Assembly: GCF_001426885.1 (NCBI RefSeq)
Contig: NZ_LMFP01000003.1
Coordinates: 248,001-312,000 of the forward strand
Source: Pelomonas sp. Root1444
Lineage (GTDB): Bacteria; Pseudomonadota; Gammaproteobacteria; Burkholderiales; Burkholderiaceae_C
Length of the DNA: 64,000 nucleotides
Direction of reading: 5' to 3'
Numbering within the stretch: position 1 is the stretch's first letter; each line of letters opens with the position of its first letter. The position numbers were made by a program, and so were the translations under genes. The notes below the pieces were generated by a model. The model searched no databases, was not told the origin of the DNA, and saw only the letters and a list, made by a program, of their open reading frames with translations. Shown here piece after piece: positions 1-64,000 of the stretch.

Positions 1-317
1 CCCGGCGCCTGCGCCTGGCCGAAGCCATGCCGACGGTGCGCCGCCATTTCGAAGCGCTGTTCAACGCACGCTGGAGCGACAGCCTGCTGGGGCTGCTGCG
101 CATGCCGGTGCACCTGATCTGCGGCACGGCGACACGCGCCAGCGCGCAGCGCGTCGCGCAGAGCCTGGCCGGCCGGCTGCCCAATGTGCGCTTCGACTGG
201 CTGGAAGGCGCCGGGCACCTGGCGCCAATCACCGACGCGGCGCGGGTCAATGAATTGATCCTGGAGAGCCTGGGCGCGATGCAGCTGGGTTCGATGCAAC
301 GCGCGCTGGCAGCCTGA
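1..317 (+). CDS. Alpha/beta hydrolase, C-terminal fragment
   Basis: The reading frame is open from base 3 without a start, so the gene begins before the window and only about 104 C-terminal residues are seen. The segment has the usual end of an alpha/beta-hydrolase fold: a strand with MPVHLICG, then FDWLEGAGHLAP, where the His of GAGH would be the catalytic-triad histidine, then a C-terminal helix. The nucleophile elbow lies outside the window, so the substrate cannot be named. It converges tail to tail with the next minus-strand gene, with one base between the stop codons. Confidence 0.7.
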   Translation, partial: RRLRLAEAMPTVRRHFEALFNARWSDSLLGLLRMPVHLICGTATRASAQRVAQSLAGRLPNVRFDWLEGAGHLAPITDAARVNELILESLGAMQLGSMQRALAA

Positions 318-318
318 T

Positions 319-1563
319 TCAGCGCGGCGCGGATGCGCGTGACGCCTCCAGCCAGACGCGCATCGCTGCCAGCTCGCCGCCACGCGCCAGGGCCACGACG
401 TGCCGGCCCATGCTGCTGATGTTGGCGCAGCTGGGCTCCTCCACCCAGCTCATGCTCTCCTTCGCCGCAACCTCCATCGCCCGGCCCAATTCCTCGTGTG
501 AGAACGCCTCTTTGCTATGCGGCAGGCCAAGGCGCTCCTCCAGGGAATACAACACTGCAGCATCGACCGCTTCCGCCACCATGCCCGGCATCCGACGCGC
601 GATCTGCTCGCATTGCTGACGCCGATTCGCGTCGCGCAGCGCCGCGGGGCTACAAGACTTGCCGATGCTGAGCAGCGACCCATCCAGGCCCGAGGCCATA
701 TCCATTCCGACGGCGGTCATCAAGGCGAAAGCCTCGTTCGCGGTCGGCTCTGCGCCGACCACTTCGGCCACGGTGGCGCTGAGGGCTCGCGTACTCGGCG
801 TCAAACGTCGCCGCTGGGCGATCTGATGCAGCGCCAGCGTCACGCCCTCGTCATCGCCTCGAGCGCTGCTGTCATTGAGCCGCGCCAGCCAAGGCCAGGC
901 GTCATCCGGCTCCAGCAATTCCAGCCTTTCCAGGCTCAGCGCAGCACAGGCGCTGGGCAAAGGACCCGGCGCGGGCGGCTCCTGCATCTCGAAGCCGCTT
1001 GCTGCAGAGGCAATAGGTGGCGGCCGGCGCTTGTAGGCGGCGCGATAGGACGCGTCCTGTCGGCACACGCGCAACGCGAGGCGATATGCCGTGCCGTCCT
1101 GTGTCGATGCAGCCAACTGGGCAGCGCCCTCGGTATCCCCACGCATCACCGCGGCACCCACGCGCTGCCTGACCGAGCCGGCTTCCAAACGCTTCTGAAT
1201 CGCCGCGAGTTCCTGCTGGCTCTGGCGCTCCAACGTCTGCAGCCAAGCTGGCTCAGGCCGCCCCTCGACTTGCTCCATGTCGCTGCGCCGCACGCGGCCG
1301 ATGCCGCAAACCTCGACGAATTCCTTGTCCACCGCGGCCAGGGCGAGACTCGCCGCCGACGCCGGACCGGTTGCCGCGACGGCACCGTTCGCGAGGCTTC
1401 GACCTTGCACCATGGCTGCCGCCGCTGGCACGCCGGCCAACGGCATCGGGGCGGGCACTGAAGCCGGCTGCTCGACGGCACGGGTCGCTCGCCAAAACAC
1501 CCCGCCCGCACCGGTCGCCACCAGCACCGCCGCCAACACCGCCCCGCGTCGCCATCTGCTCAA
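319..1563 (-). CDS. Membrane-anchored protein of unknown function, third gene of a LytS/LytTR operon
   Basis: About 414 residues if translation starts at TTG 1563, which sits 10 bases after the LytTR stop with a GGTGAGGG-like ribosome site in front. No ATG gives a better start, and upstream extensions run into the regulator gene. The N-terminus is a short basic stretch, then a hydrophobic helix at about residues 7-27, then a soluble, Ala- and Glu-rich, presumably periplasmic region with several Cys. I recognise no family. Because it is the last gene of the sensor/regulator operon, it may act in the stimulus or response of that system, but this is inference from position only. Confidence 0.6.
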   Translation of the reverse strand: MSRWRRGAVLAAVLVATGAGGVFWRATRAVEQPASVPAPMPLAGVPAAAAMVQGRSLANGAVAATGPASAASLALAAVDKEFVEVCGIGRVRRSDMEQVEGRPEPAWLQTLERQSQQELAAIQKRLEAGSVRQRVGAAVMRGDTEGAAQLAASTQDGTAYRLALRVCRQDASYRAAYKRRPPPIASAASGFEMQEPPAPGPLPSACAALSLERLELLEPDDAWPWLARLNDSSARGDDEGVTLALHQIAQRRRLTPSTRALSATVAEVVGAEPTANEAFALMTAVGMDMASGLDGSLLSIGKSCSPAALRDANRRQQCEQIARRMPGMVAEAVDAAVLYSLEERLGLPHSKEAFSHEELGRAMEVAAKESMSWVEEPSCANISSMGRHVVALARGGELAAMRVWLEASRASAPR

Positions 1564-1573
1564 GCCGTCGCCC

Positions 1574-2407
1574 TCACCTGCCCTGCCCCGCCAGCGCCTC
1601 CCGCACCGCCGCCACCTGGCGGCGCGACACGGCCAGCCATTCGTCGACGTGCACGATGCGCACGGCCCAGCTGTCGGCGCCGTCGGCGTTGGGGTCGCCG
1701 CCGTCCAGCTCGCCGAAGCTCGTCGGCGCATGCCGCTCCAGCTCGCGCACGGCCCAGCGGGCGACGAGCGCGTTGCGGTGGATGCGCAGGAAGCGGTCGC
1801 CGAAGCGCTGCTCCAGCTCGGACAACGCGCCGTCCATGACGTGGCTTTCGCTGGCGGTGCGCAGCGTCACGTACTTCAGCTCGGCCTTGAAGTACAGGAC
1901 CTCGGCCACCGGCACGCGCTTCAGGCGGCCACGGTCGGCGATGGCGATGAAGTCGGCGTCGGGTGGCGCCGGCTTGTCGCGTGGCTGGGCGGGCTGCTGG
2001 CCCTGCACGGCAGCGCGTTCGGCCAGGCGCTGCGCGGCGCGGGCCAGTGCCGCCTGCAGGCGCTCGCGGCGCACCGGCTTGGTCAGGTAGTCGATGGCAT
2101 CAAGCTCGAAGGCGCGCAGCGCGTGCATGGCGTGGGCCGTGACGAAGACGACCATCGGCGCGGCCTGGCCTGCGGCGACGCGCTGGGCCAGCCCGTCGGC
2201 GACTTGCAGGCCGTCGGCGCCGGGCATCTGCACGTCCAGCAGCACCAGGTCGCAGCCATGGTCGCGCAGCCAGGCGGTGGCCTGGGAGCCGGTGGCGGCC
2301 TCGGCGACGACTTCGCAGCGGGGTTCGGCGATGGCGTCGACGAGGCCGCGCAGCCGCAGCCGAGCCAGGGGTTCGTCATCGACGACGAGGATGCGCAATG
2401 CAGTCAT
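1574..2407 (-). CDS. LytTR-family response regulator (AlgR/LytR type)
   Basis: 277 residues. The N-terminal receiver domain (about 1-120) has the acidic pocket VVDDEP and the phospho-acceptor Asp58 in LLDVQMPG. The C-terminal LytTR DNA-binding domain (about 155-265) contains the typical VLYFKAELKYVTL and FLRIHRNALV segments. LytTR proteins bind direct repeats as phosphorylated dimers. Its start overlaps the stop of the upstream kinase gene by 4 bases, so the pair is co-translated and almost certainly cognate. A Pro/Gln-rich linker joins the domains. Target genes cannot be told from the sequence. Confidence 0.93.
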   Translation of the reverse strand: MTALRILVVDDEPLARLRLRGLVDAIAEPRCEVVAEAATGSQATAWLRDHGCDLVLLDVQMPGADGLQVADGLAQRVAAGQAAPMVVFVTAHAMHALRAFELDAIDYLTKPVRRERLQAALARAAQRLAERAAVQGQQPAQPRDKPAPPDADFIAIADRGRLKRVPVAEVLYFKAELKYVTLRTASESHVMDGALSELEQRFGDRFLRIHRNALVARWAVRELERHAPTSFGELDGGDPNADGADSWAVRIVHVDEWLAVSRRQVAAVREALAGQGR

Positions 2408-3522
2408 AGGGGCAACACGATACGCAAGGCGAAGCGGTCTTCGCCGGAGTCGATCTCGAAGCGCCCGGCCACGTCATGCATGAGCCGCAGGCGCTGGCGC
2501 ACGTTGCGCAGCGCCAGGCCGTGGCCGGGGATGCGGGCCGGCGCGCCCACGGTGTTGACGATGCGGATCTCGACCTCGCCGCCGCGCCGCGTCGTCGTGA
2601 CCTCCAGTTCGCCCCCCTCGTCGTTGGGCTCCACGCCATGGCGCACGGCGTTCTCGACCAGCGGCTGCAGCAGCAGCGGCGGCAACCTCGCGCTGCCGGC
2701 GGTGGGGTCCAGGTGCCAGACGACGCGCAGCCGCTTGCCGAAGCGGATCTGCTCGATGGCCAGGTAGCGTTTGGCGAGCTCGACCTCCTCGGCCAGCGTG
2801 ACCGAGGTGCTGGAATCGGCCAACGCGACGCGGAAGAGTTCGGCCAGGTCTTCCAGCACGCCCTCGGCGCGCGCCGGGTCGATCTGCACGAGGGCGATGG
2901 CGCTGTTCAGCGTGTTGAACAGGAAGTGCGGGCGGATGCGCGACTGCAGCTCGACGAGCTGGGCCAGCGCATCGGCCGGGCGCTGGCTGTGCTCGCGCAG
3001 CTTCAGCCAGGCCAGCAGCAGGCCCGCGCCGCTGGCGCCCGCGGCGGCGATGCTGCCCCAGCGCCACGGCGAGGCGGGCTCGTCGCTGGTCAGGTTGAGC
3101 AGCGCAAAGCCCAGCAGCGCGCCGGCCGCGCCCAGCACCAGCAGCGCCGCCCACTGGGCCAACTCGGGCAGCCGTGGCCAAAGCCGCTTGGCGGCGCAGA
3201 CGACCAGCAGCCACGACAACACCGCGAACATGGTCACGACGGTGCCGTTGGCCGTCAGCGCCAGCCACTGGGCGCCGTCGCGCGCAACGAGCGCCATGCC
3301 CAGCGCCAGCAGCAGCTGCACGCCCAGCACGGCGCGCAGCACCAGGCCCACGTGGCAGACGTCGAAGGCGCGGGTCGGGTCCAGCAGCGGCGCGGGGTTC
3401 AGCGCCGGCAGCTCCGGCAGTTCGGTCGGCGCGAACGCGAGCCACTGGCTCACCTGCAGGGACTCGTGCCAGACGCTGTGTCGCGCCGCCGGCCGGCGGC
3501 GCTTGAAGAAGGACAGGAGCAT
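2404..3522 (-). CDS. LytS/AlgZ-type sensor histidine kinase
   Basis: About 372 residues from ATG 3522 ([11 protein letters not shown]). The longer open frame up to 3678 would run into argH on the other strand and has no family counterpart. Four hydrophobic segments fill roughly residues 50-175. They are followed by a His_kinase domain with His199 in the [12 protein letters not shown] motif and a GHKL ATPase region with [11 protein letters not shown] (N box) and [13 protein letters not shown] (G box). This is the layout of 5TM-like LytS/AlgZ kinases that pair with LytTR regulators, here encoded immediately downstream. It is divergent from argH, with 79 bases between the starts for both promoters. 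Confidence 0.9.
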
Positions 3523-3601
3523 GGGCGGGAGGCGGCGTTCGATAATGCCGGGCTGCGCGCGATTGTGCGCGCCGAAATCCGACGCCCGCCGCACCTCCGT
3601 C

Positions 3602-5002
3602 ATGTCAGACAACCAACTCGCCAACAAATCCCAAGCCTGGTCCGCGCTGTTTTCCGAACCGATGAGCGACCTCGTCAAGCGCTACACCGCCAGCGTCGGC
3701 TTCGACCAGCGCCTGTGGCGGGCCGACATCACGGGCAGCCTGGCGCATGCGGAGATGCTGGCGGCACAAGGCATCCTGAACGCCGAGGACCATGCCGCCA
3801 TCCAGCGCGGCCTGAATGAGATCGCCGCCGAGATCGAGGCCGGCCAGTTCGAGTGGAAGCTGGACCTGGAGGACGTGCACCTGAACATCGAGGCGCGCCT
3901 GACCGAGCGCGTCGGCATCGCCGGCAAGCGCCTGCACACCGGACGCAGCCGCAACGACCAGGTCGCCACCGACGTGCGGCTGTGGCTGCGCGGCGAGATC
4001 GACGAGATCGCCGGGCTGCTCAAGGCGCTGCAGACCGTGATGGTCGAGAAGGCCAGCGAGCATGCCGACGTGATCCTGCCGGGCTTCACGCACCTGCAGG
4101 TCGCGCAGCCGGTGAGCTTCGGCCACCACCTGCTGGCCTATGTGGAGATGTTCGCGCGCGACGTGGAGCGGCTGCTGGATGCGCGCAAGCGCGTCAACCG
4201 CCTGCCGCTGGGCGCCGCCGCGCTGGCCGGCACCAGCTACCCGCTGGACCGCGAACGTGTCGCCAGGACGCTGGGCATGGAAGCCTGCGCGCAGAACAGC
4301 CTGGACGCGGTGAGCGACCGCGACTTCGCGATCGAGTTCTCGTCGGCCGCCACGCTGGTGATGCTGCACGTCTCGCGGCTGTCCGAGGAGCTGATCCTGT
4401 GGATGAGCCAGAACTTCGGCTTCATCGCGTTGCCCGACGCCTTCTGCACCGGCTCGTCGATCATGCCGCAGAAGAAGAACCCCGACGTGCCCGAGCTGGC
4501 GCGCGGCAAGACGGGCCGCGTCGTGGGCCACCTCGTGGGCCTGGTCACGCTGATGAAGGGCCAGCCGCTGGCCTACAACAAGGACAACCAGGAGGACAAG
4601 GAGCCCTTGTTCGACACGGTCGACACGTTGAAGGACACGCTGCGCATCTTTGCCGACATGCTGGCCGGCCTGACCGTCAAGCCCGAAGCCATGCGCGCCG
4701 CGGCGTTGAAGGGCCACGCGACCGCGACCGACCTGGCGGACTACCTCGTCAAGAAGGGCCTGCCCTTCCGCGACGCGCACGAGGTCGTGGCGCACGCCGT
4801 GAAGACCGCCACGGCCCAGGGCGTGGACCTGGCCGCGCTGACGCTGGACGAGCTGAAGGCCTTCGACGCACGCGTCGAGGCGGACGTGTTCGACGTGCTG
4901 TCTCTGGAAGGCTCTCTCAACGCCCGCAACGTGCTGGGCGGCACCGCGCCCGCGCAGGTCCGGGCGCAGGTGGAACGCCACCGCGCACGCCTGGCCTCAT
5001 AA
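3602..5002 (+). CDS. argH: Argininosuccinate lyase
   Basis: 466 residues, the usual family length. It cleaves argininosuccinate to arginine and fumarate, the last step of arginine synthesis, in the cytoplasm as a tetramer. The fumarase/aspartase superfamily signature [11 protein letters not shown] is present, as are the N-terminal LEDVHLNIE and the [12 protein letters not shown] segment. ATG 3602 (MSDNQLANK) fits the family start; the much longer frame upstream is antisense to the kinase gene. It is monocistronic or leads into the hemerythrin gene 55 bases downstream. Confidence 0.97.
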
Positions 5003-5022
5003 GCTGGTTTAAGCCAGATCAA

Positions 5023-5040
5023 GGCCGGCGCGATCCGGCC
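5023..5040 (+). terminator. Possible hairpin after argH
   Basis: A perfect 6-bp stem, GGCCGG / CCGGCC, with a 6-base loop lies 20 bases after the argH stop and 17 bases before the hemerythrin start. There is no clear T tract, so it may be a weak terminator or a structured leader of the next gene. Confidence 0.35.
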
Positions 5041-5057
5041 TCACTAGCATTTGTCCC

Positions 5058-5534
5058 ATGAGCACTCTCGCCTGGACCGACGCCCTCGTCCTGAACCAGC
5101 CCAAGCTGGACCACACGCATCAGGAATTCGTCGAACTGCTGAACGCCTTCGGCGCCGCGCTGGACGGTGGCGGCGACGCCCTGCCCGCCTACCAGGCGCT
5201 GCTGGCGCACACCGAAGCCCACTTCGCGATGGAGGAGGACTGGATGGCGCGCTGCGGCTTTGAGCCGCAGAACTGCCATGCCAGCCAGCACGCGATGGTG
5301 CTGAACGTCATGCGCGAAGCGCTGCGCTACGCCAACGAGCTGAACGACCGCGCGCCGCTGAACATCCTGCGCACCGAGCTGGCGGGCTGGTTCCCGCAGC
5401 ACGCCGAGATGATGGACGCGGCGCTGGTGTGGACGATGGAGCAGCGCGGTTTCGACCCGGTGACGGGGCAGTGCCGCGAGCCCGTCGCGGAGGCTGCTGC
5501 GCACAGCTGCGGATCAGGCAGCTGCGGCGGCTGA
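5058..5534 (+). CDS. Bacteriohemerythrin
   Basis: 158 residues. This four-helix protein binds O2 at a non-haem di-iron site. The ligand set is visible: His19/His21 in DHTHQEF, His51, His55 and Glu59 (HTEAHFAMEE), His74 and His78 (HASQHAM), and His115 with Asp120 (HAEMMD). The last 20 residues are Cys/Gly-rich (CGSGSCGG), an unusual tail that could bind metal or form disulfides. Single-domain forms serve in oxygen storage, sensing or delivery to oxygenases. It ends one base before the stop codon of the convergent peptidase gene. Confidence 0.88.
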   Translation: MSTLAWTDALVLNQPKLDHTHQEFVELLNAFGAALDGGGDALPAYQALLAHTEAHFAMEEDWMARCGFEPQNCHASQHAMVLNVMREALRYANELNDRAPLNILRTELAGWFPQHAEMMDAALVWTMEQRGFDPVTGQCREPVAEAAAHSCGSGSCGG

Positions 5535-7508
5535 CTACTTCTTCAAATACTCGAAGAAGGCCTGCGAGTTCGACTCGCGGCCGAGGAAGTCCTTGACCAG
5601 CTCGGGCGCGGGCTTCTGCGCGCCCTGGCCCAGCACGTCATCGCGGTAGCGCTTGCCGACGTCGGCGTTGAGCTTGTCGGCTGCAAAGGCCGTGCGCAGG
5701 TCCATCGCGACGACCAGGCTCCACAGGTAGCCGTAATAGCCCGAGCCATAACCGCCCGCGATGTGGGCGAAGCCGGCCGGGAACATCGTGCCCTGCACAT
5801 GGCCCAGCGGTGTGGCGCCTTCCATCTTGGCCCACAGCGGCAGCGGCTCCGGCTTGGCCTGGCGGTGCAGCGTGATGTCGTAGCTGGCGTACAGGTGCTG
5901 GCGGCCGAACAGCCCGCCCTTGCCGTAGTGCTTGGCCGCCTGCGCCTGCGCCACCATCGCATCCGGCACCGGCTTGCAGGTGGGGCAGACCTCCTGCATC
6001 AGCTTGAGCACCTGCTTGTCGTAGACCCAGTCCTCCAGCATCTGCGACGGCGCCTCGACGAAGTCGTGCATGACCGTCGTGCCGGCCGTGGCGGCATAGC
6101 GCGTGTTCGACAAATTGACGTGCACCGCATGGCCCAGCTCGTGCAGCAGCGTTTCCACCTCGTCCAGCGTCAGGCCGTTGCGGTCGAAGTTGACGACCAG
6201 CGACGCCGCCGGCGTGCGGCCGATGCGCGTGGCACTGCCGCGCAGCGGCCAGACGGCCGCGTGGTTGTACTTGCCGTCGCGCGGGTAGAGGTCCACATAC
6301 ATCTGCGCGATGGGCTTGCCGGTCGCGGCGTCGCTGACGACATAGGTCTGCGCCTCGTCGTGCCACAGCTTGTTGTCAACGCGCTGGTACTTCACGCCCA
6401 TCAACTTCTCGATGATGCGCATCGAGAACTCCAGGCTGGCCTGCGGCGGGAAATAGGGGCGGAAGGCGTTCTGATCGACGCTGAATTTCTGCAGCTTGAC
6501 GCGTTCGCTGTAGAAGGTGGCATCCCAGCGTTCGACCTGGGTCTGCTCGGGCGCCGTGCCCAGGTGCTCGGCCTTGGCGGCGCGCAGCTCCTGCAGCTCG
6601 GTCTTCTCGCGCGCGTTGACGGCGCCGGTCACCGAGTCGAGGAAGCGGGTCGCGGTGGCGCCGTCCTTGGCCATGCGGCGGCGCAGGTTGAAGTCGACAT
6701 AGTTGTCGAAGCCGAACAGCTTGGCGTACTCGCCGCGCAGCGTGACGATCCGGGCCAGCAGGTCGAGGTTGGGGGTGCCGCCCTCGTTGGTCTTGGCCAG
6801 CCACATGCGCCGGCGCGCCTCACCGCTTTCGGCGCTGCGCATGACCGGCACATAGCTCGGGTAGTCCACGCCCAGCAGGATGCGGCCCTGGTCGTCGCGC
6901 TTGGCCTTCTCCCACACGCTGGCGGGCACGCCCTTGAGCTCGGCCCCGGTGAAGGCCACGCGCGTGCCGGCGTCGCGGATGTTCTTGTTGAACTGCTGAT
7001 CCAGCTCGGTCAGCTTGTCCAGAATCTGCTTGGCGCGCTCACGCTTGGCCTTGGGCAGCGCCACGCCGCTGTCCTCGAACTGCCCTGAGGCCAGGCGGGC
7101 GAACTCGGCGTCGATGCCATCGGCCTTGGGCGCCTTCTGCAGCGCGCGGTAGAGCTTCTCGTTCTGGCCCAGGCTGGAACCGAAGTCGGCCCAGCGCAGC
7201 GAGCAGGCCTGCGCCGCGTCGCGGATGGCCTTATCCGGGTGGACGTTGAGGATGAAGTCGTTGGGACCCTGGTGGTCCTCGAGGTAGACGACCAGGTCGT
7301 CGTAGGCGGCCAGCCAGCCGCTGTCGACCTTGCGCTTCTCAAGCTGCGCCACCCGCTGCCTGGCGCTCTTGAGGCCGCTGTCGCAACGGGTCTGCACATC
7401 GGCCACGCTGCCGAAGGTGGGGAAGTTGGGCGCCGGCAGCTGCGGTTGCGCATGCGCGGTAGCGACAGTCAGCGCCAGCAGGGCCAGGGTGGTCCGGACG
7501 GGTTTCAT
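5535..7508 (-). CDS. M3-family zinc metallopeptidase, exported
   Basis: 657 residues with a cleavable signal peptide (residues 1-20, ending ATAHA-Q). The M3 catalytic domain carries the zinc site HELGHAVH at about residue 455, with a downstream Glu ligand region (HDFVEAPSQMLEDW) as in thimet oligopeptidase and oligopeptidase A. The family cuts short peptides. The signal peptide suggests a periplasmic enzyme, unlike cytoplasmic PrlC. A strong AAGGAG site precedes ATG 7508. The prpE gene lies 66 bases upstream on the same strand. Confidence 0.92.
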   Translation of the reverse strand: MKPVRTTLALLALTVATAHAQPQLPAPNFPTFGSVADVQTRCDSGLKSARQRVAQLEKRKVDSGWLAAYDDLVVYLEDHQGPNDFILNVHPDKAIRDAAQACSLRWADFGSSLGQNEKLYRALQKAPKADGIDAEFARLASGQFEDSGVALPKAKRERAKQILDKLTELDQQFNKNIRDAGTRVAFTGAELKGVPASVWEKAKRDDQGRILLGVDYPSYVPVMRSAESGEARRRMWLAKTNEGGTPNLDLLARIVTLRGEYAKLFGFDNYVDFNLRRRMAKDGATATRFLDSVTGAVNAREKTELQELRAAKAEHLGTAPEQTQVERWDATFYSERVKLQKFSVDQNAFRPYFPPQASLEFSMRIIEKLMGVKYQRVDNKLWHDEAQTYVVSDAATGKPIAQMYVDLYPRDGKYNHAAVWPLRGSATRIGRTPAASLVVNFDRNGLTLDEVETLLHELGHAVHVNLSNTRYAATAGTTVMHDFVEAPSQMLEDWVYDKQVLKLMQEVCPTCKPVPDAMVAQAQAAKHYGKGGLFGRQHLYASYDITLHRQAKPEPLPLWAKMEGATPLGHVQGTMFPAGFAHIAGGYGSGYYGYLWSLVVAMDLRTAFAADKLNADVGKRYRDDVLGQGAQKPAPELVKDFLGRESNSQAFFEYLKK

Positions 7509-7574
7509 CGCGTCTCCTTGTGGGAAGGCCGCGATTCTCTCGGCCTGGCATGACCCCAGTCGTTCGGCATGCCC

Positions 7575-9479
7575 CTATTTCTGCAGCAGGGTTTTCACCT
7601 GCATCAAGGCGCCCGGGTCATCCAGCGTCGTCAGGTCGCCCGCATCGCGGCCCTCGGCCACCGCCTGCAGCGCGCGGCGCAGCAGCTTGCCCGAGCGCGT
7701 CTTGGGCAGCAGGCTCACGAACAGCACGCGCGACGGCCGCGCGACGGCGCCCAACTGCTCGTCGACGCGCTTCATGATCTGCCCCTCCAGCGCCCGCGCT
7801 GCCTCGGGCGTGGCGGGCATCTCGCGCGGCACCGCGAAGGCGAGCGCGACCTGACCCTTCAGTGGATCGGCCACGCCGACGACGGCCACCTCCGCCACCA
7901 CCGGGTGGCCGGAGATGCATTCCTCGATCTCGCGCGTGCCCAGGCGGTGGCCGGCCACGTTGATGACGTCGTCGGTGCGGCCCAGGATGAAGGTGTAGCC
8001 GTCGGCGTCACGAGCGGCCCAGTCGAAGGTGGAGTAGACCTGGCGCCCCGGCACGCTCTGCCAGTAGGTGCTGACGAAGCGCGCGTCGTCGCCCCAGACG
8101 GTCTGCAGCGCACCGGGCGGCAGCGGGTGCTCGATGACGAGCACGCCCTTCTGGTCGGGCTGGGCCAGCACTTCGCCGGTGGCTTCATCCAGCAGCTTCA
8201 CGTCATAGCCGTACATGGGCACGCCTGGCGATCCCAGGCGTGTCGGCACCGCCTCGACACCGGGGATGTGATGCGCCACCGTCAGCAGCGGCCAGCCGGT
8301 CTCGGTCTGCCAGTAGTTGTCGATGATGGGAACACCCAGCCCCTCTGAGATCCAGCTGGCGGTCGGCTCGTCCAGGGGTTCGCCGGCCAGGAACAGCGCA
8401 CGCAGGCTCGACAGGTCGTGGCGCTTCAGCAGCGCCGGGTCGTGCTTCTTCAGCACCCGCACCGCCGTCGGCGCGCTGAACATCACCGTGACCCGGTACT
8501 TCTCCACGAGGCTCCACAGCACGGCCGCGTCCGGCTGCACCGGCGTGCCTTCGTACATCAGCGTCGCCATGCCGTGGATGAGCGGCCCGTAGACGATGTA
8601 GCTGTGGCCGACGACCCAGCCGATGTCGCTGGTCGAGAAATAGGTCTCGCCGGGCTTGCCGCCGAAGATCCAGTCCATGCTCGTGGCCAGCGCGACCGCA
8701 TAGCCGCCGACGTCGCGTTGCACGCCCTTCGGCCGCCCCGTCGTGCCGCTGGTGTACAGCGTGTAGCTGGGCGTGTTCGATTCCAGCCACGCGCAGGGCA
8801 CGCGCGCGCCCCAGTGCTGGCGGCGCAGTTCAGCATGGTCGAGGTCGCGTCCCGCAACCGGCTCGAAGGGCACGAGGCCCCGGTCCACCATCAGCACGGC
8901 GGCCGGCTTGTGCGCGGACAGCGCGATGGCCTCGTCCAGCAGCGGCTTGTAGGCGATGCGCTTGCCGCCGCGGCTGCCGGCGTCGGCGCTGACGATGAGC
9001 TTGGGCGTCGCGTCCTCGATGCGGCTGGCCAGGCTCACCGACGCGAAGCCGCCGAACACGACCGAATGGATGGCGCCGATGCGCGCGCAGGCCAGCATCG
9101 CGAAGGCGGCCTCCGGGATCATGGGCATGTAGATCAGCACGCGGTCGCCAACGCCCACGCCCTGCCCGGCCAGCGTCGCGGCCATCGCCTCGACCTCGGC
9201 CTGCAGTTCGGCAAAGCTGTAGACGCGCTCCTCGCCCACTTCGGTCGACACCCAGATCAGCGCCCGCTCTTCGGGCCGCACGGCGGCGTGCCGGTCCACC
9301 GCGTTGTGGCACAGGTTGGTCGTGCCCCCGACGAACCAGCGCGCGAACGGCGGCCGGCTGGCGTCGCAGATCCGCTGCGGGGGCGTCCGCCAGTCGATGC
9401 GCCGGGCCTGCTCGGCCCAGAAGGCATCGCGGTCCGTCAGCGAGCGGGCGTGGAAATCGGCATACGGCGTCGAGGTCAT
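7575..9479 (-). CDS. prpE: Propionate--CoA ligase (propionyl-CoA synthetase)
   Basis: 634 residues. It activates propionate (and acetate less well) to the acyl-CoA through an acyl-AMP. ANL-superfamily motifs are visible: the P-loop YTSGTTGRPKGVQRD, whose VQRD ending is typical of PrpE, the NYWQTETGWP motif, the hinge GRTDDVINVAGHRLG, and the C-terminal lysine in KTRSGKLLRR that catalyses adenylation. Family length is normal. No methylcitrate-cycle gene is adjacent, so its product may enter elsewhere. Acs is the main alternative, but PrpE fits better. Confidence 0.88.
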   Translation of the reverse strand: MTSTPYADFHARSLTDRDAFWAEQARRIDWRTPPQRICDASRPPFARWFVGGTTNLCHNAVDRHAAVRPEERALIWVSTEVGEERVYSFAELQAEVEAMAATLAGQGVGVGDRVLIYMPMIPEAAFAMLACARIGAIHSVVFGGFASVSLASRIEDATPKLIVSADAGSRGGKRIAYKPLLDEAIALSAHKPAAVLMVDRGLVPFEPVAGRDLDHAELRRQHWGARVPCAWLESNTPSYTLYTSGTTGRPKGVQRDVGGYAVALATSMDWIFGGKPGETYFSTSDIGWVVGHSYIVYGPLIHGMATLMYEGTPVQPDAAVLWSLVEKYRVTVMFSAPTAVRVLKKHDPALLKRHDLSSLRALFLAGEPLDEPTASWISEGLGVPIIDNYWQTETGWPLLTVAHHIPGVEAVPTRLGSPGVPMYGYDVKLLDEATGEVLAQPDQKGVLVIEHPLPPGALQTVWGDDARFVSTYWQSVPGRQVYSTFDWAARDADGYTFILGRTDDVINVAGHRLGTREIEECISGHPVVAEVAVVGVADPLKGQVALAFAVPREMPATPEAARALEGQIMKRVDEQLGAVARPSRVLFVSLLPKTRSGKLLRRALQAVAEGRDAGDLTTLDDPGALMQVKTLLQK

Positions 9480-9762
9480 GGCCGCGAGTGTGGGCCGGTG
9501 GCACTGACGGCAATCTGACCGAAGTCAAACGCCACGGCGGCGTCCACCCGGGCAGAGGCACCGGTCCCCGTGTCCGTTTCGCGTGAAATGTTTCAGGGTT
9601 TTTACCCAGTCGAACCGTCGGCACGCCGGGGTTTGCCCTCAAAATCGCCCGCTTTCCGCCAGCTTTGATTGACGGTGCGGAGGTCGCCTCCTAACCTCCG
9701 CGCCGCTGTCCCCCTCCGCTATCGCGACCGCCCTGCGGCCCGCCCCGGTTTCTGTTCTTCGA
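9480..9762. promoter_or_regulatory. Divergent intergenic region of prpE and the NlpC/P60 gene
   Basis: 283 bases without a credible gene. It must hold the promoters for prpE (leftward) and the peptidase gene (rightward). A perfect 8-bp stem, GCGGAGGT / ACCTCCGC, with a 9-base loop lies at 9677-9701, in the leader of the rightward gene. No operator that I can name was seen. Confidence 0.4.
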
Positions 9763-10488
9763 ATGTCCCTGGTTTCAACCGCTGCCCTGCTGAACCGCAT
9801 CGCTGCCGCCGGCCTCCTGGCCCTCGGCTGCGCCGCGCATGCGCAGGGCGTGGCGCAGGCCGCGACGACGACATCGGCGACGCCCCCGCCGGGCACGATG
9901 ACAGGCGCCTACGGCCAGAGCCTGCAGCAGCAGGCCACGGTGGACAAAGCCAAGCCGGCCGGGGCAGGCGCGACGGCGGGCGACGCCGTCAGCCGCTTCC
10001 TCAGCGAGCGCGGCCTGACGATGCAGGTCGGCGAAGCCAGCGGGTCATCTCGCCTGCTTGCCAGCGTGCGCGACACCGCTTCCGACCTCGTGCTGTCGGC
10101 CATGAACTTCCTCGGCGTGCGCTACACGCGGGGCGGCAATTCGGTCGAGAACGGCTTCGACTGCAGCGGCTTCACCCGTCACATCTTCGAGATGAGCGTG
10201 GGCCTGGTGCTGCCGCGGCGCGCCGACGAGCAGGCCAAGGACAGCAGCCTCGCTGCCATCCGCCGCGAGGAGCTCAAGCCCGGCGACCTGGTGTTCTTCA
10301 ACACCATGAAGCGCACCTTCAGCCACGTGGGCATCTACGTCGGCGAGGGCAAGTTCATCCATGCCCCACGCACCGGCAGCGCCGTGCGCGTGGAGGACAT
10401 GCGTGACTCCTACTGGGCCAAGCGCTTCACTGGCGCCCGGCGTGCCGACCTGAAGGCCGCGGCCGAATCCGGCACGACGGTGCGCTGA
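9763..10488 (+). CDS. NlpC/P60 family cell-wall endopeptidase
   Basis: 241 residues. A signal peptide (about 1-27) is followed by a low-complexity Ala/Thr/Pro linker to about residue 75 and a C-terminal NlpC/P60 domain. The catalytic triad is visible as Cys134 (GFDCSGFTRH), His188 (FSHVGIYVG) and His200 (KFIHAPRTG). These enzymes cut D-gamma-glutamyl-diaminopimelate bonds in peptidoglycan stem peptides. It is probably periplasmic or outer-membrane associated and is a single-gene unit. Confidence 0.9.
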   Translation: MSLVSTAALLNRIAAAGLLALGCAAHAQGVAQAATTTSATPPPGTMTGAYGQSLQQQATVDKAKPAGAGATAGDAVSRFLSERGLTMQVGEASGSSRLLASVRDTASDLVLSAMNFLGVRYTRGGNSVENGFDCSGFTRHIFEMSVGLVLPRRADEQAKDSSLAAIRREELKPGDLVFFNTMKRTFSHVGIYVGEGKFIHAPRTGSAVRVEDMRDSYWAKRFTGARRADLKAAAESGTTVR

Positions 10489-10530
10489 GGCGCTGCCGCC
10501 GCCGCAGGCGGCGGGCAGCGTCACCTCCGG

Positions 10531-11736
10531 TCAGAAACTGAAATCCAGCAACGCGTCGCCGGTCAGCGTCAGGTCCTGGGTTTTCGGCGTGGCGCCGACG
10601 GCACGCGCTTCGAAGCGGTACTTGGCAGCGTCCGCCGGCACGCCGGTCCACGCAAAGGCGGTGGCGTTGGCCACGTAGGGCGTTGCCACCGGGGCAGCCA
10701 ACGGCAAGCGCACCGAGTAGGCGCCACTCACACTGTCTGCGTTCGCGTAGCCGACTTCCACCGTCGGGCCGCCCGTCAACGTCTGCAAGGCGCGCACACT
10801 GCCCTCGGTGTTGGCCGTGCTGCCAGCCAGCTTCACCGTGCCGCTGACCAGGGCCGACGCCGGCGAGGCGGGCGGCACAAGGCGAACGGCGTCGCTGCCG
10901 ATGTTGGTGTAAGCCGTCGTCGTGACGGGCACGCTGGTCACGACGGCGTTGGCGCGGCCGTTGGCCGTGACGACGAGGTCGTACGTCCCGGCGGGCACGG
11001 GATAGAGAACGAACTTGCCCGTGGCGTCGGTCGGCGTCGCGCGCACCGGCACGCCGGCGGCCTGCACGGACACGGTCGCGCCACCGTTGGCGAGCGCCGG
11101 GTCCACATAGCCGGTGACGCGCTGGCCGGCGTCGCTGATCAGCGGGATCAGCGCGAGGACCGGCTTGAGCAGCACCTTGCCGGAGTTGCCCGCCCGCACG
11201 AAGGACTTGCAGGCGTCGAAGTCGATCGCGAAGTCGGCCACCTTGCTGGATTCGACCGTCATGCCGGCGTTGAGCTTGAGGCCGCTTTGCATCGCGCTGG
11301 GCGTGTCCACCGCCTGCTCGCCGCCACCGGTGACGACAACCGAATTGGCCAGCGGATTGGCCGCCGTGTTGGCCGACAGCACGAGGCGCAGCTGCTGGTA
11401 GGTGCCGGCGGGCAGTTGGGCCTGGCCCAGCGTCGTCATCGCGCCGTTGGAGAGCGCCAGCAGGTCGATGCGCTGCGGCGTGGCCAGCGTCATGTCGGTC
11501 CAGCCCGCGTCGTTCGACTCTGCAGAGGCGTTGCTGTGCACACGCACCTTCTCGACGGTGACGTAGACATGGTCGAAGCCGCAGGCCGGGGCGTCGGTCA
11601 GCGACACGCGCAGCGTCCCCATCGTGTTGATGGGCACGCCCGGGTCCCCGCCGCCGCCACCACAGGCGGTCAATGCGGCGGCCACGAGCGTCGGAAGGCC
11701 GCAGCGCAGGGCGGCCCGAAGGGATGTATGGGACAT
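10531..11736 (-). CDS. DUF4382 lipoprotein with a carboxypeptidase-regulatory-like domain
   Basis: 401 residues with a lipobox at the end of the signal sequence (AALTACGGGGG), so it should be a lipoprotein. The first half (about 40-185) matches the DUF4382 pattern (LRVSLTDAPACGFDHVYVTVEKVRVH, given here as start and end of one segment). The middle resembles a beta-sandwich CarboxypepD_reg-like domain (VTGYVDPALANGGATVSVQAAG region). The rest is another beta-rich stretch ending LTGDALLDFSF. The function of the family is not established; surface or periplasmic binding is a guess. Confidence 0.75.
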   Translation of the reverse strand: MSHTSLRAALRCGLPTLVAAALTACGGGGGDPGVPINTMGTLRVSLTDAPACGFDHVYVTVEKVRVHSNASAESNDAGWTDMTLATPQRIDLLALSNGAMTTLGQAQLPAGTYQQLRLVLSANTAANPLANSVVVTGGGEQAVDTPSAMQSGLKLNAGMTVESSKVADFAIDFDACKSFVRAGNSGKVLLKPVLALIPLISDAGQRVTGYVDPALANGGATVSVQAAGVPVRATPTDATGKFVLYPVPAGTYDLVVTANGRANAVVTSVPVTTTAYTNIGSDAVRLVPPASPASALVSGTVKLAGSTANTEGSVRALQTLTGGPTVEVGYANADSVSGAYSVRLPLAAPVATPYVANATAFAWTGVPADAAKYRFEARAVGATPKTQDLTLTGDALLDFSF

Positions 11737-11873
11737 GACGGTCTCCTCTCGATGGTTCTGAGGAGCGTCAGCCTAAGAGGCGGGAGGCCGGAACGATGTC
11801 AGCGGTTGGCAAAAGCCGTTGCCGGCTTCATCTGGCACGCCGACATGAAGCTGTCCGGCAGCCCTTCCTCTTG

Positions 11874-13922
11874 TCACCCCGCAACACGCTTGGCCACGAG
11901 CGTCAGGATCTCGTAGCTTGCGCACAGCTCGCCGCGCTGGTTGGTGACGGCCACGTCCCAGCCGATGACGCCCTGCGCGGGCTGGTCGTCGCGCGGCGGG
12001 CGGTCGATCTTGCGCTTGGCGGTCAGCCGCGCCTGGATGGTGTCGCCGATGGCCACCGGCGTGACGAAGCGCAGGTTCTCCAGGCCGTAGTTGGCCAGCA
12101 CCGGGCCGGGGGCCGGGCTGACGAACAGGCCGGCGGCGGCCGACAGCACGAAGTAGCCGTGCGCGATGCGCTGGCCGAAGGGAGACGCCTTCGCCGCCAC
12201 CTCGTCGAAGTGCATGTAGAAGTAGTCGCCCGACAACCCGCCGAACGCCACGATGTCTGCCTCCCCCACGGTGCGGCGGTGCGTCAGCAGGCTCATGCCG
12301 ACCTCGACATCCTCGAAATAGCGGCGGAACGGATGGATGTCGCTCTCGGTGACGGCGCCCCCGCGCTGGTATTCGCCGGTGATGGCCGAAATCATCGTCG
12401 GCGAACCCTGCACGGCGCAGCGCTGCAGGTAGTGCTTGACGGCGCGCAGGCCGCCCAGTTCCTCGCCGCCGCCCGCGCGGCCGGGGCCGCCGTGCTTGAG
12501 CTTGGGCAGCGGCGAACCGTGGCCGGTGTTCTCCAGCGCAGCCTCGCGGTCCAGCACCAGCATGCGGCCGTGCCAGGCGGCAAACGTCGGCACGGCTTGC
12601 GCGGCCAGCGCCGGCGTCTTGGTGCAGAGGGTGCCGACCAGGCTGCCGCGGCCGAGTGTGGCCAGGTGCAGCGCTTCCTCGAAGTCGCCATAGGGCAGCA
12701 GCGTCGTCACCGGGCCGAAGGCTTCCAGGTGATGGGCGTCGCTGGCGGCTGAATTGCGGGCCAGCAGCAGCGTCGGCGCGAAGAAGGCGCCGTCGCTGAC
12801 GCCCTCGCCCTTGGGCGCGAAGCCGTCGCGCTCGGACAGCAGCAGCTCGCAGTTCTTCGCCAGCTGCGCGACGCGCTCGGCCACGTCGGCCTGTTGCGCC
12901 TTGCTGGCCAGCGCGCCCATGCGGACACCTTCGACGGCCGGGTCGCCCACCACCGTCTTGCCCAACCGCGCCTTCAGCGCCGTGGCGACCGCATCGGTCA
13001 GGTGGCGCGGCACCAGCGTGCGGCGGATGGCCGTGCACTTCTGCCCCGCCTTGGCCGTCATCTCGCGCGCGACCTCCTTGATGAAGAGGTCGAACTCCGG
13101 GTCGTCCGGCGTCACGTCGGGCGCGAGGATGGCGCAGTTCAGGCTGTCCGCCTCGGCGTTGAAGGGGATGCTCTTCTTCAGCAGGTTGGGGTGGGCCTTC
13201 AGCATCAGCGCGGTGTCGGCGCTGCCGGTGAAGGTGACGACGTCCGCCTCGTCCAGGCGCTCGAACAGGTCGCCCGTGCCGCCGATGATGAGCTGCAGTG
13301 CACCCGCCGGCAGCAGGCCCGAGTCGACGATCAGGCGCACGCAGGCCTCGGCCACATAACTCGTCGACGTGGCGGGCTTGACCAGGCAGGGCATGCCGGC
13401 CAGGAAGCTGGGCGCGAACTTCTCCAACATGCCCCACATCGGGAAGTTGAAGGCGTTGATGTGCAACGCCACGCCGCGCTTGGGCACCAGCACATGGCTG
13501 CCGATGAAGTGGTTGTTGGCGCCCAGCCGCATGGCCGGGCCCTCGTGCAGCACGTTGCTGCTGGGCAGGTCCTTGCCGCCGATGGAGGCATACGCGAACA
13601 GCGTGCCGATGCCGCCCTCGATGTCGATCCACGAGTCGCTGCGCGTCGCGCCGGTGTGGGCGCTGATCGCATAGAGCTGCTCCTTGCGCTCCAGCAGGTA
13701 GGCCGCCAGCGCCTTCAGCACGCGGGCGCGATCCTGGAAGTGCGTGCGCAACAGGCCGGGCAAGGCCGTGCCGCGCGCGAAGCTCATGGCCTCGGCGAAG
13801 TCCAGGGCCTCCTCGTGCGTGTGCGCGACGACGTGCCCGTTGATGGCGCTGGCCAGCGGCTTGGCCGCCTGCGCACCGACCCAGCGGCCGGCGATGTAAC
13901 TCTGAAGTGTGGAAACTGCCAT
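11874..13922 (-). CDS. paaZ: Oxepin-CoA hydrolase / 3-oxo-5,6-dehydrosuberyl-CoA semialdehyde dehydrogenase
   Basis: 682 residues, a natural fusion. The N-terminal aldehyde-dehydrogenase domain (about 1-510) has the catalytic Cys in GQKCTAIRR and FNAEADSLN supplying the general-base Glu. The C-terminal MaoC-like hotdog domain (about 530-675) has GLSGDYFYMHFDE with the Asp and His of the hydratase site. It hydrolyses the seven-membered oxepin-CoA ring and oxidises the aldehyde formed. It is the last gene of the paa operon, 98 bases after the binding-protein gene and behind a hairpin, so its expression level may differ from the rest. Confidence 0.96.
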   Translation of the reverse strand: MAVSTLQSYIAGRWVGAQAAKPLASAINGHVVAHTHEEALDFAEAMSFARGTALPGLLRTHFQDRARVLKALAAYLLERKEQLYAISAHTGATRSDSWIDIEGGIGTLFAYASIGGKDLPSSNVLHEGPAMRLGANNHFIGSHVLVPKRGVALHINAFNFPMWGMLEKFAPSFLAGMPCLVKPATSTSYVAEACVRLIVDSGLLPAGALQLIIGGTGDLFERLDEADVVTFTGSADTALMLKAHPNLLKKSIPFNAEADSLNCAILAPDVTPDDPEFDLFIKEVAREMTAKAGQKCTAIRRTLVPRHLTDAVATALKARLGKTVVGDPAVEGVRMGALASKAQQADVAERVAQLAKNCELLLSERDGFAPKGEGVSDGAFFAPTLLLARNSAASDAHHLEAFGPVTTLLPYGDFEEALHLATLGRGSLVGTLCTKTPALAAQAVPTFAAWHGRMLVLDREAALENTGHGSPLPKLKHGGPGRAGGGEELGGLRAVKHYLQRCAVQGSPTMISAITGEYQRGGAVTESDIHPFRRYFEDVEVGMSLLTHRRTVGEADIVAFGGLSGDYFYMHFDEVAAKASPFGQRIAHGYFVLSAAAGLFVSPAPGPVLANYGLENLRFVTPVAIGDTIQARLTAKRKIDRPPRDDQPAQGVIGWDVAVTNQRGELCASYEILTLVAKRVAG

Positions 13923-13987
13923 CTCGAATCCTCAAGGCCGCGCACCGCGCGGGCCGTCAGCAAGCCGCCGCCATGGCGGCCTGGGTC

Positions 13988-14016
13988 TTTGCTCCGGCCC
14001 GCGGGACCGGAGCAAA
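13988..14016 (-). terminator. Strong hairpin between the binding-protein gene and paaZ
   Basis: A perfect 10-bp stem, TTTGCTCCGG / CCGGAGCAAA, with a 9-base GC-rich loop begins 5 bases after the stop of the upstream gene. The minus-strand transcript lacks a run of U after it. It could be a partial terminator, an RNA-processing or 3'-stability structure that raises the upstream transcript relative to paaZ, or both. Confidence 0.6.
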
Positions 14017-14020
14017 GGGT

Positions 14021-15166
14021 TCACTTGATCAACTTCCAGGCGCCGTTCTCGATGCGCACCATCACGCGGGCGCGCTGGTCCAGGCCCAGGTGGTCGGCGC
14101 TGGACATGTTGAACACGCCGTGCGCGCCGGCCACGTTCTTGACGTTCTCCAGCGCATCGCGCAGCGCGGCACGGAAGGCCGGCGTGCCGGGCTGGGCCTT
14201 CTTCAGCGCCTCGGGCGCGGCGGCGGCCAGCAGCAGGCCCGCGTCCCAGGCATGGCCGCCGAAGGTCGACACGCTGCCCTTGCCGTGGGCGCCTTCGTAC
14301 TTGGCGATGTAGTCCAGGGCGCTCTTCTTCACCGGGTGGTCGGCCGGCAGCTGGGCCGCCACCAGCACCGGGCCGGCCGGCAGCAGCGTGCCCTCCACGT
14401 CCTTGCCGCCCACGCGCAGGAAGTCGTTGTTGGCGATGCCGTGCGTCTGGTAGATCTTGCCCGCGTAGCCGCGCTCCTTCAGCGCCTTCTGCGGCAACGC
14501 AGCAGGCGTGCCCGAGCCGGCGATCAGGATGGCTTCCGGCCTGGCGGCCACCAGCTTGAGCACCTGGCCGGTGACGGAGGTGTCCGTGCGGTTGTAGCGT
14601 TCGCTCGCGACGATGTTGAGCTTCTTGGTAGCGGCGATCTTGTTGAACTCGCCCCACCAGCCCTCGCCGTAGGCGTCGGCAAAGCCGATGAAGGCGGCCG
14701 TCTTGATGCCGTTGTCGACCATGTGCGTCACGATGGCCAGCGCCATCATGATGTCGTTCTGCGGCGTCTTGAAGACCCACTTCTTCTTGGCGTCGACCGG
14801 TTCGACGATGCGGGCCGAGGCCGCCATCGAGATCATCGGCGTGCCGGACTCCGACACCGCGTCGATCATGGCCAGCGAGTTCGGCGTCACGGTGGAGCCG
14901 ATGACGATGTCGACCTTGTTCTCGGTGATGAGCTTGCGCGTGTTGGCGACTGCGGTGGTCGTGTCGGAGGCGTCGTCCAGCACGATGTAGTTGACCTTCT
15001 GGCCGCCGAGGGTCGTCGGCATCAGCGCGAAGGTGTTCTTCTCCGGGATGCCGAGCGAGGCAGCCGGGCCGGTCGCCGACAGCGTGACGCCGACGTTGAT
15101 GTCGGCCTGCGCGGCGAAGGTGAGCGTTGCGGCGAACGCGACGGCCAATTGCTTGAACAGTTTCAT
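14021..15166 (-). CDS. ABC transporter substrate-binding protein, branched-chain amino-acid (LivJ) type
   Basis: 381 residues from ATG 15166, with a GGAG site 9 bases upstream. A signal peptide (about 1-20, ending FAAQA-D) precedes a type-I periplasmic binding fold (INVGVTLSATGPAASLG). Such proteins bring hydrophobic amino acids or aromatic acids to a LivHMGF-type permease. No permease or ATPase gene is nearby. Its place between paaR and paaZ, inside the phenylacetate operon, suggests phenylacetate or a related aromatic acid as ligand, but this is inference. Confidence 0.85.
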   Translation of the reverse strand: MKLFKQLAVAFAATLTFAAQADINVGVTLSATGPAASLGIPEKNTFALMPTTLGGQKVNYIVLDDASDTTTAVANTRKLITENKVDIVIGSTVTPNSLAMIDAVSESGTPMISMAASARIVEPVDAKKKWVFKTPQNDIMMALAIVTHMVDNGIKTAAFIGFADAYGEGWWGEFNKIAATKKLNIVASERYNRTDTSVTGQVLKLVAARPEAILIAGSGTPAALPQKALKERGYAGKIYQTHGIANNDFLRVGGKDVEGTLLPAGPVLVAAQLPADHPVKKSALDYIAKYEGAHGKGSVSTFGGHAWDAGLLLAAAAPEALKKAQPGTPAFRAALRDALENVKNVAGAHGVFNMSSADHLGLDQRARVMVRIENGAWKLIK

Positions 15167-15188
15167 CCGGGTCTCCTCAGGGTTGTCG

Positions 15189-15806
15189 TCATTGAATCCG
15201 GGCGGGCTGGCGCACCTGGACCGCGCCCAGGCCGCCAAAAAACAGGTCGCTGACCAGGGCTGCGAGCGCGTCGTGCGACAGCTCGCCGTCGGGCCGAAGC
15301 CAGGTGAAGGTCCAGTTGATCATGCCGAACAGCAGCATGGTCAACGGCTTTTGCAGGTTGGCATCGCGCAGCTCGGGCCGCACGCGGCACAGCGCCGCGG
15401 CGAACTCGCCAACGACGCGGCGCTCCACGTCCAGCAGGCGCTCGCGCTCGGCATCGGCGAGGAACTTGATCTCGCTGGTCAGCACGCGGTGCTCGGCCTG
15501 CGCGTCGGCATAGGCGCGCGTGAAGCGCTCGATCAGCGCGCGCAACTGCGCATCGGGTTCCAGCTGACGCGACTTGACCTCGTCGACGAGGGCGAGCAGC
15601 GCATGGACATGGCTGTCGCAGATCTGCGCCAGCAGCTCCTGCTTGTCCTGGAAGTAGTGGTACAGCGTCGGCTTGGCCACGCCACAGGCCTCTGCGACCT
15701 GGTTCATCGACGTGGCGGAAAAGCCCTGCTCGGCGAACAGCCGGGCAGCGGCCGCGAGGATGTCCTCGCGTTGGGCTTCGAAGCCGGGAGCGCGTTTGCG
15801 TGCCAT
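15189..15806 (-). CDS. paaR: TetR-family repressor of the phenylacetate operon
   Basis: 205 residues from ATG 15806, which shares its A with the TGA stop of paaE. The N-terminal TetR helix-turn-helix (about 10-60) reads ILAAAARLFAEQGFSATS...VAKPTLYHYF. The C-terminal ligand domain is less conserved. In betaproteobacteria a TetR protein, PaaR, represses paa genes and is released by phenylacetyl-CoA. This gene is a good candidate, and the perfect palindrome in front of paaG (22036-22049) is the likely operator. Co-transcription with its targets would give negative autoregulation. Confidence 0.85.
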   Translation of the reverse strand: MARKRAPGFEAQREDILAAAARLFAEQGFSATSMNQVAEACGVAKPTLYHYFQDKQELLAQICDSHVHALLALVDEVKSRQLEPDAQLRALIERFTRAYADAQAEHRVLTSEIKFLADAERERLLDVERRVVGEFAAALCRVRPELRDANLQKPLTMLLFGMINWTFTWLRPDGELSHDALAALVSDLFFGGLGAVQVRQPARIQ

Positions 15807-16867
15807 CAGCGTTCGTCGAAGCTGATCACCACGCGCTCGGTGAGCGGGTGCGCCTGGCAGCTGAGGATGAAGCCGGCGGCGACCTCGGCCTTGTCCAGCG
15901 CGAAGTTCTTGTCCATGCGCACCTGGCCCTCGATGAGCTTGCAGCGGCAGGTGGAGCACACGCCGCTCTTGCAGGAGAACGGCACGTCCATGCCTTCCCG
16001 CGCGGCGGCGTCGAGCAGGCTGGGGTCGGTGGAGAAGAACTCAATGTCACGTGACAAGCCGTCGCGGATGACGGTGACACGCGCCTCGGGCGCATCGCCC
16101 GGCTTGACCTCGTGCGGCACCGGCTTGCCCGCCAGCGTCTCGGGCGTGCCGAAGCGCTCGATGTGGACGCGCTCGGCCGCGATGCCCGCGCCGCGCAGTG
16201 CCGCCTCGGCCTGGTCGTTCATCTCGAACGGGCCGCAGACGAAGGCCTCGTCCACGCTCGCCGCCGGCACCGGGCCGGCCAGGAAGGCGCTGAGCTTGCC
16301 GGCGTCCAGGCGCCCGCCGTACAGCGGCGCATCCACCACCTCGCGGCTGAAGATCAGGTGCAGCGACAGCCGCGTCATGAAGCGGTTCTTCAGGTCTTCA
16401 AGTTCTTCCTTGAACATCGTCGACGCGGTGCGGCGGTTGGCGTAGATCAGCGTCGCCCGCGCGGTCGGCTCGCGCTCCAGCAACGCGGTCAGGAGGGCAA
16501 TGATGGGCGTGATGCCCGAGCCGCCGGCGATGAACAGCACATGGCGGCCCTCGGCTTGCGCGGCCGGCAGCACGAAGCGGCCCTGCGGCGGATACGACTC
16601 GATGACGTCGCCTGCCTTGAGCTGTTCATGCACCCAGCTGGAGAACGCACCGCCGTCGACACGGCGGATGCCGACCTGCAGGCGGCGGTCGGAGCAGATG
16701 GAATAGCTGCGACGCAGCTCCTGGCCGGCGACGTTGGCGCGCAGCGTCAGGTACTGCCCGGGCTCGAACGTGAAGCCTTCGGGCGGCGCATCGAAGCCGA
16801 CGACCATGGCGTCGTCGGTGTCGCGTTCGACGCTGCTCACGCGCAGGGGGTGAAAGTGGAGTGCCAT
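15806..16867 (-). CDS. paaE: Phenylacetyl-CoA epoxidase, reductase subunit
   Basis: 353 residues. It passes electrons from NADPH to the PaaABC oxygenase. The N-terminal ferredoxin-reductase part has the FAD motif RRSYSICS and the nucleotide loop GGSGITPIIALL. The C-terminal plant-type 2Fe-2S domain has CKSGVCSTCRCKL followed by a fourth Cys in LSCQAHP. ATG 16867 (MALHFHPL) is the family start and lies one base after the paaD stop. The paaR start overlaps its stop. Confidence 0.96.
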   Translation of the reverse strand: MALHFHPLRVSSVERDTDDAMVVGFDAPPEGFTFEPGQYLTLRANVAGQELRRSYSICSDRRLQVGIRRVDGGAFSSWVHEQLKAGDVIESYPPQGRFVLPAAQAEGRHVLFIAGGSGITPIIALLTALLEREPTARATLIYANRRTASTMFKEELEDLKNRFMTRLSLHLIFSREVVDAPLYGGRLDAGKLSAFLAGPVPAASVDEAFVCGPFEMNDQAEAALRGAGIAAERVHIERFGTPETLAGKPVPHEVKPGDAPEARVTVIRDGLSRDIEFFSTDPSLLDAAAREGMDVPFSCKSGVCSTCRCKLIEGQVRMDKNFALDKAEVAAGFILSCQAHPLTERVVISFDER

Positions 16868-16868
16868 C

Positions 16869-17336
16869 TCAGATGGGTTTGAAGTATTCGAAGGGTTCCA
16901 GGCACTCGATGCAACGCCACGTGGACTTGCATGCAGTGGAGCCGAAACGGGACAACTGTTCGGTGCGGCCGCTGTCGCAGCGCGGGCAGCGCAGGCGCGG
17001 CACGATGCGGATGCCCTGCTCGCCGCTGCACTGCGGCGGCACGATGCCGTACTGCTGCAGCTTCTCGCGGCCCTCGGGCGTGATCCAGTCGGTGCTCCAC
17101 GCGGGCGCACGCTGCATCGTCACGGTCACGTCGCCGAACTCGGCGAGCGCCGCGCGCACGTCGTCGGCGATCAGCTCGGTGGCGGGGCAGCCGGAGTAGG
17201 TCGGCGTCAGCACCACCTCCACGCCCGACGCGGTCTCGCGCAGGTCGCGCACGATGCCCAGCTCCACCAGGCTCACCGCCGGGATCTCGGGGTCGGGCAC
17301 GACAGCAAGCTTGGCGCGGGCGGCAGCGAGATTCAT
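16869..17336 (-). CDS. paaD: Phenylacetyl-CoA epoxidase maturation subunit
   Basis: 155 residues from ATG 17336, which overlaps the paaC stop by one base; GTG codons at 17342 and 17339 are less likely starts. The N-terminal MIP18/DUF59-like domain (VPDPEIPAVSLVELGIV, GCPATELI) is of the type used in Fe-S or metal-centre assembly. The C-terminal zinc-ribbon-like part carries CPRCDSG and CIECLEPF. PaaD is needed for epoxidase activity and is thought to help assemble the iron centre. Called paaJ in some older naming. Confidence 0.94.
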   Translation of the reverse strand: MNLAAARAKLAVVPDPEIPAVSLVELGIVRDLRETASGVEVVLTPTYSGCPATELIADDVRAALAEFGDVTVTMQRAPAWSTDWITPEGREKLQQYGIVPPQCSGEQGIRIVPRLRCPRCDSGRTEQLSRFGSTACKSTWRCIECLEPFEYFKPI

Positions 17337-18097
17337 CACCACGTCCCGCCCGGGTAGGTGCGCTGCAGGAACTGCATCGTGCCCAGCATGTGGCCCATGT
17401 GCTCGCTGTGGATGCCATCGATGCCGCGCGTCTGCATCGCGCTGTCACGTGGCAGCGTGAGCGTCGCCTCCTGCATCAGCGTCGCCCAGCGGGCGCGCCA
17501 TTCAGGTTCCAGCTCGTTCCACGCGGGGCCCACGCCATCGACACCATCGGCCGCGAACAACTCGTTGAAATAAGGCCACAGCACGTTCAACGCCGCCTGC
17601 ATGCGGGCCCTGGACTCGTCCGTGCCGTCGCCCAGGCGCACGACCCAGTCGCTGCTGTGCTGGCGGTGGTAGCGCACTTCCTTCAACGACTTGGCAGCGA
17701 TGCCGGCCAGCTCGGTATCCAGGCTGGTCTGCAGGCGGTCGAACAGCAGCTCCAGCCAGATCGCCATCGCCGCGTTGCGCAGCGTGGTCAGCGCGAAGTC
17801 GCGGCCACCGCCGTCGCTCGGGCTGGCGACCGCGTTGGGCAGCTCGACGAACACCACGTTGCGGTAGTCGCGCTCCTCGCGCAGGAAGGCGAGCTGGTCT
17901 TCATCGCGGCCGGCGCCTTCGAGGGCGCCCGCATGCGTCAGCAGCGCGCGCGCCTGGCCCAGCAGGTCCAGGGCGATGTTGGAGAGCGCCAGGTCTTCCT
18001 CCAGCACCGGCGCGTGGCCGGCCCATTCGGACAGTCGCTGGCTGTGGATGAGGCAGGTGTCCGCGAGGCGCAGGACGTAGGTGGTCTTGGCGTCCAT
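17336..18097 (-). CDS. paaC: Phenylacetyl-CoA epoxidase, structural subunit
   Basis: About 253 residues from ATG 18097, which shares its A with the paaB stop. It is a ferritin-like helical subunit that lacks the di-iron site of PaaA and holds the complex together. The typical opening LADTCLIHSQRLSEW and the EVRYHRQHSSDWVVRLGDGT segment identify it. Gene order A-B-C-D-E is the standard one. Confidence 0.95.
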   Translation of the reverse strand: MDAKTTYVLRLADTCLIHSQRLSEWAGHAPVLEEDLALSNIALDLLGQARALLTHAGALEGAGRDEDQLAFLREERDYRNVVFVELPNAVASPSDGGGRDFALTTLRNAAMAIWLELLFDRLQTSLDTELAGIAAKSLKEVRYHRQHSSDWVVRLGDGTDESRARMQAALNVLWPYFNELFAADGVDGVGPAWNELEPEWRARWATLMQEATLTLPRDSAMQTRGIDGIHSEHMGHMLGTMQFLQRTYPGGTW

Positions 18098-18471
18098 CAC
18101 ATGTGGTTCAGTTCGTCCGGCAGTTCATAGAACGTCGGATGACGGTAGACCTTGTCGTCGGCCGGGTCGAACAGGCTGCCCTTCTCGGCCGGGTCGCTGG
18201 CGACGATCTGCTCGGAACGCACGACCCAGATGCTCGTGCCTTCCTGCCGGCGCGTGTAGACGTCGCGCGCCATCTGGATGGCCATCGCCGAGTCGGCCGC
18301 ATGCAGGCTGCCGCAATGCTTGTGGTCCAGGCCCGCCTTGCTGCGGACGAACACTTCCCACAGCGGCCATTCCCTTGCCCCCGGACCGGCGGGTACGCCG
18401 GCCACACCCCCCGAGGGGGTGCCAACCGGCTCGGGGCGGCCCAGCGCCGGGTTTTTCTTCGTATTGCTCAT
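18097..18471 (-). CDS. paaB: Phenylacetyl-CoA epoxidase small subunit with an N-terminal extension
   Basis: 124 residues, longer than the usual roughly 95. The conserved core starts at EWPLWEVFVRSKAGLDHKH and ends with VYRHPTFYELPDELNHM. In front lies MSNTKK followed by about 28 extra Gly/Pro-rich residues (GRPEPVGTPSGGVAGVPAG and flank). The DNA encoding them matches an intergenic repeat of this window, so a mobile-like repeat appears to have been read into the gene. A GTG inside the extension could instead serve as a start. PaaB bridges the PaaA-PaaC heterodimers; an N-terminal tail may be tolerated. Confidence 0.93.
   Translation of the reverse strand: MSNTKKNPALGRPEPVGTPSGGVAGVPAGPGAREWPLWEVFVRSKAGLDHKHCGSLHAADSAMAIQMARDVYTRRQEGTSIWVVRSEQIVASDPAEKGSLFDPADDKVYRHPTFYELPDELNHM
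18376..18455 (+). repeat. Copy of the dispersed GGGG/GGCTTGGG repeat inside paaB
   Basis: The plus strand reads CCCCCCGAGGGGG, then ACCGGCTCGGGGCGGCCCA, which closely follows the 3' half of the intergenic copy near 31.87 kb. A CCGG-rich inverted repeat (GGCGGGTACGCCGGCC region) lies to its left. Here the element is translated in frame as part of the PaaB N-terminus. Boundaries are approximate. Confidence 0.65.
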
Positions 18472-18482
18472 CTCTTATTTCC

Positions 18483-19487
18483 TCAAGCCGCTTGAGCCTT
18501 GGTCGCCTGTTTGCGGGCATGGGCCAGCGCCGCGTCGCGCACCCAGGCGCCGTCGTCCCAGGCCTTGTTGCGGGCAGCCAGGCGCTCGCGGTTGCAGGGG
18601 CCTTCGCCGCCCACCACGCGCCAGAACTCGGCCCAGTCGATCTCGCCGAAGTCGTACGAATCACGCTCGGCATTCCACTTCAGCGCCGGGTCGGGCACCG
18701 TCACGCCCAGGATCTCGGCCTGCGGGATGGTCGCGTCGACGAACTTCTGGCGCAGCTGGTCGTTGGTCACGCGCTTGATGCCCCAGCGCATGCTCTGCTC
18801 GGAGTTGGGCGAGTCCTTGTCCGCCGGGCCGAACATCATCAGCGACGGCCACCACCAGCGGTTCACGGCGTCCTGCACCATGGCCTTCTGCTGCGCGGTG
18901 CCGTGGGTCATCATCGTCAGCAGGCTCTCGTAGCCCTGGCGCTGATGGAAGCTTTCCTCGCGGCAGACGCGGATCATCGCCCGCGCATAAGGCGCATACG
19001 AACACCTGCACAGCGGCACCTGGTTCATGATCGCCGCACCATCCACCAGCCAGCCGATGACGCCGATGTCGGCCCAGGTCAGCGTGGGGTAGTTGAAGAT
19101 GGAGCTGTACTTGGCCTTGCCCGACAGCAGCGCCTCGGTCATCTCGTCGCGGCTGGTGCCCAGCGTCTCGGCCGCGGCGTAGAGGTACAGGCCGTGGCCG
19201 CCCTCGTCCTGCACCTTGGCGAGCAGGATGGCCTTGCGCTTGAGCGTGGGCGCGCGCGTGATCCAGTTGCCCTCGGGCAGCATGCCGACGATCTCGCTGT
19301 GCGCGTGCTGGCTGATCTGCCGCACCAGCGTCTTGCGGTAGTGCTCGGGCATCCAGTCCTTGGCCTCGATGAAGTCGCCGGCGGCGATGCGAGCCTCGAA
19401 GGCCTCCTCGCGGGCCAGGTCTTCGGCCGACTTCACGACCTTGGGCTTGGCCTCGCGGGCCATCAGGTCCATGGCTTGGGTGTACAT
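18483..19487 (-). CDS. paaA: Phenylacetyl-CoA epoxidase, catalytic subunit
   Basis: 334 residues. It inserts one O2 atom into the aromatic ring of phenylacetyl-CoA. The ferritin-like fold supplies the di-iron ligands, seen as [13 protein letters not shown] and [10 protein letters not shown] (E-x2-H motifs). The 11-base gap to paaB and the one-base gap from paaK mark one operon. Sequence and length agree with characterised PaaA proteins. Confidence 0.97.
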
Positions 19488-19488
19488 C

Positions 19489-20796
19489 TCAAGCTCCTTG
19501 CTTCTTGCGTTGGTCCACCACGCGCCGGGCCTTGCCGACCAGCGTGCGCTCGATGGCGTTGTTCGGCTCGACCTGCACGGTGGCGGTCACGCCGATCAGG
19601 TTCTTGATGCGCTCGGCCAGACGCCTGGCGATGCCGTCATCCACCGCGCCCAACGCCAGCTCGCAGCGGATCAACAGCTCGTCCAGCGGCCCGTTGCGGC
19701 TGACCACGAGCTGGTACTGCCCGCCCAGGCCCTTCTCCTGCAGCACCAGCTCCTCCACCTGCGTGGGGAACAGGTTGACGCCGCGGATGATGAGCATGTC
19801 GTCGCTGCGGCCGACGATCTTGCCCATGCGGCGCATGGCCCGTGAGGTGGGCGGCAGCAGCCTTGTGAGGTCGCGCGTGCGGTAGCGGACGACGGGCATC
19901 GCCTCCTTCGTCAGCGACGTGAAGACCAGTTCGCCTTCCGATCCGTCCGGCAGCACCTCGCCGGTCTCGGGGTCGATGATCTCGGGGTAGAAATGGTCTT
20001 CCCAGATGACCGGGCCGTCCTTGCTCTCGACGCATTCGCTGGCGACACCCGGGCCCATCACTTCGGACAGGCCGTAGATGTCGACCGCGTCGATGCCGGC
20101 GCCGGCCTCGATCTCGCGGCGCATCGCCTCCGTCCACGGCTCGGCGCCGAAGATGCCGACCTTCAGCGACGATTCGCGCGCATCCAGCCCCTGGCGGGTG
20201 AACTCCTCCACCAGCACCTGCATGTAGCTGGGCGTGACCATGATGATGTCGGGCTTGAAGTCGGTGATCAGCTGCACCTGCTTCTCGGTCTGGCCGCCGC
20301 TCATCGGGATGACCGTGCAGCCCAGCCGCTCGGCGCCGTAGTGCGCACCCAGGCCGCCGGTGAACAGGCCGTAGCCGTAGGCCACATGCACCAGGTCGCC
20401 TGCCCGGCCACCCGCGGCGCGGATGGAGCGTGCGACGAGGTTGGCCCAGTGGTCGATGTCCTTCAGCGTGTAGCCCACCACCGTGGGCTTGCCCGTGGTG
20501 CCCGACGACGCGTGGATGCGGGCGAGCTGCTGGCGCGGCAGCGCGAACATGCCGAACGGGTAGTTGGCGCGCAGGTCGTGCTTGGTCGTGAACGGGAACT
20601 TCGCCAGGTCCGCCAGCGTCTTCAGATCGGACGGATGCACGCCCTGCTCGTCGAACTTGGCCTTGTAGTGCGGCACGTTGTCGTAGGCGTGCTGCAGGCT
20701 CCAGCGCAGGCGCGCCAGCTGCAGCGCCTGCAGTTCGTCGCGGCTCGCCGTTTCGATGGGCTCGAGGTCGCCGGGGGCAGGCTTCTTGACGGTCAT
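19489..20796 (-). CDS. paaK: Phenylacetate--CoA ligase
   Basis: 435 residues. It activates phenylacetate to phenylacetyl-CoA with ATP, the entry step of the pathway. The adenylation P-loop [14 protein letters not shown], the [11 protein letters not shown] segment, the [12 protein letters not shown] motif and the hinge [13 protein letters not shown] are visible, and a C-terminal small domain ends [10 protein letters not shown]. Its start overlaps the paaI stop by 4 bases. Confidence 0.97.
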
Positions 20797-21221
20797 GCTT
20801 CGAATACCTTTCGTTCGCCCAGACGGTAGGAGCGCCCGCGGAACATCGCGATCAGGTCGCCGTCCTGGTTCTTCACCGTGACGTCGTACAGGCCGGTCCG
20901 GCCCGCCAGCGAGGTCTCCTCGGCCATCGCCGTCAACACGTCGCCCAGCTTGGCCGACTTCAGGAGGTCGATGCCGAAGCCCGAAGCCACCGTCAGCGCA
21001 TTGCGGCTGTTGCAGGCGAAGGCGAAGGCCGAATCCGCCAGCGTCGCGATCAGCCCGCCGTGGCAGATGGCGAAGCCGTTCAGCATGTCGGCGCGCACTG
21101 CCATCGTGACGACGGCACGGCCCGGCGCGACTTCAGTGATCTGCATGCCCAGCATCTTGCTCGCGGCATCGTCCGCCAGCATGGCGTCGCGGACCTTCCC
21201 GGCGGTGGCTTGCGCGTCCAT
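20793..21221 (-). CDS. paaI: Hotdog-fold acyl-CoA thioesterase of phenylacetate catabolism
   Basis: About 142 residues from ATG 21221, which shares its A with the paaG stop; a TTG three bases earlier is possible. Single hotdog domain with the helix motif CHGGLIATLADSAFAFACNS typical of PaaI. It hydrolyses phenylacetyl-CoA or stalled ring-hydroxylated CoA esters and so prevents CoA depletion. Confidence 0.93.
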   Translation of the reverse strand: MDAQATAGKVRDAMLADDAASKMLGMQITEVAPGRAVVTMAVRADMLNGFAICHGGLIATLADSAFAFACNSRNALTVASGFGIDLLKSAKLGDVLTAMAEETSLAGRTGLYDVTVKNQDGDLIAMFRGRSYRLGERKVFEA

Positions 21222-22024
21222 CAACGGTCCTTGAACTCGGGCTTGCGCTTGTCCAGGAACGCTGCGGCGCCTTCGAGGTAATCGTGCGCAAAGCCGAGCT
21301 GGCTTTGCAGCACCGCCTCCTGCTTCAACGCCGGCTCGAAATCCAGCCGCAGCGCCTCGTCCATCGCGCGCCGCGTTTCAACCAGCGCCCGGGTCGGCAT
21401 GCCGGCCAGTTTCTGCGCGACGGCCATCGCCGCGTCGGCCAGCTCCGCATCGGGCACCACCCGGCTGATCAGGCCCAGCGCCGCCGCATCCGCCGCCTTG
21501 AGCTTGTCGCCCAGCAGCGCCAACTCCAGCGCCTTGGCCCGGCCCACGAGGCGCGGCAGCAGCCAGGTGCCACCACAGTCGGGCAGCAGCCCGATCCGGG
21601 AGAACGCCTGGATGAAGCTGGCCGTCTCGGCCGCCAGCACGAGGTCGCAGCCCAGCGCCATGTTGGCACCCGCGCCCGCCGCCACGCCGTTGACGGCCGC
21701 CACCACCGGCACCGGCATGCTGCGCAGCCGCAGGGCGAGCGGGATGTAGTAATGGTCCAGCATGTGCCCGATGTCCTTGGGCGCCGCCGCGGGGTCGCTG
21801 CTGGGCGCCACATGCGGGTCGGCCAGGTCCTGGCCGGCACTGAAGGCCCGGCCGGCACCGGTGATCAGCACGCAGCGCGTCGGGCCGTCATCGGCAGCGG
21901 CTTCCAGCGCATGACGCAATTGCCCGAGCATCACGGCCGTGAAGGCGTTCAAGGCCTCGGGGCGGTTCAGGCGCAGCACGCGCACGCCGCCGTGCTGTTC
22001 AATCTGGATCAGGTGTTCGGACAT
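21221..22024 (-). CDS. paaG: 1,2-epoxyphenylacetyl-CoA isomerase
   Basis: 267 residues, crotonase fold. It converts ring 1,2-epoxyphenylacetyl-CoA to the oxepin and also shifts double bonds later. The substrate-binding region RAFSAGQDLADP and the oxyanion-hole segment VNGVAAGAGANMALGCDLV are present, along with the acidic region SRIGLLPDCGG typical of PaaG. It is the promoter-proximal gene of the operon. The operator-like palindrome begins 12 bases before its ATG. Confidence 0.94.
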   Translation of the reverse strand: MSEHLIQIEQHGGVRVLRLNRPEALNAFTAVMLGQLRHALEAAADDGPTRCVLITGAGRAFSAGQDLADPHVAPSSDPAAAPKDIGHMLDHYYIPLALRLRSMPVPVVAAVNGVAAGAGANMALGCDLVLAAETASFIQAFSRIGLLPDCGGTWLLPRLVGRAKALELALLGDKLKAADAAALGLISRVVPDAELADAAMAVAQKLAGMPTRALVETRRAMDEALRLDFEPALKQEAVLQSQLGFAHDYLEGAAAFLDKRKPEFKDR

Positions 22025-22035
22025 GGAATTTCTCT

Positions 22036-22049
22036 ACCGACCGGTCGGT
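22036..22049. promoter_or_regulatory. Perfect palindrome, probable PaaR operator
   Basis: ACCGACCGGTCGGT is a perfect 14-bp inverted repeat just upstream of the paaG start. TetR-family repressors bind palindromes of this kind, and the only TetR gene in the window is in this operon. Its closeness to the ATG fits repression by blocking the promoter or early elongation. Confidence 0.75.
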
Positions 22050-22066
22050 TAATAGTAGAAGCGGAC

Positions 22067-22080
22067 TTGACCTGGATCAA
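22067..22080. promoter_or_regulatory. FNR/ANR-like box upstream of paaG
   Basis: TTGACCTGGATCAA differs from the FNR-type consensus TTGAT-N4-ATCAA at one position. It lies 18 bases upstream of the palindrome and about 43-56 bases before the paaG ATG. If functional, it would link the O2-dependent ring epoxidation pathway to oxygen supply. A chance match is possible. Confidence 0.45.
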
Positions 22081-22098
22081 GTGAGACGCGGGAAAACC

Positions 22099-23049
22099 CT
22101 AGTCCCGGACGATCTCGACCGCTTCGGCCAGTGCCGCCACCAGCGCGGGCTTGGGCGGGGCAAAGCCCGGCGCCGTGCAGGCCGCCGCCCCAGCCGCCAG
22201 TGCCCAGCGCAGATGCGTCTCCACAGGCGCGCCGGCGTTGCGCATCAGGCTGTCCAGCAAGCCCGCCGTGGCGACGTCGCTGGCGCCCACCGTGTCGGCG
22301 ACCTCCACGCCCGGCGACCGCCCGCTGCACTCCTGCACGCCGTGGTACACGGTCGCCCCGACTGGAACGCCCGCTTCGACGCGCGTCAGCAGCAGCCAGG
22401 CGCCAGGGTTCCAGGCGGCGATCTGGGCCAGGCCCGAGCGGTGGTCGGGCACGCGGAACAAGCCCCGCAAGTCCTCCTCCGACACCTTGATGACGTCGGC
22501 CAGCCGGCACATCCGCTCCAGCGTGTCGTCGTAGCTGGCATCCATCGGCGCGCGGAAGTGGGGGTCGTAGCTGATCAGCCGGCCCTCGGCCTTCAGCCCC
22601 TCCGCGAGCGCGAGCAGCCGCCCGGCGAGCGGCTCACGCACCAGCCCCAGGCTGCCGAAGTGGGCGCAGCGCACCGCGCGCCCCCAGCCCATCGGCAGGC
22701 CTTCGGGATGGAAGTGCAGGTCAGCGCTGTCCTGTCCGATCAAAAGATGGCGTGGCGGGTTCAGGTCATGCACCACGGCCAGCAGCGGCGGCCGCGGCAG
22801 CTGCTGGATGAAGCGCATGTCCAGGTGTGCCTCCTGGCTGCACTGCCAGATCTCCGCGCCGAAAGGGTCCTGGCTGATCGCGCCGCCGAAGGCGCTGAGC
22901 TGCCCCAGCGACGACATCGCCACCGACACGTTCCACGGCGAGCCGCCACAGGCGCTGCGCCAGCGGTCGTGCCCGATGCGGATCAAGTCGGTCAAGGCCT
23001 CGCCGAAAGCGACGAAATGCGGCAGGTCGGGGTGCAGGATCTGGGTCAT
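22099..23049 (-). CDS. PfkB-family carbohydrate kinase
   Basis: 316 residues from ATG 23049 ([21 protein letters not shown]); the longer frame overlaps moaA. Ribokinase-like fold: N-terminal sugar-binding motif [16 protein letters not shown], and C-terminal catalytic motif [14 protein letters not shown]. The usual GAGD anion hole reads GASD here, with the catalytic Asp kept. It probably phosphorylates fructose or a related sugar, but the substrate is not certain. It is divergent from moaA with 73 bases between starts. Confidence 0.85.
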
Positions 23050-23122
23050 TCGTGCCGATTCAAGCGCGCCCGGCCCGACCCCGCAAGTCCCCGGCCTTCG
23101 GTCCGCTGACACAATCACGCCC

Positions 23123-24238
23123 ATGTCTACCCGCGTGATTCCATTGCACGACGCCGACCGGCCGCAGTTCCCGCCGCCTGGGCTGCCCGTCCGCGCGGGG
23201 GCGCGGCTGGTCGACACGCTGGGCCGGCCGCTGCGCGACCTGCGCATTTCGGTGACCGACCGCTGCAACTTCCGCTGCAGCTACTGCATGCCCAAGCAGG
23301 TCTTCGACAAGCACCATCAGTTCCTGCCGCACGACGAGCTGCTCAACTTCGAGGAGATCACGCGGCTGGCCCGGGTCTTCGTCGGCCTGGGCGTCGAGAA
23401 GCTGCGCATCACCGGCGGCGAGCCGCTGTTGCGCCGGCACATCGAGAGCCTCATCGACATGCTGGCCCAGTTGCGCACGCCCGACGGCCGCGAGCTGGAC
23501 CTGACGCTGACGACCAACGGCTCGGTGCTGGCCAAGAAGGCCGCGGCGCTGAAGGCCGCCGGCTTGAAGCGCCTGACGGTCAGCCTGGACGGACTGGACG
23601 ACGCCGTCTTCCAGCGCATGAACGACGTCGGCTTCCCGGTGGCCACCGTGCTCGACGGCATCCGCGCCGCGCTGGCGGCGGGGCTGGGGCCGGTCAAGGT
23701 CAACATGGTGGTGCAGCGCGGGGTCAACGACGATCAGATCCTGCCGATGGCGCGTCACTTCAGGGAGCACTTCGGCCAGGGCGCGGTGCTGCGCTTCATC
23801 GAATACATGGACGTCGGCACCACCAACGGCTGGCGCATGGACCAGGTGCTGCCCAGCGCCGAGGTGCAGCGCCGCATCGCTGCCGAATGGCCGCTGGTGC
23901 CGCTGTCCGCCAGCGCGCCCGGCGAGACGGCCGAGCGCTGGGCCTACGCCGACGGCGGCGGCGAGGTGGGCTTCATCTCGTCGGTCACGCAGGCCTTCTG
24001 CGGCGACTGCAACCGCGCCCGGGTCTCGACGGAGGGGCGGCTCTATACCTGCCTGTTCGCCCACCGCGGGCACGACCTGCGCGGGCTGCTTCGCGGCGCC
24101 GAGCCGGTCAGCGATGCCCAACTCGCCAGTGCCGTCGCCGGCGTCTGGTCGGGCCGGGCGGACCGCTATTCACAACTGCGGGGCACGGCCGCCGCTGCGA
24201 CGCTGCCACGCGTCGAGATGCACTACATCGGTGGCTGA
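23123..24238 (+). CDS. moaA: GTP 3',8-cyclase (molybdenum cofactor synthesis)
   Basis: 371 residues from ATG 23123. A radical-SAM enzyme that starts molybdopterin synthesis from GTP. The N-terminal 4Fe-4S motif is Cys48-x3-Cys52-x2-Cys55 (CNFRCSYC), the ITGGEPLLR segment follows, and the C-terminal cluster is [11 protein letters not shown]...C. It ends in the essential Gly-Gly. Its stop overlaps the mobA start by 8 bases. The molybdenum hydroxylase at 37.7-40.5 kb is a potential consumer of the cofactor. Confidence 0.97.
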
Positions 24239-24794
24239 ACTCCACGCGCTTGTCCTGGCCGGCGGCCGCGGCAGCCGCATGGGTGGCGTGGACAAGGGCC
24301 TGCAACTGCTCGACGGGCGCCCGCTCGTCGCCCATGTGATTCAACGCCTCGCGCCGCAGGCTGGCCACATGCTCGTCAGCGCCAACCGCAACCTCGACGC
24401 CTACGCCGCGCTCGGCCACCCCGTGCTGCCCGATCCGCCGGGCCTTGAATTCGCCGGCCCGCTCGCAGGCATGCTGGCGGGCTTGAACGCCCTCCCCGAC
24501 GACGCCTGGCTGCTGACCGCGCCCTGCGACTGCCCCGGCGTGCCGCTGGACCTCGCGGAGCGCCTGCTCGCCGCTGCAGAGCCCCACGGCCTGGCCTTTG
24601 CCCAGGCCGCGCGCGAGCACCCCACGCACGCGCTGCTGCACACTCGCCTGCGCGCCCCGCTGGCCGCCCACCTGCAAGGCGGTGGCCGTGCGGTGCTGCG
24701 CTGGATGTGCGCCCAGCCGCATGGCGTCGCCCATTTCGACGACGAAGCCGCCTTTGCCAACCTCAACCACCTCGTCGACCTGCATGGCCAGTGA
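24231..24794 (+). CDS. mobA: Molybdenum cofactor guanylyltransferase
   Basis: 187 residues from GTG 24231, inside the end of moaA. It attaches GMP to molybdopterin for DMSO-reductase-type enzymes. The nucleotide-binding N-terminus [19 protein letters not shown] and the acidic segment [10 protein letters not shown] are typical. Translation is probably coupled to moaA. Confidence 0.93.
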
Positions 24795-25305
24795 CCACGT
24801 CGCCATCCGTCCGATGCGCGAGCCCGACCTGCTCGCCTACAAGGCGCTGCGCGACGCGATGCTGGCGGGGCACCCCGAAGCCTTCACGTCCGACGCCGAA
24901 ACCGAAAGCCAGCGCGACCTCGCCAGCTACCGCAGCCGCCTGACCGGCGGGGGCACCCTGTTCACGCTGCTGGCACTGGACGGCGGCCGCGTCATCGGTG
25001 CGCTGACCTGCGAGCGCGAGGCCCGTCGCAAGGTGCAGCACATCGCCCACCTCGTCGGCATGATGGTGGCCGACACGCACCGCGGGCGCGGCATCGGCCG
25101 CGCGCTGCTGGCCGACGCGGTCGCCCGCATGCAGGCGCTGCCCGATCTGGCGCAGGTCACGCTCACCGTGACGGCCGGCAACCGCGCCGCCGTGGGCTTG
25201 TACGAAAGCGTGGGTTTCGAGCGCTACGGCCGCCTGCCAGACGCGATACGGCTGCCCGACGGCCGGCGCCTGGACAAGGACCTGATGCACCTAAGGCTGC
25301 GTTAG
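24784..25305 (+). CDS. GNAT-family N-acetyltransferase
   Basis: 173 residues from ATG 24784, overlapping the mobA end by 11 bases. The acetyl-CoA-binding motif A reads VADTHRGRGIGRALL, and the C-terminal strand GLYESVGFERYG is typical of GNATs. The substrate is unknown; its coupling to mobA is probably incidental. The 3' end overlaps the convergent YceI-like gene by 15 bases. Confidence 0.88.
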   Translation: MASDHVAIRPMREPDLLAYKALRDAMLAGHPEAFTSDAETESQRDLASYRSRLTGGGTLFTLLALDGGRVIGALTCEREARRKVQHIAHLVGMMVADTHRGRGIGRALLADAVARMQALPDLAQVTLTVTAGNRAAVGLYESVGFERYGRLPDAIRLPDGRRLDKDLMHLRLR

Positions 25306-25905
25306 CCCGAACTGCACGACCAGCGCATCCTGCACGGCCAGCAGCCCGCCCAGCACCGTGAAGGGCTGGATGCCGAAGTCGCTCTGCCGGACCACGACCT
25401 CGCCGCGCGCCCGCGTGCCCTCCACGTCGACGGCCAACCACTGGCGGCGCGTCACGCCATGCAGCGTGATCTCGACCTCGACGGCGCGCTGGCCGCCCTC
25501 GCCCGACTGCTGCAGCGTGCGCACGACGACCTCGGGATGCGCAGCCGCGTCCAACGCCTTCAGCAGGTTGGCCCGCGTGCCGGCACGCGCCTCGTCGTCC
25601 ATGGCACTGGCGAAGGCCGGGCCGAGGTGGGCGCGCAAGGCCGGCGGGTCCACGTCCAGCGCGTCCAGGCGAAAGCGCAGCACGGGACCGGCGGCAGGCC
25701 AGTCGACGCGCAGGTCGCCCGCGCGCAGCACATGGTTGTGGCCCAGGCGCGCCGCCGTGCCGCCACGAAAGACGAGGACGCGCAGTTCGTCGGTGTTGCC
25801 TGCAATCGAGGCGGGAGGCGGCGCCGAAAGCGGCGCCGCAGTGCAGCCGGCCAGGGCGGCGAAGGCAATCAGCAGCCCGCGGCGGGAAGTGTTCAACGTG
25901 CTCAA
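25291..25905 (-). CDS. YceI-like lipoprotein
   Basis: About 204 residues if started at TTG 25905, which gives a compact lipoprotein signal (STLNTSRRGLLIAFAALAGC). An ATG at 25980 would add 25 residues that do not look like a signal. The body resembles the YceI lipocalin-like family (SDFGIQPFTVLGGLLAVQDALV near the end). YceI proteins bind isoprenoid-type lipids. The family match is moderate and the start uncertain. Confidence 0.65.
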   Translation of the reverse strand: MSTLNTSRRGLLIAFAALAGCTAAPLSAPPPASIAGNTDELRVLVFRGGTAARLGHNHVLRAGDLRVDWPAAGPVLRFRLDALDVDPPALRAHLGPAFASAMDDEARAGTRANLLKALDAAAHPEVVVRTLQQSGEGGQRAVEVEITLHGVTRRQWLAVDVEGTRARGEVVVRQSDFGIQPFTVLGGLLAVQDALVVQFGLTQP

Positions 25906-26000
25906 TGGGGGATTTCGCGGAGGTCTTGTGCGCCCATGCGCGCGCGTTCCCGCACCAGGCTGCACTAGCATAGCCACCATCTCCTCAACGGAGCCCGACC

Positions 26001-26537
26001 ATGGCCAGCCTGTTCCGCCCCGCCCTTGACCTGATGGCGCAATACGCCGCCTACCACCGTGACCGTCGCAACATCGCGACCCATTTCGTCGGCATCCCGC
26101 TCATCGTCTTCGCGATCAGCACACTGCTGGCGCGCGCCGAGTTCTCCGTCGGCGACACGCCCATGAACGCCGCCATCGTCGCCTGGGCGCTGTCGGCGCT
26201 GTGGTACCTGACGCGCGGCAACCTCGCGCTGGGCGTGGCCACCACCGTCGTCAACGGCGTGCTCACGGCGCTGGCGATGACCGCCGCCCAGGGCTCCATG
26301 ACGAGCTGGCTGGTCATCGGCATCGGCAGCTTCGTCGTCGGCTGGATCTTCCAGTTTGTCGGCCACTACTACGAAGGCAAGAAGCCCGCCTTCGTCGACG
26401 ACCTCGTGGGCCTGCTGGTCGGCCCGATGTTCGTCGTCGGCGAGGCCATGTTCATGCTCGGCTGGGGCCGCGGCCTGCTGGCCGAGATCGAGCGCCGCGT
26501 CGGCCCCACCCATCTGCGCGACCTGGCCCATCCTTGA
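26001..26537 (+). CDS. Mpo1-like (DUF962/YGL010w) membrane protein
   Basis: 178 residues with about four membrane helices. The family opening is seen as YAAYHRDRRNIATHFVGIPLIVF, and FQFVGHYYEGKKPAF supplies further conserved His. The yeast member Mpo1 is an Fe-dependent dioxygenase in 2-hydroxy fatty-acid breakdown; the bacterial role is not settled. A GGAG site precedes the start. The stop is followed after one base by a copy of the dispersed repeat. Confidence 0.88.
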   Translation: MASLFRPALDLMAQYAAYHRDRRNIATHFVGIPLIVFAISTLLARAEFSVGDTPMNAAIVAWALSALWYLTRGNLALGVATTVVNGVLTALAMTAAQGSMTSWLVIGIGSFVVGWIFQFVGHYYEGKKPAFVDDLVGLLVGPMFVVGEAMFMLGWGRGLLAEIERRVGPTHLRDLAHP

Positions 26538-26538
26538 C

Positions 26539-26742
26539 GCCCCTCGTCCAAGGCATACCTTGGCCGGTCTTGCAGACCGCGCTGCGGCGTGGGCCGCAGC
26601 CCTTCAGCAGGCACATGCCGCCCACTGGGCGCCATGTGTCCGGCCTCAGCCCCCGCGGGGACGGCGATGCTCGCGGCATTGAGCCGCTCGCACATCGCCA
26701 ATGCGGGCCGGCTTGGGAGCGGCCCGGCGCTCGGCCCGCAAT
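26539..26742 (+). repeat. Dispersed intergenic repeat, long copy
   Basis: The element starts 2 bases after the stop codon of the upstream gene. Order of parts: box GCCCCTCGT; hairpin CCAAGG...CCTTGG and GGCCGGTC; a variable insert of about 80 bases; box CCCCGCGGGGA; hairpin GGCGATG...CATCGCC; and end box GCGGGCCGGCTTGGGAGCGG to GCTCGGCCCGC. The same order recurs at 55862-55984 without the insert and, shortened, at 31831-31907. The gap to the next gene is otherwise empty. Confidence 0.85.
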
Positions 26743-26774
26743 GCCCACGCGCGGCGCACAGTGAAGCGGCAGCA

Positions 26775-27788
26775 ATGACCGGCGTTCTCGTGATGGGCGC
26801 CGGCGCCGTCGGCTGCTTCGTCGGTGGCCTGACGCAGTTGGCCGGGGTGCCCGTCCATTTCGTCGGCCGCCCGCGCGTGCTTGCCGGCCTGCGCAGGCAG
26901 GGCCTGCATCTCACTGATCAAGACGGCCTGGACCGCCGCATTCCCCCGCTAGAACTGCGCCTGCATGAGGAGCCGCCCGCCGGCCTCAAGCCCGACCTGG
27001 TGCTGCTGTGCGTGAAATCCGGTGCCACCGCCGAAGCCGCCACCTTGCTGGGCCTGACGCTGCCCGTGGGCACGCCGGTCATCAGCCTGCAGAACGGCAT
27101 CGGCAACGCGGCTGCGGCGCGCGCCATTGCCCCGCAGTTGCGCTGGCATGCCGGCATGGTGCCTTTCAACATCGCCGAGTTGGCGCCCGGCCACTACCAC
27201 CGCGGCACCGGCGGCGCGCTGGCGGCAGAGGGCGGCGCCAGCGACACGGCCCTGACCGCCTGGCAGACCGCACTCGCCCGCGTCGACATGAAGCTCAAGC
27301 TGCATGCCGACCTCGCCCCGGTGCAGTGGGGCAAGCTCCTGCTGAACCTCAACAACCCGGTCAATGCCTTGTCCGGCCGGCCGCTGCGTGACGAGTTGCT
27401 GCAGCGCGGCTACCGGCGCGTGCTGGCGGCACTGCAGCAGGAAGCGCTCGACCTGCTGGACGCCGCCCAGCGCCCGGTCGCCCAGCTGACGCCGTTGCCA
27501 CCGCGCCGGCTGCTGTTGCTGCTGCGCATGCCCACCTTTGTCTTCCGCCTGGCCGCGGCGCGCATGCTGCGCATCGATGCGCATGCCCGCTCCAGCATGG
27601 CCGACGACCTTGCCGCGGGCCGCACGACGGAGATCGATGCGCTGTGCGGCGAGGTCGTCCGCCTGGCCCAGGCCCTGCAGCGCACGGCGCCGTTGAATGC
27701 GCGCATGCAGCTGCTCGTCGAGGCCCAGCCCAAGCGGCGCCGGCCCTATTCGCCAGCCGAGCTGCTGCAGACGCTGGGCCTGTCCTGA
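26775..27788 (+). CDS. 2-dehydropantoate 2-reductase family protein
   Basis: 337 residues from ATG 26775. The NADP-binding Rossmann motif GAGAVGCFVGG, the LVLLCVKS strand and QNGIGNAAA turn, and WGKLLLNLNNPVNAL of the C-terminal helical domain match PanE/ApbA proteins, which reduce ketopantoate in pantothenate synthesis. Paralogs with other 2-keto acids exist, so panE is likely but not assured. Confidence 0.85.
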   Translation: MTGVLVMGAGAVGCFVGGLTQLAGVPVHFVGRPRVLAGLRRQGLHLTDQDGLDRRIPPLELRLHEEPPAGLKPDLVLLCVKSGATAEAATLLGLTLPVGTPVISLQNGIGNAAAARAIAPQLRWHAGMVPFNIAELAPGHYHRGTGGALAAEGGASDTALTAWQTALARVDMKLKLHADLAPVQWGKLLLNLNNPVNALSGRPLRDELLQRGYRRVLAALQQEALDLLDAAQRPVAQLTPLPPRRLLLLLRMPTFVFRLAAARMLRIDAHARSSMADDLAAGRTTEIDALCGEVVRLAQALQRTAPLNARMQLLVEAQPKRRRPYSPAELLQTLGLS

Positions 27789-27877
27789 ACTGATCGATCT
27801 CCGTCCGGCAATGCGTGGCGCTGATCGCATGGCGGCGGAACACTGCAGGCCTTCAACACCCGCCCAAGAGGCCCGCC

Positions 27878-28456
27878 ATGACCACCGCCCTCATCGTCAT
27901 CGACGCCCAGCAATCCTTCGCCCACCGACCTTCATTCGAGCCCGCGGAAGTGCCCGCCTACCTGGCCGCGCAGAACCGCCTCATCGCGGGGTTCGAGGCG
28001 GCCGGCCTGCCCATCGTGCGCGTCTTCCATGTGCAGCCCGACGCCAGCGGCGCCGACCCCTTCAGCCTGGAGAGCGGCCTGGTGCGCCCGCTGGACGGCC
28101 TGCGCGACTTCGACGCCGCGCTCACCGTGCACAAGACCCGGCACAGCGCGCTTGTCGCCAGCGGGCTGGATGTCTGGCTCACGCAACGGGGCATCCGCCA
28201 GCTGGTCATCAGCGGCATCCGCACCGAGCAATGCTGCGAGACGACGACCCGCCATGCCAGCGACCTGGGCTGGGACGTGATCTACGTGCCCGAGGCGACA
28301 CTCACGTTCACGATGCAGCACCCCGACGGCTCTCCCCTCACGCCCGCGCAGATCCGCGCGCGCACGGCCGCCGTGCTGGACGGCCGCTTCGCCCGCGTGC
28401 TGGGCGCGGAGGCGGCGCTGCAGGCCGTCGCCGCGCAGGAAGCCGCCCTTGCCTGA
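27878..28456 (+). CDS. Isochorismatase-family cysteine hydrolase
   Basis: 192 residues. The catalytic triad Asp-Lys-Cys is visible: Asp in LIVIDAQQSF, Lys in TVHKTRHSA, Cys in RTEQCCETTTRHA. These hydrolases act on amides such as nicotinamide, N-carbamoyl compounds or isochorismate. Its stop overlaps the start of a GlxA-like regulator by 8 bases, so the regulator may respond to a compound related to the substrate. Confidence 0.88.
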   Translation: MTTALIVIDAQQSFAHRPSFEPAEVPAYLAAQNRLIAGFEAAGLPIVRVFHVQPDASGADPFSLESGLVRPLDGLRDFDAALTVHKTRHSALVASGLDVWLTQRGIRQLVISGIRTEQCCETTTRHASDLGWDVIYVPEATLTFTMQHPDGSPLTPAQIRARTAAVLDGRFARVLGAEAALQAVAAQEAALA

Positions 28457-29447
28457 GTCCGTACAGGTCGCCTTCGTGCTGCAGGACGACAGCCTGGTGC
28501 TGGACTGGGCCGGTCCGGCCGAGGCGCTGCGCATCGCCAACCAGCAGATCGCCGCGCTGCGGCTGGCGGCGCCGCCCTTCGAGCTGCACTTCGTCGCCGC
28601 GCAGGCGGTATCGACAGGCTCCGTCGGCGTGCGGCTGCAAGGTCTGGAGCCGCTGCCGGCGCAGTTGCCCGCCGGCAGCTGGGTTGTTCTCGTCGGCCGC
28701 ACCTCCGCCGCTGAAACCGGCACCGAGCCCGGCGCACCGGCCGGGCAGCGTGAGCTGATCGCCTGGCTGGCCCGCCTGGCACCAGGGCGTGCGGGGCTGC
28801 GCCTCGTCACCGTCTGCTCGGGTGCCCTGCTCGCGGCACGCGCCGGCCTGCTGGACGGCCGTCGCGCCACCACCCACCACCACCACCTGGACGACCTCGC
28901 CCGTCTGGCGCCGCGCGCGACGGTGCTGCAGGACCGCGTCTTCGTGGAAGACGGCGAGGTGTTCACCAGCGCCGGCGTCACCGCGGGCATCGACCTCGCG
29001 TTGCACCTCATCGCCGGCCATGCCGGCGAGCTCGTCGCCGCCCGCGTCGCCGAGCAGATGGCGGTGCCGCTCCGCCGCGGCGCGGCCGATCCCGAGCTGT
29101 CGCCATTGCTGGCCCACCGGCAGCACCTGAACGCCCGCCTGCACCGTGTGCAGGACGCGCTGAGCCTGGCGCCGCGCGAGGACTGGCCGCTGGAGCGCAT
29201 GGCGGCGCTGGCGGCCACGACGCCGCGCACGCTGAGCCGCCTGTTCGCCCAGCATGCCGGCACCAGCCCACAGGCCTATCTGCGTGGCGTGCGCCTGGCG
29301 GTCGCGCGCAATGCGCTGCAGGCGGGCGCCAGCGTCGCCGCGGCGAGCGAGGCGGCCGGCTTCAGTGCCGAGCTGCAGCTGCGCCGTGCCTGGGCGGCGG
29401 CAGGTTGGGCCGGCTCGCCCTCCCAGGCGCGCCGCCGCACCGGCTGA
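28449..29447 (+). CDS. GlxA-family transcriptional regulator (DJ-1/PfpI plus AraC HTH)
   Basis: 332 residues from TTG 28449, overlapping the isochorismatase stop. The N-terminal DJ-1/PfpI-like domain (about 1-195) has LVTVCSGALLAARAGLL with the nucleophile-elbow Cys and RATTHHHHLDDLARLAP. The C-terminal AraC/XylS domain (about 230-330) has two helix-turn-helix units (MAALAATTPRTLSRLF; VAAASEAAGFS). GlxA-type proteins are regulators that may sense small metabolites. Confidence 0.9.
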   Translation: MPESVQVAFVLQDDSLVLDWAGPAEALRIANQQIAALRLAAPPFELHFVAAQAVSTGSVGVRLQGLEPLPAQLPAGSWVVLVGRTSAAETGTEPGAPAGQRELIAWLARLAPGRAGLRLVTVCSGALLAARAGLLDGRRATTHHHHLDDLARLAPRATVLQDRVFVEDGEVFTSAGVTAGIDLALHLIAGHAGELVAARVAEQMAVPLRRGAADPELSPLLAHRQHLNARLHRVQDALSLAPREDWPLERMAALAATTPRTLSRLFAQHAGTSPQAYLRGVRLAVARNALQAGASVAAASEAAGFSAELQLRRAWAAAGWAGSPSQARRRTG

Positions 29448-29543
29448 ACCGGCTCACACCCACAGTAAAAGCGAAGCGTCGTTCAGCCTCAGGCTGTGCG
29501 TCGGCTTGCGACAATGCGCGACTTTCCACGGCGCCGTCCCACC

Positions 29544-30314
29544 ATGCTTGAACTGCTGACCAATCCGCAGACCTGGATCGCCCTCGCGACGCTGACCGCG
29601 CTGGAGCTGGTGCTGGGCATCGACAACATCATCTTCATCAGCATCCTGGTGGACAAGTTGCCCAAGGCCAAGCAGGAGCTGGCGCGGCGCCTGGGCCTGT
29701 TCATGGCCATGTTCATGCGCATCGGCCTGTTGATGATGCTGGCCTGGATCGTCGGCATGGTCGAGCCGCTGTTCACGCTGCCGGTGTTCGACCAGCCGGT
29801 CTCCGGCCGTGACCTCATCCTGATCGGCGGCGGCCTGTTCCTGATCTGGAAGAGCACGGGCGAGATCCATGGCTCGCTGGAAGGCGAGGACGAGAACCAC
29901 GACGGTGTCGGCGCCAAGGCCAAGGCGGCCTTCGCGGCCATCATCCTGCAGATCATGGTGATCGACCTGGTGTTCTCGCTGGACTCCATCATCACCGCCG
30001 TGGGCATGGTGGACGACGTACGCATCATGATCGGCGCCGTGGTCTGCTCGGTCGCGCTGATGATGCTGTTCGCCGGCCCCATCGGCCGCTTCGTGTCCAA
30101 CCACCCGACGATCAAGATGCTGGCGCTGAGCTTCCTCGTCGTCGTCGGCGTGGTGCTCGTCGCCGAGGGCTTCGGCCACCACGTGCCCAAGGGCTACATC
30201 TACTTCGCGATGGCCTTCTCGCTGGGCGTCGAGATGATGAACATCAAGATGCGCAAGAAGTCCGCGACCAAGGTCAAGCTGCGCCAGCAGATCCCGGGCG
30301 GCGACGACGAGTGA
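29544..30314 (+). CDS. TerC-family integral membrane protein
   Basis: 256 residues with about seven membrane helices. Conserved acidic motifs are present in ELVLGIDNIIFI and DLVFSLDSIITAVGM. TerC/Alx proteins export Mn2+ or assist metal loading of secreted proteins. The 96-base upstream stretch is too short and unstructured to assign a yybP-ykoY Mn riboswitch. A GC-rich terminator follows. Confidence 0.9.
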   Translation: MLELLTNPQTWIALATLTALELVLGIDNIIFISILVDKLPKAKQELARRLGLFMAMFMRIGLLMMLAWIVGMVEPLFTLPVFDQPVSGRDLILIGGGLFLIWKSTGEIHGSLEGEDENHDGVGAKAKAAFAAIILQIMVIDLVFSLDSIITAVGMVDDVRIMIGAVVCSVALMMLFAGPIGRFVSNHPTIKMLALSFLVVVGVVLVAEGFGHHVPKGYIYFAMAFSLGVEMMNIKMRKKSATKVKLRQQIPGGDDE

Positions 30315-30320
30315 AGCCCT

Positions 30321-30355
30321 GCGGCCTCGCGCGGGAGCGCGGGGCCGCACGTTTT
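30321..30355 (+). terminator. Rho-independent terminator after the terC-like gene
   Basis: The stem GCGGCC-CGCGC / GCGCG-GGCCGC, with one bulge on each arm and a GGGA loop, is followed by ACGTTTT. It lies 7 bases after the stop and ends at the convergent ureD stop. Confidence 0.8.
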
Positions 30356-31197
30356 CAGGTCGCCCAGATGCGCGGCTCGGCCGTCCGTAGCGACCACAGC
30401 CGCTCGCGCCACAGCGCCCGCACACGCCGCAGCGCCAGTGTGACGGCCTCGACCTCGTCGCCGATGACGCGGGTCAGCAGCACGGCGCCGCGCGGGCCGG
30501 CCAGGTGCGTGATGCCTGACCTGGGCACGCCGTCCAGCAGCGCGCGGCTCGCCGTCAACAACCCTTCCACGTCGGCCAGCGCGCCGGCCTGCGCATAGGC
30601 CAGCGTGCCCAGCACCCGGTGGCCCGCCAGGCCACACGGGCCGTCGAGCAAGGCCTTGTCCGCCGCGTCCAGCCAGCCCCGGTCCAGCCATTGGCATTGG
30701 CCGCTGATCTCCAGGTGCTGCAGCAGCCGGCCGGTGTCGAAAGGCTGGCTGGCGGCGGGCAGCCCCAGGCCCAGCACCTCGGTCGCGAACAGGCTGGCGC
30801 CGGGCGCGAGGTTGAGCCTCACCTCGTTGCGCGCGATGCAGGCGGGGTAGGCCAGCGTCTCCTGCGGCAGCCACTCAAGGCGCGCGCCCTCGCCCACGTT
30901 GGCGTGCACGAGCTGCGTCGCCTCCCCCGCGTTGGAGCGGTAGAAGCGCGTGGCGGCCGGCGTGGTGACGAGCAGGTGTGCGCCGGCCTGCAGCTCGAGC
31001 TGGATGTCGAGCCGGTCGCCGCCGACCAGGCCACCGGGCGGGTGCACGAGCACCGCATGCGCAATGCCGGCGCCCTCCGGGTGGAGCGTCTTCAGGAGCC
31101 GCAGCGGGCCGTCGTGGCGGGCATGCACGCGCGTCGCGCCACCGCCGTCGCGCGCGGCGGTCAGCACCAGCCGCGCGGGCCAGCGGATCTCAGACAA
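30355..31197 (-). CDS. ureD: Urease accessory protein UreD
   Basis: 280 residues. UreD binds apo-urease first and forms the platform for UreF and UreG. Typical segments are [25 protein letters not shown] and WLPQETLAY. It is the last gene of the accessory operon and overlaps ureG by 8 bases. In most Burkholderiales ureD precedes ureA; here it is at the far end from the structural genes. Confidence 0.95.
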
Positions 31198-31825
31198 GCA
31201 GGCCCTTCTTCTCGATGAAGGCGACGACCTCGGCCAGGCCCTCGCGGGTCTTGAGGTTGGTCATGACCCAGGGCTTCACCGGCCGCATGCGCGCGGTGTC
31301 GCTGCGCATCACGTCCAGGTCGGCGCCCACGTGCGGCGCCAGGTCGGTCTTGTTGATGACGAAGAGGTCGCTCTTCGTGATGCCGGGGCCGCCCTTGCGC
31401 GGGATCTTCTCGCCGGCCGCCACGTCGATGACGTAGATGGTCAGGTCGCTCAGCTCGGGGCTGAAGGTGGCGGCGAGGTTGTCGCCGCCGCTCTCGACGA
31501 AGACGATGTCCGCGTCGGGGAACTTGTCCAGCATGCGGTCCACGGCTTCGAGGTTGATGGAGCAGTCCTCGCGGATGGCGGTGTGCGGGCAGCCGCCGGT
31601 CTCCACGCCCATGATGCGCTCCGGCGCCAGCGCGCCGGCGACCGTCAGCAGGCGCTGGTCTTCCTTCGTGTAGATGTCGTTGGTGACGACGACGAGGTCC
31701 CAGTTGTCGCGCATCGTCTTGCAGAGCATTTCGACGAGGGTGGTCTTGCCCGAGCCGACGGGGCCGCCGACGCCCACGCGCAGCGGCGGCAGCTTTTTGG
31801 TGCGGTTCGGAATGGCGTGCATCAT
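31190..31825 (-). CDS. ureG: Urease accessory GTPase UreG
   Basis: 211 residues. This SIMIBI-class GTPase delivers Ni2+ to urease. The P-loop is [10 protein letters not shown]. The metal-binding Cys-Pro-His appears in [14 protein letters not shown], the switch [15 protein letters not shown] follows, and [10 protein letters not shown] is the G4 motif. A methionine codon at 31822 is an alternative start. The gap of 109 bases to ureF contains a repeat copy in the opposite orientation. Confidence 0.97.
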
Positions 31826-31830
31826 GTCTG

Positions 31831-31907
31831 CCCCTCGTTCGTCGAGTACGCCGAACGATCCCCCGAGGGGATGGCGGGCCGGCTTGGGGCGGCCCGGCGC
31901 TCGGCCC
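31831..31907 (+). repeat. Dispersed intergenic repeat, short copy between ureF and ureG
   Basis: The plus strand reads box GCCCCTCGT, hairpin TTCG...CGAA, box CCCCCGAGGGGA, then GCGGGCCGGCTTGGGGCGG and CGGCGCTCGGCCC. The order is the same as in the 26.5 and 55.9 kb copies, but the first hairpin sequence differs and the second hairpin is missing. It stands against the direction of the ure operon, between the ureF stop and the ureG start. Confidence 0.8.
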
Positions 31908-31934
31908 TTCTGGAAGTGGTGGTCATCAAGATAT

Positions 31935-32621
31935 TCATGAGCGGAACAGTCTCGAATATTGCGTTTCGTGGCGGGCGCCGTGGATGCCGAGCAGCGGCGC
32001 GAACGCCATCGGCTCGGGTGCAGCCAGGGCGGTCGCCACGGCTGGCGGGATGGCGTGCACGAGGCGTGCCAGCAGGCGCTGGCCGGCCGTCTGGCCGAGC
32101 GGCACGCAGCGCACGGCAGCCTGCATCAGATTCTCGGCCCAGCCGAAGGCGATGGCCGTCAGCGCAGGATTCAGTGCGGCGCCCCGTGACGCAGCCACGG
32201 CTCCCATCACCACGGGCCAGGTGGGCGCGGGCTTGAGCTGCTGCAGCAGCGGCAGCACCGGCGCATCGGGCACCAGCCCCTGCATCCAGACCACCAGGCT
32301 GCGGCCCATCTGCTGGGCCTGCTGCAGGCTCTCGCTGGTCTCGCGGGTCTGCAGCACCCAGGCGTTGAGCGCCGTGAGCCGCGCACCGTCCAGCGCCAGC
32401 GTGGCAGCATGCGCGGCGGCGGCCACGGGCAGTTCGGCGCGGGCCTGCACGAGTTCGAGCTGGTTCAGCAGCCAGTCGCCGGCGCTGGTCTCGTCGTGCA
32501 CGAGGCCCGCGTCGACCGCCGCCTCCAGGCCCTCGGAATAGCTGAAGCCGCCGACCGGCAACGCCGGGCTGGCGAGCCACAGCAGGTGCAGCAGCGTGCT
32601 GTCGGCCGGCGGCGGTTGCAT
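31935..32621 (-). CDS. ureF: Urease accessory protein UreF
   Basis: 228 residues from ATG 32621, which shares its A with the stop of the upstream barrel gene. It is all-helical, with the family opening [21 protein letters not shown]. UreF gates UreG GTP hydrolysis and joins UreD to UreG. The C-terminal tail ([11 protein letters not shown]) is the part that contacts UreD in known complexes. Confidence 0.94.
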
Positions 32622-33214
32622 CAGAAGTTGAAGGCGATGCCAGCACCCAGCGTGCGCACGGTGACCGTCTGCTTGGGGCCGCCGGAGGTTTCGCGCAGGT
32701 CGGCGCGCGTCCAATCCGCATTCAGGCTGGTGCTCCAGTGGCGCGCGAACTGCCAGGAGAGCCCGAAGCCGAGATAGGGCTTCACGGCAGTGGTCGAGAT
32801 GGTCCCCGGGTTCTGGTCCAGCAGCCCGACGGCCGGCTGCAGCTTCAGCCCGTTCGACGCCCCGCCGAACCGGACCAGGGCGCCCACGCTGCCCGACAAC
32901 GGCAAGGTGTAGGCCGCGCCGAGACCGAAGCTCGTGAGCTCTGCGGAATAGCTGCGCAGGAAACCCCAGTCAGCGTCGATGTGGCGGTAGGTCACCTCGA
33001 ACGCCCACGACGGGTCGAACCGGTGTCCGGCACGCACGACATGGCTCACGTCCACGCGGCTGCAATCGGTGTTGGCGGGGCAGTTCAGGCTGACCTTGCC
33101 GGTGCCGCGTTCCACGCCGATGTAGTTGGCGGCCGCCAGGTTGGGCGCCTGTGCGAAGGCGTTGCTGGCCAGGCCGAGCGCGAGGCCGGCCAGCGCCGTA
33201 CGGATGGTTGTCAT
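32621..33214 (-). CDS. Small outer-membrane beta-barrel protein inside the urease accessory operon
   Basis: 197 residues with a signal peptide (about 1-22, ending SNAFA-Q). Alternating hydrophobic strands and a C-terminal Phe (GAGIAFNF) mark an OmpX/OmpW-size barrel. Two Cys lie in an N-terminal loop (LNCPANTDCS). It is translationally coupled to ureF by a TGATG overlap and lies 124 bases after ureE. It might let urea or Ni2+ through the outer membrane, but only its position supports this. Family assignment beyond an outer-membrane barrel is not secure. Confidence 0.75.
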   Translation of the reverse strand: MTTIRTALAGLALGLASNAFAQAPNLAAANYIGVERGTGKVSLNCPANTDCSRVDVSHVVRAGHRFDPSWAFEVTYRHIDADWGFLRSYSAELTSFGLGAAYTLPLSGSVGALVRFGGASNGLKLQPAVGLLDQNPGTISTTAVKPYLGFGLSWQFARHWSTSLNADWTRADLRETSGGPKQTVTVRTLGAGIAFNF

Positions 33215-33338
33215 GTCACTCCCTTGTGCAATGGATGTCGTCGATGCGCCGCGGTGCGGTCGATGACAACGCCGAACCGCAGCGGGCCGCATGCTAACCG
33301 TGGCAATCGGCGGCATCCGGCGCACGCGCCGATGCCTG

Positions 33339-33965
33339 TCAGTGGTCGTGGTCGTGCCCGTGGTTGCAGCCGGGGCCGTGCACATGCCCCGCGTCATGCG
33401 CCTTGACGGGGATGGGCAGCGGCTTGCGCGCCGGCGCCGCGGCGTGTTCATGCGCATGGCCGTGATCGTGGTCGTGGTGCTCATGGCCATGGTGGTGGCC
33501 GTGGCCGGCGCCCTCGCCATAGGCCCCGCCCTCGGGCTCGAAAGCCGCCTGCGCCTCGGTCACGATGAGGTGCTGGCGGCGCAGCATGTCGGCCAGCACC
33601 GGGTCGGGTTCGAACTGCAGCAGGTCGGGCTGCAGTTCGAGCGGCACATGGCGGTTGCCGAGGTGGTAGGCGGCGCGCAACAGGTCGAACGGGCTGCCAT
33701 GTTCGGTGCAGTGCCGCACCTGCAGCACCGGCTGGGGCGAGGCGACGACGCGCAGCAACGAGCCGTCCTCTCCGACCAGCACGTCACCGCCGCGCAGCGC
33801 TGTCCCGCGCGGCAGCACCACGGCCACCTCTCGGCCGGTGCTGTCGGTCGCGCCGAAGCGGCTCTTGCTGCGCGTGTCCCAGTCGAGCTCCAGCGCCGGC
33901 GCGCGTTTGAGCAGTACAGCGGCAAGGCCGCCGCCCTGGGGCAGGCGTTTGGAATAGGTATTCAT
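33339..33965 (-). CDS. ureE: Urease nickel metallochaperone UreE with a His-rich tail
   Basis: 208 residues. The N-terminal peptide-binding domain and the central metal domain (residues about 75-150, with ELQPD and [17 protein letters not shown]) are normal. The C-terminal 60 residues are very rich in His and Asp/Glu and end HGHDHDH, a nickel-storage tail as in Klebsiella-type UreE. It is the first gene of the accessory block and is divergent from a crotonase gene with 60 bases between, so a promoter should lie there. Confidence 0.95.
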
Positions 33966-34025
33966 TGGTGGGTTCCCGAACAAGCCGGCTAGTATTACTC
34001 GACACCGCTCAACAGCGCTGACCCC

Positions 34026-34838
34026 ATGCAACTCGAAACCCTCACCCTCTCCATCCAGAGCCACATCGCCACCGTCCGCCTGAACCGGCCGGACAAGGCC
34101 AACGCGATGAATGCGGTCATGTGGCAGGACATCCGCCGCGCCTTCGATTGGATCGACACCCAGCCCGAGGCCCGCGTGGCGGTGCTGGAGGGCGAAGGCA
34201 AGCATTTCACGGCCGGCATCGACCTGCAGATGATGATGGGCCTCGCCCCGCAGATCGAGGACCCCTGCGACGGCCGCACCCGCGAGGGCCTGCGCCGCGT
34301 CATCCTCGACATGCAGGACACGCTCACCAGCCTGGAGCGCTGCCGCAAGCCGGTGCTCGCGGCCATCCACGGCGCCTGCGTGGGCGGCGGCATCGACCTG
34401 ATCTGCGCCGCCGACATGCGCTATTGCAGCGCGGACGCCTACTTCTCCATCAAGGAGATCGACATCGGCATGGTGGCCGACGTGGGCACCCTGCAGCGCC
34501 TGCCCAAGCTGATCGGCGGCCAGGGCCTGGTGCGCGAGCTGGCCTACACGGGCCGGCGCGTGGAGGCGGCCGAGGCGCGCGACATCGGCCTCGTCAACCG
34601 CGTGTTCGACAGCCGGGAGGCGCTGCAGGCCGGCGTGCGCGAGATCGCCGCCACCATCGCGGCCAAGTCGCCGCTGTCCATCCGCGGCACCAAGGAACAG
34701 CTGAACTACGCGCGCGACCACACGGTGGCCGACGGCTTGAACTACATCGCGACGTGGAACGCCGCGATGTTGATGAGCGAAGACCTGACCAAGGCCATGA
34801 TGGCCGGCAAGGGCGCGGCGCCGGTGTTCCGTGATTGA
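34026..34838 (+). CDS. Enoyl-CoA hydratase/isomerase, dienoyl-CoA isomerase type
   Basis: 270 residues, crotonase fold. The oxyanion segment is [21 protein letters not shown]. The acidic pair in [22 protein letters not shown] matches delta3,5-delta2,4-dienoyl-CoA isomerases (ECH1) better than hydratases. It would help break down unsaturated acyl-CoAs. Its stop overlaps the GFA gene by 8 bases. It begins the block that separates the two halves of the urease locus. Confidence 0.88.
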
Positions 34839-35247
34839 TCGCCGCAGCCTGATGCCGGTGTCACCCTTGACCCCAGGACCCATTGCGCGCGGCTCGTGCT
34901 ATTGCGGTGACGTGTCCGTCACCGTGCCCGCACCGCTGCGCCGCCCGGTCAACTGCCATTGCGGCGAGTGCCGCCGCCTGAGCGGCGCGGCGTTCACCAC
35001 CTGGATCACTGCGCTGCGCGAGCAGGTCGTCGTCGGCAACCCGGCAGGCCTGTCCACGTTCAGCCCCACGCCCAACCTGCAACGCTCGTTCTGCAAGACC
35101 TGCGGCTCGCACGTCCTCACGGCGGACGTCCGCCTGCCCAAGGTATACGGCTTCCCGGCCGGCCTCTTCGAGGGCGAAGCCATCGAGCCGCCCGCGACGG
35201 ACTACTTCATCGGCGACAAGGCCAGTTGGTACGACACGCCGGTTTGA
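34831..35247 (+). CDS. GFA/CENP-V family zinc protein
   Basis: 138 residues from GTG 34831, or 131 from ATG 34852. Zinc-site cysteines are clear: [22 protein letters not shown] and FCKTCGSHV. The family is named after glutathione-dependent formaldehyde-activating enzyme, but the true role of most members is unknown. Coupled to the isomerase upstream. Confidence 0.87.
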
Positions 35248-35310
35248 GCACCGGCACGACACAGGCACGGGGTTTGCCGCGACCGCAGACCTTGTCGACA
35301 GGAGACCCCG

Positions 35311-35640
35311 ATGAGCGCCCCCACACCCTACACGAGCAACGAACCGACCCGCGCCGAGGTCGAGGCGATGGCGGGCAGCACCGTGCTTGAGTTCGGCGCC
35401 AACTGGTGCGGCATCTGCCAGGCGGCACAGCAGACCATCGGCAATGCGCTGGCAGCGCACGCGCCGCTGCGCCACCTGAAAGTCGAGGATGGCCGCGGAC
35501 GCCCCCTCGGCCGCTCTTTCGGCATCAAGCTGTGGCCGACGCTGGTCATGCTGCAGGACGGCCGGGAGGTCGCGCGCGTGGTGCGGCCTGGCAGCACGCA
35601 GGAGATCGCTGACGCGCTGGCCCAGCTCGGCGGCGCGTAG
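35311..35640 (+). CDS. Thioredoxin-family protein
   Basis: 109 residues with no signal peptide, so cytoplasmic. The active site is WCGIC instead of WCGPC, and the cis-Pro segment is KLWPTLVML. Gly/Ile between the cysteines would change the redox potential. A GGAGA site precedes the start. The 100 bases after it hold no gene that I can support. Confidence 0.85.
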   Translation: MSAPTPYTSNEPTRAEVEAMAGSTVLEFGANWCGICQAAQQTIGNALAAHAPLRHLKVEDGRGRPLGRSFGIKLWPTLVMLQDGREVARVVRPGSTQEIADALAQLGGA

Positions 35641-35740
35641 CGCAGCATGACGATGTCCGGGCCGGCGAGGCAGCGTTGCTCGATCGGCGTCAGCGGCGCG
35701 GGCAGCCTGCTCGAAGCAGCACCCCGCTGAAGCCGCGCGG

Positions 35741-37609
35741 CTATTCCCGTTTCGTGTTGTCCGGCGCGGACTTGCGCCGCATCGTGGCTTCCATGCGCAA
35801 CCCCTGCGCGGCAGCAGCCAGCTCGGCCCGCCGCCGCGGGTCTGACGTGTTCAGCGCCATTGTCTCGATGGCAGCGGCCCCGGCTTCCGCGTTGGAGATG
35901 AACGCCACGCTTTGCAACACGTCCTTCTTGTCCAGGGTCCACTCCTTGAACGGCGCGTCGGACGCGGGGTTGCGGCGCATCTCGGCCAGGATGTCGCCGC
36001 GGCTCACGCCCGCTTCGAGGCGGCCCTGCCACTGCCTGGCCCATCGGGCCGCGGGCTCGTCGCGCACGTTCTGCGCCAGCGAGACAAGCGTCCGGTGCGC
36101 CTCGTCCGCGTTGCCTGCATAGGCGTAGGCCAGCGCTGCGGAGCGGGCGAGCGCATCGACTTCGCGCGCGGTCTGCCATGCCGAGATGACCCCCTCCAAG
36201 GCGGCGCTGTCGGGGGCATCCGTGGCGGCAACTTCGGCCTTGAAGACCGCGAGGGCTGCTTCCGGCGATTGCGGGTTCAGGCCGCGCGCGCTTCGCAGGT
36301 GACCCAGGGCGGCCTGCAGATGGGCGCGCCGGGCATCACCCGCGGTGCGCTCGGCCAGGCGCAGGTTCGCCATGCCGAGCAGATACCGGGCTTCGAAGTT
36401 GGCGTCCTCCTCTCGCAGGACCGCATTCAGCGCTGGCATGGCGTCCTGCGGGTTGCCCCAGTCGATCTGCGCCCGGCTCAAGGTGAGGCGGGCCAGATCG
36501 TCGTTCGGAAACTGCGCCGCCAGGCCGGCGACTTTCTTCAGCAGGGCCTCCCCGCCCGGCCGGCCCGGGCAGGCCTTCAAGGCGGCATCCGCCAGCACGA
36601 ATTCGCCCGCCGCGCGCGGCAGCGCCCGGAACCTCACCGAGGTGGCGGGTAGCGATGGGAGTGCCACACGCAGCGCGTCGGTGCCCTGCAGGCCATACCG
36701 CCACATCACCTGGTTGATCTCGGCCGCCTTCAGGCCGTAGGCGCTTTCGAAGGCGGTCGTCGGGGAGGTGCCCCGGTCGACGAGCCCGAGATAGCGGTTC
36801 AGGCGTTGTCGGCGGTCTTCCGACGACAGCATGTAGTGTGTCAACAGCCAGGACTTGGCCTCGAACTCCAGGCGCACGCCGCCCGGTCCGGCGTAGTTGT
36901 GCGCGTTGGCAAGGTTCTCCTGCAGGACGTCGCCATACTCCAGGCTGGACATCCGGCTGTGCGTGAGAAGCCGCAGGTAGCCGGCGATTTCCTTCGGCAT
37001 CCGGCCCACCACCATCTGACTTTGCGAGAACCGCACGGCGGAGAAGTACTGCGCGAAGCCGTCGATGAACGAGGTCGGGATGCGGATGTCGGTATGGCGA
37101 TAGAGGAAGTGCCGCGTATACGCCTCGAAGACATAGGACAGCGTGTCGTTCAGCGGTGACTTGTCGAGCTGCTCGTCGGCAAGGCTGGGGATGCGCTCCA
37201 GATGCACGCCGAATCCCTGAACGCCGGAAGCGCAGCTGCTGTACAGGCCGACCGCATCGATCGGCATGCTGGCGTCGATCTCGCGCAGCTGCGAAGCCCG
37301 GCTGTGGTAGTACAGCGTCAGCTTCGGCTCCTGCCGCCCAGCCTCGCGCAGGGACCGGGTGTACAGGCGCAGCACATGGTCGAGCTTCTCAAGGTTGTCG
37401 AGCAGCAGGCTGACATCTTCTTCCCGGGCGTCGGAGTAAACAACGAAGCGCTGGCTCTCGGCCCGGAACCACTTGGAGACCTCGCTCTTCCTGCCGACCA
37501 CCTCCACGCGCTCCAGGTTTGCCGGGCCGACTTGCTCGGCGCTGCTCGAGAAGGCAGACAACAAACAGAAAGTGGCGGCGAGAGCGTTCACGCAGGGCAC
37601 TTTGCGCAT
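35741..37609 (-). CDS. Secreted protein with DUF1570-like and TPR-like regions
   Basis: 622 residues from ATG 37609, with AAGGA upstream. A signal peptide (about 1-24) is followed by an N-terminal peptidase-like region (FVVYSDAREEDVSLLLDNLEKLDHVLRL, parts shown) resembling DUF1570 proteins. That region lacks an obvious HExxH zinc motif. The C-terminal half is helical with repeats of TPR type (NFEARYLLGMANLRLAERT; ALGHLRSARGLNPQSPEAA). It is probably periplasmic. Function unknown. Confidence 0.7.
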   Translation of the reverse strand: MRKVPCVNALAATFCLLSAFSSSAEQVGPANLERVEVVGRKSEVSKWFRAESQRFVVYSDAREEDVSLLLDNLEKLDHVLRLYTRSLREAGRQEPKLTLYYHSRASQLREIDASMPIDAVGLYSSCASGVQGFGVHLERIPSLADEQLDKSPLNDTLSYVFEAYTRHFLYRHTDIRIPTSFIDGFAQYFSAVRFSQSQMVVGRMPKEIAGYLRLLTHSRMSSLEYGDVLQENLANAHNYAGPGGVRLEFEAKSWLLTHYMLSSEDRRQRLNRYLGLVDRGTSPTTAFESAYGLKAAEINQVMWRYGLQGTDALRVALPSLPATSVRFRALPRAAGEFVLADAALKACPGRPGGEALLKKVAGLAAQFPNDDLARLTLSRAQIDWGNPQDAMPALNAVLREEDANFEARYLLGMANLRLAERTAGDARRAHLQAALGHLRSARGLNPQSPEAALAVFKAEVAATDAPDSAALEGVISAWQTAREVDALARSAALAYAYAGNADEAHRTLVSLAQNVRDEPAARWARQWQGRLEAGVSRGDILAEMRRNPASDAPFKEWTLDKKDVLQSVAFISNAEAGAAAIETMALNTSDPRRRAELAAAAQGLRMEATMRRKSAPDNTKRE

Positions 37610-37701
37610 GGTGATCCTTCTTGGCGTGGCTTGGTGCGCGGTTGCGCGAGCTTCCATCCTAACGGCCAGTCACTGCCGCCTCAGAGCCGATCACGCGGCT
37701 G

Positions 37702-40011
37702 CTAACCCAGCGCGAACGGCAGGCTGCGCAGCCGCCTGCCGGTGGCCGCGAACACTGCATTCGCGACGGCCGCCGCCGTGCAGTGCGACGCCGGCTCGCC
37801 GATGCCGGTGGGCCGCTCCGCGCTGTCGAGCAGCAAGGTCTCGATGACCGGCATCTCGTCGATACGCAGCAGCGGGTGGTCGTGGAAATTGCTTTGCTGC
37901 ACGCGGCCGTCCTCCACCGTGACGGCCGGCTTCAGCGCGGCGTTGAGCGCGAAGACGATGCTGCCCTCCACCTGCGCCCGCACAAGCTGCGGATTGACGA
38001 CCAGGCCGCAGTCCACCGCGGTGATGACGCGCGCCACACGCAACCCCGTGCCCGACGGCACCACCTCGACCACCTGCGCCACGTAGGTGTCGGTGCAGGT
38101 GCTGGCCAGCCCGCGCCCGCTGCCTGGCGGCAACGGCGTGCCCCAGCCGGCGGCGCTGCATGCCGCGCGCTGCACCGCGGCCAGGCGGCCGGTGTGGATG
38201 CGCTCCACATCGCCATCGTTGTCCCAGCGCAGCTCGCGCGCCGGCGCCAGCAGCCGCTGCCGGTAGGCCAGCGGGTCCTCGCCGACGGCATGCGCGCATT
38301 CGTCCAGCAGCGTCTCGTTGACCAGCGTGTGGTTGGGCGTGTAGCCGCGCCGCCACCACAGCACGCGGATCGTCTGCTCGACCAGGCGGTGCCGCACGTG
38401 AAGCTGCGCAGCCCCGTACGGGAACTTCTCCGCGTCGATGGTCACCGTGCGGTCCAGGCCGGCGGCACCGATCGAGTCCCGCTCGATTTGCAGCCGCACG
38501 GACAGCGCGGCCACCGAATGCTCCAGCGCCGCGATGCGCCCGTCCGGCCCCAGCGCCACGCGCACGCGGTGGCGGCTGGGCGGCGAGAAGAAGCCCATGC
38601 GCAGGTCGTCCTCGCGCGTCCACAGCAGTTGCACGGGGCGCTGCACATCGCGCGACAGCAGCGCGGCCTCGATGGCGTAGTCCGGCTCCAGCCGGCGCCC
38701 GAAGCTGCCGCCGATCAGCGGCGTGTGCACCACCACGCGGTCGGCCGGCAGCCCGGTCAACAGCCGCAATTGCGCGTGCAACTTGCTCTGGAAATGGCAG
38801 CCCGTCCAGACCTCGCAGCGCTCGGCGGTCCAATGCGCCAGCGCGTTCACCGGTTCCATCGGCGCGTGCGCCAACAGCGGCAGCTCGTAGGCCAGCTCCA
38901 GCTTGTGCGCGGCGCCGGCCAGCGCCTCGTCCTTCTGCCGGGCATCGCCCTCGCGCAGCGTCGTCACCCAGCCGCGCAGGCCGTCGCGGGGGTTGTCCGG
39001 CGTGCCGTCGGCCAGGGCCTGCGCCATCTGCCCCGAAAGCGCCGTGCTCGACGCCAGCCTGCCGCCGCGCGGCCGCCGGTCCGAGCCCTGCTCGTTCCAT
39101 GTCACCTCCAGCGCCTTGCGGCCCTGCATGGCCGCCCAGGTGGACGTCGCGACGACGGCGACGCCGTCCCGCACGTACAGCTGCGCGTCGGGAAAGGTGT
39201 TGCCGCGCACCGGCAGCACGGCCACCACGCCTGGCACCGCACGCGCCTTGGCGGCATCGAAGCGCGCCAGGCGGCCATTGACGACCGGGCTGCGCTCGAT
39301 CACGGCGAACAGCATGTCGGGCACGCGCATGTCGATGCCGTAGCGTGCCTCGCCCCTGACGATGGCGGCCAGGTTCTTGGCCGGCAGGGGCTGGCCCACC
39401 ATGCGCTGCGCCTTGCCGTCCTTCAACGGCGGCTTCTCGGGCACCGCCAGCCCGGCGGCGGCAGCCACCAGCTCGCCATAGGGCAGGCGCCGGCCGCTGT
39501 CCGTGTGCACCACCGCGTGCGCCTCGGTGCGGCAGGCCTCGGGCGCCACGCCCATGGCGGCCGCGCCGGCCTGGATCAACATCGCGCGCGCCTGGGCACC
39601 GGCCTTGCGCGCCGGCTCCCAGGCCGTGCTGATGCTGTAGGAGCCGCCGGTGATCATGAAGCGCTTGCCGTCCGGCACGACGGTCGACACGGTGACGCGC
39701 GACCAGTCGGCATCCAGCTCGTCCGCAACGATCATTGCGACGCCGGTTTCCGTGCCCTGGCCCATCTCCGTGAAGACGATGCTCACGTGCACCGCACCGT
39801 CCGGCCGGATCGCCAGCCAGGCATTGGGCTGCCATGGCGCGGCGGCGGCCGGCTGCGACGCCGCGGCGCCGCCGATGCGAAAGGCCACGACGAGCGCCGC
39901 GCCGCCCTTCAGCGCAAGCCGGCGCGCCTGCGACTGCAGGCCGCCATCGCCGCTCACGGGCACACCTTCCGCCGCGCTGGCCCCAGCGCGCGGCCGGGCG
40001 GGCGCGCTCAC
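37702..40011 (-). CDS. Molybdenum hydroxylase large subunit (aldehyde / isoquinoline oxidoreductase beta type)
   Basis: 769 residues from GTG 40011, overlapping the Fe-S subunit stop by 4 bases. A twin-Arg N-terminus ([18 protein letters not shown]) suggests Tat export. The xanthine-dehydrogenase-family molybdopterin domains follow, with [11 protein letters not shown] and, near the end, GIGEPASH, whose Glu (about residue 737) is catalytic. In this two-subunit type electrons usually go on to a cytochrome c, which is not encoded here. Substrate unknown: an aldehyde or N-heterocycle. Confidence 0.88.
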
Positions 40012-40487
40012 GCGCCCTCCAGGATCTGCGCCGCACGGTGCACCGCGGCGCGGATGCGCGCATATGTGCCGCAGCGGCAGAGGTTGCCGCGCATCGCCTC
40101 GTCGACCTGCGCGTCACTCGGGCGCGGATGGCGGCGCAGCAGCGCGGCGGCCGACATCATCTGCCCGGCCTGGCAATAGCCGCACTGCGGCACGTTCAGC
40201 TCCGTCCACGCCTGCTGCACCGGATGCAGCCCCGGCCCCGCCCAGGCGAGGCCCTCGAGCGTCGTCACGCGCTTGCCGCGCAAGCTGCCCACCGGCACCG
40301 AGCAAGCCCGCTGCGCCTCACCGTCCACATGCACCGTGCAAGCGCCACAGGCACCGATGCCGCAGCCGTACTTCGTGCTGACCAGCCCGAGCTTGTCGCG
40401 CAACACCCAGAGCAGCGGTTCGTTCGCGTCGCCGAGGTGCCGGCGCTGGGTGCCGTTGACGACAAGGGGCAGTGAGGTGGGCTTCAT
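40008..40487 (-). CDS. Molybdenum hydroxylase (2Fe-2S) small subunit
   Basis: 159 residues from ATG 40487. Two 2Fe-2S domains: the plant-type site [17 protein letters not shown] and the helical site [10 protein letters not shown]...[10 protein letters not shown]. This is the layout of IorA/aldehyde-dehydrogenase small subunits. It passes electrons from the Mo centre of the large subunit encoded next. Confidence 0.93.
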
Positions 40488-40624
40488 GCGCGGCGTGCGT
40501 TCGTTGCAGTGCGCCGCATGCTCGGGCCGGCGCCCCGGCGTCCGCCACCGCGCTGCGACGGAACCGGCTTTTCGCACCGCGAAGTCGGGCCGCCGGCCCA
40601 CCGGCACCTGCCAAACCCGCTCTT

Positions 40625-40651
40625 GAACCGGAGCCGGCCACCCTCCGGTTC
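40625..40651 (-). terminator. Hairpin after the CoA-transferase gene
   Basis: A perfect 9-bp stem, GAACCGGAG / CTCCGGTTC, with a 9-base loop starts 1 base beyond the stop of the minus-strand CoA-transferase. There is no T tract. It probably ends that transcript or separates it from the hydroxylase genes. Confidence 0.55.
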
Positions 40652-40652
40652 G

Positions 40653-41873
40653 TCACTTGACGATGCCGCGCTCCCGCAGCTGCCCGATCTGCTCGCCGGT
40701 CAGCCCCAGCTCCCGCAGCACTGCATCGGAATGCTCGCCCAGCGCCGGCGCATTGCGGCGGTGACCGCCCGGCGTGGCCGACAGCTTGGGGCAGATGCCC
40801 GGCATGTCCAGCGCGCGGCCGTCCGGCAACTGCACCTGCTGCAGCATGCCGCGCGCGCGGTAGTGCGGGTCGGCCGCGATGTCGGCCACCGTGTAGATGC
40901 GCCCGGCCGGCACGTCGGCGCCTTCCAGCGCCTGCAGCACCTCGTCCACCGGCCGCTGCGCGGCCCAGCTGCCGATGGCCGCGTCGATTTCGGCCACACG
41001 GGCCACGCGGCCGGCGTTGTCCGCCAGCGCCGGGTCGCGGCCGAGGTCGTCGCGTTGGATCAGCGCCATCAGCCGGCGGAAGATGCTGTCGCCGTTGCCG
41101 GCGATCAGCGCATAGCCGCCATCGGCGCAGCGGTAAGCGTTGCTCGGCGCGATGCCCGGCATGGCGCTGCCGGCCGCCTCGCGCACCACGCCGAAGGCGC
41201 TGTACTCGGGCAGCAGGCTCTCCATGCAGTTGAAGACGGCCTCGTACAGCGCCACGTCGATCACCTGCCCCTGGCCAGTGGCATGCCGATGCTGCAGCGC
41301 CAGCAGGATGCCGATGACGCCGTGCAACGCGGCCAGCGTGTCGCCGATGCTCACCCCCACGCGCACCGGCACGCGGCCGGGCTCTGCGGTCAGGTGGCGC
41401 AGCCCGCCCATGGCCTCGGCCACGGCAGCGAAACCGGGCCGGTTGCGATAGGGCCCGGTCTGCCCGTAGCCGCTGACGCGCAGCACGATGAGCCGCGGAT
41501 TGGCGGCCAGCAACTCGTCGGGCCCCAGGCCCCAGGCCTCCATCGCGCCGGGGCGGAAGTTCTCGATCAACACATCGGCCTCGGCGCTGAGCCGGCGCAC
41601 GATGTCCTGCCCCTCGGGCGTGCGCAGGTCCAGCGCCAGCGAGCGCTTGTTGCGCGACTGCACCTGCCACCACACCGACGTGCCGTCCAGCAGCAGCCGC
41701 CACTTGCGCAGCGGGTCGCCGGTGCCGGGTGGCTCGATCTTGATGACCTCGGCGCCGAAATCCGCCAGCGTCTTGGCCGCGAACGGCCCGGCGATCAGCT
41801 GGCCCAGCTCGACGACCTTGAGGCCGGCCAGCGCGGCGGGGGTGGCGGGAGGCGTGGAAGTGACGGCAGTCAT
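40653..41873 (-). CDS. CaiB/BaiF (family III) CoA-transferase
   Basis: 406 residues from ATG 41873. The family opening is LAGLKVVELGQLIAGPFAAKTL (shown in part), followed by ENFRPGAMEAWGLG and RVSGYGQTGPYRNRPGF. At the position of the active-site Asp of formyl-CoA transferase (PG-F/Y-D) this protein has Ala (RPGFAAVAEAMGG). A sizeable subfamily shares such a change, so activity is likely but the mechanism or substrate may differ. It moves CoA between carboxylic acids. Confidence 0.88.
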   Translation of the reverse strand: MTAVTSTPPATPAALAGLKVVELGQLIAGPFAAKTLADFGAEVIKIEPPGTGDPLRKWRLLLDGTSVWWQVQSRNKRSLALDLRTPEGQDIVRRLSAEADVLIENFRPGAMEAWGLGPDELLAANPRLIVLRVSGYGQTGPYRNRPGFAAVAEAMGGLRHLTAEPGRVPVRVGVSIGDTLAALHGVIGILLALQHRHATGQGQVIDVALYEAVFNCMESLLPEYSAFGVVREAAGSAMPGIAPSNAYRCADGGYALIAGNGDSIFRRLMALIQRDDLGRDPALADNAGRVARVAEIDAAIGSWAAQRPVDEVLQALEGADVPAGRIYTVADIAADPHYRARGMLQQVQLPDGRALDMPGICPKLSATPGGHRRNAPALGEHSDAVLRELGLTGEQIGQLRERGIVK

Positions 41874-42107
41874 GCCGTGCAGTGTCCGGCGGCTGGCCTG
41901 CGGGAGCATCCGGATCTGGCGCGTGAAGGCTTGGTTGGCGGCGAAGACCGCCTGCCTGCCGGGTCGGGCACAGACCCATGGTTGCTGCAAGCGGCCCGGG
42001 CCGGGCTTGATCCAGCACGGCCGGCGGCCCGCCTCGGGCCCGGACGCAAGCGGTTCACCCGCTGGTCATTTCGCGCTACGCTGGCCGCTTGCCGCAAGTG
42101 GCAAAGG

Positions 42108-45100
42108 ATGCTCCCCGTGAGTCGACTGGACGGCCAAGGTCAAGGGCGGCGCCTACCCGGCCTGCTGCTGGCGGCAGCGCTGTGGGCATGCCCGCCACCC
42201 GCCGTGGCGCTCGATCTGCCCCTGCAGGTCGCCCAGTACGCCCGCACGTCCTGGACAGCCCGCGACGGAGCCGTGCAAGGCTTGGTCTTCGCGATGGCGC
42301 AGACACCCGACGGCTACCTGTGGATCGCCGGGTCGTCGGGCCTGTTCCGCTTCGACGGCCTCCGGTTCGAACGCTGGCAGCCTCCGGGCGGCCAAGCGCT
42401 GCCCAGCGGCCCGTACAGCCTGCTGGTGTCGCGCGACGGCACGCTGTGGATCGGCACCTTCAGCGGGCTGTCAAGCTGGAATGGCCGGGAGTTCGTCTAC
42501 CGGCATCCGGGCATCGGCCTGGGGCGGTTCGTCACGTCGCTGCTCGAGGACCGCGACGGCACCGTCTGGGTGGGCGTGCTCGGCGAGCGCGGCGAGCTTT
42601 GCGCCATCCGCGCGGGCAAGGTCCAGTGCGACGTGCCCGAAGGCGGCTTCGGCTCGTTCGTCTGGAGCCTGGCGCAGGACCGCTCGGGCGCCCTGTGGGT
42701 CGGGGCCGAATCCGGCCTCTGGCGCTGGCGACCCGGGGAACCGCGGCGCTATGCGATACCCGGCTCGCGCGTGGGCGACCTGACCCTGACCGCCGACGGC
42801 GAAGTCCTGGCCGGCATGCAGGGCGCCGGGTTGCACCAGTTGGACGGCGACCGGCTCGTGGCCCATCGGTTCCGGCGCGCCGGCAAGCCCCACGATTGGC
42901 TCGCCGACGCTGACATCAAGTCGAACAAGCTGCTGCGCGACCGCGATGGCGGGCTGTGGATCGGCACTGCCAGCCAGGGCATCATCCATGTGAAAGACGG
43001 TCGGGCCGACACGTTCACGCGGGCGGACGGCCTGTCCGGCAGCATCACCTGCAGTCTGTTCGAGGACCGCGAAGGCAACATCTGGTTCGGCAGCGACAAG
43101 GGACTGGACCGCTTTCGCAAGCTGCCGGTCTCCACGCTGTCGACGCGGCAGGGCTTGCCTCACGAAGTCACGAGATCCGTCGTCGCCACCCGCGACGGCA
43201 GCGTCTGGGTGGCCACCAATGATGGCCTGGCGCGGTGGAAGGCCGATGGCTCGCTGCGGGTCTACAGGCAGCGCGATGGCCTGCCCGATTCGCAGGTGCA
43301 CTCCCAGTACGAAGATGCCGACGGGCGGCTCTGGGCGAGCACGGCACGCGGCCTCGCCTACTTCGCGAATGACCGCTTCGTGGCGGTCGACGACGGGCCC
43401 GACGGCGACGTCCACGCCATCACGGGCGACGCGCAGGGCAACCTCTGGCTGTTGGGCAGCAAGGGCCTGACCCGTTTGCACCGTGGCCGGCGCGTCGAGC
43501 ATGTACCGTGGCCTGCCCTCGGCATCCCGAAGACGCCGCAGGGCATCGTGGCCCATCAAGGCGGGTTGTGGCTGTCCTTCTGGGACGGCGGCGTCTCGCT
43601 GCTCAAGGACGGCAGGATCCAGACCACCTACACCGCCGCCCAGGGGCTGGGCAAGGGCCAGGTCACCGGGGTGCGGTTCGACGCCGCAGGGGCGCTGTGG
43701 GCGGCGACCGGGGCCGGCGGCCTCAGCCGCATCCAGGATGGCCGCGTCACGACGCTGTCGGTCGCGAACGGCCTGCCCTGCAAAGCCGTCCACTGGTCGT
43801 TGCAGGACGACAGCGGGTCGCTCTGGATGTACGCGGAATGCGGCCTGATGCGCGTCGCTCATGACGACCTGGCCGCCTGGATCGCCGACCCGAGCCACCG
43901 GGTGGCGCCCAAGCTCTGGGGGGCCGCCGATGGCGTCACGCTCACCGTCGCACCGCCCGCCTACTACAACCCGGCCGTGGCCAAGGGGCCGGACGGCAAG
44001 CTCTGGATCGTGGGGGCGGGCGAGGTCCAGCTCGTCGACCCCCTGCATGTGCCGCACAACCCCGTGCCCCCGCCGGTTCACATCGAGCGCCTCGTCGCCG
44101 ACCAGCAGTCCTACGCCGTGGCCGACGGCCTGCGCCTGCCGGCGCTGGCCCGCGACATCACGATCTCCTTCGCCGCCCTGACCCTGACCGACCCGAAGAG
44201 CACGCGCTTTCGCTACCGGCTTGAAGGGCACGACACCGATTGGCAGGAAGCCGTCGACCGGCGCCTGGCCATCTACACCAACCTGCCGCCGGGCAACTAC
44301 CGCTTCCACGTGACGGCCGCCAACAACAGCGGCGTGTGGAACGAGGAAGGCGCGCAGCTCGAGTTCTCGATCCTGCCGGCGTTCTACCAGACGACCTGGT
44401 TCCGACTTGCGTGCGCCGCGGTGCTGTTCGGCCTGGCATGGGCCGGCTTCCAGTTGCGGCTGCACATGCGCATGCGCCGCCTGCAGCGCCAGTTCGAGGC
44501 GACGCTGGACGCCCGCGTGGCGGAACGCACGCGCATCGCGCGCGACCTGCACGACACCCTGCTGCAGCGCTTCCACGGGCTGCTGCTGGAGTTCCAGGCG
44601 GCATTGAACCTGCTGCCCGGCCGCCCGCACGAGTCGAAGGAGATCCTCACGCGGGCCGTCGACCACGTCGCCGAGGCCATCACCGAGGGCCGGGACACGG
44701 TGCAGGCGTTGCGGGCCTCGGTCGTCGAGACGAACAACCTGCCGGCTGCCTTGCGAGCGCTCGCGAAGGATCTCGCCAGCGAGAGCGGCCATGTGGCATC
44801 GGCGGATGTGCAAGTGCACGACACGCCGCAGCTGCTGCATCCGCTCGTGCGCGACGAGACCTTCCGCATCGCCGGCGAGGCGCTGCGCAACGCCTTCCGC
44901 CACGCCGACGCGAAGCGCATCGACGTCGAGGTCCGCTATGAACCGCAGCAGCTTTGCGTGCGGGTGCGCGACGACGGCAAGGGGATAGACCCGGAGGTGC
45001 TGAGCCGAGGCGAGAAGCAAGGGCATTTCGGCCTGGGCGGCATGCACGAGCGCGCCGCGGTGGCCGGCGGCACGCTCGCGATCCGCAACGCCGCCGGCGG

Positions 45101-45212
45101 TGGCACGGAAGTCGAGTTCAGTGTTCCCGGCTCGCGGGCCTATGGCAGCGCGCCACCAGCGCGTTCGCGAAGGCTGCAGCGGTGGTTCGCGCCCGGTACG
45201 GCCGAGAAATGA
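42108..45212 (+). CDS. Membrane sensor histidine kinase with a periplasmic two-component-regulator propeller
   Basis: 1034 residues from ATG 42108. A signal sequence (about 10-35) precedes about 620 residues of Reg_prop beta-propeller repeats, with recurring DGYLWIAGSSGLFRFDG, DGTLWIGTFSGLSSWNG and DREGNIWFGSDKGLDRF units. A Y_Y_Y immunoglobulin-like domain follows (about 660-755, TNLPPGNYRFHVTAANNSG), then one membrane helix (about 762-783). The kinase part is a HisKA_3 dimerisation domain with His815 in ARDLHDTLLQRF and a HATPase_c domain. This is a NarX/DegS-type kinase, but no LuxR/NarL regulator is adjacent. Such propellers often sense polysaccharide fragments in other phyla. Confidence 0.92.
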   Translation: MLPVSRLDGQGQGRRLPGLLLAAALWACPPPAVALDLPLQVAQYARTSWTARDGAVQGLVFAMAQTPDGYLWIAGSSGLFRFDGLRFERWQPPGGQALPSGPYSLLVSRDGTLWIGTFSGLSSWNGREFVYRHPGIGLGRFVTSLLEDRDGTVWVGVLGERGELCAIRAGKVQCDVPEGGFGSFVWSLAQDRSGALWVGAESGLWRWRPGEPRRYAIPGSRVGDLTLTADGEVLAGMQGAGLHQLDGDRLVAHRFRRAGKPHDWLADADIKSNKLLRDRDGGLWIGTASQGIIHVKDGRADTFTRADGLSGSITCSLFEDREGNIWFGSDKGLDRFRKLPVSTLSTRQGLPHEVTRSVVATRDGSVWVATNDGLARWKADGSLRVYRQRDGLPDSQVHSQYEDADGRLWASTARGLAYFANDRFVAVDDGPDGDVHAITGDAQGNLWLLGSKGLTRLHRGRRVEHVPWPALGIPKTPQGIVAHQGGLWLSFWDGGVSLLKDGRIQTTYTAAQGLGKGQVTGVRFDAAGALWAATGAGGLSRIQDGRVTTLSVANGLPCKAVHWSLQDDSGSLWMYAECGLMRVAHDDLAAWIADPSHRVAPKLWGAADGVTLTVAPPAYYNPAVAKGPDGKLWIVGAGEVQLVDPLHVPHNPVPPPVHIERLVADQQSYAVADGLRLPALARDITISFAALTLTDPKSTRFRYRLEGHDTDWQEAVDRRLAIYTNLPPGNYRFHVTAANNSGVWNEEGAQLEFSILPAFYQTTWFRLACAAVLFGLAWAGFQLRLHMRMRRLQRQFEATLDARVAERTRIARDLHDTLLQRFHGLLLEFQAALNLLPGRPHESKEILTRAVDHVAEAITEGRDTVQALRASVVETNNLPAALRALAKDLASESGHVASADVQVHDTPQLLHPLVRDETFRIAGEALRNAFRHADAKRIDVEVRYEPQQLCVRVRDDGKGIDPEVLSRGEKQGHFGLGGMHERAAVAGGTLAIRNAAGGGTEVEFSVPGSRAYGSAPPARSRRLQRWFAPGTAEK

Positions 45213-45231
45213 CCTGCGGGGCTCGGCCCGT

Positions 45232-45414
45232 TCAACCGCGCCGCCGCAGCGCCAGCAGGCCGCCACCCAGCAGCGATCGGGAAGGCGCCACTGGCCATGC
45301 CGGCACAGCTCGACACGAGAGCGCCTGTGGCGCCAAGGTCCCGCTGGCTCAGTTCGGCCGCGAACGTGGGCGGGCTTGCCAGGCGAGGGGCGGCACTGTG
45401 AGGCAGGTGCGCAT
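45232..45414 (-). pseudogene. Decayed, internally deleted duplicate of the PEP-CTERM gene at 47618-48517
   Basis: From ATG 45414 the sequence follows the start of the intact gene closely (MRTCLTV against MRNCLKV). A one-base deletion shifts the frame, after which LSQRDLGATGALVSSCAGMAS is again recognisable in another frame. It then jumps directly to a PEP-CTERM tail (SLLGGGLLALRRRG, stop at 45232). More than 700 bases of the middle are missing. The upstream 125 bases are also shared with the intact copy. Confidence 0.8.
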
Positions 45415-45663
45415 GTCGGTCTCCTTGTGGGGTGGCCGGCCATGCCTCCACCCCGGGCCCGTCAGCCCCTATAACCGGCTGATCCGCGACACCTCGGAAT
45501 ACGTCTGTCCACCGCAGGTGTTGCGTTCAGGGTCGCCCTCAATGTCGGTGTTCGAGGTCTCTTGTCAGCGATCGTGCCGGCACGGCCGGCGGTCGTTCTT
45601 CTGCCCCAGCTTGCGGCTTTGCCGCGGGCGCTTTGGTCGACCTTCAGCGCTGTTCCTTACAGG
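45415..45663. other. Non-coding stretch with a duplicated promoter region
   Basis: Bases 45415-45545 match the upstream region of the PEP-CTERM gene at 48518-48655, including GTCAGCCCCTATAACCGGCT and CCGCAGGTGT-like blocks. The conserved TATA-containing block is a candidate promoter core for the minus-strand genes. The rest, to 45663, shows no gene that I can support. Confidence 0.55.
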
Positions 45664-45753
45664 CGCACCCTCATCCGGGTGGTCCCTACGAAGCTAGGGA
45701 GTAATGGCAGCGGCCGAGCGACGACTGCAGCACGCAGGGTGTTGCCCTGCTGC
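45664..45753 (+). ncRNA. Structured 5' leader of the PEP-CTERM gene at 45776
   Basis: Three hairpins follow one another: CACCC/GGGTG (45666-45681), TCCCTA/TAGGGA with loop CGAAGC (45683-45700), and GCAGGG/CCCTGC (45734-45750). They end about 22 bases before the start codon and just before the ribosome site AGGAG. Such an array could be a riboswitch or thermosensor-like leader. The AAGCTAGGG...TAATGGCAGC part faintly recalls c-di-GMP-I aptamers, but I cannot fold or align it fully. Confidence 0.4.
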
Positions 45754-45775
45754 CAACCTACAGGAGATCTCTCTT

Positions 45776-46609
45776 ATGAACACCGCCCCTCACGCCGCCC
45801 CCGCTTCCCAACGAACAGCCCTCGCGCCGCATCGCCTCGCCGCCCTCGGGCTGGCGCTTGCAGCCGCCCTCTCGCTGCCTCAACTGGCCGCCGCGCAGGC
45901 GCCGGCTTACCAGATCACGTTCAAGAACCTCACCAGCGATGCCGCGACGACGGGCGCCGCTACGGCACAGACCGGCCAGCGTCTGTCGCCACCGGTGTTC
46001 ATCACCCACAGCGCGGACTACACGGCCTTCACCGTGGGCCAGGCCGCACCGGAGACGATCTGGCGCATTGCAGAGAGCGGCAACCGCAGCTTCCTGCTCG
46101 ACCAAGCCAACGCGCTGATCGGCACGAGCGTGCTCAGCGTTGCGGCGCCACTGTCGGCACCCCTGCCTCAACAGAATTCCGTGACGGTGATGGTGAATGC
46201 CGACCCGTCCCATCGCCTGCTGTCCTTTGCCAGCATGCTGGGCTGGACGAATGACGGCTTCGTCGGCGTCAGCGGCCTGGACCTGTCTGCCATCACCGGC
46301 ACCGTCACGATCAACCTGTACGGCTACGACGCTGGCTCGGAGAAGAACAACGAGGCCAATGGCTTTCTCGGCGCCCTCGGGCTGGGCAACGCGCGCGACC
46401 CCGAAGGCGGCTTGATCACCACCCATCTGGGCATCCGCGGCGACGCGAACGCGCCCGCGGCCTGGAACTGGCTGCCAGGCCCCGCGGCCAGCCTGACCAT
46501 CAGCGCCGTGCCCGAGCCGGGCAGTTGGGCTTTGATGCTGGCGGGCGGGCTGCCGCTGCTGCACCTGCTGCGCAGGCGTGCAGGCGCCGGGTCCGCGCGC
46601 AAGGTCTGA
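45776..46609 (+). CDS. PEP-CTERM protein with a spondin-like domain
   Basis: 277 residues. The signal peptide runs to about residue 41 (LAAAQA-P). The mature part begins YQITFKNLTS and includes FITHSADYTAFTVGQAAPE, typical of the spondin_N-like family. The C-terminal sorting signal is VPEPGSWALMLAGGLPLL, then RRR. Exosortase recognises such tails and processes the protein at the inner membrane for export, usually with exopolysaccharide. No exosortase gene is in the window. Confidence 0.88.
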   Translation: MNTAPHAAPASQRTALAPHRLAALGLALAAALSLPQLAAAQAPAYQITFKNLTSDAATTGAATAQTGQRLSPPVFITHSADYTAFTVGQAAPETIWRIAESGNRSFLLDQANALIGTSVLSVAAPLSAPLPQQNSVTVMVNADPSHRLLSFASMLGWTNDGFVGVSGLDLSAITGTVTINLYGYDAGSEKNNEANGFLGALGLGNARDPEGGLITTHLGIRGDANAPAAWNWLPGPAASLTISAVPEPGSWALMLAGGLPLLHLLRRRAGAGSARKV

Positions 46610-46678
46610 GAGGTCCGAGAGAGGAGAGGCCTGAGCGCGGCCGCGCAGGCCGCCAGGCCCTACCTCCTCGACAGCCCG

Positions 46679-47581
46679 TCAACCCGCCGACGTACCTTGA
46701 CGGCGGCGAGCCCGCCACGCCAGCAGCGGCAACCCGGTCAGCAGCAGCCATGCCGCGCCCGGCTCGGGCACGGCTGAGGTGGCATAGGTGAAGCCGTTGT
46801 CGTTCTGCAGCGTGACGCCCAACGACGGGTCCAGGCCGCCCATGTAGAGGTAGACCGAGTTGCCGTAATCGGAACTGTTGTTGCGCCCATTGAGCACGTC
46901 GATGGGGCCCCAGCCGCTTGAAAACATTCGCGTGTAGGCCGTCAGCCCGTAAACGACCTGGAACTTGTCGCCCACCTTGGCGTCGTAGGTGATCTCGAAA
47001 TCCTCCAGCGCGTCGCCGCCGACCGGGAAATCGTCCGACACCCCGGCCCGCTGGGCCACCCCGTTGATGCCGAAACTCATCCGCCCGCCGCCGGTCCCGC
47101 TCACGTCCATCTTCACCTTGACCGTCACGGGGCTGCCGACCGGCAACACGGACGAATGGACGGTCACCGAATCGGTCAAGTTCGCGACGGCGCGACCACC
47201 GATGGTGACGTCGTTGCCCCCGGCGCCCTGGATCTGAACGAAGGTGGAAGCATGAAGCTGGCCGAAATCGGCAAACGCGCGCGCACGGCCGTTCAGCACG
47301 AAGTTCGGCACCTGTGAGCCGTTGCCGTCGTCAAACGTTGACCGCAGGTGGGTCACCGTGCCGGTGTCGGCCGTGGGCAAGCCGTGGCCGATGAACTGTG
47401 TGAAGGACACGCACTCCGTCGTCAGGGTACTGCCCGGTGTGCAGATCGTGGAATTGGTGACGACGTTGTCCGCGTTCGTACTGACGATGAACGCCTCCAC
47501 CTGGACGGCGGCTGCGATGGCTGAAAGCGAGGTTGTCAGCCACAACGCGGCCACACCCACTCGAAGGTATTTGGAAGGCAT
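46679..47581 (-). CDS. PEP-CTERM sorting-domain protein
   Basis: 300 residues from ATG 47581, with AGGAG 7 bases upstream. A signal peptide (about 1-24) is followed by a beta-rich body with no family I can name and the tail VPEPGAAWLLLTGLPLL, then RARRR. It lies 36 bases after the next PEP-CTERM gene on the same strand, so the two may form an operon. Confidence 0.85.
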   Translation of the reverse strand: MPSKYLRVGVAALWLTTSLSAIAAAVQVEAFIVSTNADNVVTNSTICTPGSTLTTECVSFTQFIGHGLPTADTGTVTHLRSTFDDGNGSQVPNFVLNGRARAFADFGQLHASTFVQIQGAGGNDVTIGGRAVANLTDSVTVHSSVLPVGSPVTVKVKMDVSGTGGGRMSFGINGVAQRAGVSDDFPVGGDALEDFEITYDAKVGDKFQVVYGLTAYTRMFSSGWGPIDVLNGRNNSSDYGNSVYLYMGGLDPSLGVTLQNDNGFTYATSAVPEPGAAWLLLTGLPLLAWRARRRQGTSAG

Positions 47582-47617
47582 GGTGTCTCCTGCCAATGGA
47601 CCAAGGAACCGATGACG

Positions 47618-48517
47618 TCAGGCGCGCCGACGCAGCGCCAGCGCGAGCAGGCCGCCACTCAGCAGCAGCGCCATCGAAGGCTCGGGCACCGGCGCGGAGG
47701 CCACGGTCCAGTCGGTGCCGCTCTGGCTCGTCAGCGAGTAGCTGATCGCATTGCCGTCCAGGGTCACACCGCTGATGCCCTGCCATGTCAGCGTGCTCGC
47801 AAAGTCGCTGCTGGCCTCGCTGAACCAGTTCGGCCCGGCGCCGGCGGTGCCCGCGGACGCCCGCGAGAAGACACCCAGCTCGAACGGCGTGCCCAGCGCG
47901 ACCGTGACGCTGAAGGCGACGTCCTGGGCTATCACCTGGTGAAACGGAAAGCCGCCCTGCCCCTGACCCTGGGCGCGGAAGGCCTGCCCGGCCACCGGCG
48001 CGTTGTTGAGCCAGACCTGGCTGCCGATGCGGGTGTAGCTGTTGCCGATGGGCAGGCCATCGAGCACGCCGTCGAGATGGACGCTGAAGCTCACCACGGC
48101 GTTCTGCCCGATCTGCGCCGGATCGGCCGGAATCAGCGTCCACGTATCCGTCCAGCCTGCGGTGCTTTCGGCGGCTGCGAAACCGGCGCTGGCGTTGGCG
48201 CGGAAATGCGCGTACATGCCGACCGCGCCGTAGGTCGCGCTGCCGTGCGAGCTGGCCTGAACAGAAGGCGCCGCCTGCGTGTAGGCGCCACTGGCCGTCA
48301 ACTGCTGCCCCGGCGTGGTGGTCATGGCGGCGTTGCAGTTGGACAGGCCCGGCTGCCAGTCGAACAGGCTGCCTTCGACCGGGAAGGAACCAGAGGCCAT
48401 GCCGGCACAGCTCGACACGAGGGCGCCCGTGGCGCCGAGGTCCTGCTGGCTCAGTTCGGCCGCGAAGCTGGGCAGGCTGGCCAGGGCCAGAGGCAACACT
48501 TTGAGGCAGTTGCGCAT
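47618..48517 (-). CDS. PEP-CTERM sorting-domain protein, intact parent of the decayed copy
   Basis: 299 residues. The signal peptide runs to about residue 19 (LPSFA-A). A Cys pair in the mature part (SSCAG; GLSNCNAA) may form a disulfide. The tail VPEPSMALLLSGGLLALALRRR is seen in parts. It shares its N-terminal coding region and promoter with the pseudogene at 45232-45414, which shows a past duplication. Function unknown; a surface or matrix role is likely. Confidence 0.86.
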   Translation of the reverse strand: MRNCLKVLPLALASLPSFAAELSQQDLGATGALVSSCAGMASGSFPVEGSLFDWQPGLSNCNAAMTTTPGQQLTASGAYTQAAPSVQASSHGSATYGAVGMYAHFRANASAGFAAAESTAGWTDTWTLIPADPAQIGQNAVVSFSVHLDGVLDGLPIGNSYTRIGSQVWLNNAPVAGQAFRAQGQGQGGFPFHQVIAQDVAFSVTVALGTPFELGVFSRASAGTAGAGPNWFSEASSDFASTLTWQGISGVTLDGNAISYSLTSQSGTDWTVASAPVPEPSMALLLSGGLLALALRRRA

Positions 48518-48677
48518 GACGCTCTCCTTGTTTGGTGACCGAAGGCTATGCCTGCGCCCGGGCGCCGTCAGCCCCTATAACCGGCTGATCCCTGGCGGGC
48601 TCGAAATACGTCTGTACACCGCAGGTGTCGCGTTCAAGGTGCCGGGGGTGAAGCCTCTGGTCGCTTCGCCCTTGCCG

Positions 48678-49010
48678 CTACGTCGGCAGCCTCAGTTGCA
48701 CGCCCAGCGACCCGCACAGCGATTGAACACCCGCCGCCTGCGGCGCCGCCACAGCGAACGCGAACACGCTGTCATCCACGCCGAAGCTGCAAAGCACGAG
48801 GCCAATGCCATGGAGCGCCTGCGCGAGGGATTTCAATGGCGTATCGACCGGCGCCTCATCCCGAGCCTGCCAGCCCTGCCAGACGGTGCCGGCCTCCAGG
48901 CCGTAGCCCCAGGCCAGCCCGACGCCATGCGCGGCGGCCAGGTTTCGAGCCTGCCAAGCGCGCAGATGGCGTCCCGTGCGAACGCGCGCTAGGGATCGAT
49001 CGTCAAGCAC
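48678..49010 (-). CDS. Small hypothetical protein, possibly the remnant of a larger one
   Basis: About 110 residues if started at GTG 49010. The composition looks like a real globular protein (HGVGLAWGYGLEAGTVWQGW; GIGLVLCSFGVDDSVFAFAV). There is no signal, no clear ribosome site and no family I recognise. It lies head to head with, and 24 bases from, the PEP-CTERM gene at 49035. The 160 bases between it and 48517 carry the shared PEP-CTERM promoter block. It could be a C-terminal fragment left by a rearrangement. Confidence 0.35.
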   Translation of the reverse strand: MLDDRSLARVRTGRHLRAWQARNLAAAHGVGLAWGYGLEAGTVWQGWQARDEAPVDTPLKSLAQALHGIGLVLCSFGVDDSVFAFAVAAPQAAGVQSLCGSLGVQLRLPT

Positions 49011-49034
49011 GCCGAACGTATCCTGCCGAGCATC

Positions 49035-49868
49035 ATGTTGAACACCCGATTGAGGAAGAGCGGTTTGCAAATCAACAAGTGGAGCCTTCGGGTCGCCGTT
49101 GCGGCATTGGTGGGGTTCGCGGGGTCAGGTCATGCCCAGCAAAGCCAGGTGGTGGGCGTCGTGCAGGTGGACGGCGAAGTCCGCAACTACGTGGACACGG
49201 GCCCGCAACAGGCCAGCGGGTCACTGCTGCTCGGTGGTTTCGAACTGCGCTCCTCTGCCGATCTCGCGACGGGTGCCCTGAAGGCCTATGCAGCAGGCAA
49301 CAGGCCGGGCGACGGCATGGCCACCGGCTCGGCCGGGGCAACGTTCACTGACTCGCTCTGGTTCAACGGAGCGGCCGTCGGCACCTATGTCGGAGAGTTG
49401 CGGATCGCTTTTGACGCGACCCTCACATCCGATGCGTCCTACGAAGCCACGTGGGATGGAATTTCCGCGACGACGAACGTGGCTGTCAGCACCGCGCCGG
49501 GCAACACGCAAATCCGATTCGCGGCGACCGACTGCAGCAGCATCGCCCTCTCTTGCAGAGAAGGCGGCTCGGTTCAGGAGGCCTTCTCAATGCCATTGGT
49601 CATTGCCTCGACCGACTTGCAAGGTCGCGGTTCCGTCCTGTTCACTGCCAGCGTCCAGGCGACCGCAGTTGGCGGCGGCATCGCCGATGCGGGACACACC
49701 GTGCGCCTGTCCCTCGCGCTGCTTCCTGAGTACCAGGCCTATTCGTCGGCCTCGGGCGTGTTCCTGTCGGCGGTACCGGAGCCATCGACCGTGGTGATGC
49801 TGCTCGGTGGATTGCTTGTCGTCGGCGTCTTGCGCAAGGGTGGCTGCACCCCGCGAAAGCAGGCCTGA
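49035..49868 (+). CDS. PEP-CTERM sorting-domain protein
   Basis: 277 residues. The signal peptide runs to about residue 34 (GSGHA-Q). A beta-rich body contains one Cys pair (TDCSSIALSCREG), and the tail is VPEPSTVVMLLGGLLVVGVL. It differs in sequence from the other three PEP-CTERM proteins. A REP element begins 26 bases after its stop. Confidence 0.85.
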   Translation: MLNTRLRKSGLQINKWSLRVAVAALVGFAGSGHAQQSQVVGVVQVDGEVRNYVDTGPQQASGSLLLGGFELRSSADLATGALKAYAAGNRPGDGMATGSAGATFTDSLWFNGAAVGTYVGELRIAFDATLTSDASYEATWDGISATTNVAVSTAPGNTQIRFAATDCSSIALSCREGGSVQEAFSMPLVIASTDLQGRGSVLFTASVQATAVGGGIADAGHTVRLSLALLPEYQAYSSASGVFLSAVPEPSTVVMLLGGLLVVGVLRKGGCTPRKQA

Positions 49869-49893
49869 CTCATCCTGGGTGGGCCGGCCAGCC

Positions 49894-49925
49894 GTAGGTT
49901 GGGGTGAGCCCAGCGAACCCCAACG
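49894..49925 (+). repeat. REP element 1
   Basis: GTAGGTTGGGGTGAGC...GCGAACCCCAACG, an imperfect palindrome (GTTGGGGT / ACCCCAAC). This is the same unit that recurs at 50572, 51140, 51188, 51330 and 51379 around the RAYT gene. Confidence 0.9.
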
Positions 49926-50000
49926 CTCATTCGCCCGCCTTGACGCCCGTGTCACGGACGCTTGCGCATGATGCGTCGATGACGCCGTCGCGAATGAGTG
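49926..50000 (-). pseudogene. Relic of a RAYT transposase C-terminus
   Basis: The stretch TCGATGACGCCGTCGCGAATG and the opening ATTCGCCC repeat, with changes, the last 75 bases of the intact RAYT gene (50606-50680). It sits directly beside REP element 1, just as the intact gene end sits beside the REP at 50572. It is a second, almost wholly deleted copy. Confidence 0.6.
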
Positions 50001-50021
50001 GCACTCGTGTAGCCTCCTCGC

Positions 50022-50585
50022 ATGCACCGCCGCCTCGCCCTGGTCGCCACAGCGCTCATTGCCAGCGCCGCCCTCGCCACCTGCGCCGTCGTCAGCAGCG
50101 CGCTCGCCGGTCATCTCGACATCGAGCAGTCCGAGATGCAAGCACGCATCGCGCCGCGCTTCCCGACCCACCATTGCAAGCTGCTCGTCGCCTGCCTGGA
50201 CGTGTCCAATCCCATCGTCGTGTTGACCGACGGCGACGACCGCATCGGCATCACGGCCGATGCCAAGGTGACGCTGGGCACACGTGAACGCATCGGCCGG
50301 GTCGGCCTGTCGGCCCGGCCTCGCTACATGCCGGCCGAGGGCCAGCTCTTCCTGGAAGACCTGCAGGTCACGACGCTGGAGCTCAGCGGCCAGCCCGCCG
50401 AGTACGCAGAGGTGGTGAAGCTCTATGCCCCGCAACTCGCCAAGGACGCGCTGCAACGCCATCCCGTCTACACGCTGGATACCAGCACCGCCAAGGGCGC
50501 GCTGGCCAGGCTGGCGGTGCGGGACGTGAAGGTGGTGGGGGGCAAGCTGAGGGTGAGCTTCACCGAGAGCGGTAGGTTGAGGTGA
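50022..50585 (+). CDS. DUF1439 (YceB-like) secreted protein
   Basis: 187 residues. The signal sequence has Cys at residue 21 (ALATCAVVSS), not a clear lipobox. The body follows the DUF1439 pattern: IAPRFPTHH, then VSNPIVVLTDGDDRIGI, then GQLFLEDLQVTTLEL. The final codons (GRLR-stop) lie inside a REP element at 50572-50603, so the repeat defines the 3' end of the gene. The function of the family is not established. Confidence 0.75.
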   Translation: MHRRLALVATALIASAALATCAVVSSALAGHLDIEQSEMQARIAPRFPTHHCKLLVACLDVSNPIVVLTDGDDRIGITADAKVTLGTRERIGRVGLSARPRYMPAEGQLFLEDLQVTTLELSGQPAEYAEVVKLYAPQLAKDALQRHPVYTLDTSTAKGALARLAVRDVKVVGGKLRVSFTESGRLR

Positions 50586-50603
50586 GCGCAGCGAACCCCA
50601 ACG
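50572..50603 (+). repeat. REP element 2, overlapping the DUF1439 stop
   Basis: GTAGGTTGAGGTGAGC...GCGAACCCCAACG. The TGA at 50583-50585 that ends the DUF1439 gene is made by the repeat. It also ends just before the stop of the convergent RAYT gene. Confidence 0.9.
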
Positions 50604-50605
50604 CG

Positions 50606-51130
50606 CTATTCGCCCACATCCATCTCCGCGCCGCTCACACTTGCCCACCCTGACTCGATGACGCCTTCGCGAATGAAGCGGTGGATGCTGGAGTGCGGCC
50701 AGTCCGCCGCCCGTTCGGCCCAGCCATGCTTCACCGGATTGAAATGGATGTAGTCCACATGCCGCTCGAAGTCGACGTCGTCGCGGATGAGGTGCTCCCA
50801 GTAGCGCCGCTGCCAAAGCCCCCGCTCGCCCTTTGAGGCACGGCTGGCGCTGATGCGTTCGCCCTGAGGGACCCGCCGCGAGAACCCTTGTTTGATGAGC
50901 ATGATGCGAGTGGCGAAGTCCGCGTCCTCGCGCGGCAAGGTCATCAGCACGTGCAGGTGGTCGGGCAGCACGCAAATCGCGTCCATGACGAACGGGCGTG
51001 ACTTGCGTACGGTGCGGAAGCTGTCCCGCAGTGCGTCGATGTGGTTCGTCAGCAGTTGACCGCTGCGGTCGGCCGCGTTCAGCGTCAAGAAGTACGTGGC
51101 ACCCGGCGTATCGGCGCGGCGATAGCGCAT
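50606..51130 (-). CDS. REP-associated tyrosine transposase (RAYT, Y1 family)
   Basis: 174 residues from ATG 51130; the longer frame reads through a REP. It is a single-domain Y1/HUH-type nuclease. The HUH motif is HLHVLM in LPDHLHVLMTLP. The catalytic Tyr is probably in HVDYIHFNPVKHGW, a hallmark of RAYTs. RAYTs cut REP-flanked single-stranded DNA and are thought to spread REPs without moving themselves. REP units flank the gene on both sides. Confidence 0.93.
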   Translation of the reverse strand: MRYRRADTPGATYFLTLNAADRSGQLLTNHIDALRDSFRTVRKSRPFVMDAICVLPDHLHVLMTLPREDADFATRIMLIKQGFSRRVPQGERISASRASKGERGLWQRRYWEHLIRDDVDFERHVDYIHFNPVKHGWAERAADWPHSSIHRFIREGVIESGWASVSGAEMDVGE

Positions 51131-51139
51131 CGTGTTTCC

Positions 51140-51218
51140 GTAGGTTGGGGTGAACGCAGTGAACCCCAACGAGCTATGGCGGTCAAACGTTGGGGTTCGC
51201 AGGCTCACCCCAACCTAC
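51140..51218. repeat. BIME: paired inverted REP units upstream of the RAYT
   Basis: One REP in direct orientation (51140-51171), a short spacer with GGCGGTCAAA, and one in inverse orientation (51188-51218) make a large hairpin. A partial third unit (CACCCCAACCTACC) follows at about 51228-51241. An almost identical pair stands at 51330-51409. Confidence 0.9.
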
Positions 51219-51248
51219 GGGCTGACGTCACCCCAACCTACCGGGCTG

Positions 51249-51320
51249 GCCCTCGCGGTCGGCTGCATTCAGCGTGAAGAAGTAGGTGGCACCCGGCGTG
51301 TTGGCGCGGCGGTAGCGCAT
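51249..51320 (-). pseudogene. Relic of a RAYT transposase N-terminus
   Basis: Reads MRYRRANTPGATYFFTLNAA from ATG 51320, nearly the same as the start of the intact RAYT (MRYRRADTPGATYFLTLNAA). It breaks off after about 24 codons where the REP block begins. It is a truncated second copy in the same orientation, again flanked by REPs on both sides. Confidence 0.85.
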
Positions 51321-51329
51321 CGCGTTTTG

Positions 51330-51409
51330 CGTAGGTTGGGGTGAACGCAGTGAACCCCAACGACTCGCGGCGGTCAAACGTTGGGGTTCGCAGGCTCACC
51401 CCAACCTAC
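51330..51409. repeat. Second BIME, flush with the ClpP-like gene end
   Basis: A direct REP (51330-51362) and an inverse REP (51379-51409) with the same spacer type as the BIME at 51140. It abuts the stop codon of the ClpP-like gene (51413-51415), so the transcript of that gene ends in a strong hairpin. Confidence 0.9.
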
Positions 51410-51412
51410 GGG

Positions 51413-52633
51413 CTACGCGCCCGCAGCGTTGAGGCTGAATTGGCGTCGACTCTCGAAAGGTGCGTCTCCTGGCACCTCGTCAACCAAACCAAGCACCATT
51501 GCCTCGGTCGGCGTTAGCTTGTGTTCCCCAGTAAAGAGCTCTCGCGCAACTTGCACACATAGCAGCCACAGCACCCGCACAATAGGTTTGGATTCCTCAG
51601 TAATTTCGCTTCGATCTTGCTCCGAAAGGCTGTCCCACTTGGACGCTACGGCATATGTAAAGAACGAAAATTTGTGCTGCAACATTAGCTTCATTGCCTC
51701 GCGCCAATGACGCTCGTCGTTCATTGAACTGAATAGTGTCATCTCGCGGGAGGCAAGAGCAATGGCATCTTTGGCGCTTCGATCAGACACCGAAGCTGCA
51801 AGCACAGTCATAAACAGATCTAAGTCACGTTCGTTTCTCTCGCCACCGAGCATTTTGGCGTCTGGCGCGAACTCTTTGAACAATTGAGCCAGTGAATCCA
51901 AAGAGCCTAGCCTCCTAGACCTAGCGCGTCGATATAGTGATCTCTTCTTGCTCCAATTTGTCACCACGCCCCATCTCACCATTCTATTGAGTGCATTCTC
52001 GAGAATGCATTCATTCGATTTGCGCAGATGCCCGGAGATAAAAAGAAGAAGCGCAACAAGGTCAAGGCGAACATGCTCGCAGGACGGCAAATGAAGCCGG
52101 CCCAGAGAAGTTTCGAACATTGTCGTCCGTTCTTGGGAGCGCTCTCGTAGAGGAGTTGCCTGCGAATGGATGTCCAAATACATCCACATCCATCGGCCAT
52201 ACATCTGGGCTGCGATCTCCAATGCGGCACGATCATTGCCGGCCTCAAGAGTTTCTGCAGCCTTCAACGCTGTAGTTGGTGTAACGTCCCGGACCGCTCC
52301 ATAACGAACGTCGTGGAAAAGGATCTCCGAATGCGGCAGTGCAACAGCGCAATCGCCCAACGCTAGCAACATTGCTGCTGCACTATAAGCCTTGTTGGTA
52401 GCGACGGTGATGAGCTGACACCCATCCCCGTCTTGGTTCGAACTTTGCACGAGCGATTTAATGGTGGAGATTAATCCAACCATTCCGCCTGGACTATTGA
52501 GTGCGAGCGTAATAGGATCATTCGACTCTTGCCGAAATTCCAGAATTTTCGGTATCAGCTCTTTAAGCAAATCATCGTCAATCGCGCGATTGATATGCAC
52601 ACAGCGCTTCCAGTTAATAGTGTCTTCTTTCAT
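51413..52633 (-). CDS. ClpP-like serine protease with a large internal insertion
   Basis: 406 residues from ATG 52633, with a strong GGAGG site. The N-terminal part follows ClpP/SDH proteases: LALNSPGGMVGLIS (residues 43-56), a candidate nucleophile Ser84 in NKAYSAAAMLLALGD and His107 in EILFHDVRYG. The closing ClpP motif is KLTPTEAMVLGLVDEV (372-387), with Glu370 where ClpP usually has the catalytic Asp. Between them lie about 230 extra residues, mainly helical. Base composition is near 50% G+C, far below the neighbours, which suggests acquisition. No ATPase partner is nearby. Confidence 0.75.
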   Translation of the reverse strand: MKEDTINWKRCVHINRAIDDDLLKELIPKILEFRQESNDPITLALNSPGGMVGLISTIKSLVQSSNQDGDGCQLITVATNKAYSAAAMLLALGDCAVALPHSEILFHDVRYGAVRDVTPTTALKAAETLEAGNDRAALEIAAQMYGRWMWMYLDIHSQATPLRERSQERTTMFETSLGRLHLPSCEHVRLDLVALLLFISGHLRKSNECILENALNRMVRWGVVTNWSKKRSLYRRARSRRLGSLDSLAQLFKEFAPDAKMLGGERNERDLDLFMTVLAASVSDRSAKDAIALASREMTLFSSMNDERHWREAMKLMLQHKFSFFTYAVASKWDSLSEQDRSEITEESKPIVRVLWLLCVQVARELFTGEHKLTPTEAMVLGLVDEVPGDAPFESRRQFSLNAAGA

Positions 52634-52738
52634 AGATCCTCCCTAGTGGAACGGTAAAGCCGTTCTCAGATGTCAAAACAATGGCGAAACGAGCGCCTGT
52701 CTCAATAACGGCTTGGTTAATCGCCGTCAACTGCGCGC

Positions 52739-54453
<1,715 letters not shown>

Positions 54454-54457
<4 letters not shown>

Positions 54458-54759
54458 AGCTTGCCTTGAACCAAACCGCGGAAGCCGTAGACCGTGCGGT
54501 CGCCGGCCAGGTCGACCAACTCGACGGTGCGCGTTTGCCCGGGCTCGAAGCGAACGGCCGTGCCGCTGCAGATGTTCAGGCGCATGCCGCGCGCGGCCTC
54601 GCGGTCGAAGGCGAGTGCGGCGTTGGTCTCGGCGAAGTGGTAGTGCGAGCCCACCTGGATGGGGCGCTCGCCGCTGTTGGCGACCTTCAGCGTCAGCGTG
54701 CGACGGCCGGGGTTGAGTTCATGCTCGCCCTCGGCGGTGATCAGTTCGCCGGGGATCAT
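54454..54759 (-). CDS. ureB: Urease beta subunit
   Basis: 101 residues from ATG 54759 ([16 protein letters not shown]). [17 protein letters not shown] is the family signature. The start shares its A with the TGA of the small His-rich gene upstream, so translation of the two should be coupled. Confidence 0.97.
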
Positions 54760-54920
54760 CACTTGCGGCCCTTGGTGAACCACCAGACGGCCACGCCGGC
54801 CGCGGCCACCAGGGCCAGCGTGGCGGTGCCGTCCCAGCCGTGCATGTGCGGGCCGGCGGGGCCGTGGCCTTCATGGGCGAACGCGGGGGCGGCGATCAGG
54901 AGCAGGGCAAGTGCGCGCAT
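54759..54920 (-). CDS. 53-residue His-rich membrane protein between ureA and ureB
   Basis: A short gene from ATG 54920 to TGA 54759. A hydrophobic signal-like start ([15 protein letters not shown]) is followed by [16 protein letters not shown] with four His, one membrane helix (about 32-46), and a basic end WWFTKGRK. Its stop overlaps the ureB start in TGATG and it lies 14 bases after ureA. A nickel-related role, such as a small accessory of uptake or sensing, is suggested by position and His content only. It may be a reduced HupE/UreJ-like protein. I know no named family for it. Confidence 0.7.
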
Positions 54921-54934
54921 GGTGGGCAGGCCGT

Positions 54935-55237
54935 TCAGGCAATGGGTTGGTGGACGGTGACGAGCTTGGTGCCGTCCGGGAAGGTGGCTTCGACCTGGAT
55001 CTCCGGGATCATCTCGGCGATGCCGTCCATGACGTCGTCGCGGGTCAGGACCTCGCGGCCCTCGCTCATCAGCTGGGCGACGGTCTTGCCGTCACGCGCG
55101 CCTTCGAGGATGGCGGCGCTGATGAAGGCGACGGCCTCGGGGTAGTTGAGCTTCAGGCCACGGGCCTTGCGCCGTTCGGCGAGCAGCGCCGCAGTGAACA
55201 AAAGGAGTTTGTCCTTCTCACGTGGAGTTAATTCCAT
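54935..55237 (-). CDS. ureA: Urease gamma subunit
   Basis: 100 residues, the usual length. [20 protein letters not shown] and [21 protein letters not shown] are the family signatures. It is the first structural gene, 31 bases after the nitroreductase stop. It shares one operon with the small His-rich gene, ureB and ureC. Confidence 0.98.
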
Positions 55238-55268
55238 CTCGCTTCGCTCCTCGTTCAGCTCGGTTTGA

Positions 55269-55856
55269 CTATGGCTTGCAAGGCGGGTGCCAGTCGATCA
55301 GCACCTGCCCGGGGTCGGGCTTGCGGGCCGGGCCGGCGGGTTGGCGGGCTGGCGTGCCCAGCGCGATCCAGCCCAGCAGCGTCTCGCCCGGCTCGCAGAA
55401 GGCCGCGGCGATGGCCGGGTTGCGCACCTTGGCGCCGCTGAGCATCATGCCGCCGAAGCCCAGCGCATGCGCCGCGGTCAGGAAGCTGCCGATGGCGCCG
55501 CCGACGGCCGCCCATTGCTCGTGGGCCGGCACCTGCGGGTGGCCGGGGTCGATGCGGGCGACGACGGCGACGGTCATCGGCGGCTTCAGCGCGCGCTCGG
55601 CATCGAGCGCCGCGCCCTCCTCGCCCTTGCCGGCCGCACGGGCCGCGTCGGCAAACAGGGCGGCCATGCCTTGCTTGGCGGCACCGCGCACCAGCTTGAA
55701 CCGGTAGGGCACCAGCTCGGCGTGGTCCGGCGCCCGCAGCGCGGCCTGGGCCATCAGCGCCAGCTGCGTGTCGCTGGGGCCGGGTTCGACGAGGTGCTTG
55801 GGGCCGACCGAATAGCGCGTCAGCAGCGCGGCAAGGCTGGTCGGCGTGGCCTGCAT
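55269..55856 (-). CDS. Nitroreductase-family flavoprotein, YdjA type
   Basis: 195 residues from ATG 55856; the longer open frame is the translated repeat upstream. The family segments [19 protein letters not shown] and [19 protein letters not shown] match the FMN-binding YdjA group. Substrates are nitro or other electron-poor compounds, and the natural role is unknown. Being 31 bases from ureA, it is probably co-transcribed with urease. Confidence 0.85.
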
Positions 55857-55861
55857 CGGCT

Positions 55862-55984
55862 CTTGCGGGCCGAGCGCCGGGCCGCTCCCAAGCCGGCCCG
55901 CGCTGGCGATGTGCTTGCCGGTCGATCCGGCAAGCATCGCCGTCCCCTCGGGGGACCGGCCAAGGTGCTCCTTGGACGAGGGGC
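55862..55984 (-). repeat. Dispersed intergenic repeat, compact copy
   Basis: On the minus strand: GCCCCTCGT, hairpin CCAAGG...CCTTGG, CCCCGAGGGGA, a long hairpin (GGCGATGCTTGCCGG / CCGGCAAGC-ACATCGCC), then GCGGGCCGGCTTGGGAGCGG and CGCTCGGCCCGC. It starts at the stop codon of the binding-protein gene, as the 26.5 kb copy starts at the end of its gene. The copies therefore share the same position after a stop. Confidence 0.85.
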
Positions 55985-56836
55985 TCACTTCAACAGGCCA
56001 GCGTTCTCTGCAGCGGCCTTGATGCCGTTGTAGTTCTCGGGCTTGCTGGGGATGAAGCGCGTGGCGCGCTGCAGGCCCAGGATCTCCTTGCCCTGCGGCG
56101 TGTTCAGGTCCAGCGCCAGGAAGGCGGCCTTGATCTTGTCTTGCAGCGCCTGCGGCATGTCGGCATGGACCGACCAGTTGTAGTCGTAGTAGGCCGGCGT
56201 CGTGTAGAAGACCTTGACCGCCGCCGGGTCCACCTTCTTCTCGGCGACGAACTTCTCCCAGACGGAGATGTTCAGCGCGCCGGCATCGACCTTGCCGCTG
56301 GCCACCGCGGCGATGGTGGCGTCATGCGCGCCGCTGAAGGCCACGCGCTTGAGGTCGGCGTCCGGGTTGATCTTGGCGCCCAGCAGGAAGCTGCGCGGCA
56401 TCAGATGCCCCGACGTGCTGCTCTGCGAGCCGAAGCTCAGCGTCTTGCCCTTGAGGTCTTCGAGCTTGTTGATGCCGCTTTTCGCATCGGTGATGAAGAC
56501 GGAGCGGAACTTTTCGTCCTCCTCGCGCTGCACCAGCGGGATGATCTTGCCGCCCGAGCGCACGTTGGCCTGCACGAAGGTGAAGCCGCCGAACCAGGCC
56601 AGGTCGATCTTCTTGTTGACGACCGTCTCCACCGCGGCGGCGTAGTCGGTCACCGGCGTCCACTCGACCTTCATGCCCAGCTTGCTCTCCAGGTACTGGC
56701 CCAGCGGCGCGAACTTGCGGGACAGCTCGGTGGGCGACTCGTCGGGGATGGCGGTCACGCGCAGCACCTGCTGGGCGTGGGCGGCAGCGCCGACGAGTGC
56801 GAGGCTGGCGACGAGAAGGCGGGCAAGTCGGTTCAT
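55985..56836 (-). CDS. PhnD/selenate-type ABC substrate-binding protein
   Basis: 283 residues. The signal peptide runs to about residue 21 (AAAHA-Q). The opening TAIPDESPTELSRKFAPLG and the ITDAKSGINKLEDLKGKTLSFG segment are characteristic of PhnD-like proteins annotated as putative selenate binding proteins. No permease or ATPase genes are adjacent. It lies 6 bases after mrp. Confidence 0.85.
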   Translation of the reverse strand: MNRLARLLVASLALVGAAAHAQQVLRVTAIPDESPTELSRKFAPLGQYLESKLGMKVEWTPVTDYAAAVETVVNKKIDLAWFGGFTFVQANVRSGGKIIPLVQREEDEKFRSVFITDAKSGINKLEDLKGKTLSFGSQSSTSGHLMPRSFLLGAKINPDADLKRVAFSGAHDATIAAVASGKVDAGALNISVWEKFVAEKKVDPAAVKVFYTTPAYYDYNWSVHADMPQALQDKIKAAFLALDLNTPQGKEILGLQRATRFIPSKPENYNGIKAAAENAGLLK

Positions 56837-56842
56837 GAGGAC

Positions 56843-57937
56843 TCAGCTGTTCTTGGAGATGGAGATGGTCGGGAACTTGGACGAGTAGTCCTTGCTCTGG
56901 GCGGCGAGCTTGGACGCGACCTTGCGGGCGAGCGCCTTGTACAGGGCCGCCACGTCGCCGTCGGGCTCGGCCGCGACGGTGGGCGTGCCCGCGTCGGCCT
57001 GCGCGCGGATGCTCATCGCCAGCGGCAGAGAGGCCAGCAGCTCGGTGCCGTACTGCGCCGCCATCTTGGCGCCGCCCTCCGAGCCGAAGATGTGCTCGGC
57101 GTGGCCGCAGTTCGAGCAGATGTGCACGGCCATGTTCTCGACGATGCCGAGGATGGGGATGCCGACCTTCTCGAACATCTTCAGGCCCTTCTTGGCATCG
57201 ATGAGGGCGATGTCCTGCGGCGTGGTGACGATGACGGCGCCGGTGACCGGCACGCGCTGCGAGAGCGTCAGCTGGATATCGCCGGTGCCGGGCGGCAGGT
57301 CGATGACGAGGTAGTCCAGGTCCTTCCAGTTCGTCTGGCGCAGCAGCTGCTCCAGCGCCTGGGTGGCCATGGGGCCGCGCCAGATCATGGCCTGGTCGTC
57401 GTCAACGAGGAAGCCGATGGAGTTGACCTGCAGGCCGTGCGCGACGTGCGGCTCCATGGTCTGGCCGTCGGCGCTTTCGGGGCGGCCTCGGGCGCCCAGC
57501 ATCAGCGGCTGGCTGGGGCCGTAGACGTCGGCGTCCAGCACACCGACGCGGGCGCCTTCGGCATGCAGCGCCAGGGCCAGGTTGGCGGCCGTCGTGCTCT
57601 TGCCGACGCCGCCCTTGCCGGAGGCCACGGCGATGATGTTCTTGACGCCCGACAGCAGCTGCACGCCGCGCTGCACCGCATGGGCGACGACTTGCGTCGT
57701 GATGGCGACGTCGACGGTGCCGACGCCAGGCAGTTGGCGGGCCGCGGCGGTGATGGCATCGCGCAGCGCCGGGTGCTGGCTGGCGGCGGGGTAGCCCAGC
57801 TCGATCTGGACGGCCACCTTGGCGCCGTCCACGCGCACCGACTTCAGTGCCCGGGACTCGCCCAGCGAGCGGCCGCTGCCGGGGTCGAGCACGGCTTGCA
57901 GCAGGGGTTGAAGCTGGGCTTCGGTGATCGCGGTCAT
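56843..57937 (-). CDS. apbC: Mrp/ApbC iron-sulfur cluster carrier ATPase
   Basis: 364 residues. The N-terminal MIP18/DUF59-like domain (about 1-90) is followed by a deviant Walker A P-loop, SGKGGVGKST (about 106-115), DLPPGTGD as Walker B, and CSNCGH (CxxC, about residue 275) that holds the bridging 4Fe-4S cluster in the dimer. It transfers Fe-S clusters to apo-proteins. Divergent from the TonB receptor, with 112 bases between. Confidence 0.96.
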   Translation of the reverse strand: MTAITEAQLQPLLQAVLDPGSGRSLGESRALKSVRVDGAKVAVQIELGYPAASQHPALRDAITAAARQLPGVGTVDVAITTQVVAHAVQRGVQLLSGVKNIIAVASGKGGVGKSTTAANLALALHAEGARVGVLDADVYGPSQPLMLGARGRPESADGQTMEPHVAHGLQVNSIGFLVDDDQAMIWRGPMATQALEQLLRQTNWKDLDYLVIDLPPGTGDIQLTLSQRVPVTGAVIVTTPQDIALIDAKKGLKMFEKVGIPILGIVENMAVHICSNCGHAEHIFGSEGGAKMAAQYGTELLASLPLAMSIRAQADAGTPTVAAEPDGDVAALYKALARKVASKLAAQSKDYSSKFPTISISKNS

Positions 57938-58049
57938 GGCAGGAAACAGTTCACGGGAGACAGGGCTGGCAGTCTAGGGCCTGTAAAGAAGTCTTGCGTT
58001 AACCGACCCGCCACAAGCCTTTGCGGGCCGCATGGGAAGCTACCGCCCC

Positions 58050-60344
58050 ATGCAGCTACTTCGCATCCCGACCGCCGCCTTGGTGGCCTGTGCCGGCCTG
58101 CCAGCCGCCTTCGCGCAGACCAGCCCGACGCCGCCCGCGGCGGCCGCATCCGCGCCCGCGCGGCCGCCGGCCAAGCCCGCCGACGCCGCCAAGGCCCAGC
58201 TCGATCGCGTCGAGGTCAGCGGCACGGCCAGCGACGAGTCCGTCCGCCGGGCCTCGACGGCCAGCAAGATCGTCATCGGCCGGGAGGAGATCGACCGGTT
58301 CGGCGACTCCACCGTCGGCGAGGTGCTCAAGCGCCTGCCCGGCGTGACGACCGGCGGCCGCCCGGGCCGCGGCGGCGACATCCGCATGCGCGGCATGGGC
58401 GGCGGCTACACGCAGATCCTCGTCAACGGCGAACGCATGCCGCCCGGGTTCTCGCTGGACCAGCTGCCGCCCGACCAGGTCGAGCGCATCGAGGTGCTGC
58501 GCGCGCCGACGGCCGAGTACGGCGCGCGCGCCATCGCCGGCACCATCAACATCGTGCTGCGCGAGGCGCTGCAAAAGCGCATCAACGACCTGCGGCTGCA
58601 GCTGACCGAGGAGCGCGGCAAGCTGCGCCCCAACCTCGGCTGGACACGCAACGACAAGCTCGGCCAGACGGGCACCTACAACATCACGCTGAACGCGACG
58701 CGCAACGAGCGCATCGACGACTTCAACAACACGACCACGACGCACCTGCCCGCCACGGGCCAGGACAGCACGGTGGTGAACCAGGGCCGCAGCAACTCGG
58801 CCAACGAATCGCTCAACCTCAACGCCCGCGTGCAGTGGCGCGAGGCGAATGGCGACAGCTTCTCGCTGCAGCCCTTCATCGTCGTCAACCGCAGCAGCGG
58901 CGCCAACGTGTTCGACCAGACGCAAAGCCTGTGCAGCAGCGACCCGGCGAGCCAGATCCGCTGCCTGAACTACGACCACGCCGACACCGAGAGCCGCAAC
59001 CGCTCGACGATGGCCCGGTTGCACGGGCAGTGGCAGCACCGCCTGGGCGAGAGCACGCGGCTGGAGCTGCGCGGCGCCGTGGGCGGCATGAACGCCCACG
59101 GCCACAGCGACCGCGAGGAGCGCCTGGGCGGCGCGCTGTTCCGCACGCAGGACGACACCACCGACAGCCACCACGGCTCCTGGAGCCTGGCGGCCAAGCT
59201 GTCGCACCAGATGGCCAGCGAGCACAGCCTGGTGGCCGGCCTGGAGGCCGAAGGACAGAACCTGGACCAGACGCGCCTGACGCTGCAGAACGGCCTGCCG
59301 CTGCCGGCGCTGCAGGACTTCGGCGACAACCTGTCGGCGTCGACGCGGCGCTATGCCTACTACGCGCAGGACGAGTGGAGCGTGGGCAAGCAATGGGGCT
59401 TCTACGCCGGCCTGCGCGGCGAGGCCATCACCACCGGCAGCGGCAGCGAGAGCAACCCGGTGCGCAACCGCTCGTCGGTCTGGACCCCGCTGCTGCACGC
59501 GGTCTGGAAGTTCGACGAGAAGGGCCGCGACCAGATCCGCGCCAGCCTCACCCGCTCGTACCGCAGCCCCAACCTGCAGGACATGATCGCGCGGCCCAGC
59601 ATCAACTCGCAGTACGCCTGCCCCGACAACGCGCCGTGCGGCGCCAACGTCATCAACGACCCCGACCGCATGGGCAACCCCGACCTCAAGCCCGAGGTGG
59701 CGCGCGGGCTGGAGATCGCCTACGAGAACTACCTGAGCGGGGGCGGCATCGTCAGCGTCAACGCCTTCTACCGCCGCATCCAGGACCTGATCCGCGTGGA
59801 GCCGCAGCTGGAGACCGTGTCCTGGGCCAGCGTGCCGCGCTGGGTCGCCCGACCGCGCAACATCGGCGACGCGACGACCTACGGCGTGGAGCTGGAGGCC
59901 AAGTTCCGGCTCGACCAGTTCGTCAAGGACGCACTGCCCGTCAACATCCGCTCCAACCTGAGCCTGTTCCGCTCGCACGTCGACCAGCTCCCCGGCCCGC
60001 ACAACACGCTGGACCAGCAGCCCCGCGGCACGGCCAACCTCGGCTTCGACTACCGCCTGCGCAGCCTGCCGCTGACGCTGGGCGGCAACATGAACTACAC
60101 GCCGGCCTACCAGATCCAGCAGACCGAGCTGCAGCTGACCGACCTGGACAAGAAGCGCGTGGCGGACGCGTTCGCGCTGTGGACGTTCAACCCGTCGCTG
60201 GGCCTGCGCGTGTCCGCCGCCAACCTGGCGCCGCTGGACTACTTCACCGGCAGCGTCATCACCACCGACAAGGCCGTCATCACGTCACGCAGCGGCGGGC
60301 CCAGCTACACGCAGTGGCAGCTGCGCCTGGAGATGAAGCTGTGA
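58050..60344 (+). CDS. TonB-dependent outer-membrane receptor
   Basis: 764 residues from ATG 58050, which gives a normal signal peptide (MQLLRIPTAALVACAGLPAA); ATG 58032 adds six residues. A Pro/Ala-rich linker is followed by the plug domain (about 55-170, VGEVLKRLPGVTTGGRPGRGG and VERIEVLRAPTAEYGARAIAG, in parts) and the barrel to the C-terminus. A Cys pair lies in an external loop (CSSDPASQIRC). The substrate (siderophore, haem, metal or sugar) is not visible. Confidence 0.92.
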   Translation: MQLLRIPTAALVACAGLPAAFAQTSPTPPAAAASAPARPPAKPADAAKAQLDRVEVSGTASDESVRRASTASKIVIGREEIDRFGDSTVGEVLKRLPGVTTGGRPGRGGDIRMRGMGGGYTQILVNGERMPPGFSLDQLPPDQVERIEVLRAPTAEYGARAIAGTINIVLREALQKRINDLRLQLTEERGKLRPNLGWTRNDKLGQTGTYNITLNATRNERIDDFNNTTTTHLPATGQDSTVVNQGRSNSANESLNLNARVQWREANGDSFSLQPFIVVNRSSGANVFDQTQSLCSSDPASQIRCLNYDHADTESRNRSTMARLHGQWQHRLGESTRLELRGAVGGMNAHGHSDREERLGGALFRTQDDTTDSHHGSWSLAAKLSHQMASEHSLVAGLEAEGQNLDQTRLTLQNGLPLPALQDFGDNLSASTRRYAYYAQDEWSVGKQWGFYAGLRGEAITTGSGSESNPVRNRSSVWTPLLHAVWKFDEKGRDQIRASLTRSYRSPNLQDMIARPSINSQYACPDNAPCGANVINDPDRMGNPDLKPEVARGLEIAYENYLSGGGIVSVNAFYRRIQDLIRVEPQLETVSWASVPRWVARPRNIGDATTYGVELEAKFRLDQFVKDALPVNIRSNLSLFRSHVDQLPGPHNTLDQQPRGTANLGFDYRLRSLPLTLGGNMNYTPAYQIQQTELQLTDLDKKRVADAFALWTFNPSLGLRVSAANLAPLDYFTGSVITTDKAVITSRSGGPSYTQWQLRLEMKL

Positions 60345-60348
60345 CGGC

Positions 60349-62271
60349 TCACGCGCCGGACGTACCCGTCACCCACGGCCCCGTCAGCCCGTCCAGTTCG
60401 CAGTCCCACAGCGCCTGCGCGTCCATCTCGTCGACGACGCCTTCGCCATAGACCTTGAGCGCCAGGCTGCGCAGCATGATGACCATGCCGCGCACGAACG
60501 CCGCCCGGCCCGCCTCGCCGGCCACGCCCAGCAGCACGGACGCGTCGAGCTTCACGTAGTCCAGGCCCGCCTGGTACAGCCGGTCGACCTGCGCCAGGCC
60601 CGCGCCGGCATGCTCCAGGCCGAGCTTGACACCCAGCGGGCGCAGCTGCCGGCCCAGCTCCAGCAGGCGCTCGAAGTGCTCGGTCGCGGCGGCTTCGGCC
60701 AGGTCGAACAGCAGGGCCCGCGCCGCCTGCGGCCATTGGCTCAGCAGTTCGCGCAGTTGCGGCAGGAAGCTGGTGTCGGCCAGCGAAGCCGGCGCGATGT
60801 TGATGCAGCGGGCCTGGCCGTCGGCGGCGATGGCCTTGAGGGCCAGGCTGACGGCGAAGAGGTCCACCGCGGCGGTCATGCGGGCGCGCAGCGCCAGCGG
60901 CAGCCAGGCCGAGGCGGGCAGGTCGTCGGCCTCCAGCCGCAGCTGCAGCGGGCACTCCAGGTGCAGCAAGCGGCCGGTACGGTCGCGGACCGGGAACTCG
61001 ACCAGACGGCCCTGCTCCTGGCTGACGGCCTGGCGCAGCTGCTGGCGCCACTGGCCTTCACCCTGCTCGCGGCCGATGCCGGGGTCGGCGACGATCTCGA
61101 CGACGAAGCCGCCGCGCGCCTCGCCCAGGTGCTCCGCGCGCGCCAGCGCCGCGTCGGCCTCCCCCAGCCAGACGCCGCTCGGCCGCTCGCGCGGCAGCTC
61201 GATGGCGCCCAGCACCACCTGCACGCCGGGGCCGAAGGCCGGCAGGCTGGCGCGCAGCGCGTCGGCCAGCGCATGCGCGGTCTCGGCGGCCACGCCCTCG
61301 ACGGGCAGCCACAGCGCGAAGTCGCCGCCGTTGAGGCGGCCGACGCGGCAGCCGGCAACCGATTCGGGATAGGCCTGCAGCGCGGTCACGACCGTCAGCA
61401 GCACGTCGTCGACGGCACCGCGGCCCAGCCGCGCGTTCAGGCCTGGCAGGTCGCGCAGGCGCACGAGCACCAGGCCGGCGCTGGCCGGGCCGTCGTCGCG
61501 CTGCAGCGCGGCGTCCAGCTCGGCAAGGAAATGCTGGCGCGTGGACACGCCCGTCAACGGGTCATGGTGCACCTGCTCGCGCAGCACCAGCAGCTGGCCG
61601 GCCTGGGCCTCGAACAGGTCGCGCACGCGCTGCACCATCGCGTTCATCGCACGCGTCAGGCGCTGCAGCTCGGGCACGCGCGGCTCGGTGACCTGGCCGT
61701 AGCTGCCGGCCAGCACGCCCTCGGCCTGGGCCACGGCGGCGTCCAGCGGGCGGCGGATGCGCTGCAGGCCCGCCCAGGCCAGCACGGCCGCGACGATGCC
61801 GACGCCCAGCAGCCAGGCCAGCAGCCGGCGCGAGGCCAGCCATAGCTCGTCATGCGCATAGCCGGCATGGCTCTTCAGCTCCACCGCACCGATGGCGTTC
61901 CAGCCACTGGACAGCTGGGCCACGCCGGGCGCGGCCTCGATGGGCACGAGGCTGCGGAACCACGCGGGCGACTGCCCCGGCCTGGCCGCGCCGGTGCGCT
62001 CGAACAGCGTCTCACCCTGTGGGCCGCGCCAACGCACGAACTCATAGGAGCCGGTGTCGAACTGGGCCGACACCAGCAGCTTGATCAGCTCCGCATCGCC
62101 CTTTTGCTGCGACAGCGCGAGCGCCAGTGACTGCGCATTGTCGGCGTTCTTCAGCGCCAGCTGCGTCTGCATCAATTGACGCAGCGACAGCGTGGACAGA
62201 CCGACCGCGCCCACCAGCGCCGCCAGCACCACGCCCAGCACCAGCCAGGCGATCTGCCGCATCAAGGACAT
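60349..62271 (-). CDS. lapD: LapD-like c-di-GMP receptor with degenerate GGDEF and EAL domains
   Basis: 640 residues. An N-terminal membrane helix, a periplasmic LapD/MoxY-type domain (about 25-135), a second helix (about 150-170) and a HAMP-like segment precede a GGDEF-like domain whose active loop reads LNGGDFAL. The EAL-like domain has LECPL where EAL should be, so it should bind but not cleave c-di-GMP. LapD holds LapG when c-di-GMP is high and so keeps a LapA-type adhesin on the surface. The lapG gene lies upstream with 10 bases between. Confidence 0.9.
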   Translation of the reverse strand: MSLMRQIAWLVLGVVLAALVGAVGLSTLSLRQLMQTQLALKNADNAQSLALALSQQKGDAELIKLLVSAQFDTGSYEFVRWRGPQGETLFERTGAARPGQSPAWFRSLVPIEAAPGVAQLSSGWNAIGAVELKSHAGYAHDELWLASRRLLAWLLGVGIVAAVLAWAGLQRIRRPLDAAVAQAEGVLAGSYGQVTEPRVPELQRLTRAMNAMVQRVRDLFEAQAGQLLVLREQVHHDPLTGVSTRQHFLAELDAALQRDDGPASAGLVLVRLRDLPGLNARLGRGAVDDVLLTVVTALQAYPESVAGCRVGRLNGGDFALWLPVEGVAAETAHALADALRASLPAFGPGVQVVLGAIELPRERPSGVWLGEADAALARAEHLGEARGGFVVEIVADPGIGREQGEGQWRQQLRQAVSQEQGRLVEFPVRDRTGRLLHLECPLQLRLEADDLPASAWLPLALRARMTAAVDLFAVSLALKAIAADGQARCINIAPASLADTSFLPQLRELLSQWPQAARALLFDLAEAAATEHFERLLELGRQLRPLGVKLGLEHAGAGLAQVDRLYQAGLDYVKLDASVLLGVAGEAGRAAFVRGMVIMLRSLALKVYGEGVVDEMDAQALWDCELDGLTGPWVTGTSGA

Positions 62272-62281
62272 GTCTCTCCCC

Positions 62282-62986
62282 TCATAAGAATCCCTCTGCC
62301 CTCACCTTCGCCACCAGCTCGCGCCACAAGGACAGCCGCGCCATCGGGTCGCCCTGGGTCACCTGGCCGACGCCCTGCCACAGCCCCTCCGTGTTGAAGC
62401 TGAACACGGGGGTGAGGTCGGCGCGGGCGGAGGCCGGCAGCACTTCGGGGCGGAGGTTGTCCAAGATCAGCGGCTCGCCATCCGGCTGGGCATAGTAGGC
62501 CAGCACCATGTGGGCCAGCGACTGGCCCTGCATGCGCGCCCGCACGTAGACCATGCGCAGCTTGGCCGTCGGCACGCCGGCGGCGGCCAGGCTGAAGTAC
62601 TTGGCGATCGCATAGTCCTCGCAGTCGCCGGCGCGGCGCTCCAGGCTTTCCAGCGGCGAGGCCCAATAGTCCGGCAGGCCCCAGGTCGCGGCGTCCTCGC
62701 GGAAAGCCAGGCGCTGGTTGAAGAAATCGTTGATGTCCTTGAGGCGCTGCAGCTCGTCCTGCCGGCTGCTGCGCTCGATCTGCTGCAGCAGCGACTGGGC
62801 CTGCTCGGCCACGCGCGGGCCGCGCTGGGCGGCCGCTTCCATCACCCGTGCCGCGTCATAGGCCGCCGCCACCAGGCCCGGCAAGGCCAGCAATGCGGCC
62901 AGCCACCACCTGCAAAGGCCAGAACGGAAGGCGGCGCTGGCGGTGTGGATGGACAAGGGTGGGCGACGGGCGGCGGTTGATTTCAC
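62282..62986 (-). CDS. lapG: LapG-like periplasmic cysteine protease
   Basis: 234 residues. A signal-anchor-like stretch (about 27-42) is followed by the BTLCP domain with the triad Cys122 (RAGDCEDYAIAKY), His159 (LAHMVLAYY) and Asp176 (LILDNLRP). LapG cuts the N-terminal end of a giant adhesin and releases the cell from a surface. It is paired with lapD; no LapA adhesin or its type I secretion genes are in the window. Confidence 0.92.
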   Translation of the reverse strand: MKSTAARRPPLSIHTASAAFRSGLCRWWLAALLALPGLVAAAYDAARVMEAAAQRGPRVAEQAQSLLQQIERSSRQDELQRLKDINDFFNQRLAFREDAATWGLPDYWASPLESLERRAGDCEDYAIAKYFSLAAAGVPTAKLRMVYVRARMQGQSLAHMVLAYYAQPDGEPLILDNLRPEVLPASARADLTPVFSFNTEGLWQGVGQVTQGDPMARLSLWRELVAKVRAEGFL

Positions 62987-63038
62987 TGTACCCGCCGTCC
63001 CGCCGATGGTCCCGACGGGCCGGGGCCGCGGCGTGAAC

Positions 63039-63509
63039 TCAGGCCGGCGACGAGCGCAAGCCGTAGGCCTTGTCGCCCACGAACAGGTACTCCGCGCGCA
63101 GCACCGCCTCGCCCTGCTCGCCCGTGAAGGTGAAGCCCAGCACGGCCACCTCGGCCCCGGGCTTGATCTCCTCGACGCCCCAGGCCTGCATGCGCGTCAG
63201 CGGCGCCAGCTCGACCTCCCAGCGCCGGTCGCGGCGCGTGGGCAACCTCGCCTTGGCCAGCAGCGCCGCGCCGTCGACGGCCGCGCTCTGCCGGGGCAGG
63301 CTGCGCTTGGCCAGGTCGGCGGGCAGGGTCGGGTTCTCAGGCAGCTCCAGCTGCAGCTCGGCATGCGGGTTGCGCCAGGCCACCTGCGTGACACGGCCAC
63401 TCAGGTAGATCGGGCGCTCCTGGTCGAAGCTGCTCCAGCCGTGGTGGGCCAAGGCCGGCACGCCAGCAAGGGCCGGCAGCGCGGCCAACAGGGAACGTCG
63501 TTGCATCAT
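63039..63509 (-). CDS. Small secreted protein, DUF6152-like
   Basis: 156 residues from ATG 63509, with AGGAG upstream. A signal peptide (about 1-21, ending PALA-H) begins the mature chain with HHGWSSFDQERPIYLSGRV, which is typical of DUF6152 proteins with an N-terminal His pair. A compact beta-barrel-like body follows. An N-terminal His could bind copper, but nothing proves this. It lies 14 bases after the membrane protein gene. Confidence 0.8.
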   Translation of the reverse strand: MMQRRSLLAALPALAGVPALAHHGWSSFDQERPIYLSGRVTQVAWRNPHAELQLELPENPTLPADLAKRSLPRQSAAVDGAALLAKARLPTRRDRRWEVELAPLTRMQAWGVEEIKPGAEVAVLGFTFTGEQGEAVLRAEYLFVGDKAYGLRSSPA

Positions 63510-63523
63510 CGACAACTCCTCGG

Positions 63524-63943
63524 TCAGATGTAGGCGATCCAGCGGCCGCAGATGATGACAGCGATCCAAATCCACAGCGAGAGCAGGCCCTGCACGCGGG
63601 CCGCGCGGTCGGCCAGCGCCAGGCCGCCACGAGCGTGGAACCACGCGGCGTTCGCGCCGGCCAGCATCAACAGCAGCAGCTTGATGCGAAAGGCCGGGTT
63701 GGCCAGCAGCTCCTGCGGCTGGGTCGAGAACATGGCCAGGCCGGTCAGCAGGCACAGCGCAAAGCCCAGCAGCGCCATCGGCAGCACCAGCCGCCCTAGT
63801 GCGGCCAGGTCCAGCCTGCGGGCCAGGCCCAGCAGGCGCAGCTCGAACACCAGCAGGCCGCCGAACAGCAGCGCGATGCCCAGCAGGTGCACGGTTTCCA
63901 GCGCCGGGTAGGCCCAGGGGTGCGAGGCGAGACCGGTCCACAT
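63524..63943 (-). CDS. Small integral membrane protein
   Basis: 139 residues with four membrane helices (HLLGIALLFGGLLVFELRLL; LPMALLGFALCLLTGLAMF; IKLLLLMLAGANAAWFHA; LSLWIWIAVIICGRWIAYI). Proteins of this type often accompany DUF6152 proteins, as here. Function unknown; a His in helix 1 could ligate a haem or metal. Confidence 0.75.
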   Translation of the reverse strand: MWTGLASHPWAYPALETVHLLGIALLFGGLLVFELRLLGLARRLDLAALGRLVLPMALLGFALCLLTGLAMFSTQPQELLANPAFRIKLLLLMLAGANAAWFHARGGLALADRAARVQGLLSLWIWIAVIICGRWIAYI

Positions 63944-63956
63944 GGCTGGGCGCGAT

Positions 63957-64000
63957 TCAGAACTGCGGCGAAGTCGGCAAGATTGACGCCGGGCGGGGAT
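63957..64000 (-). CDS. Possible 3' end of another gene
   Basis: An open frame enters from the right edge and ends TSPQF-stop at 63957, 14 bases before the next start on the same strand. The spacing fits one operon and the final Phe fits an exported protein, but fourteen codons are too few to be sure. Confidence 0.3.
   Translation of the reverse strand, partial: PRPASILPTSPQF

What the first reader, a model, noticed from the sequence alone, without database searches (positions are those of the whole stretch)
54759..54920. Unannotated 53-residue His-rich membrane protein locked between ureA and ureB
The gene is short enough to be missed by usual gene calling. It has a signal-like start, [13 protein letters not shown], one membrane helix and a basic end. 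TGATG overlap with ureB forces coupled translation. A periplasmic His cluster in a nickel-enzyme operon suggests a metal-related small protein that might be new.
Basis: partly seen in the sequence, partly recalled or inferred. Interest (0 to 1): 0.75.

Follow-up and report, generated by a model that had tools for sequence, protein, structure and literature searches.

The report
Histidine-headed one-pass nickel-gene companion
Tucked between two urease genes is a real, very small membrane protein that seems to expose a histidine cluster outside the inner membrane, and its distant relatives often sit beside other nickel and cobalt genes, which suggests an overlooked kind of metal-supply helper.

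Summary
Window 54920..54759 (minus strand) encodes 53 residues between ureA and ureB, with a TGATG overlap into ureB. It is a selected gene: pooled pN/pS is 0.37 in 12 congeners, and one species differs by 7 bases, all silent. In 47 homologues H16, H19, H25, H27, D30 and W46 are invariant, and H16 follows an A-x-A-like signal-peptidase site. The family is large: at least 2468 database proteins; none of the 120 listed has a Pfam domain.

The ureA-ureB gap in Burkholderiales mostly holds nothing, this one-pass protein, or the multi-pass nickel permease UreJ, even within the window's genus. Profile searches by sequence alone found 34 further stand-alone one-pass relatives outside the window's family; 27 lie beside urease, [NiFe]-hydrogenase, Ni-superoxide dismutase, HypA/HypE or cobalt (CbiX, CbtA) genes.

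Best explanation: a secreted, membrane-anchored Ni/Co-capturing head that feeds metal into the cell. The metal link is well supported; binding and transfer are inferred. The window's genome has no HupE/UreJ, NicO or CbiM match, so its partner is unknown.

The parts
54759..54920 (-). Small ORF, 53 aa, between ureA and ureB (stop included)
   Evidence: purifying selection; homologues
54876..54920 (-). Signal peptide, residues 1-15, predicted cleavage AFA|H
   Evidence: -1 Ala in 46 of 47 and -3 small (A/V/T/S) in 47 of 47 homologues; helix 2-15 in model. Cleavage itself is inferred.
54840..54875 (-). Periplasmic His head, residues 16-27 ([12 protein letters not shown])
   Evidence: H16, H19, H25, H27 invariant in 47 homologues; loop in model. 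Side of the membrane is inferred.
54774..54839 (-). Single membrane helix, residues 28-49 (with invariant D30 and W46)
   Evidence: helix 28-49; mean pLDDT 91 and 97 in residues 31-40 and 41-50; hydropathy; invariance
54759..54773 (-). Basic end (KGRK) and stop codon
54757..54761 (-). TGATG stop/start overlap with ureB
54935..55237 (-). ureA, urease gamma subunit (100 aa)
   Evidence: PF00547
54454..54759 (-). ureB, urease beta subunit (101 aa from the overlapping ATG)
   Evidence: PF00699; start read
52739..54457 (-). ureC, urease alpha subunit (572 aa)
   Evidence: PF00449 and PF01979
31938..32630 (-). ureF (extent of the tblastn match)
31190..31825 (-). ureG
   Evidence: 63% identity to a UreG
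30355..31197 (-). ureD
   Evidence: ORF; as a query it matches loci whose gene is PF01774; not itself scanned with Pfam

Best explanation
A real small gene for a nickel/cobalt supply helper. The signal peptide is removed, so the mature protein begins with a free N-terminal histidine (H-x-x-H-G...H-x-H) held in the periplasm on one membrane helix with a basic cytoplasmic end. This head captures Ni2+ (Co2+ in the cobalamin-linked relatives) and hands it to an importer in the inner membrane, so that metal uptake rises with synthesis of the nickel enzyme beside whose genes it is made. In many relatives the same slot holds the multi-pass permease UreJ, whose own N-terminus has the same signal-then-histidine design. 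Shown: gene, conservation, modelled fold, slot exchange with UreJ, and association with Ni/Co genes across families. Inferred: signal cleavage, membrane side, metal binding, direction (uptake) and the identity of the importer.
For: Selection: pN/pS 0.366 in 12 congeners and 7 silent of 7 differences against G008. Invariant residues: H16, H19, G20, H25, H27, D30, W46 in 47 of 47 homologues aligned (47 of the 135 listed, picked by id before I saw their sequences), with +1 His 47/47 and -1 Ala 46/47. Slot: 191 ureA-ureB junctions split into direct 72, small protein 56, UreJ 49, other 14; in the window's family small / UreJ / direct / other are 54 / 47 / 15 / 3 of 119. Among 20 genomes of the genus 12 carry the small protein, 4 carry UreJ behind ureA, 1 (G006) has a collapsed locus and 3 have no ureA match. 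Guilt by association: 27 of 34 stand-alone relatives outside the family lie beside Ni/Co genes, spread over 20 families, against 0 of 15 loci of chance matches from the same searches (Fisher P 1.1e-7). A second copy in G303, inside the window's family and not counted, lies beside a hydrogenase large-subunit gene (L269). Fossil: the leftover ORF of G006 has lost the second His of the head. Precedent: N-terminal-His domains joined to HupE/UreJ-2 permeases bind metal (PMC12537917; abstract, outline and found passages seen).
Against: No metal binding or transport was measured here. The window's genome has no HupE/UreJ, NicO or CbiM match at E 1e-6, so the importer is unidentified (other transporter families were not searched), and enrichment of permease-free genomes is not significant (19 of 35 against 4 of 15, P 0.12). 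7 of 34 relatives have no Ni/Co gene in view: 3 beside tatC, and L249, L253, L386, L389. 72 of 191 ureases have nothing in the slot. One DUF6732 protein (L035) has Asp instead of His at +1. The passages seen on Ang-1 and Ang-2 in PMC12537917 centre on copper, so a His head need not be nickel-specific.
Confidence: 0.55

Rival explanations
1. A miniature permease: several copies of the one-pass protein assemble into a pore or carrier and replace UreJ outright, rather than handing metal to another importer.
For: It occupies UreJ's own slot; none of the 49 UreJ gaps holds a second small His ORF of this pattern. UreJ and small protein alternate within one genus. The window's genome lacks HupE/UreJ, NicO and CbiM matches. 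One-pass forms that keep or resemble UreJ's first helix exist (L398; L067, L081, L233).
Against: 10 of 35 genomes with the small protein also hold a strong UreJ elsewhere (E < 1e-30); the window protein's helix has one charged residue (Asp30) and three threonines, few ligands for a pore; HHalign gives no homology to UreJ (probability 0.5%).
Confidence: 0.17
2. A periplasmic nickel sink or sensor that limits free metal, protects the membrane, or signals nickel status, rather than promoting uptake.
For: His clusters at the periplasmic face would serve storage equally well; the same gene neighbourhoods would be expected.
Against: Only four histidines per 38-residue mature protein, poor for storage; I noticed no regulator gene beside it in the loci read, but did not search for one; exchange with a permease gene points to supply.
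Confidence: 0.12
3. A shrinking UreJ relic, or a translational spacer whose amino acids do not matter and which only couples ureA to ureB.
For: Tight spacing: 49 of 59 overlap ureB or end within 15 nt of it. Truncated UreJ-like forms exist at the same slot (L067, L081, L233). Profiles of the small proteins also hit UreJ N-termini: 6 loci, 10 and 4 (L402 weakly).
Against: Purifying selection, seven invariant residues, and related proteins beside ureG, ureD, hydrogenase, Ni-SOD and CbiX where no ureA-ureB coupling is involved.
Confidence: 0.05
4. A membrane factor for another step, such as holding the nickel enzyme or its chaperones at the membrane through its cytoplasmic end.
For: Genes of cytoplasmic chaperones (ureG, ureD, hypA, hypE) are common neighbours.
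Against: The conserved part is the His head and the helix; the basic end varies in length and sequence.
Confidence: 0.06

Closest known systems
HupE/UreJ nickel permeases (Pfam PF04955)
   Same: Same slot between ureA and ureB in 49 of 191 junctions; same design at the start, signal peptide then histidine; profiles of the small proteins also hit UreJ N-termini.
   Different: One membrane helix instead of several (about six, recalled); no PF04955 match listed for the window's protein; no HPxxGxDH in the helix; HHalign probability 0.5%.
Anglerases Ang-1/Ang-2 (PMC12537917, Nat Commun 2025; abstract, outline and passages seen)
   Same: Mature N-terminal histidine outside the inner membrane, in one chain with (anglerases) or in the gene slot of (here) HupE/UreJ-type permeases.
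   Different: Anglerases are folded domains (beta-sandwich for Ang-2) joined to HupE/UreJ-2 (PF13795); this is a 12-residue head on a single helix.
DUF6732 (Pfam PF20506), function unknown
   Same: Same build (H-x-G-H...H-x-H, one helix, basic stretch); 12 of 36 gap proteins match it at E 0.1 or better, best 1.2e-5, and 11 of 20 of the wider set at 0.01, that set including two taken from loci over the cut-off. All 7 genomes over its cut-off carry it beside a CbiX-like cobalt chelatase gene.
   Different: The window's protein scores 18.3 bits against a cut-off of 27; the seven DUF6732 proteins read have a long, mostly acidic tail behind the helix and sit by cobalamin genes.
CbtB, CbiN/NikN (small subunits of Co/Ni transport systems; recalled)
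   Same: Small membrane proteins of metal uptake beside enzyme genes; one relative (L391) lies beside cbtA.
   Different: No Pfam match to them listed for P0002 at E 10; no CbiM match in the window's genome.

Membership tests
HupE/UreJ (PF04955) | Profile match over the curated cut-off | tested here: not met
   no match listed for P0002 (HMMER's filters drop most matches above E 0.1); 1 of 20 relatives at E 0.003
HupE/UreJ (PF04955) | Several membrane helices, roughly 190 aa | tested here: not met
   53 aa, one helix besides the signal
HupE/UreJ (PF04955) | H-x5-D-H motif at the first helix (motif recalled; seen as HPFTGLDH) | tested here: not met
   Window protein has HMHGWDG; present in the one-pass forms L398 and L251
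HupE/UreJ (PF04955) | Common descent by profile-profile comparison | tested here: inconclusive
   HHalign probability 0.5%, E 0.12; mean pairwise score 45.8 against 40.1 (sd 0.8) for shuffles and 34.6 and 41.6 for later UreJ segments
Anglerase (Ang-1/Ang-2) | Mature N-terminal histidine after a signal peptide | tested here: inconclusive
   His at +1 in 47 of 47 with small residues at -1 and -3; cleavage itself untested
Anglerase (Ang-1/Ang-2) | Folded N-terminal domain joined to a HupE/UreJ-2 domain | tested here: not met
   12-residue loop and one helix
DUF6732 (PF20506) | Score over the gathering cut-off of 27 bits | tested here: not met
   18.3 bits, E 0.0021; 26.1 bits in the genome search, which read past stops
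Nickel/cobalt-linked one-pass His proteins (this report) | Signal peptide, His at +1, H-x-G-H start, one helix, basic end | tested here: met
   (signal by pattern only)
Nickel/cobalt-linked one-pass His proteins (this report) | Binds nickel or cobalt | not testable with these tools
   needs biochemistry

The most novel reading that the evidence does not exclude
A general and undescribed class of minimal metal receptors: a free N-terminal histidine cluster on a single membrane helix, used again and again in Pseudomonadota beside three nickel enzyme types (urease, [NiFe]-hydrogenase, Ni-SOD) and beside cobalt insertion genes. It would be a stripped-down 'anglerase' that either feeds an unrecognised importer or itself replaces the multi-pass permease UreJ, exchanging with it within a genus.
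Probability: 0.4. Interest if true: 0.85.

Novelty: new variant of a known kind. Interest (0 to 1): 0.75.

Why it matters
Some bacteria with nickel enzymes have no recognised nickel permease; PMC2667541 (passages seen) counts 62 bacteria with Ni proteins but without Ni transporters or transporters of unassigned function. Here 19 of 35 tested genomes with this small gene lack HupE/UreJ, NicO and CbiM matches (other transporter families not searched). A one-pass His protein encoded inside or beside nickel operons gives a direct, testable candidate for the missing step. It is also a clear case in which a 53-codon gene, left as 'hypothetical protein', becomes readable through its neighbours.

Tried and rejected
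Homology to UreJ by HHalign: no support. Pairwise scores are above shuffles but weak. The UreA+UreB(+C) trees are too noisy to tell gain from loss: S/UreJ changes were 27 against 32-40 in the ten printed label shuffles. The genus tree mixes UreJ and small-protein species with only moderate support.

My first 'control' list (35 loci) was not clean: 8 had Ni genes. L039 and L049 are UreJ; L040, L043 and L053 are the same loci as L262, L247 and L269; L041 is a further small protein beside ureG; L018 and L046 lie beside ureF-ureG without a small protein that I could read. So 2 of the remaining 29 stand against me. I therefore quote the chance matches of the three searches themselves: 4 (L255, L257, L261, L263), 7 (L369, L372-L375, L378, L379) and 4 (L395, L397, L401, L403): 0 of 15 hit the panel, though L257 lies beside a HupE-like ORF that the panel missed. 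In one search I had used 12 such loci, one of them (L367) wrongly: one search shows that it is a UreJ.

The mature-His cut was made at a His, so its 54 of 54 for H1 is partly by construction; the independent figures are those. Not every ureA match was fetched: the table holds 119 loci of the window's family and 72 of other families, while one search had 98 positive genomes outside the family. In one search, 6 of 198 loci were set aside (4 without ureA, 2 without ureB). In one search, 9 mid-gap loci (8 without a His/helix ORF, and L074, the window again) and 2 loci with an acetyltransferase-like ORF (L205, L089) were dropped from the small and UreJ sets. UreJ was assigned by gap size; 46 of 49 show the G-x-D-H-[LM] motif, L114 and L125 were read as UreJ by eye, and L100 was read in the wrong frame there but has a PF04955 match at the place. 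Not counted among the 34: L388 (multi-pass) and L400 (no helix), both beside Ni-SOD, L380 and L381 (query members), and L269 (inside the window's family). No solved-structure or fold search was made: the model is one helix besides the signal.

Full report
OBSERVATION. ureA ends 14 nt upstream (54935), and the ORF's stop overlaps ureB's ATG as TGATG. Pfam confirms ureA, ureB and ureC. AlphaFold with an alignment of 47 gives helix 2-15, loop 16-27 and helix 28-49 (mean pLDDT 80, pTM 0.43): signal peptide, His loop [12 protein letters not shown], one membrane helix, basic end.

IT IS A GENE. One search (60 relatives) found it beside ureA and ureB in 12 species of the window's genus, the window included (flanks), and in more distant genera. 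Among the 12, pooled pN/pS is 0.366 (66 pairs); the other frames give 1.00, 1.85, 1.28, 0.57 and 2.06; ureA and ureB give 0.10 and 0.14. The nearest species differs by 7 bases, all silent. Of the 20 genus genomes, 4 carry UreJ in the slot instead, 3 have no ureA match, and G006 has a collapsed locus: no PF00547 match, only the two ends of ureA, no ureA, ureB or ureC match in the 3.1 kb around. Its leftover ORF has lost the second His of the head (HDGHG to HDGQG). That is one case, but what loss of constraint would look like. Some relatives in databases are named 'hypothetical protein' (Roseateles, Pelomonas); a shared contig length links G011 to Pelomonas cellulosilytica, so the genus is most likely Roseateles (inference).

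A LARGE FAMILY WITH NO CHARACTERISED MEMBER SEEN. A profile of 36 gap proteins finds 2468 proteins at E 0.001 or better among the 7990 candidates scored (120 listed, none with a precomputed Pfam domain). In an alignment of 47 (of the 135 proteins listed) H16, H19, G20, H25, H27, D30 and W46 are invariant. His sits at +1 in 47 of 47, Ala at -1 in 46 of 47, and a small residue (A, V, T or S) at -3 in 47 of 47. In the wider set of 20, His at +1 is still 20 of 20, but one DUF6732 protein outside that set has Asp there (L035). An invariant His exactly at the predicted new N-terminus makes most sense if the signal is cut and the free amino group and imidazole bind metal together (inference; the chemistry is that of the N-terminal-His proteins of PMC12537917, passages seen). 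A scan of named genomes found 157 relatives and kept the best 80 (Polaromonas, Hydrogenophaga, Rhodoferax, Curvibacter, Limnohabitans, Extensimonas, Tepidimonas, Aquabacterium, Malikia, Ramlibacter and others). 78 of 80 have ureA just upstream and ureB just downstream; the others are L276, whose match begins at the edge of its locus, and L298, where ureA ends about 570 nt upstream.

THE SLOT. I searched ureA in 250 genomes of the order (104 positive) and 150 of the family (111 positive) and read the DNA behind ureA where I fetched it. Of 198 loci examined, 192 have ureA followed by ureB. The gap falls into three classes: up to 66 nt, 106-387 nt and 516-851 nt. After dropping one duplicate, 191 junctions are: direct 72, small His protein 56, UreJ 49, no recognisable ORF 9, truncated UreJ-like 3, acetyltransferase-like 2. 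In the window's family, small / UreJ / direct / other are 54 / 47 / 15 / 3 of 119, in 42, 45, 15 and 3 genera. None of the 49 UreJ gaps holds a second small His ORF of this pattern. In four further species of the window's own genus UreJ follows ureA (in three, ureB is seen behind it; the fourth contig ends within UreJ); on a ureA-ureB tree three of them are intermixed with small-protein species, with moderate support. UreJ proteins also begin with a signal peptide and a histidine. HHalign does not establish common descent, although truncated UreJ-like one-pass proteins exist: L067, L081 and L233 in the same slot and L398 behind ureG with HPVLGIDHLLVLLAVG.

WHERE DISTANT RELATIVES SIT. Three profile searches used sequence only: A1 in 349 genomes of the phylum, A4 in 293 of the class, and A5 in 327 of a second class, probably Alphaproteobacteria (genomes unnamed). 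Leaving out the window's family, members of the query alignments, HupE/UreJ proteins hit at their N-terminus (6, 10 and 4), chance matches and proteins that are not one-pass, 34 stand-alone one-pass His proteins remain: 12, 10 and 12. Of these 7, 10 and 10 lie within 1.5 kb of a nickel or cobalt gene, 27 of 34, from 20 families (family codes tallied). They are: downstream of ureG (L247, L260, L262, L390, L398); upstream of ureD (L353, L361, L363, L365); between ureA and ureB in the second class (L392, L394); beside [NiFe]-hydrogenase subunits (L248, L354, L359); beside hypE or hypA (L250, L259, L351); beside Ni-SOD (L355, L366, L370); beside CbiX (L256, L382, L384, L385, L387, L393); beside cbtA (L391). 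Identities come from ORF reading and tblastn, with Pfam confirmation of at least one locus for UreF, UreG, UreD, hydrogenase small and large subunit, cytochrome b, HypA, AIRS domains as in HypE, Sod_Ni, CbiX and CbtA. The seven exceptions are three beside tatC (L251, L254, L258) and L249, L253, L386, L389. Of 15 loci of the three searches where the match was chance, none hit the panel of Ni/Co genes (Fisher P 1.1e-7). In an earlier, unclean control list 2 of 29 did. Inside the window's family, a second copy in G303 lies beside a hydrogenase large-subunit gene (L269). The second and third searches used queries that included Ni/Co-linked sequences; the hits are other genomes, but several share a family, so 27 are not 27 independent events.

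NICKEL PERMEASES ELSEWHERE. In 80 of the 119 family genomes (35 small, 30 UreJ, 15 direct) I searched PF04955, PF03824 and PF01891 at E 1e-6. The window's genome has none of the three. Of 35 small-protein genomes, 13 have any PF04955 match (10 below 1e-30), 2 NicO and 5 CbiM; 19 have none of the three, against 4 of 15 direct genomes (P 0.12). NikABCDE and other transporters were not searched. So the small protein is not simply a subunit of UreJ, NicO or CbiM, and its partner in the window's organism is unknown.

MECHANISM. Best supported: a secreted, membrane-anchored metal head that raises local capture of Ni2+ (Co2+) at the periplasmic face and passes it to an importer, produced in step with the enzyme that needs the metal. 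Shown: gene, selection, invariant residues, modelled fold, slot exchange with a permease, Ni/Co neighbourhoods. Inferred: cleavage, membrane side, binding, direction and partner. The boldest reading not excluded is that the protein itself replaces UreJ as a miniature permease.

COMPARISON. It works like the anglerases of PMC12537917 (an N-terminal His at the mouth of a HupE/UreJ-type permease) but is not one: no folded domain and no fused permease. It is not a HupE/UreJ by profile or helix number. DUF6732 is the nearest Pfam family (18.3 of 27 bits); the seven genomes over its cut-off all carry it beside a CbiX-like gene (ORF reading; Pfam for L032). No paper held in the library mentions DUF6732, and nine paper searches listed none whose title or abstract start describes a small protein between ureA and ureB or a one-pass His protein common to nickel operons; only listings were seen, except passages of PMC12537917, PMC2667541 and PMC5840417 and the abstract and outline of the first. 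UreJ between ureA and ureB in Bordetella is from memory, not from a call.

CHANGES AFTER CHECKING.

Noticed in passing
window 30355-32714 and 52739-55237: The urease cluster is split: ureD, ureG and ureF (minus strand) lie about 20 kb from ureABC, with other ORFs between them, one of them (50606-51208) REP-transposase-like by my reading.
   Followed up: partly
L251, L254, L258 (f53 genomes): One-pass His proteins downstream of a tatC gene (Pfam for L251); L251 carries HWLLEFDH, the UreJ-type H-x5-D-H motif; the tie to nickel is unclear.
   Followed up: partly
L253: A one-pass His protein follows an arginase-family gene and a His-rich 139-aa ORF with no Pfam match; possibly a nickel-dependent ureohydrolase setting.
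   Followed up: no
L269 (G303, window's family): A second one-pass His protein, in a genome that also has the ureA-ureB type, lies beside a [NiFe]-hydrogenase large-subunit gene.
   Followed up: partly
L400 and L388: Beside Ni-SOD: a 42-aa His-rich secreted peptide without a helix (L400), and a 138-aa multi-pass protein with AHPGHEH after its signal (L388).
   Followed up: no
L089 and L205: Two ureA-ureB gaps hold an acetyltransferase-like ORF instead (my reading).
   Followed up: no
L323: A contig filed as a Chitinophaga pinensis MAG carries the Burkholderiales-type ureA-small-ureB arrangement; probably mis-binned.
   Followed up: no
L391: A one-pass His protein follows cbtA in a cobalamin region, beside a CobB-like ORF (my reading); it may stand in for CbtB.
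   Followed up: no
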